DNA of 20,120 nucleotides from the IMG/VR virus record IMGVR_UViG_3300006925_000212, positions 1 to 20,120 of that record; one strand, written 5' to 3'. This DNA comes from a virus. This document shows, one piece after another, positions 1-20,120 of the stretch (the first letter of the stretch is position 1; the number at the start of each line of letters is the position of its first letter). The position numbers and the translations under genes are program-made. A model generated the notes under the pieces. The model saw only the letters and a list, made by a program, of their open reading frames with translations, had not been told where the DNA came from and did not search any database.

Positions 1-535
1 AGGTAGAAGCGTTAGTAGCTGAAGTAGCAGCATTAGTCTCACTTGTAGAAGCATTAGTTGCACTAGTAGCAGCATTTGTTTCTGAGGTCTCTGCATTGTC
101 TGCATAGCTACTCGCTACAGAAGCGTAATTACTAGCACTAGTAGAACTAGTAGCTGCGCTAGTAGCTGAAGAAGCAGCATTAGTTTCTGCTGTCTCAGCA
201 GCAGTCTTGGCTGTCTCTGCGTCTTCTTTGTAATCGTAAGCTAATCCTTGATAAGTATAAGCATCGGCTTTATATCCAGCAGCGTCATTAGCTCTGTCGT
301 CTGCCGTTGTTGCGCTAGTAGCTGCATTTGTTGCGCTAGTAGCTGCATTTGTTTCTGAGGTTTGTGCTGCGGTTTTTGAAGTCAAAGCGGAAGCAGAACT
401 ACTGGCAGCCGAAGTCGCACTAGCAGCAGCAGCGTCAGCAGATTCAGAGGCGTTTACCGCTTGTTGTGTTACTTCTGTTATAGTAGCGTCATTAGTTGCA
501 TCGCCACTACCACCTGTACCTCTATAAATTGCCAT
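1..535 (-). CDS. Tail fibre-like protein, N-terminal part (runs off the left edge)
   Basis: The reading frame opens at an ATG at 535-533 behind AAGGGG and is still open at base 1, so about 178 N-terminal residues are visible. It starts MAIYRGTGGSGDATND, a kind of N-terminus I associate with podovirus tail fibre or tail-fibre-like proteins. After about residue 30 it becomes almost wholly Ala, Ser, Thr, Asn and Glu, with repeated seven-residue units such as ATSATNA and ETNAATS. A central stretch (about residues 75-105) is richer in Tyr, Asp and Lys. Such low-complexity heptads usually form the trimeric shaft of a fibre, with receptor-binding parts further C-terminal, here outside the window. 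The gene is the next one downstream of the capsid gene, separated from it by a terminator. The virion-fibre assignment is by composition and position; a different repeat-rich virion protein is possible. Confidence 0.7.
   Translation of the reverse strand, partial: MAIYRGTGGSGDATNDATITEVTQQAVNASESADAAAASATSAASSSASALTSKTAAQTSETNAATSATNAATSATTADDRANDAAGYKADAYTYQGLAYDYKEDAETAKTAAETAETNAASSATSAATSSTSASNYASVASSYADNAETSETNAATSATNASTSETNAATSATNAST
309..350. repeat. Exact tandem duplication of a 21-bp unit in the fibre gene
   Basis: Two copies (309-329 and 330-350) of the same 21 bases lie head to tail. Each encodes one seven-residue unit of the fibre shaft, so the duplication adds a whole heptad without shifting the frame. 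Related, less exact copies of the same unit occur elsewhere between 1 and 535, for example around 60-90. Confidence 0.85.
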
Positions 536-551
536 TTACAACCCCTTGTCA

Positions 552-585
552 AAAAAAAGAACAAAAAGGGGCTAAAAAGCCCCCT
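552..585 (-). terminator. Rho-independent terminator after the capsid gene
   Basis: On the minus strand, GGGGCT (583-578) and AGCCCC (573-568) form a GC-rich stem around a short T-rich loop. TTTTT (567-563) follows, and then a second T tract at 558-551. It lies just beyond the capsid stop codon at 601 and before the fibre gene start at 535. It would limit read-through from the highly expressed capsid gene into the fibre gene. Confidence 0.85.
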
Positions 586-600
586 TAGTTTTACTGGTTA

Positions 601-1527
601 TTAGCCTGCAACAGCAGCAACAATACCAGTTTCAGGACGTAGTACCTTAGTACCGTATAGACGATCAGCAGTGTAAAGAGTGCCTAAGAACTCTTGCTTG
701 TACTGAGTCTGAGAACGGATGCCCTGCTGTTCAGCAAGTACCATGGTGTCTTTATGACCCAAGATAGCGCCACGAACACCAGAAGCTAGAGTAGGTACGT
801 TAGTAGAAACGAATACGTCTACGCCATACAACTCACCGATCTTACCATTAACAACGCCACGACCATTTACGAAGTCAGAGCTAACGTAGCGGTCAATACC
901 CATGATTGCGTTACGCAAAGCAGGAGGTACAACGATGAAGCGGTTGTCCATTGGGGTGTCTGCATCATCAAGTTCTTGAATCAAAGAACGCAAGAAAGCA
1001 TCATCGAAAGCAGAACCAGTCGCAGTAGAACCAGCATAGGCACTTAGAGCACCAGAGCCGCCATTGATGTAAGACTTAGAGTGAGTCCAATCAGAACCAT
1101 CACCGTCACCAAAAGACTTGGCTAGGGTGAATAGATCATCATCAACTTGCTTGGCTAGAGCGTAACCAGCATCACCAGTGTAGAACTGACGTAGGGAAGC
1201 AAGAGCTTGTACTTCAGTAATATCTTCAATAATGCGAGAATATTCAAAGTGCTTGTCGATGTTGACAATAACTTCTGATTCTACTGCATTCTGAATGGTA
1301 ACAGCAGTGTTTTCAGCTTTAGCGTTAGCAGAACCACGGGTAGGCTTAGGGATATGGATAGTATCGCCTTTCTTGCCTTGCATGGACATTTTCTTAACGA
1401 GAGGGGCTAGGACTAGGTTTTGCTCATAAGCAGCAACAACTTCGTCAGACCAAATCTCAGGGATAAAACTAGCTGCGGAAGTATTATCTACAGCGCCTGT
1501 CATTGAAGGATAAGTACTAGTAGCCAT
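601..1527 (-). CDS. Major capsid protein
   Basis: This 308-residue protein is probably the HK97-fold shell subunit of the head. It starts MATSTYPSMTGAVDNTSAAS and contains a stretch typical of phage coat proteins around residues 22-60 (PEIWSDEVVAAYEQN, then LVLAPLVKKMS, then KKGDTIHIPKP). Later come a VSTNVPTL-like segment and a C-terminus ending in VLRPETGIVAAVAG, as in many podovirus coat proteins. The start follows a GGAGA Shine-Dalgarno. It sits directly downstream of the scaffold gene (24-bp gap) and is followed by a strong terminator, the usual arrangement for an abundant coat protein. No catalytic motif is expected. The function rests on recognisable sequence style, size and the order terminase-portal-scaffold-capsid; a search against coat-protein profiles would confirm it. 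Confidence 0.88.
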   Translation of the reverse strand: MATSTYPSMTGAVDNTSAASFIPEIWSDEVVAAYEQNLVLAPLVKKMSMQGKKGDTIHIPKPTRGSANAKAENTAVTIQNAVESEVIVNIDKHFEYSRIIEDITEVQALASLRQFYTGDAGYALAKQVDDDLFTLAKSFGDGDGSDWTHSKSYINGGSGALSAYAGSTATGSAFDDAFLRSLIQELDDADTPMDNRFIVVPPALRNAIMGIDRYVSSDFVNGRGVVNGKIGELYGVDVFVSTNVPTLASGVRGAILGHKDTMVLAEQQGIRSQTQYKQEFLGTLYTADRLYGTKVLRPETGIVAAVAG

Positions 1528-1551
1528 TTTAAATTTCTCCTATAATAATAG

Positions 1552-2379
1552 CTATTTGACCCTTCCCTCAGCATATGCTTGTTGTATATCGTCAGATAGT
1601 GCCATATACCGATCAGGGTCAGTTTTCATAAGTTTAATAATATCAGCACGGCGATAGAACTTTTTGGAGGACGTAGAATCTGGGTTTCCTCTTGCAGAAC
1701 CCGTTGACCCACTCTTGACAGCCTGTCGTCTTCCAGCTTTTTCGGCTTCCACTGTCTGAGACACTACGGCTTTACGTTCTTTCCAAAGATTGAAAAGTTC
1801 GTTAGCTGCTTCGGCATCATAACCTTGATCTGCTTGTACAAATAATTGTGTACGAATCTTAGAACCCCTAATCCACTCTGCAAACTTTTCATCCGTTAGT
1901 ATCTCTTGCATATCTGGATGATTGCTTTGTAGTTGCTGCATAGCGTTTTGTTTAGCAAAAGCCTGTGTAACTTCTTCTGCTGCTTTCAGCTTAGGGTGGT
2001 TATTAATAGCCTGAGCAATAGCTTTCTCAGGTTCAGTGTAAAAATCTATCTCTTCTTCTGTTTCCGTGTTTTCAGTAGGTTGTTGAATTGTACTTGAGAT
2101 ATAATCATCAACTACCTTACGAAGTTCTCCTACTTCAGAAGACTGGCGACCTAATAACTTCTCGGCTTCTTGGTGCATACGCACTACGTCCTCTAGGGAC
2201 TTGCCTTGATATTTATTAGGAACGTCTGTTGATTCTTCTTCTTCTTCAACAGGTTCTTCAGGTTGTAAAGTTGCCTCTTGAGGGTTTACTTCCGATTCTT
2301 CGTACTCAGGTAGTTCATTGTTATCTAAGTGTTCACTTTTGTACTGAGTTTCATCATTGTCGATGATTTGTGCTGCCAT
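1552..2379 (-). CDS. Capsid assembly scaffolding protein
   Basis: This 275-residue protein has the make-up of a scaffold: a very acidic N-terminal third (a run of Glu around residues 40-50), a long Gln/Glu/Ala-rich helical middle, and a basic C-terminal tail. The tail begins KKFYRRADIIKLMKTDPDRY and ends in YAEGRVK. Similar C-termini (RADIIxLxxxDPxRY, AYAEGRVK) are common in scaffolds of podoviruses, where the positive helix-loop-helix contacts the coat protein. The start ATG follows CGGAG. It lies immediately upstream of the capsid gene. It would act only during prohead assembly and be released or degraded later. No protease gene is visible nearby. Confidence 0.82.
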   Translation of the reverse strand: MAAQIIDNDETQYKSEHLDNNELPEYEESEVNPQEATLQPEEPVEEEEESTDVPNKYQGKSLEDVVRMHQEAEKLLGRQSSEVGELRKVVDDYISSTIQQPTENTETEEEIDFYTEPEKAIAQAINNHPKLKAAEEVTQAFAKQNAMQQLQSNHPDMQEILTDEKFAEWIRGSKIRTQLFVQADQGYDAEAANELFNLWKERKAVVSQTVEAEKAGRRQAVKSGSTGSARGNPDSTSSKKFYRRADIIKLMKTDPDRYMALSDDIQQAYAEGRVK

Positions 2380-2442
2380 ACTAAACTCCGTGCCTTTGCA
2401 TTGTGGAGATAAACAAAATGACTGTAGTTTACCTATAAAGGG

Positions 2443-2664
2443 CTACAAGTCGCCTTTTTTAGCTTTTGCTTCGTGTTGTCTCGCCCAGTTAATAGTAGCT
2501 CCGGGAAAATCCCCAGATATAGGGTCTAACATACTTCGAGGCATAGCTAACTGCCTAGTAGCAGGCTTACCGCAGTCTTTACATTCGACTGTTTCGGTGT
2601 CACCTTTTACATAGTGTTCATTAACGTGTCCGTCTGGACATTTAAAATCAAATACTTTAAGCAT
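2443..2664 (-). CDS. Small zinc-ribbon protein of the head module
   Basis: This 73-residue protein begins MLKVFDFKCPDGHVNEHYV and has CKDCGKPATR at about residues 28-37. The pattern C-x3-H (Cys9, His13) followed by C-x2-C (Cys28, Cys31) resembles the FmdB-type zinc ribbon found in small regulatory or structural proteins. The C-terminal half is basic and has no recognisable motif. The gene overlaps the preceding 85-residue gene by 8 bp and lies between it and the scaffold gene, so it is probably translated with the head proteins. Its job is unknown: head maturation, a connector accessory or a regulator are all possible. Confidence 0.7.
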   Translation of the reverse strand: MLKVFDFKCPDGHVNEHYVKGDTETVECKDCGKPATRQLAMPRSMLDPISGDFPGATINWARQHEAKAKKGDL

Positions 2665-2914
2665 CGTAATCCTGTTCTTCCTGAGGGTTATCTAGCTCTT
2701 CAAAAGAGTTGAGAGTAGTTTCCTCTAAGTTCAAAAGAGTACCAATAATGTTTAGTTGTCCTTTGCGGAAAAAAAGTTCCTCAAGGCCTTTAGTATGTTC
2801 TATAGAGTCTATTGTCTCTGTATTGGCCTTGAGGTCAGTCAGGAGAGTATTCCAGCCATCAGTCTTGAATAACTGGAACATTTCACGATAGTATTGTTCT
2901 AATTCTTTATTCAT
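2657..2914 (-). CDS. Hypothetical small protein between portal and scaffold genes
   Basis: This 85-residue, acidic, largely helical protein (MNKELEQYYREMFQLFKTDG...) has no motif that I recognise. It has no signal peptide, membrane segment or cysteine. It is the first gene behind a sigma-70-type promoter at 2927-2955, and its ATG lies only about 12 bp past the -10 box. The 5' untranslated part would therefore be only a few bases long. It overlaps the zinc-ribbon gene by 8 bp. A protein of this size between portal and scaffold is common in related phages, where the function is generally unassigned. Confidence 0.65.
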   Translation of the reverse strand: MNKELEQYYREMFQLFKTDGWNTLLTDLKANTETIDSIEHTKGLEELFFRKGQLNIIGTLLNLEETTLNSFEELDNPQEEQDYDA

Positions 2915-2926
2915 TATATACTACCT

Positions 2927-2955
2927 ATTATACCATAAAAGTCTAAAAAAGTCAA
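2927..2955 (-). promoter_or_regulatory. Sigma-70-type promoter for the scaffold/capsid group
   Basis: On the minus strand TTGACT (2955-2950) and TATAAT (2932-2927) are separated by exactly 17 bp. TGG directly precedes the -10, giving an extended -10 (TGnTATAAT). It would give the scaffold and capsid genes their own transcript, separate from the terminase-portal transcript. Confidence 0.8.
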
Positions 2956-2988
2956 GATTTTTCTTGTGTTTTCTTACGTTTTGTGGTA

Positions 2989-5034
2989 TTAGAGGCCTGT
3001 CGGTTGCCTAATGCTGCCTCCAGCACCTCTATCCGATGTATCAAAGTCTTGTAGCTCTGATTCACTTGATTGACCACTTCCTCCAGTTGGCGCTGCGTTA
3101 CCATTTGGTTGTCCTTGTGTTTGGTTATATTTTAATTCAAGCTCACGATCTTTTAAAATACGATCAGCGAGTTGTAGTCTTCGTTCAAATTCTTTGTCGT
3201 CAGATACACCATCATCCAAATTGGTAGTAACAGCTTTAATCTTATCAAGCTCAAGCTCCACAGGAACTGCCTGAGCCTCAACCATGAGTTTAATAGCCCT
3301 AGCCTTAGACTCTTCGCCTTGGCCTTGCAGAGCGTTAATCTGAGACTGTTGGAACTCAATCTGTTTCTGATGAACTTCTTGGGCACGTTGCTGTTCTTGT
3401 TGATCTGGCTGTGAGGCTTGATCTATAGCAGATACCAAAGTTTCACGTTCTGATAAGTTCATGTTATCTACGATAGACTTGAGCAAGATTGGATAGTACT
3501 GCTGATCTTGTCCCATAGTCTGTAGTAATTGAACTAGCTGTGTTACTTCATATTCACGGGCCATAATACCTAGTGAGCTAGTAGCACAGAACTTGTAGTC
3601 TTTTACAGGGTACAACTCAGGCTCAAACTGCATATAACGATAAGCTGCTTTCTCTACAAAGGGAACTAAGAAATTCTCTTGGAAGTTTACTAGCGTACGC
3701 TTATGGCGTTTAATGATAGCACCTAGTGACATAGAGATGCCTGCTGCCGTTGCTTCACCATTAACAGCACCACCGATACCTGTAGAATCTACAGCACCTG
3801 TGGATTGTTGTACCATGTCCTGTAAAGCGCCAGCCTGTGCGAAGGTGATCTGATTTACATTACCGAAGTTAAATGGATTGATAATCTCTTTAGGGTCGCC
3901 ATTGGTCAACAACAGCTTACCTGCACGTACCTCTGGCTTAGTGCCTCTAGGGATACGTGTAGCGTCCATGGCTAGCATAGGGTGTACTGTCAATGCTAAT
4001 GCGTCAATACGGGCACGTAACTCAGCGTCTAGTGCTTTTTGACTGTTATAGCCTTTCTCTACGACACCACGACCATAGAAACGACTAGGTACTACGTCCC
4101 AAGGAAACGCTACTACAGGACGATCACGCATCATGTAGGGGTTTGCCTCAGCTTTCAGTAGAACGCCTTCATTAGCTATGATTACGACAGCCTCAACGTA
4201 CTGAGAGTCCTTTAAATCATCATCTAACTCTACATCAACTTCTTCTTCTAGTAAATAAGTAGGTACTAAGCCATAATACTTAGTTAAACGTACTTTATCG
4301 TCAGAATATACCGAAAGTTCAGCGTCTGGCTCAAGATTAAAGTCAGAAGCAGCCTTACCGATGTATTCGTCACGATAAACGCCTTGTTCTTGTAGTAATT
4401 CTACGCTATGACAACTAACAAACTCGTCAATAGCAACGCCCATAGCATCATCTACTGTAGTTGCGTTAGGGTCAACACGGAAATTACGTGGCATTACAGG
4501 CTTTAGGCGTACTAAGATGCGATCTTTTACATTTACACCTACTGCTTGTAGCTCTCCACCCAGTAAAGGCTCAGTAGCTGGAGACATTTCTTTGATTTCT
4601 TCCATTACTACTTCAGCAATACCAGTACCAAAGACAGCGGCATTGATTAGACATTCACCAGCATCCTTACGAACCCTAGCTTTTTTGAAATCTTCAAGCA
4701 ATTTATCACGTAAATACTTGATGTCGCCTTTTTCTTCGTCTGTGTAGTCGTCATGTATGTCAAAATACTTACCACGACCAAAGGTAGCTTCTTCAATCTC
4801 TGCTACGTTAGACTCTACGGCCTGTTGTGTAGCTGGTGCAATAATACGAGAGCGTTCACTGTTGCGTGTTTTGTCCTCACTAGACCAAATACCACGCCAG
4901 ATACGATAGTACTCATCGTTTTTCTCAGCGTAGTTTGCTTCGTAGTGATCGCTCCACTCTTCTACTTTGTTCATAACCCATGCTTGCAGGGTCTCTTGTA
5001 CCATTAAAGGTGATTCTTCGTTGTAGTCAGCCAT
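2989..5034 (-). CDS. Portal (head-tail connector) protein
   Basis: At 681 residues this has the size of podovirus portals. Portals form the dodecameric ring at one head vertex that binds the terminase and passes DNA. The N-terminal part (about residues 25-110: WSDHYEANYAEKNDEYYRIW, then RSRIIAPATQQAVESNVAEI) is typical of such portals. The middle contains RDRPVVAFPWDVVPSRFYGRG and a Gln-rich stretch, and the last 150 residues are rich in Gln/Glu/Lys and likely coiled coil. The tail end is a Gly/Gln/Asn-rich low-complexity stretch. It starts 3 bp downstream of the large terminase stop, behind AGGAT. No metal or ATP motif is expected. Gene order supports the call strongly; sequence recognition alone is moderate. 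Confidence 0.87.
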   Translation of the reverse strand: MADYNEESPLMVQETLQAWVMNKVEEWSDHYEANYAEKNDEYYRIWRGIWSSEDKTRNSERSRIIAPATQQAVESNVAEIEEATFGRGKYFDIHDDYTDEEKGDIKYLRDKLLEDFKKARVRKDAGECLINAAVFGTGIAEVVMEEIKEMSPATEPLLGGELQAVGVNVKDRILVRLKPVMPRNFRVDPNATTVDDAMGVAIDEFVSCHSVELLQEQGVYRDEYIGKAASDFNLEPDAELSVYSDDKVRLTKYYGLVPTYLLEEEVDVELDDDLKDSQYVEAVVIIANEGVLLKAEANPYMMRDRPVVAFPWDVVPSRFYGRGVVEKGYNSQKALDAELRARIDALALTVHPMLAMDATRIPRGTKPEVRAGKLLLTNGDPKEIINPFNFGNVNQITFAQAGALQDMVQQSTGAVDSTGIGGAVNGEATAAGISMSLGAIIKRHKRTLVNFQENFLVPFVEKAAYRYMQFEPELYPVKDYKFCATSSLGIMAREYEVTQLVQLLQTMGQDQQYYPILLKSIVDNMNLSERETLVSAIDQASQPDQQEQQRAQEVHQKQIEFQQSQINALQGQGEESKARAIKLMVEAQAVPVELELDKIKAVTTNLDDGVSDDKEFERRLQLADRILKDRELELKYNQTQGQPNGNAAPTGGSGQSSESELQDFDTSDRGAGGSIRQPTGL

Positions 5035-5037
5035 TTA

Positions 5038-6300
5038 TTAATATCCTGCAAAGTCGTCTAAAATTTCGTAATCGTCATATTCTTCAAAGTCCCCAGCATA
5101 CGCTATCTTGGCTAACTGATCTATATAAGCCAAAGCGTCTACTAAGTCGTCATGAGTTAGGGGGTCAGGGAATTGGAACAGTTCATCTAAGAATTTTGAG
5201 TTCCACTCTGCTTTTCTTATTTTGACTAAACCATGTTCAAAGCGACCTTGTAAGGCCCACATGATTCTGTCTGTTTTCTTTTGGTTTCCGTGTGTCAGCT
5301 CTTCGATGCGAAAGAAAAAAGCATTACGCTTCATCATGTCTTGTAGAGGAGACATTACTGCCTGTTTAGCAATACCTCTTTCTATCCCTACCGATATAGG
5401 CTTGTAGTCCCTAACGGCTTGGAATATCTTTTGGGCTGTCTGGTCTAAAGTCCATCTACCTGATATGATGTTTTCCACGTACCATCCGTTTTGTGTGACA
5501 TATACAACTGCGATAGCTGTGTTGTCCAAACGGCTGTTCTTTTTATTTTTCTTTCCTACTTCTTGGAAACCAGCTAAGTCAATGGCAATATAATAATCAC
5601 CTTCGCCCTTGTGCTGTTCTTCGTCGTAAACCTGTACCCAATCCTCCTTAAACATTTCAGAACCCATAGCTTCAAACGAGGCCATGAACTCTTGACGGAA
5701 AGCATATGAAGACATAGACTTCTTTGCTATATCTATTTCTTCTGGGTCTAGTAAAGGGTTGTCGTATGACGTAAAGTGCCAAGCCTTAAACGTAGGGTCG
5801 TCTTTTAACTCAGCATATTTGTATAGTTCATAAAAGTGGTTACGGCCTTTGGGTGTACCTATGAACAGACAGCTACCCTTTTGGTCAGCTAGTGCTGGAC
5901 GTAGGATTTCCTCAAACACCTGTGGCTTCATGTCAGCATATTCATCAAGAACAAGCATCTTTAATGACACACCACGCATAGTATCAGGCCTGTCCGCACC
6001 CTTTAGGTGAATAACAGAACCATTTATCAAAGTAACAGTTAAGTTGTTTATATGCGTACTTTTGATAATAGGATGGGCTAACTCTAACAAGGTTTGCCAC
6101 ATGATGTCCCTAGCCTGACCTTGGGTTGGTGCTACGTAAAACACACCGCCCTTCTTGCCGTCTAGCGCACTTAGTATCAGTAGCCATGCAGCAAGCCTAG
6201 ACTTACCACAGCGTCTTCCTGCTGCTACTACTTTAAATCGTTGTTCTGAGCCGTAGACTTCCTGCTGCCACGGAAGAAACTCTACCTGTAAATCACTCAT
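5038..6300 (-). CDS. terL: Terminase large subunit (DNA packaging ATPase/nuclease)
   Basis: This 420-residue protein shows both halves of a packaging motor. The ATPase part has Walker A AGRRCGKS (residues 27-34), Walker B LVLDE (116-120) and a GTPKG coupling motif near 148-152. The RNase H-like nuclease part has Asp241 in YIAIDLAG, Glu307 in VGIERG and the Asp pair in HDDLVDALAY (384-388). The length fits podovirus large terminases. It overlaps the small terminase gene by 8 bp upstream and is followed at once by the portal gene, its binding partner. The ATG follows GGAG. It would cut and pump concatemeric DNA into proheads. The packaging strategy (cos, pac or direct terminal repeats) cannot be read from it. 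Confidence 0.95.
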   Translation of the reverse strand: MSDLQVEFLPWQQEVYGSEQRFKVVAAGRRCGKSRLAAWLLILSALDGKKGGVFYVAPTQGQARDIMWQTLLELAHPIIKSTHINNLTVTLINGSVIHLKGADRPDTMRGVSLKMLVLDEYADMKPQVFEEILRPALADQKGSCLFIGTPKGRNHFYELYKYAELKDDPTFKAWHFTSYDNPLLDPEEIDIAKKSMSSYAFRQEFMASFEAMGSEMFKEDWVQVYDEEQHKGEGDYYIAIDLAGFQEVGKKNKKNSRLDNTAIAVVYVTQNGWYVENIISGRWTLDQTAQKIFQAVRDYKPISVGIERGIAKQAVMSPLQDMMKRNAFFFRIEELTHGNQKKTDRIMWALQGRFEHGLVKIRKAEWNSKFLDELFQFPDPLTHDDLVDALAYIDQLAKIAYAGDFEEYDDYEILDDFAGY

Positions 6301-6697
6301 CCACAGGACTCCATTCTCCGTCTAAAGCATCAGGCTCTTGTTTCACTTCGCCTACGCCAGTTATGTTAATCGTGATAGCTGACTTACCTCCAGACTTTAG
6401 AACCTCTTGTTCAAATACAGCAGTAGGTGCAATCCTGTCCATCACTAGTTTCCAAGCGGCTGCTTGGTTTTTATGTTCGTCATTCAAAGCAGCATCAAAG
6501 ATAGCATCAAGTACTTTACGTGACTTAGGTGATGCTAACATTCTAGCCTTGTATTCATTAATGACAGCAGCGTCACCTTTGGGTCTACCTCTGGCTACTC
6601 TGTTGCCTCTCTTGTTTGACTCAATGTCCTTCTTAGGTGGACGACCTCTTTTCTTTTTATTTTCTTCTTCTTCTTTTAGTTCTTTCTTTTTTGACAA
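6293..6697 (-). CDS. terS: Terminase small subunit with two AT-hook-like motifs
   Basis: This 134-residue protein precedes the large terminase and overlaps it by 8 bp, the usual place for the DNA-recognition subunit. The first 45 residues are highly charged and contain two RGRP cores (residues 17-20 and 36-39) flanked by Lys/Arg, which match the AT-hook that binds the minor groove of AT-rich DNA. The middle (residues 46-95) looks helical; the end is acidic. The start codon is TTG at 6697-6695: no ATG or GTG lies in frame nearby, and AAGGAG sits 9 bases upstream. That Shine-Dalgarno overlaps a CTTAAG element repeated in the leader. The function is inferred from position, size and a DNA-binding N-terminus; small terminases diverge too much for firm recognition by eye. 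Confidence 0.8.
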   Translation of the reverse strand: MSKKKELKEEEENKKKRGRPPKKDIESNKRGNRVARGRPKGDAAVINEYKARMLASPKSRKVLDAIFDAALNDEHKNQAAAWKLVMDRIAPTAVFEQEVLKSGGKSAITINITGVGEVKQEPDALDGEWSPVDE

Positions 6698-6709
6698 AAC
6701 AAAACACTC

Positions 6710-6803
6710 CTTAAGTTATCCCTAAGAATCTTAAGAACCTTTAATTTATTCTTTATTGATAATACTTAATGAATAAAACTAAAAGACACTTAAGAATCTT
6801 AAG
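6710..6803 (-). promoter_or_regulatory. CTTAAG palindromes in the late leader (candidate operator or RNA hairpins)
   Basis: CTTAAG occurs at 6710-6715, 6730-6735, 6789-6794 and 6798-6803, with a further copy upstream of the promoter at 6935-6940. The block CTTAAG-AAT-CTTAAG (6789-6803) is a perfect dyad and recurs with one change at 6721-6735. All but the copy at 6935 lie between the late promoter and the small terminase start. The copy at 6710-6715 overlaps the Shine-Dalgarno of that gene. They could bind a dimeric repressor or fold in the RNA and hide the ribosome site. The repeats are seen; the role is inferred. Confidence 0.55.
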
Positions 6804-6844
6804 TAGGGCCGAGGGTGGCTAATCGCTTACTTATTAATAACTAT

Positions 6845-6873
6845 ATTATACCATATTTTTAAACAAAAGTCAA
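6845..6873 (-). promoter_or_regulatory. Sigma-70-type promoter for the packaging/head arm
   Basis: On the minus strand TTGACT (6873-6868) and TATAAT (6850-6845) are separated by 17 bp, with TGG before the -10 as in the promoters at 2927 and 10995. Transcription would start near 6838 and run through a leader of about 140 bases to the small terminase gene. Confidence 0.8.
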
Positions 6874-6907
6874 CCTATTTCTAAAGTATTATTATGTCAA
6901 CCGTAAC

Positions 6908-6933
6908 GTGACTATTGTGTCCCTTTTAGTCAC
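6908..6933. promoter_or_regulatory. Inverted repeat GTGACT / AGTCAC between the divergent arms
   Basis: GTGACT (6908-6913) and AGTCAC (6928-6933) form a perfect 6-bp inverted repeat with 14 bp between, about 35-60 bp upstream of the minus-strand promoter. It could be an operator, but the arms are short and this may be chance. Confidence 0.25.
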
Positions 6934-7115
6934 ACTTAAGTTCTTTTGTTGACTTTTTGTTTTCTTTTGTTTATCAGAGACTTGCACAAGTTTACACAAG
7001 TATAACTAAAGGTTCTAATACATAGATTTAATGTTTCTAAAAACTACCTTTTTTGTGCCTGAGAGGCTACCCGTAGTAATCCCAGAAAAACTTCCTCCCC
7101 CCCGTACCCCTATTT

Positions 7116-7352
7116 TTATCCCCAGGTTATCCACAGGTTGTCCACAAGTTATCCACAGGTTATCAACAGGTTATCCACAGGCTGCCGAGTTATCCACAAG
7201 TTATCCACAGAACACATGAGTTATCCACAGGTTGAAGTGTGGGAATGCTTGTGGCAGCCTATAGTTATCCACAAGCAACACAAGTTATCCACAATTATGT
7301 ATACACAGGTTATCCACAGGTAAACAGCAATGTATACACAGACTTATCCACA
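7116..7352 (+). other. Cluster of 13 DnaA boxes: probable replication origin
   Basis: The perfect box TTATCCACA begins at 7127, 7149, 7171, 7190, 7201, 7221, 7265, 7285, 7310 and 7344. One-base variants begin at 7116 (TTATCCCCA), 7138 (TTGTCCACA) and 7160 (TTATCAACA). All thirteen point the same way. The first six start exactly 11 bp apart, as does the 7190/7201 pair, so those boxes lie on nearly the same face of the helix. TTATCCACA is the high-affinity binding site of the bacterial initiator DnaA, so this is most simply an origin or initiation-control site that uses the host DnaA. The region carries no credible gene and lies between the divergent arms. AT-rich DNA that could melt follows to the right (about 7405-7630). 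The boxes are seen directly; origin function is inferred. Confidence 0.8.
7179..7260. repeat. Inverted repeat AGGCTGCC / GGCAGCCT within the DnaA-box cluster
   Basis: AGGCTGCC (7179-7186) and its exact complement GGCAGCCT (7253-7260) enclose the boxes at 7190, 7201 and 7221. The arms are 66 bp apart, so they could frame a sub-region or form a cruciform. Confidence 0.45.
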
Positions 7353-7358
7353 TGGGCT

Positions 7359-7383
7359 TTAGGCTGCGAGAATGGCCGCCTAA
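7359..7383. other. Hairpin directly after the DnaA-box cluster
   Basis: TTAGGC (7359-7364) pairs with GCCTAA (7378-7383); after one mismatch two more pairs extend the stem around a 7-base loop. Only a short TTTT follows (7388-7391), so it is not a convincing terminator. It may be a structural element of the origin or a leader hairpin. Confidence 0.4.
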
Positions 7384-7669
7384 GAGGTTTTCAGCTTACC
7401 CTGTACATTGGTATTAAAAAATAGTGAACTCGATTTTAGCTATATTGGCATGAGTTTTGCATAGTAAATAATTATTGACAACAACAATAATACTATGGTA
7501 TTCGCACGTACGTATATATAATAGCATGGGTAAAATAACTATTAGTTATATCTATATGCTAAAATAGTATTTGCATTATTAATTCATTTGTATATAATGG
7601 AACACAAGCCAAAGCAAAGAAGCCTAGGCAAACATTAATGAGAATGATTATCAACAAAGGAATAAAGCA
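7384..7669 (+). promoter_or_regulatory. AT-rich gene-free stretch with two candidate early promoters
   Basis: No credible gene lies here. Candidate 1 is TTGACA (7475-7480), followed after 18 bp by TATTCG preceded by TGG: a perfect -35 but a poor -10. Candidate 2 is TTGCAT (7571-7576), 16 bp, then a perfect TATAAT (7593-7598), about 70 bp ahead of the first early gene. The high A+T content also suits a DNA unwinding element beside the DnaA boxes. Either promoter would feed the plus-strand arm; neither is as good as those at 2927, 6845 and 10995. Confidence 0.4.
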
Positions 7670-7864
7670 ATGACTACCTTAGAAGCTCACAAGAACTTAG
7701 ATAAAGCCTATGATTTAATGAATGCTCACAACACACAAACTAGCAGGGATTTAGTCTTGGAAATGATGGAAATCTATAACAAATTAGCAAGGGAAAACCT
7801 TAGTTGCTATAGGCCGGTTAAGAATGCCGGTGACGCTTCTAACGTCTGGATAGTAGCAGCTTAA
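7670..7864 (+). CDS. Hypothetical first early protein
   Basis: This 64-residue protein (MTTLEAHKNLDKAYDLMNAH...) is probably mostly helical, with one Cys and no membrane segment or recognised motif. It is the first gene of the plus-strand arm after the origin region and has AAGGAA 8 bases before its ATG. Small proteins in this position often redirect host functions in T7-like phages, but nothing in this sequence tells its job. Confidence 0.6.
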   Translation: MTTLEAHKNLDKAYDLMNAHNTQTSRDLVLEMMEIYNKLARENLSCYRPVKNAGDASNVWIVAA

Positions 7865-7878
7865 ACAGTTGCTTTAGT

Positions 7879-7930
7879 CTAGGCCTTAGGTTACAATCTG
7901 AGGCCTAGCATAAAACAACTGGAAACCATA
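7879..7930 (+). promoter_or_regulatory. Leader hairpin plus ACTGGAAACCATA motif (copy 1)
   Basis: CTAGGCCTTAG (7879-7889) pairs with CTGAGGCCTAG (7898-7908), giving an 11-bp stem with one G-U pair and an 8-base loop. Nine bases later comes ACTGGAAACCATA (7918-7930), then an AAGGTGAAT Shine-Dalgarno region before the start codon. The same order of hairpin, ACTGGAAACCATA and ribosome site recurs before the SSB gene at 11081-11130. There is no T run after the stem, so a terminator is unlikely. Confidence 0.6.
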
Positions 7931-7942
7931 AAGGTGAATACC

Positions 7943-8653
7943 ATGAAAAAAGCAAAAGGTTATATAGTATACGAAGGCAAAAGCCAATTAGATACTAATG
8001 TGGATATTGTCGCTATTTTGACAATGAAAACAACCAACGCCAAAACGGGCAACATGGCTCAATTATGGATATTACATAAGGATATTGAGCCACACACGGC
8101 AACCAAAACAGGTGATGATTATGCCGTATGCGGATCATGTCCACAACGTCACTATAACGGAGGCGCTTGCTATGTTACTACCTTTCAAGCACCATTGGCA
8201 GTGTATCGCACCTATAAAAAGGGAGGATATGCAAAGGGATTGCCAGCGTTTAATTATCATGCAAGCGTTAGATTAGGCGCTTATGGCGATCCAGCCGCTT
8301 TACCCTATGAGACAATAGTAGACGTATGCAGCGCATTTGGTAGTCACACTGGCTACACGCACCAAGCAAGCCATAAAAACTTTGACGATCGCTTACAAGG
8401 CCTTGTTATGGCTAGTGCCGACACCTATAAGCAAGCCATAAAACTACAAGCTAAGGGTTTTAAAACTTTTAGGGTCAAACTACCTAATGATGGTTACTTA
8501 GATAATGAGATTGAATGCCTAGCGGATTCTAAGGGTTTAACTTGTGAGCAATGCGGAATTTGCGACGGAGACCAAAAAAATGTTGCTATTTCAGTACATG
8601 GCAGCAAAAAAAGTAAATTTAAGTCTAGTATTATACCTACAGTTAGTGTATAA
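7943..8653 (+). CDS. Conserved phage protein with two cysteine clusters (DUF7227-like)
   Basis: I chose the ATG at 7943, 8 bases after AAGG; a GTG at 7934 lies inside that Shine-Dalgarno. The 236-residue protein has VDIVAILTMKTTNAKTG near the N-terminus and MAQLWILHKDIEP, then CGSCP with a further Cys (Cys63, Cys66, Cys76), and near the end CEQCGIC (Cys201, 204, 207). The pattern of 'NxKTG..Q.WIL', then C-x2-C, then a Cys before a QAPL segment matches a widespread phage and plasmid family that I recall as DUF7227, of unknown function. The cysteines suggest metal binding, possibly zinc or Fe-S. It is preceded by a structured leader shared with the SSB gene, which hints at joint regulation. The family name is from memory. 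Confidence 0.75.
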   Translation: MKKAKGYIVYEGKSQLDTNVDIVAILTMKTTNAKTGNMAQLWILHKDIEPHTATKTGDDYAVCGSCPQRHYNGGACYVTTFQAPLAVYRTYKKGGYAKGLPAFNYHASVRLGAYGDPAALPYETIVDVCSAFGSHTGYTHQASHKNFDDRLQGLVMASADTYKQAIKLQAKGFKTFRVKLPNDGYLDNEIECLADSKGLTCEQCGICDGDQKNVAISVHGSKKSKFKSSIIPTVSV

Positions 8654-8685
8654 TCTAAAAATCAAAACCAAAACGGAGTAGTAAA

Positions 8686-8928
8686 ATGTTCAAACTAAAC
8701 ACTAAATCATTGAATGACGGCACAACAGGCGCACGATTTGACCTAGAAATTGCCTTATTAGGAAATCTAAAGGGTATCTATCGCAAGCGAGCTATTAAGT
8801 CCCGTGGCTGGAAAATTGAGGCGCTAAAGCATACCTATGCTTTGCACCTAGGCAAGCGCACGTTATACCTTGAAAGTTTCAAGACCAAACGAAGCAGCCG
8901 CCGTTTATATAGTAACTGGGCAAAATAA
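8686..8928 (+). CDS. Hypothetical small basic protein
   Basis: This 80-residue protein (MFKLNTKSLNDGTTGARFDLEIALLG...) is strongly basic in its C-terminal half, ending SRRLYSNWAK. It has no Cys, membrane segment or recognised motif. CGGAG precedes the ATG at good spacing. The charge would allow nucleic-acid binding, but this is only a guess from composition. Confidence 0.6.
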   Translation: MFKLNTKSLNDGTTGARFDLEIALLGNLKGIYRKRAIKSRGWKIEALKHTYALHLGKRTLYLESFKTKRSSRRLYSNWAK

Positions 8929-9002
8929 AAGGAGTTTGTTTTCTCTGCGCTCTATGGTAACACGGGGCGCACGTAAAGCAAAAACCAAACAGGAGTAATG
9001 TA

Positions 9003-9266
9003 ATGGAAAAATTAAAAGATAGAGTAAAACTAGGCGTTTCGCCCAGTACAGAAGTAAGCACCTTAGAACCGTTAGCTGATTGGATTATGATAGAATGGCA
9101 TTACGAGGATGTTTTAGAAGTGCGCCCAGACTTAACACCGCAACAAGCTAGATATGTTTTACATAAAGCACATAAAGGTCATGATGCTGATATGGGTATT
9201 AATTGGGAGGTGCTGATTTGTGTCGCTGACTGGTACTATCCCGAAAAGGAGCGCAATTATGAATAA
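9003..9266 (+). CDS. Hypothetical small phage/plasmid-type protein
   Basis: This 87-residue protein contains DVLEVRPDLTPQQARYVLHKAHKGHDADMGINWEVL in three pieces: EVRPDLTPQQAR at about residues 38-49, KAHKGHDA at 55-62 and GINWEVL at 65-71. I recall this pattern from short proteins of many mobile elements, with no assigned function. AGGAG lies 7 bases before the ATG. Its end overlaps the next small membrane-peptide gene by 8 bp, so the two may be translationally coupled. Confidence 0.65.
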   Translation: MEKLKDRVKLGVSPSTEVSTLEPLADWIMIEWHYEDVLEVRPDLTPQQARYVLHKAHKGHDADMGINWEVLICVADWYYPEKERNYE

Positions 9267-9354
9267 AGAGCAAAAAGAGTTGCTTTGTATTATAGTCATT
9301 GGTACAATACTTTGGACTACTTTAGTAATCGGTTTAATTCATAAGTACTTATAA
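9259..9354 (+). CDS. 31-residue single-pass membrane peptide
   Basis: The ATG at 9259 overlaps the previous gene's end. The peptide is MNKEQKELLC, then a hydrophobic segment of about 18 residues (IIVIGTILWTTLVIGLI), then HKYL. GGAG lies just upstream (9248-9251), and the next gene follows after 11 bp, so it fits the tight gene row. It would be an inner-membrane micro-protein. A role in lysis, exclusion or host inhibition is possible but not shown. Its small size keeps confidence moderate. Confidence 0.5.
   Translation: MNKEQKELLCIIVIGTILWTTLVIGLIHKYL
9280..9308 (+). promoter_or_regulatory. Weak candidate promoter inside the 31-residue gene
   Basis: TTGCTT (9280-9285), 17 bp, then TACAAT (9303-9308) preceded by TGG. 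The extended -10 resembles the strong promoters of this phage but the -35 is poor. Confidence 0.3.
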
Positions 9355-9365
9355 GGAGTGAGACA

Positions 9366-9572
9366 ATGGAAAACAAGCCAGCATGGGTTTTAAAAGATTT
9401 TGATAAGAGTACATACTACAAGCTAATTTTGAATGAAACAGGCGAATATTTACGCAAAACAAGCACGACGGAGTTAGAAGAAGCAACCGTTTTTGATAAC
9501 TATTTACAGGCTTGCGACTATGCAAAATTCAATAATGAGTTCACATTGGTTAGCTATGCAAATGAATTGTAA
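9366..9572 (+). CDS. Hypothetical small protein
   Basis: This 68-residue acidic protein (MENKPAWVLKDFDKSTYYKLILNETG...) is of no family that I recognise and shows no membrane segment. AAGGAG precedes the ATG at 9 bases. It overlaps the likely start region of the following gene by several bases, consistent with an operon of small early genes. Confidence 0.55.
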   Translation: MENKPAWVLKDFDKSTYYKLILNETGEYLRKTSTTELEEATVFDNYLQACDYAKFNNEFTLVSYANEL

Positions 9573-9855
9573 AAACATAAGAGCACAGGAAAGACCATAT
9601 GCTATCTATTGCGGCGACACTGTACTCGGTAGAGTTGAATATAGAATAGTACAGGCTCGATCATTTGGCAAGGATGCCCGTTGGTTGGTAGTTGAGAAAG
9701 TAGAGGCAAAAGGAAATGATTATAATTATGTTGAATTACGTGCTAAAGATATGTTAGCATTAGAAGGCCTAGAATTGGCTTATCAATCAGATGAATTTAA
9801 GGAGGCTACATATGCACATTCAAAGGAATCCAGAAACAGGCGATATAATCCTTAG
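9556..9855 (+). CDS. Hypothetical protein, start uncertain
   Basis: The frame runs to 9855. In-frame ATGs at 9535, 9556 and 9562 are all possible; none has a good Shine-Dalgarno, so translation may be coupled to the previous gene, whose stop lies at 9570-9572. The solid part of the protein begins around NCKNIRAQERPYAIYCGDTV and continues to an ELRAKDMLALEGL segment. Two Cys lie early. No known domain is recognised; the beta-rich character and many charged residues suggest a small soluble protein. The C-terminus overlaps the next gene by 44 bp. Confidence 0.5.
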   Translation: MQMNCKNIRAQERPYAIYCGDTVLGRVEYRIVQARSFGKDARWLVVEKVEAKGNDYNYVELRAKDMLALEGLELAYQSDEFKEATYAHSKESRNRRYNP

Positions 9856-10000
9856 TAATGAAACCTATACAGATAATTTTTGTGTGTTTAATGAGGATAT
9901 AGCGACCCTTTCACAGGCGCTTAATATCGCTTTGAATTTAGATGAATTAGCTGCAATAGAGGCAAAACAACGAGCACAGGAGCTGTTAAACAATGACTAG
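9812..10000 (+). CDS. Hypothetical small acidic protein
   Basis: The start at 9812 (MHIQRNPETGDIILSNETY...) is chosen because GGAGG lies 6 bases upstream at 9801-9805; an earlier ATG at 9791 in the same frame has no such site. The product is 62 residues, with a helical, acidic C-terminus (LDELAAIEAKQRAQELLNND). It overlaps the lysozyme gene by 8 bp. No family recognised. Confidence 0.6.
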   Translation: MHIQRNPETGDIILSNETYTDNFCVFNEDIATLSQALNIALNLDELAAIEAKQRAQELLNND

Positions 10001-10430
10001 TAGAATACGTTTAAAAAGCATGCTAAGAAGGCATGAAGGAGTCAAAAGCCATGCTTATAAGTGTACCAGTGGGCAATGGACTATAGGCGTAGGGCGCAAT
10101 ATAGATGACAGGTCGGGGATAGGTCTTAGCGATCATGAAATAGACTATATGCTTGAAAATGACATAAACAGAACAGAAGCGGAACTGGAAAGGGCTTTTC
10201 CTTGGTTTTCCGCTCTATCAGAAACAAGAAAAGATGTTATAATTGATATTTGTTTTAATATAGGCTTGACAAAGCTAAGAAAGTTCAAAAAAGCACTTGA
10301 CGCAATGGAGAATAAAGACTATAATCAAGCAGCAATAGACTTTTTAGATAGTCGCTGGGCTAGACAAGTCAAAAAACGTGCTAATAGGCTTTGCAATATG
10401 CTTATAGCAGATAGTTATGATGTAGATTAG
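9993..10430 (+). CDS. T4-type lysozyme (GH24 endolysin)
   Basis: This 145-residue protein aligns by eye with T4 lysozyme. MLRRHEG carries the catalytic Glu15; Cys24 follows nine residues later in YKCTSGQWTIG, and Thr30 six further on. T4 has Glu11-Asp20-Thr26 with the same spacing, so Cys replaces the Asp. That is a known natural variant in some phage endolysins of this family. DICFNIG and the SRWARQVKKRANRL segment near the end match conserved parts of the fold. There is no signal peptide, so it needs a membrane partner to reach peptidoglycan; the next gene encodes a membrane protein. It lies among early genes, reminiscent of the T7 lysozyme (gene 3.5, a different enzyme) lying between genes 3 and 4. 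Confidence 0.9.
   Translation: MTSRIRLKSMLRRHEGVKSHAYKCTSGQWTIGVGRNIDDRSGIGLSDHEIDYMLENDINRTEAELERAFPWFSALSETRKDVIIDICFNIGLTKLRKFKKALDAMENKDYNQAAIDFLDSRWARQVKKRANRLCNMLIADSYDVD
10297..10325 (+). promoter_or_regulatory. Candidate promoter within the lysozyme gene
   Basis: TTGACG (10297-10302) and a perfect TATAAT (10320-10325) stand 17 bp apart. This is 11 of 12 consensus bases at ideal spacing. It would start a transcript ahead of the membrane-protein gene at 10440. It lies in coding sequence, so chance is possible. Confidence 0.5.
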
Positions 10431-10439
10431 GAGAAAATT

Positions 10440-10595
10440 ATGGGGTTTTTAGCAATAACTTGTATAGTAATATACGTAGTAATTTGTTATATAGGGTTTT
10501 TAGCTACAGACCCTATAAAATATGAAGAAAAAAAGCGTGAGGCGAAAAGAAAAGCCAAAAAAATTAAAGCCAGAGGGGTTGACAAATGGAAATAA
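10440..10595 (+). CDS. 51-residue single-pass membrane protein, possible lysis partner
   Basis: The ATG at 10440 is 9 bases after the lysozyme stop, behind AGGAG. The product begins MGFLAITCIVIYVVICYIGF, a membrane segment of about 20 residues. It is followed by a 29-residue tail very rich in Lys, Arg and Glu (EEKKREAKRKAKKIKARG). One hydrophobic helix plus a basic tail right after an endolysin fits a small holin or a spanin-like subunit, but also many unrelated membrane micro-proteins. It overlaps the next gene by 10 bp. Function is inferred from position only. Confidence 0.6.
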   Translation: MGFLAITCIVIYVVICYIGFLATDPIKYEEKKREAKRKAKKIKARGVDKWK

Positions 10596-10607
10596 AAGCT
10601 ATACAAT
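10579..10607 (+). promoter_or_regulatory. Candidate promoter across the start of the 71-residue gene
   Basis: TTGACA (10579-10584), 17 bp, then TACAAT (10602-10607): a perfect -35 and a 5/6 -10. The start point would lie just inside the gene that begins at 10586. Confidence 0.45.
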
Positions 10608-10801
10608 ATGATTGGCCTCTTATGGAGGCGCTAATTGAAATTAAAAGAGACAATCTTAGGTATTATGAGATAGAAGAATATATCAAACTGGGATTGTATG
10701 AAGAATTAATGACAAAAAAACACAGCCAGCTACTAGATGAATTTAAAATGTATACTGGCGAAGATTGGGAACAACACCCACAAGCCACACTGGTAAATTA
10801 A
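10586..10801 (+). CDS. Hypothetical small protein
   Basis: This 71-residue protein (MEIKAIQYDWPLMEALIEIKRDN...) is charged and helical, with no recognised motif. GAGGGG lies upstream of the ATG within the end of the previous gene. A possible promoter overlaps the start, and an in-frame ATG at 10622 could give a shorter form (MEALIEIKRD...). I keep the upstream start because of its Shine-Dalgarno. Confidence 0.55.
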   Translation: MEIKAIQYDWPLMEALIEIKRDNLRYYEIEEYIKLGLYEELMTKKHSQLLDEFKMYTGEDWEQHPQATLVN

Positions 10802-10811
10802 GGAGCTAGAT

Positions 10812-10991
10812 ATGCGTTGCAAAGCCTGTGATGTTATACTAAATGATTATGAATTGTCTCGAAAAGACCAAGATTCTGGTGAATTTTTAGATTTATGCAG
10901 TAGCTGTCTTGTAAGTAGTAATGAAGCGATGTTAAACTACAGTACAACAACAGAAGCAGACGGAGAATCCGTAGATAATATTTTAAAATAA
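10812..10991 (+). CDS. Small CxxC-CxxC protein (zinc finger-like)
   Basis: This 59-residue protein begins MRCKACDVIL and has LCSSCL at residues 29-34. The two C-x2-C pairs, about 23 residues apart, form a likely zinc site. The rest is acidic. AAGGAG lies upstream at good spacing and the gene ends 4 bp before the strong promoter at 10995. Similar short CxxC proteins occur ahead of the replication genes in other podoviruses, without a known role. Confidence 0.7.
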   Translation: MRCKACDVILNDYELSRKDQDSGEFLDLCSSCLVSSNEAMLNYSTTTEADGESVDNILK

Positions 10992-10994
10992 AAT

Positions 10995-11023
10995 TTGACA
11001 GGAGGTAAAACTACTGGTATAAT
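10995..11023 (+). promoter_or_regulatory. Strong sigma-70-type promoter for the replication genes
   Basis: TTGACA (10995-11000), 17 bp, TATAAT (11018-11023): both boxes perfect and spacing ideal, with TG one base before the -10. It is the strongest promoter sequence in the window and would start near 11030, ahead of SSB, primase-helicase and polymerase. Confidence 0.88.
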
Positions 11024-11032
11024 ACTAAGTAT

Positions 11033-11130
11033 ACAAAGAAACATTAATATATTATCTTTGTTATATTACTAAAGAATACTAGGGTTCTGTAGTAGAACCC
11101 TTAGTTTAAACTGGAAACCATATAGGAGAA
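11033..11130 (+). promoter_or_regulatory. Structured leader of the SSB gene with ACTGGAAACCATA motif (copy 2)
   Basis: Two stem-loops follow the promoter: ACAAAGA (11033-11039) with TCTTTGT (11055-11061), and AGGGTTCT (11081-11088) with AGAACCCT (11094-11101). The second has only TTAG-TTT after it, too weak for a clear terminator. ACTGGAAACCATA (11110-11122) and an AGGAGAAT ribosome site follow, matching the leader at 7879-7940. Confidence 0.6.
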
Positions 11131-11138
11131 TTTCCAAG

Positions 11139-11507
11139 ATGATCGCAGAAGGAACAGTAGCATTTGAATCACTAAAAGAGCATGATATCTTTAATGGTCA
11201 ATCCACGGGTAAGTTTACCTTAACTTTAACACTAGATGAAAAGTCAGCGACAAACCTAGAGTCTGAAGGTGTCAAAATCAAAGACTACGAAGGCAAGCCA
11301 CAGCGTAAGTTTTCAACACAGTACACAGTGCCAGTGTTTGACTTAGATGGTAAACCATTCATAGGTCAGGTTACACGGGGTTCTAAGGTACGTATTCAGT
11401 GGAAGAAAGGTAACCCACATCCTGTTCACGGCACACCGCCCTACCTAGAAAAGGTACGTGTATTGGAACTAGCGGAAGCACAGGGAAGCATTGACGAGGA
11501 TTTCTAA
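11139..11507 (+). CDS. Single-stranded DNA-binding protein (T7 gp2.5-like role)
   Basis: This 122-residue protein has the beta-rich pattern of an OB fold (TGKFTLTLTLDE, then FSTQYTVPVFDLDG, then GSKVRIQWKKG). It ends in an acidic stretch closing with Phe (SIDEDF). Acidic C-termini ending in Phe are a hallmark of phage and bacterial SSBs, where they contact polymerase and helicase. The primase-helicase encoded next also ends in an acidic stretch with DF. It is the first gene behind the strongest promoter and precedes the primase-helicase by 1 bp. It would coat single strands during replication. Sequence similarity alone is weak by eye; tail and position carry the call. Confidence 0.75.
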   Translation: MIAEGTVAFESLKEHDIFNGQSTGKFTLTLTLDEKSATNLESEGVKIKDYEGKPQRKFSTQYTVPVFDLDGKPFIGQVTRGSKVRIQWKKGNPHPVHGTPPYLEKVRVLELAEAQGSIDEDF

Positions 11508-11508
11508 T

Positions 11509-13152
11509 ATGAGCAGTTTTGTCAAACATGAAGCGTGTCCTAGTTGTGGCAGTGCTAACAACTTAGCTAGATACTCAGATGGGCACGCTACCTGTTTTGG
11601 TGTAGATTGCAATTATTATGAACACGCAGACGGAGGGGCTACCAAGGCCTCTCCCGAAGCGTCAACAAACCCTAAACGGAGGTTTGAAATGTCGGGTGTA
11701 TTTGCCGCAATATCAGATCGCAGAATATCACAAGGAGTGTGTGAAAAGTTTGGAGTGACAGTAGAATACGGGACGGATGGTAACATAACTAAACACCACT
11801 ATCCATACTATGATGTCAGCACTAAACAACCTGTAGGAACAAAGGTACGTAGGGTAGAGAATAAGGAGTTTTACGCTACAGGTACTTATGAGAATACTGG
11901 CCTATTCGGTCAGCAGGCCTTCAAGGAAGGAGGAAAGTATGTAACAGTATGTGAAGGCGAAGCGGACGCATTGGCCATATCTGAAATGTTTGATGGTAAG
12001 TGGCCTGTCGTTTCTATCAAGTCAGGAGCAGGGTCAGCAGTTAAGGATATAAAGTCCTCGCTGGAATGGCTAGAAACATTCGAAAACGTAGTTATTTGCT
12101 TTGACAATGACGAACAAGGACAGAAGGCAGCAAGCAAGGTATTACAGTTATTCTCACCTAACAAGGCTAAGAATTGCACGTTGCCTTTGAAAGATGCTGG
12201 CGAAATGCTCAAAGCTAATCGCATACGTGAGTTTACAAGTGAATGGTGGAATGCCAAGACCTACCGCCCCGATGGGATTGTAGGCGGCCAAGACACATGG
12301 GAATTACTCAACGCCACTAAAGACGTTAAGAGTACACCCTACCCTTGGTCTGGTCTTAACAGCGTTACATACGGGTTTAGACCCAAGGAATTAGTGACCA
12401 TAACCAGTGGCTCAGGCATGGGTAAGTCACAGATAATCAGGGAGCTTGAACATTATCTGTTAGGCGCTACTGACGATAACATAGGAATCTTGGCTCTTGA
12501 AGAATCAATAGAGCGAACTGTTACAGGTGTAATGTCGATAGAAGCTAACCAGCCTCTACACTTACCGACCACATCAGTTAGCGACGAATACCGCAGGGAA
12601 GTCTGGGAAAAGACAATGGGCACAGGGCGTTTCTATATGTTCGACCATTGGGGTTCTATGGGTGAAGATACGCTTCTTAATAAGATACGTTATCTGGCTA
12701 AAGGCCTCGACTGTAAGTGGATTATATTAGATCACTTATCCATTGTTGTATCTGACCAAGCGGAAGGCGACGAGCGAAAAGCCATTGATGCTATAATGAC
12801 CAAGTTGCGGCAGTTAGTACAAGAGACAGGCGTAGGCCTATTCCTTGTGTCTCACTTGAAGCGACCACCAAGCAAAGGTCACGAAGAAGGAGCACAGGTG
12901 TCGTTGTCTGAGCTACGAGGTTCAGCAGCTATCGCACAGTTATCTGATATGGTTATTGGCCTAGAAAGGAATCAGCAACACAAAGACCCAGTTATACGCA
13001 ATACGACTACAGTACGTGTGCTTAAGAATCGCTTTGCTGGCTTAACAGGAGCTTGTTGTTGGCTTGGATACGATAGTGACACAGGACGCATGACAGAAGT
13101 TACAGAGCCTGAGGCTACAGAAGATAACGCATACGCAGGGGGAGACTTTTAG
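11509..13152 (+). CDS. T7 gp4-type primase-helicase
   Basis: I start it at the ATG at 11509, 8 bases after GAGGA, giving 547 residues; a TTG at 11491 in the same frame is less likely. Domains in order: primase zinc finger (Cys10, 13, 29, 34), TOPRIM primase core with CEGEAD (148-153) and FDNDE (198-202), and a DnaB/RecA-type helicase with Walker A GSGMGKS (301-307), EES (331-333) and Walker B IILDH (405-409). LSELRGSAAIAQLSD (466-480) matches a conserved T7 stretch. It ends GDF in an acidic tail, as T7 gp4 does, where the tail docks on polymerase. It unwinds DNA and makes lagging-strand primers. It overlaps the polymerase gene by one base. Confidence 0.96.
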   Translation: MSSFVKHEACPSCGSANNLARYSDGHATCFGVDCNYYEHADGGATKASPEASTNPKRRFEMSGVFAAISDRRISQGVCEKFGVTVEYGTDGNITKHHYPYYDVSTKQPVGTKVRRVENKEFYATGTYENTGLFGQQAFKEGGKYVTVCEGEADALAISEMFDGKWPVVSIKSGAGSAVKDIKSSLEWLETFENVVICFDNDEQGQKAASKVLQLFSPNKAKNCTLPLKDAGEMLKANRIREFTSEWWNAKTYRPDGIVGGQDTWELLNATKDVKSTPYPWSGLNSVTYGFRPKELVTITSGSGMGKSQIIRELEHYLLGATDDNIGILALEESIERTVTGVMSIEANQPLHLPTTSVSDEYRREVWEKTMGTGRFYMFDHWGSMGEDTLLNKIRYLAKGLDCKWIILDHLSIVVSDQAEGDERKAIDAIMTKLRQLVQETGVGLFLVSHLKRPPSKGHEEGAQVSLSELRGSAAIAQLSDMVIGLERNQQHKDPVIRNTTTVRVLKNRFAGLTGACCWLGYDSDTGRMTEVTEPEATEDNAYAGGDF

Positions 13153-14876
13153 TGACAAAGAAGTTAGTATTTGATATAGAGACAGACGGTCTTAAGCCGA
13201 CCACAATCTGGTGTATAGTAGCTAAAGAGGTAGACAATAATGAGTTATACGTATTTGATTATAATAATCTTAGCGATTGGAATAGTTTTGTACGAGGATA
13301 TAACGAAGTAATAGGTCACAACCTAATTGGCTATGATGTGCCAGCGTGTGAAAAGCTTCTAGGAACTGACTTCTCAGGTATCAAGATTACTGACACTTTG
13401 GTTATGTCTCGACTAGCCGACCCACAGCGAGGTGGTCACGACTTAAACAGTTATGGATTGGAGTTAAACAATGAAAAAGGCGATCACTCGGATTGGTCTT
13501 GCTATAGCTTGGAAATGCTTGAGTATTGCAAGCAGGATGTTAGGTTATCTGAACAAGTTTACAAACGACTCGTTCAGTCCCTTAGTGGCTTTGGAAGCGA
13601 ATCTATTAATCTTGAGCATCAGGTACAGGATATTATATGCAAGCAAATAGAAAACGGATGGCTGTTAAACGAAGAAAAGTGTTACGACTTAATCGGGGAA
13701 CTAAAAGAAGCCTCGTTTGTAGCGGAGGAAAAAGTACATGAAGTGTTCAAGCCTCTACCTACATTCATTAAGGAAATATCCCCAAAGCGTAAGAAAGATG
13801 GCACGTTCAGTGTCGTTGGTCTTAAGTTCCTCGGAGATCGTTGGACAGAGGTTGCAGGACAGTTCAGCCGTGTTGATTGGCCTGTATTTAATCTAGGCTC
13901 AAGACAACAGATAGCACGTTACCTACAGCACTTTGGATGGAAACCGAAGAAGTACACTGACAAGGGTCACGTTATCGTTTCTGAAGAAGTTTTGATGGAA
14001 GTACAGGGAATCCCTGAGGCAAAGCTAATTGCTGACTATTTGCTGCTACAGAAGCGCCTAGCACAAGTTAAGGGCTGGGTTGATAAAGTAGACACTGACA
14101 AACGTGTTCACGGCTTTGTGAACTCAAATGGAGCTGTCACAGGACGTATGACGCACAGTAGCCCTAATGTTGCAAACGTGCCAGCATCCTATAGCCCATA
14201 CGGCAAAGAGTGTAGGGAATGTTGGACTGTTCCTCAAGGGTACAAGTTAGTCGGTTGTGATGCTTCTGGTTTGGAATTGAGAATGCTTGCTCATTATATG
14301 AATGACGAGGCGTATACTCAAGAGATTCTAAATGGTGATATTCACACAGCTAACCAGATTGCTGCTGGTTTACCTGAAAGATCACAAGCCAAGACTTTCA
14401 TATACGGATTCCTGTACGGGGCTGGTGACGCAAAGATTGGTGAGATAGTAAATGGTAGTGCTAGAGAAGGTAAGCGACTCAAGAATAAGTTCTTAGACGC
14501 TACACCAGCACTCAAGAAACTACGAGAAGACGTTGTTTCTGCCTCTGGTAGAGGTTTCTTGGTTGGCCTTGATAATCGTAAGCTCTTTGTTCGGTCTCCC
14601 CATAGCGCATTAAATACGTTATTGCAAGCAGCCGGAGCAATAGTTATGAAAAAAGCCTTGTGTATCCTCTCAGAGTATGCTATAATATGGGGGATAGACT
14701 TCAAGTTTGTAGGTAACATTCACGATGAATTTCAAACGGAGGTCAAAGAACATCAAGCAGAGCAGTTCGGTAAGTTAGCCGTTGCCTCTATTGTGGCAGC
14801 AGGGATTGAATTAGGACTTAGGTGTCCACTAAACGGAGATTATGCCATAGGTAACACATGGGCAGAAACTCACTAG
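13152..14876 (+). CDS. Family A DNA polymerase (T7 gp5-type)
   Basis: It uses a GTG start inside TAGTG, one base shared with the previous stop. The 574-residue enzyme has a 3'-5' exonuclease (Asp8 and Glu10 in FDIETDG, Asp62 in GYDVP, Asp129 in YCKQD). The polymerase has motif A with Asp370 (GCDASGLE), motif B Arg410-Lys414-Tyr418 ending in YG, and motif C His524-Asp525-Glu526. It matches T7 gp5 over long stretches (NGDIHT.NQIAA, KTFIYGFLYGAGD). It is about 130 residues shorter than T7 gp5. Part of the loss lies where T7 binds thioredoxin: about 50 residues (199-248) against about 76, though a basic PKRKKDG loop remains. It replicates the phage genome with the flanking SSB and helicase. Confidence 0.96.
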   Translation: MTKKLVFDIETDGLKPTTIWCIVAKEVDNNELYVFDYNNLSDWNSFVRGYNEVIGHNLIGYDVPACEKLLGTDFSGIKITDTLVMSRLADPQRGGHDLNSYGLELNNEKGDHSDWSCYSLEMLEYCKQDVRLSEQVYKRLVQSLSGFGSESINLEHQVQDIICKQIENGWLLNEEKCYDLIGELKEASFVAEEKVHEVFKPLPTFIKEISPKRKKDGTFSVVGLKFLGDRWTEVAGQFSRVDWPVFNLGSRQQIARYLQHFGWKPKKYTDKGHVIVSEEVLMEVQGIPEAKLIADYLLLQKRLAQVKGWVDKVDTDKRVHGFVNSNGAVTGRMTHSSPNVANVPASYSPYGKECRECWTVPQGYKLVGCDASGLELRMLAHYMNDEAYTQEILNGDIHTANQIAAGLPERSQAKTFIYGFLYGAGDAKIGEIVNGSAREGKRLKNKFLDATPALKKLREDVVSASGRGFLVGLDNRKLFVRSPHSALNTLLQAAGAIVMKKALCILSEYAIIWGIDFKFVGNIHDEFQTEVKEHQAEQFGKLAVASIVAAGIELGLRCPLNGDYAIGNTWAETH

Positions 14877-14910
14877 TAAGTAGGAAACTGACCAAGAAAA
14901 TAGGGTAACT

Positions 14911-15225
14911 ATGAAAAGCGCAGATAAAAAAAGTGAGTATTTTGTTGACCGCATAAACTCTAAAGGAGAGGCAATATTAAAGAGAAACACAAATCAAACA
15001 AAGGAACATTTAGAGTCTTACCTTAGAGCAGAAAACATACGCTATGATATGCGAGAAGGCGCTAAAATGGTTTGGCTTTATGTGAATAACGGAAAGTATG
15101 CTTACTACTGGACTACAGGACGTTGGGCTGCTCACGTAAAAGGAGGATTTCCTAAAAATCACTATAGATCAAACGGTATTGAGGATTTAATGACACGGTT
15201 TTTAAAGAAAAACGAGGATATGTAA
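14911..15225 (+). CDS. Hypothetical protein between polymerase and nuclease
   Basis: This 104-residue basic protein (MKSADKKSEYFVDRINSKGE...) has an aromatic-rich middle (KMVWLYVNNGKYAYYWTTGRW). It has no Cys pairs, membrane segment or recognised domain. AGGG precedes the ATG. Its stop overlaps the start of the nuclease gene (TAATG), so the two are probably translated together. A DNA-binding role would suit its charge and place but is not shown. Confidence 0.6.
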   Translation: MKSADKKSEYFVDRINSKGEAILKRNTNQTKEHLESYLRAENIRYDMREGAKMVWLYVNNGKYAYYWTTGRWAAHVKGGFPKNHYRSNGIEDLMTRFLKKNEDM

Positions 15226-16100
15226 TGAGTAAACCAAAGAGCCTTTACAACCTAGTACCTGACATTTACAATCTTATGAAGACTTCTAGTCCTGACGATT
15301 CCGTTGATGTTGAGCAAGAGATAGAAAAGTTTGGTGAGGCTTGTAAACAGCTCATGCGTGACAAATTCGACAGTAAAGGATATGTAGATAACCGAAAACT
15401 ACGAATGTCAAACATAGGCAGGGACGACAGAATACTATGGCATCATTGTCAAGGAACAGATAAAGAAGAAATATTGCCACACACATACATTAAGTTTATG
15501 TATGGGCATTTAATCGAAGAGATGCTTCTACTTCTAGTACGCCTAAGCGGTCACAATGTAACTGACGAACAAAAACAAGTGGAGGTTAAAGGAATCAAGG
15601 GTCACATGGACTGTAAGATTGACGGAACAATCATTGACGTAAAGTCTACAAGTACATACGGCTTCAAGAAGTTCAAGGAAGGAACTTTGGCAATGGACGA
15701 CCCCTTCGGTTATGTAGCTCAGAACAAAGGATATGCGAGAGCAGAAGGAGAGACCAAGTACGGCTGGCTTGCTATGGATAAGCAAAACGGGCATTTGACT
15801 TGTTTAGTATACGATGAAGAAGATACCCAAGCTCCTATATATAAGCATATAAACTGGGATATTGAAGATCGGATTGAATACTTAAAAAAGGTGGTGGTGC
15901 AGAAAGAGCCTCCCGAAATCTGCCAAGAACCAGTACCAGACGGGAAATCAGGGAACATGAAACTACCTATGAAGTGCTCATACTGTTCTTACAAAAAGTC
16001 TTGTTACCCAGACTTAAGGGCGTTTGCGTACAGCTATGGGCCAAGATATTTAACAGAGGTGGCAAATGAGCCGAAAGTCAGGGAAATCAAACTTGAGTAA
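15225..16100 (+). CDS. Cas4/RecB-like PD-(D/E)XK nuclease with a likely Fe-S cluster
   Basis: This 291-residue protein carries the motif series of the RecB/Cas4 nucleases: His95-x3-Glu99, Asp129 in GHMD, Asp138-Val-Lys140 in IDVK, and Gln166-x3-Tyr170. Cys75 lies N-terminal to the core and Cys251, Cys254 and Cys260 (C-x2-C-x5-C) follow it. This is the layout that holds a 4Fe-4S cluster in Cas4 and AddB. In T7 this place between polymerase and late genes holds the gene 6 exonuclease, so it may degrade host DNA and remove primers. It overlaps the endonuclease I gene by 35 bp. The nuclease fold is well supported; the cluster and substrate are inferred. No Cas genes or CRISPR are near. Confidence 0.88.
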   Translation: MSKPKSLYNLVPDIYNLMKTSSPDDSVDVEQEIEKFGEACKQLMRDKFDSKGYVDNRKLRMSNIGRDDRILWHHCQGTDKEEILPHTYIKFMYGHLIEEMLLLLVRLSGHNVTDEQKQVEVKGIKGHMDCKIDGTIIDVKSTSTYGFKKFKEGTLAMDDPFGYVAQNKGYARAEGETKYGWLAMDKQNGHLTCLVYDEEDTQAPIYKHINWDIEDRIEYLKKVVVQKEPPEICQEPVPDGKSGNMKLPMKCSYCSYKKSCYPDLRAFAYSYGPRYLTEVANEPKVREIKLE

Positions 16101-16482
16101 AGTAAAATACAGAAGTGGTCTTGAGGAAAGATTAGCCAAGGCTCTAGGTAACAAGTATCTTTATGAGCCTTATGCTATTCCTTACATAGTTAAAAGGAAG
16201 TATACCCCTGACTTTGTGTTCGAAGAATCCAAGGCCTTGATAGAGGCTAAGGGATTCTTTAGAGTAGGCGATACTCAGAAGTATACCTCCATAAGAGATA
16301 CTATAAAAGAAGATGGCTGGGAGCTTGTGTTTTTGTTTAGCGACCCTAAGAAAAAACTAAGGAAAGGCTCTAAAATGACGTTAGGGCAATGGTGCGATAA
16401 AGAAGGTTTTGCATATTTTACCGAAGAATCGTGCTCAGATATGATGGAGTACATACAATGTCTGCAACTTACGAAGAATTAA
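16066..16482 (+). CDS. Endonuclease I (T7 gp3-type Holliday-junction resolvase)
   Basis: This 138-residue protein matches T7 endonuclease I through its core: YRSGLE with Glu20, YTPDF with Asp49, and IEAKG with Glu60 and Lys62. These are the four metal-site residues of this PD-(D/E)XK enzyme. Later segments (KLRKGSKMTLGQWCDKEG) also resemble T7. It acts as a dimer that cuts four-way and branched DNA; in T7 it also degrades host DNA. AGAGGT precedes the ATG. The coding sequence overlaps the upstream nuclease by 35 bp and the next small gene by 25 bp. Confidence 0.95.
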   Translation: MSRKSGKSNLSKVKYRSGLEERLAKALGNKYLYEPYAIPYIVKRKYTPDFVFEESKALIEAKGFFRVGDTQKYTSIRDTIKEDGWELVFLFSDPKKKLRKGSKMTLGQWCDKEGFAYFTEESCSDMMEYIQCLQLTKN

Positions 16483-16622
16483 AAGAGAAAATACTGCGAG
16501 AGTATGACGCTGATTTGCTTCTTGAAGTTCTTGAGATCAATGCTGAAATGCTCTTGGATAGGTTTGAGGATTTACTTATGAAGAACATGGATAAATTTCA
16601 AGAGGACGACTTAAATGACTAA
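16458..16622 (+). CDS. Hypothetical small acidic helical protein
   Basis: The start at 16458 (MSATYEELKEKILREYDADLL...) is preferred because GGAG lies 9 bases upstream. The 54-residue product is very acidic, almost certainly helical, and ends in QEDDLND. It overlaps endonuclease I at its start and the DUF3310 gene at its end, so all three are likely coupled. No known family is recognised. Confidence 0.6.
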   Translation: MSATYEELKEKILREYDADLLLEVLEINAEMLLDRFEDLLMKNMDKFQEDDLND

Positions 16623-16839
16623 TCCGTTGAATACACAGGTAGGTGGTGGTCATTATAAAGACGCATTCATTCAACCTATAGAGTATATACACATAAACAA
16701 GCTAGGCTTCATAGAAGGCAATGTAGTTAAGTACATTACCAGATGGAAAGATAAGAATGGTGTAGAAGACTTGAAGAAAGCCAAGCACTACATAGAGCTG
16801 CTAATTGAGCTGGAGAACAATAACTATGAAACTTATTGA
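16615..16839 (+). CDS. DUF3310 family protein (possible nucleotide metabolism)
   Basis: This 74-residue protein has the family's signature elements: VGGGHYK at residues 9-15, IQPIEYI at 19-25, then NVVKYITRWKDKNGVEDLKKAKHYIE in two adjoining parts (37-47 and 48-62). DUF3310 proteins are common in phages; I recall that T7 gp1.7, a nucleoside monophosphate kinase, is linked to this family, so a nucleotide role is possible. The protein is short and has no P-loop. It lies ahead of glutaredoxin and ThyX genes, which fits that idea. It overlaps the neighbours on both sides by 8-14 bp. Confidence 0.8.
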   Translation: MTNPLNTQVGGGHYKDAFIQPIEYIHINKLGFIEGNVVKYITRWKDKNGVEDLKKAKHYIELLIELENNNYETY

Positions 16840-17062
16840 CGCTAATGACCTACCAGAGCCGCAGAGTAACTACGAGCTGGCTAAGGAGTGTTTGGATGCC
16901 TGTTATTCATCATATACAGATAAAGAGTTTTTCATTATGACTATAGATGATGAAGGAACAATGGCTGTGTATAGTTCTTTAGATCACCCAGTAGCTTATA
17001 TGGCTTTGGACTCAGCCAAGGAAGTTGTAAAGACTAACTTTGAAGAAGACTTTTACTTATAG
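16826..17062 (+). CDS. Hypothetical acidic protein
   Basis: The start at 16826 (MKLIDANDLPEPQSNYELAKEC...) is chosen over an upstream GTG because GGAG sits 10 bases before it. The 78-residue product is acidic, with two Cys early and a beta-rich middle (FFIMTIDDEGTMAVYSSL). No known family is recognised. Its stop is 8 bp before the glutaredoxin gene. Confidence 0.6.
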   Translation: MKLIDANDLPEPQSNYELAKECLDACYSSYTDKEFFIMTIDDEGTMAVYSSLDHPVAYMALDSAKEVVKTNFEEDFYL

Positions 17063-17070
17063 GAGATAAG

Positions 17071-17310
17071 ATGAGCGTTACCTTTTTGACGGGAGAAAAC
17101 TGTGGTGCTTGCAAACAACTCAAGGCTCAGTTATCCCAGTACGGACTAGACGACAAAGTAACCATGCTTGATGCCTATAGCGCAGAAGGAGCTTTGTTTA
17201 TCGCAGAGCATGACTTACGCAGCATTCCTGTGTTATATAATCATAGTACTGATAAGATGATTATTGGAAGTAAAACAACAAAGGAAAAACTTGAGGAGTT
17301 TTTTAGTTAA
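17071..17310 (+). CDS. Glutaredoxin-like protein
   Basis: This 79-residue protein has the size and motifs of a phage glutaredoxin: redox pair Cys11-Gly-Ala-Cys14 in TGENCGACKQL and the cis-proline Pro53 in RSIPVLY. AGGAG lies just before the ATG, and its stop overlaps the thyX start (TAATG). Such proteins reduce ribonucleotide reductase; one is encoded about 2.3 kb downstream. It might also serve as a polymerase partner as thioredoxin does in T7, but this is a guess. The active site CGAC differs from the usual CPYC/CGPC. Confidence 0.87.
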   Translation: MSVTFLTGENCGACKQLKAQLSQYGLDDKVTMLDAYSAEGALFIAEHDLRSIPVLYNHSTDKMIIGSKTTKEKLEEFFS

Positions 17311-17972
17311 TGGAAGCAGAATATATTGACCACATGGGAACTGACCTGACTGTAGTTAATGCAGCAAGAGTTAGTTTTGACAAAGAATCAGATTGGGAAG
17401 TTGATTGGAATGATGGTCTGGTAGGCAAGGTTAGTGAAAAAGATAGGAAGCTAATACGCTACTTAGCCAAACATAAACACTGGACACCTTTCAGCCATCC
17501 ACAGATTACCTTACGCTATACAGTTCCTGTGTTTGTAGCACGACAAGAGTTTAAACATATAGTAGGCTTTACTCGTAATGAGATCAGCAGGCGATATGTT
17601 GATGATGTTCCTGAGTTCTACGAGCCTAAGTCTTGGCGCTCTCGCCCAGAAGGAAGTATTAAACAAGGTAGTGGATTGGACGTAGACGCACAGAATCAAT
17701 TTGATTGGTTGTACAAAGAAGGTTGTGGAACTATGCGTGAGATTTACTTTCAGATGATTGAGTCAGGCATAGCCCCTGAACAAGCACGTATGGTATTGCC
17801 ACAAGGCATGTACACCAGCTACTATGTCACTGGTTCTTTAGCTGCCTTTGCACGAATGGTCAAACAACGAACAGATGATAATGCCCAAGTGGAAATACAG
17901 GAACTTGCTAAACAAGTAAGTGGTATTATCCAACCACTGTTCCCTGAAAGCTGGGGGGCGTTACTTAATTAA
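17310..17972 (+). CDS. thyX: Flavin-dependent thymidylate synthase with a variant signature
   Basis: This 220-residue protein fits ThyX throughout: HWTPFSHPQITLRYTVPVF with the His/FSH patch (55-63), ARQEF (77-81), NEISRRY (90-96) and EQARMVLPQGMYT (157-169). It makes dTMP from dUMP with FAD, NADPH and methylenetetrahydrofolate. The classical motif is RHR-x7-S; here the first part reads Lys82-His83-Ile84 and one more residue precedes Ser93, so both Arg positions differ. It is either a marine-phage subtype or functionally altered. It lies in the nucleotide-supply group with glutaredoxin and NrdJ. Confidence 0.92.
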   Translation: MEAEYIDHMGTDLTVVNAARVSFDKESDWEVDWNDGLVGKVSEKDRKLIRYLAKHKHWTPFSHPQITLRYTVPVFVARQEFKHIVGFTRNEISRRYVDDVPEFYEPKSWRSRPEGSIKQGSGLDVDAQNQFDWLYKEGCGTMREIYFQMIESGIAPEQARMVLPQGMYTSYYVTGSLAAFARMVKQRTDDNAQVEIQELAKQVSGIIQPLFPESWGALLN

Positions 17973-17987
17973 ACCTAGGAGTTATTA

Positions 17988-18323
17988 GTGAAAACTATAA
18001 TTTTAGCAGTCATGATATTATTCTCTCAGATAGCGTTAGCCAAAGAAGAACCTATCGTGTGTGAGAACAAGAAGGAAGTATCAGTATATACTAATTTTCT
18101 AACAGAGAAAGCACAGTCGCATAAGATTCCTGCTGGATACTTGGCAGTTATTGATATAATCATACGACCCATAGAAGGGCCATTTATCCTTTCTGGACGT
18201 ATAATTACTAAAGCAGGCAAGACGCTTACTTCGTCCGAAGGAGCAAAGCGTTGGTTCTTAGATATGCGACAATGGGTATGTATGGCTGCTAGTGATTATC
18301 CGTTAATGGCTAGTAACTTATGA
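17988..18323 (+). CDS. Exported hypothetical protein
   Basis: GTG start behind AGGAG. The 111-residue product begins MKTIILAVMILFSQIALAKE, a clear signal peptide with likely cleavage after ALA (residue 18). The mature part has just two Cys (Cys25 and Cys98), which could form a disulfide bond in the periplasm. No lipobox or known domain is seen. An exported protein in the middle of nucleotide-metabolism genes is unusual; superinfection control or envelope modification are possible guesses. Confidence 0.7.
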   Translation: MKTIILAVMILFSQIALAKEEPIVCENKKEVSVYTNFLTEKAQSHKIPAGYLAVIDIIIRPIEGPFILSGRIITKAGKTLTSSEGAKRWFLDMRQWVCMAASDYPLMASNL

Positions 18324-18424
18324 TGTTCATGGAAATGTTTGAAGAGATAATGAGAGCTTATGATTGTTCTTTAAACAAGGCAATACAAATGTACCAGAAG
18401 GGTACAGTATGGGAGGAAGAATAA
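18320..18424 (+). CDS. 34-residue peptide, possible coupled gene
   Basis: ATGATG at 18320 overlaps the stop of the exported protein (ATGA), and the frame runs to TAA at 18422-18424: MMFMEMFEEIMRAYDC... ending TVWEEE. It fills the gap exactly and ends 4 bp before the next gene, but has no Shine-Dalgarno of its own. Met/Glu-rich and helical; no function known. Confidence 0.4.
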   Translation: MMFMEMFEEIMRAYDCSLNKAIQMYQKGTVWEEE

Positions 18425-18428
18425 CTAG

Positions 18429-18674
18429 ATGCTTACGTTATTTACGGAAATAGTATGGTTAGCCGCAGGGCTTGCTGTGCTCGGTTCTGTAGTCTTATTT
18501 TTTCTTGCGCCTATGTACGAGGAGTTTAAAATCCACAAGCATTCTTTAGATGAAGAATCAGAGATAATGGACTTAGTACAGGCCGCTATAGAATCACATA
18601 AGAAAACAGGTGAAATCGTACTTTTGCAAATAGGTAGTGAAAAGGATGGCGAAGATAGCAAGGAAGAAAAGTAG
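18429..18674 (+). CDS. Small single-pass membrane protein
   Basis: This 81-residue protein starts MLTLFTEIVWLAAGLAVLGS and continues VVLFFLAPMY, giving a membrane helix over residues 8-29. It is followed by a charged, helical cytoplasmic-type tail (about 50 residues, ending GEDSKEEK). GGAGG lies about 12 bases upstream. It overlaps the PhoH gene by 29 bp. The function is unknown. Confidence 0.65.
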   Translation: MLTLFTEIVWLAAGLAVLGSVVLFFLAPMYEEFKIHKHSLDEESEIMDLVQAAIESHKKTGEIVLLQIGSEKDGEDSKEEK

Positions 18675-19317
18675 CTCTGGCTCTGTTCAGTTAGAACCTT
18701 TATCTTTGGCTCAGTCACAGTACATAGAGTCCATAAAAGAAAAAGTAGTGTCGATAGGATTAGGATATGCAGGAACAGGTAAGACGTACATAGCTGCTAC
18801 TTTAGCTGCTCAGTTTAAGATAGATAACCGAAAGGAAGGAAAGATTGTATTATGTCGTCCTAACATATCAGACAGTCGTACAATCGGTTACTTAAAAGGA
18901 GATATGGAAGAAAAGATGGCCGCTTGGGTTGTCCCGTACACGGATGTACTTAGGAAACATTTAAGTGGTCACTTTGAAGAGTATGTAGCAAATGGTACGA
19001 TAGAAGTTGTACCTTTTGAATATATGCAGGGACGCTCTTGGGACAATAGCTACATAATGCTTGATGAAGCGCAACATACGTCACCTAAGGAAATGGAAAT
19101 GTTCCTAAAGCGTATTGGTACGGATTCTAAAGTTGTTATCAGTGGCGACCTGAGGCAAGCTGCCAAGGGCAAATCTAGCGGTTTAGCTGACATAGTTGAA
19201 CTATATGAAGGTAATAGCGATTTACAGGAGTACATGGGGATAACTGGATTCTTTAATCCTAATGATATTGTCCGTTCAGACTTCTGTAGGATGATTACTA
19301 GGATATACGGCAACTAA
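18646..19317 (+). CDS. phoH: PhoH-like ATPase
   Basis: I prefer the ATG at 18646 (223 residues) over a GTG at 18637; neither has a strong ribosome site, and coupling to the overlapping upstream gene is likely. Walker A GYAGTGKT lies at residues 40-47, IVLCRPNI at 67-74, Walker B YIMLDEAQ at 136-143 and ISGDLRQ at 165-171. These are the hallmarks of the PhoH family. PhoH is frequent in marine phages; proposed roles range from phosphate stress to RNA handling, and none is settled. The length is typical for phage copies. Confidence 0.93.
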   Translation: MAKIARKKSSSGSVQLEPLSLAQSQYIESIKEKVVSIGLGYAGTGKTYIAATLAAQFKIDNRKEGKIVLCRPNISDSRTIGYLKGDMEEKMAAWVVPYTDVLRKHLSGHFEEYVANGTIEVVPFEYMQGRSWDNSYIMLDEAQHTSPKEMEMFLKRIGTDSKVVISGDLRQAAKGKSSGLADIVELYEGNSDLQEYMGITGFFNPNDIVRSDFCRMITRIYGN

Positions 19318-19333
19318 ACTAATGGGAGAAACT

Positions 19334-19573
19334 ATGCTAAATTCAACAACAAATATTCGACTCACCTATGCTCAGTGCGATCAGGTTGTTGTCCAGCATT
19401 TACAAGAGTTTCACTTTGATTTAAAAGAGAGCTTATTGTTTGAGCTGGATATAGAAGACCACCTTGATATACTAAAGAGTATCATAGCGATAGAAACTAT
19501 TATGAAAGACTTTTTAACTGACGAAGAATACATCAGTTGGAAAACAGAATACGGAGTAGACTTACTGAAATGA
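19334..19573 (+). CDS. Hypothetical small acidic protein
   Basis: The start at 19334 (MLNSTTNIRLTYAQCDQVVV...) is preferred to the ATG at 19322 because GGGAG inside that earlier start sits 5 bases upstream of it. The 79-residue product is acidic and helical (HLQEFHFDLKES, FLTDEEYISWKTEYG). I recognise no domain, though similar small proteins adjoin nucleotide genes in other marine phages. Its TGA overlaps the ATG of the reductase gene (ATGA), so the two are coupled. Confidence 0.65.
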   Translation: MLNSTTNIRLTYAQCDQVVVQHLQEFHFDLKESLLFELDIEDHLDILKSIIAIETIMKDFLTDEEYISWKTEYGVDLLK

Positions 19574-20120
19574 ATGAAACTAAACTAGAAACCAGCAACG
19601 AAATTTTGTCAAACATTACTGTATTCAGTAAGTACGCTAAATATATCCCTGAGGTGCAACGTAGGGAAACGTGGGAAGAACTGGTCACACGTAACAAAGA
19701 AATGCACTTACGCAAGTACCCTAAACTAGCAAAGGAGATCGAAGAGGCTTACACCCATGTCTACCAAAAGAAAGTTCTGCCAAGTATGCGTTCTTTACAA
19801 TTTGGTGGTGCTCCTATTGAGCTTGCCCCTAATCGTATTTTTAATTGTGCTTACTTACCTGTTGATGCCGTAGAGGCGTTCAGTGAGACAATGTTCTTAC
19901 TGTTAGGAGGCACAGGTGTAGGATACTCAGTGCAACGACACCATGTACGCAATCTACCAGAAGTCCAAGGCGTTAAGAAACGTAAGCGTAGATTCCTAGT
20001 ATCTGACAACATTGAAGGATGGGCAGATGCAGTTAAGGTTCTAATGGAGGCATACTTCAAGGGACTAATGGACGTAGAGTTTGACTTCCGTGACATACGC
20101 CCTAAAGGCGCTCTGTTGAT
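19570..20120 (+). CDS. nrdJ: Ribonucleotide reductase, class II (B12-dependent), N-terminal part
   Basis: The frame opens at 19570 (MNETKLETSNEILSNITVFS) and is open at the right edge, giving 183 residues. PSMRSLQFGG (71-80), NRIFNCAYLPVD (88-99) and LLLGGTGVGYSVQ (110-122) match the monomeric adenosylcobalamin-dependent ribonucleoside-triphosphate reductases of the Lactobacillus type. Cys93 corresponds to the first of the conserved active-site cysteines. The enzyme makes deoxynucleotides and needs a thiol donor, which the phage glutaredoxin could be. The radical site, B12 region and C-terminal cysteines lie beyond the window. That it is class II rather than I rests on these N-terminal motifs. 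Confidence 0.92.
   Translation, partial: MNETKLETSNEILSNITVFSKYAKYIPEVQRRETWEELVTRNKEMHLRKYPKLAKEIEEAYTHVYQKKVLPSMRSLQFGGAPIELAPNRIFNCAYLPVDAVEAFSETMFLLLGGTGVGYSVQRHHVRNLPEVQGVKKRKRRFLVSDNIEGWADAVKVLMEAYFKGLMDVEFDFRDIRPKGALL

Follow-up and report, generated by a model that had tools for sequence, protein, structure and literature searches.

Which role could a dense, same-direction array of DnaA boxes play between the packaging and early genes of a phage? The question is raised by a 20,120-base virus contig of a marine phage (IMG/VR record IMGVR_UViG_3300006925_000212), which we analysed over its entire length and refer to as the window. An initial annotation of this DNA had offered two models for the array: a replication origin driven by host DnaA, or a decoy that titrates DnaA and blocks host initiation. 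We weighed both against a docking function at the genome end and against transcription control.

A phased array of DnaA boxes

A motif scan located 13 DnaA boxes within 7116-7352, all on the + strand. Ten are perfect copies of TTATCCACA (7127, 7149, 7171, 7190, 7201, 7221, 7265, 7285, 7310 and 7344) and three carry one mismatch (TTATCCCCA at 7116, TTGTCCACA at 7138 and TTATCAACA at 7160). Every place and strand agrees with the initial annotation, as do the exact 11-bp steps between the first six box starts; this run spans 7116-7179 and alternates three perfect with three imperfect boxes. Because two weaker + strand boxes of sequence GTATACACA stand in step with perfect ones (7299..7307, 11 bp ahead of the box at 7310, and 7332..7340, 12 bp ahead of the box at 7344), we regard the array as comprising about 15 units. 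Boxes with at most one mismatch number 21 over both strands of the 20-kb window, compared to 5.3 +/- 2.3 in dinucleotide shuffles, and none of 100 shuffles reaches this count. Chance or base composition as the source of the array is ruled out by these shuffles, together with the spacing peaks in viral contigs and the box enrichment 3' of a C-run that are described below.

The array had also been thought to exceed ordinary bacterial origins in density and regularity. Its density is indeed high, but its geometry is not unique: three perfect boxes at 11-bp steps occur in at least 120 IMG/VR stretches, where clusters reach 13 boxes, and in at least 118 bacterial genome stretches. Bacterial stretches with this geometry (L557-L636) come from many phyla, repeatedly from Poribacteria, Chryseobacterium and TM6/Babeliales, and some hold two opposed arrays that are perhaps oriC. 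No similar array was found in the E. coli genomes searched, and a plasmid search returned few.

In vivo, E. coli DnaA favours boxes that lie 2 or 3 bp apart, equivalent to 11- or 12-bp steps (PMC11317965). We profiled box spacing in 117 viral contigs selected by a single criterion, a same-strand box pair within 39 bp. The steps between box pairs peak at 11-13, 20-22 and 32-34 bp, unlike those of the reversed motif, which served as a control and shows the 3-bp periodicity of coding DNA. In-phase variant boxes, the commonest of which include TTATACACA, TTTTCCACA and TTATGCACA, are altered at positions 1, 3 and 5 in 63 of 83 cases, whereas control words elsewhere are altered everywhere (chi-square p 2e-12). 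The array thereby shares with DnaA-binding arrays an excess of consensus boxes over chance, gaps of 2-3 bp with helical phasing (in the window's steps and in the viral sample) and, for the pooled in-phase units, variants that follow DnaA degeneracy; the window's own three variants differ at positions 7, 3 and 6 and match this degeneracy only in part. Since same-strand pair spacing peaks and the variants mutate where DnaA tolerates change, the boxes are very likely DnaA sites. The expectation that host DnaA would load along one face of the helix gains support from the spacing reported for E. coli, from the phased phage pairs and from the DnaA-tolerant variant positions, and DnaA would presumably assemble cooperatively along the array. 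Tandem-duplicated iterons for a phage protein unrelated to DnaA are disfavoured because the exact box recurs across unrelated phages and the variants fit DnaA degeneracy.

Genes and signals around the array

To the left of the array, the - strand encodes a likely small terminase subunit (TerS, 6293..6697; without a Pfam match, assigned by its place before TerL and its conservation), the large terminase subunit (TerL, 5038..6300, a Terminase_6N domain match), an SU10-type portal, a scaffold-like protein and a Phage_capsid_2 capsid protein. The + strand on the right carries early genes, a lysozyme, a T7 gp4-type primase-helicase (11491..13152) and a family A DNA polymerase (13152..14876); homologues of these genes occur in relatives. 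Bacterial contamination is ruled out, because phage terminase and early genes flank the array and it recurs in the same setting in relatives.

The description of this phage as T7-like holds for part of its gene set. The window has the T7-type primase-helicase and family A polymerase of Autographiviridae, but a single-subunit, T7-type RNA polymerase is absent from the 16 TerL relatives searched (contigs of up to 58 kb, some incomplete; the window itself is a fragment), and both positive controls, Kp7 and phiEap-1, were matched. The term therefore fits the replication proteins and not the transcription strategy. The accompanying premise that T7-like phages do without DnaA sites is wrong for some of them, as four Autographiviridae have such an array inside their terminal repeat (see below).

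The array lies between divergent promoter-like sites. A sigma70-like site towards terS (TTGACT-17-TATAAT, 11/12) is located at 6845..6873 on the - strand, and another towards the early genes (TTTGCA-17-TATAAT) at 7570..7598 on the + strand; sigma70-like sites are no commoner in the window than in shuffles. A lone sigma54 -24/-12 promoter-like site, TGGCATGAGTTTTGCA, points towards the early genes at 7446..7461 (+). Among the 100-bp stretches of the window, the one that ranks second in instability follows 3' of the boxes (7508..7607, +); it is possibly an unwinding element, or simply promoter DNA. Upstream of terS, at 6715-6805, CTTAAG / AATCTTAAG motifs are repeated.

Exchangeable cassettes in related phages

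The array is positioned upstream of terS and immediately 3' of a conserved C-run (CTTCCTCCCCCCCGTACCCC, 7091..7110, +). Most TerL relatives (~75% identity) share this landmark immediately 5' of whichever cassette follows, DnaA array or other; in them it typically reads ACCCCTCCCCCGG and is commonly found ~1.3 kb upstream of terL. Judged by eye, the sequence GTGTGGG...GCAGCCTATAG at 7237..7264 (+) appears to resemble a motif that bounds the right side of the cassette in relatives.

We took a census of 56 TerL-relative loci, the window included, that were not picked for boxes. A DnaA array is present at 13 loci, an array of sigma54 -24/-12 sites at 18, both at 3 and neither at 22. Perfect DnaA boxes number 181 in the regions 3' of the C-run and 6 in the far larger remainder; strict sigma54 sites (TGGCAYR-N4-TTGCW) number 114 in 36 kb 3' of the C-run and 3 in the remaining 207 kb. 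When TTGGCA alone is used as the seed, TTGC emerges at the right, fixed distance in 90 distinct sites whose spacer varies, and this recovery together with the enrichment of the strict motif makes the sigma54 sites in the relatives' arrays convincing. Both kinds of site are strongly biased in orientation, with 159 of 181 DnaA boxes and 95 of 114 sigma54 sites pointing in one direction. Motifs for CRP, FNR, PhoB, ArgR, PurR, IHF and others showed no comparable family-wide enrichment, and blastn retrieved no known phage isolate with a sigma54 array.

The loci L017, L021, L025, L029-L034, L038, L041, L064 and L086 illustrate the replacement of the DnaA array by a sigma54 array 3' of the C-run and upstream of terL, each with 2-9 strict -24/-12 promoter-like sites that mostly point the same way. 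Two single cases are only suggestive of further targets: in L063 the C-run is followed by seven overlapping TTAA-N7-TTAA sites at 11-bp steps, the pattern expected of CtrA binding, and in L068 four Fur-box-like sites (GATAACGATTCTCAATAGC and similar) occupy this place. Tandem repeats are found 3' of the C-run in L011, L013 and L169, namely CACCATTGGG at 10-bp steps and ACACGAGATGC-type repeats at 11-bp steps; the latter adjoin three DnaA boxes.

Cassette type changes readily between close relatives. When cassette labels are placed on the TerL tree, at least 15 changes are needed, compared to a possible minimum of 3. TerL is 99.8% identical between L051 (DnaA and sigma54 sites) and L070 (neither), and L061 and L066 differ in their cassettes at 99.0% TerL identity. 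In both pairs, the DNA is 91-95% identical from terL up to 4 bp or less from the first DnaA box, where the similarity ends. The same kind of replication genes occurs under DnaA cassettes (G005, G011, L494) and under sigma54 cassettes (G045, G047). Conservation in related phages, the comparison that the initial annotation had put forward, thus extends to DnaA arrays in part of the relatives, while the others hold sigma54 arrays, other repeats or nothing. Because sites for another host protein often occupy this spot in close relatives, the array resembles a swappable trap or landing site for proteins of the host and not a dedicated origin. Judging from these comparisons, our working interpretation, still tentative, is that of a host-DnaA binding array within an exchangeable cassette at the late/early junction, the general job of which may be to hold a scarce host regulator.

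Arrays and genome ends

In four Autographiviridae phages the array is located inside the direct terminal repeat as deposited: Enterobacter phage phiEap-1 (L208/L212; 195-bp repeat), Shigella phage A7 (L450/L451; 177 bp), Klebsiella phage Kp7 (L452; 238 bp) and Klebsiella phage ZK1 (L746/L747; 292 bp). Like the array in the window, theirs lie between late and early genes, with many steps of ~11 or 21 bp; unlike those in the window's family, they accompany a T7-type RNA polymerase, as confirmed for phiEap-1 and Kp7. The first 1 kb of T7 and of SP6 held no DnaA boxes. Within the window's own family, terminal-repeat placement comes from one contig, G001, a 36-kb complete member (TerL 55%) whose 221-bp terminal repeat holds seven boxes; the window is a fragment without ends, and its array probably belongs to the terminal-repeat (packaging-end) region. 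In Arthrobacter phage Seahorse, the record ends on the right ~50 bp away from the boxes, and terS is at the left end.

Among 33 long array-bearing viral contigs, 19 match Terminase_6N, and in ~12 of these 19 the array lies 0.5-3.4 kb upstream. Nine of the 33 have the array within 500 bp of a contig end, where 1.1 would be expected. We dropped contig ends as proof of physical termini, as assembly breaks explain this enrichment too. DnaA-box clusters were also observed in Microviridae L744 (ssDNA phage; 3259-3300), a genome without a terminus, and in a large intergenic gap of Lactococcus phage AM9 (L455; 14.8-kb record). Since arrays also occur without any terminus, as in Microviridae, more than one use of such arrays is possible.

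Discussion

Titration of DnaA is the function that we favour, with reserve, over an origin, docking at the genome end and promoter control. An E. coli cell contains about a thousand DnaA molecules. One incoming genome with ~15 sites would occupy only a few percent of the cell's DnaA, and ~100 replicated genomes would present ~1500 sites, sufficient to starve oriC. We give titration a slight lead because both DnaA and sigma54 are master factors in short supply and ~15 sites in ~100 copies would match the DnaA pool; the scarcity of these two commonest targets suits titration better than a mere coating of the DNA. In a more general form, possible though somewhat short of probable, the element would be a modular cassette near the genome terminus, swapped among close relatives, in which tandem high-affinity sites titrate or commandeer one chosen master regulator of the host. 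Its targets would be DnaA or sigma54, and perhaps CtrA or Fur in single relatives, so that the cassette would hold DnaA here and RpoN in others. Such cassettes, carried in the window's phage family and convergently in other phages, could tentatively be grouped as a DNA-sponge class of host-takeover element.

Several observations speak against a sponge. The dominance of one orientation among both DnaA and sigma54 sites is needless for a pure sponge, 22 of the 56 loci carry neither array, and a sponge is effective only late, once many copies have been made. In addition, sigma54 sites may be working promoters, because 13 of the 16 DnaA-array members keep one or more. As for precedents, datA and chromosomal titration regions are likewise DnaA-box clusters able to titrate DnaA (PMC5835720, PMC12371093), and binding to the phage array is predicted. 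datA comprises two consensus and four one-misfit boxes and acts partly via DnaA-ATP hydrolysis; the phage array differs in being denser, tandem and near packaging genes.

The host-DnaA-driven origin proposed initially is weakened because close relatives that share the replication genes have sigma54-site arrays in place of the DnaA boxes, and we consider it unlikely, though alive. DnaA would fill the same-direction array and open the AT-rich stretch on its 3' side; host DnaB or the phage primase-helicase would load there. The stretch at 7508-7607, second in the instability ranking of the window, lies on the side of the boxes that such a model calls for, as the unwinding element of E. coli is located on the 3' side relative to box R1. 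However, it is ~155 bp from the last box and in promoter DNA. The minimum of the cumulative GC skew falls at 7351 and, in G001, G011 and G029, likewise at the array, but we set the skew aside as proof of an origin because this minimum coincides with gene divergence and the boxes are C-rich. An origin would also suit a family in which T7-type RNA polymerase was not found among the 16 TerL relatives searched, yet arrays occur in terminal repeats of Autographiviridae that bear this polymerase. A further objection is that the array is not retained wherever the replication module is: relatives with the same primase-helicase and polymerase carry sigma54 arrays or nothing in its place. Since the same replication genes sit under different cassettes, a conserved DnaA-origin function is hard to reconcile with the family.

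What keeps an origin role alive, at modest likelihood, is the orientation bias, the unstable 3' DNA and a Rep-less Buchnera plasmid with phased boxes. This plasmid, pTrp (L717), has five same-direction boxes at exact 21-bp steps (14-106) and no ORF of at least 100 aa besides trpE and trpG; it offers a parallel in which boxes are all that can be seen of an origin, albeit on a small circular replicon with 21-bp steps and no visible Rep gene, unlike the window. In E. coli oriC, oriented DnaA-box arrays lie beside the unwinding element (review PMC4285127), and the 2-3 bp gaps of the phage array are those that DnaA prefers there too (PMC11317965). oriC has low-affinity array sites; the phage boxes are mostly perfect, and their cassette is swapped in relatives.

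It is rather unlikely that the array serves to dock host proteins near the genome end, where they would hold or ratchet the entering DNA, protect the end, pause injection or form a roadblock in concatemer cutting and packaging. Placement inside the direct terminal repeats of five phages (phiEap-1, A7, Kp7, ZK1 and G001), near the record end in Seahorse and upstream of terminase in many viral contigs fits docking, as does the interchangeable identity of the bound protein. The excess of arrays near contig ends points the same way, but these ends may have arisen where assembly broke off at repeats or at a hypervariable site. In T5, the terminal repeat that is first to enter contains repeats and DnaA boxes, the latter named among the features of the injection stop signal (PMC13250531). 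Unlike the window, however, T5 lacks a dense array in this region, in which our own scan found one perfect and three one-mismatch boxes. Very abundant proteins would do better at docking than DnaA or sigma54, and circular Microviridae carry arrays too. Transcription control, in which DnaA or sigma54 polymerase on the array would regulate the divergent early and late promoters, is improbable: the array does sit between promoter-like sites, with an orientation bias and a sigma54 site after it, but its 13-15 near-consensus sites are far above ordinary operators and the promoter-like sites are no commoner than in shuffles.

Origins and titration loci are already known to contain clusters of DnaA boxes, which had been noticed in T5 as well. 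In the open-licence papers searched, we found neither an exchangeable phased DnaA/sigma54 cassette at a phage late/early junction nor this type of array in the terminal repeats of unrelated phages, and no relevant account of DnaA decoys or sigma54 promoters in phages. Titration of a scarce host regulator by an exchangeable cassette remains our preferred, tentative interpretation, and the finding suggests that phages capture host regulators through non-coding DNA arrays and not through proteins alone.
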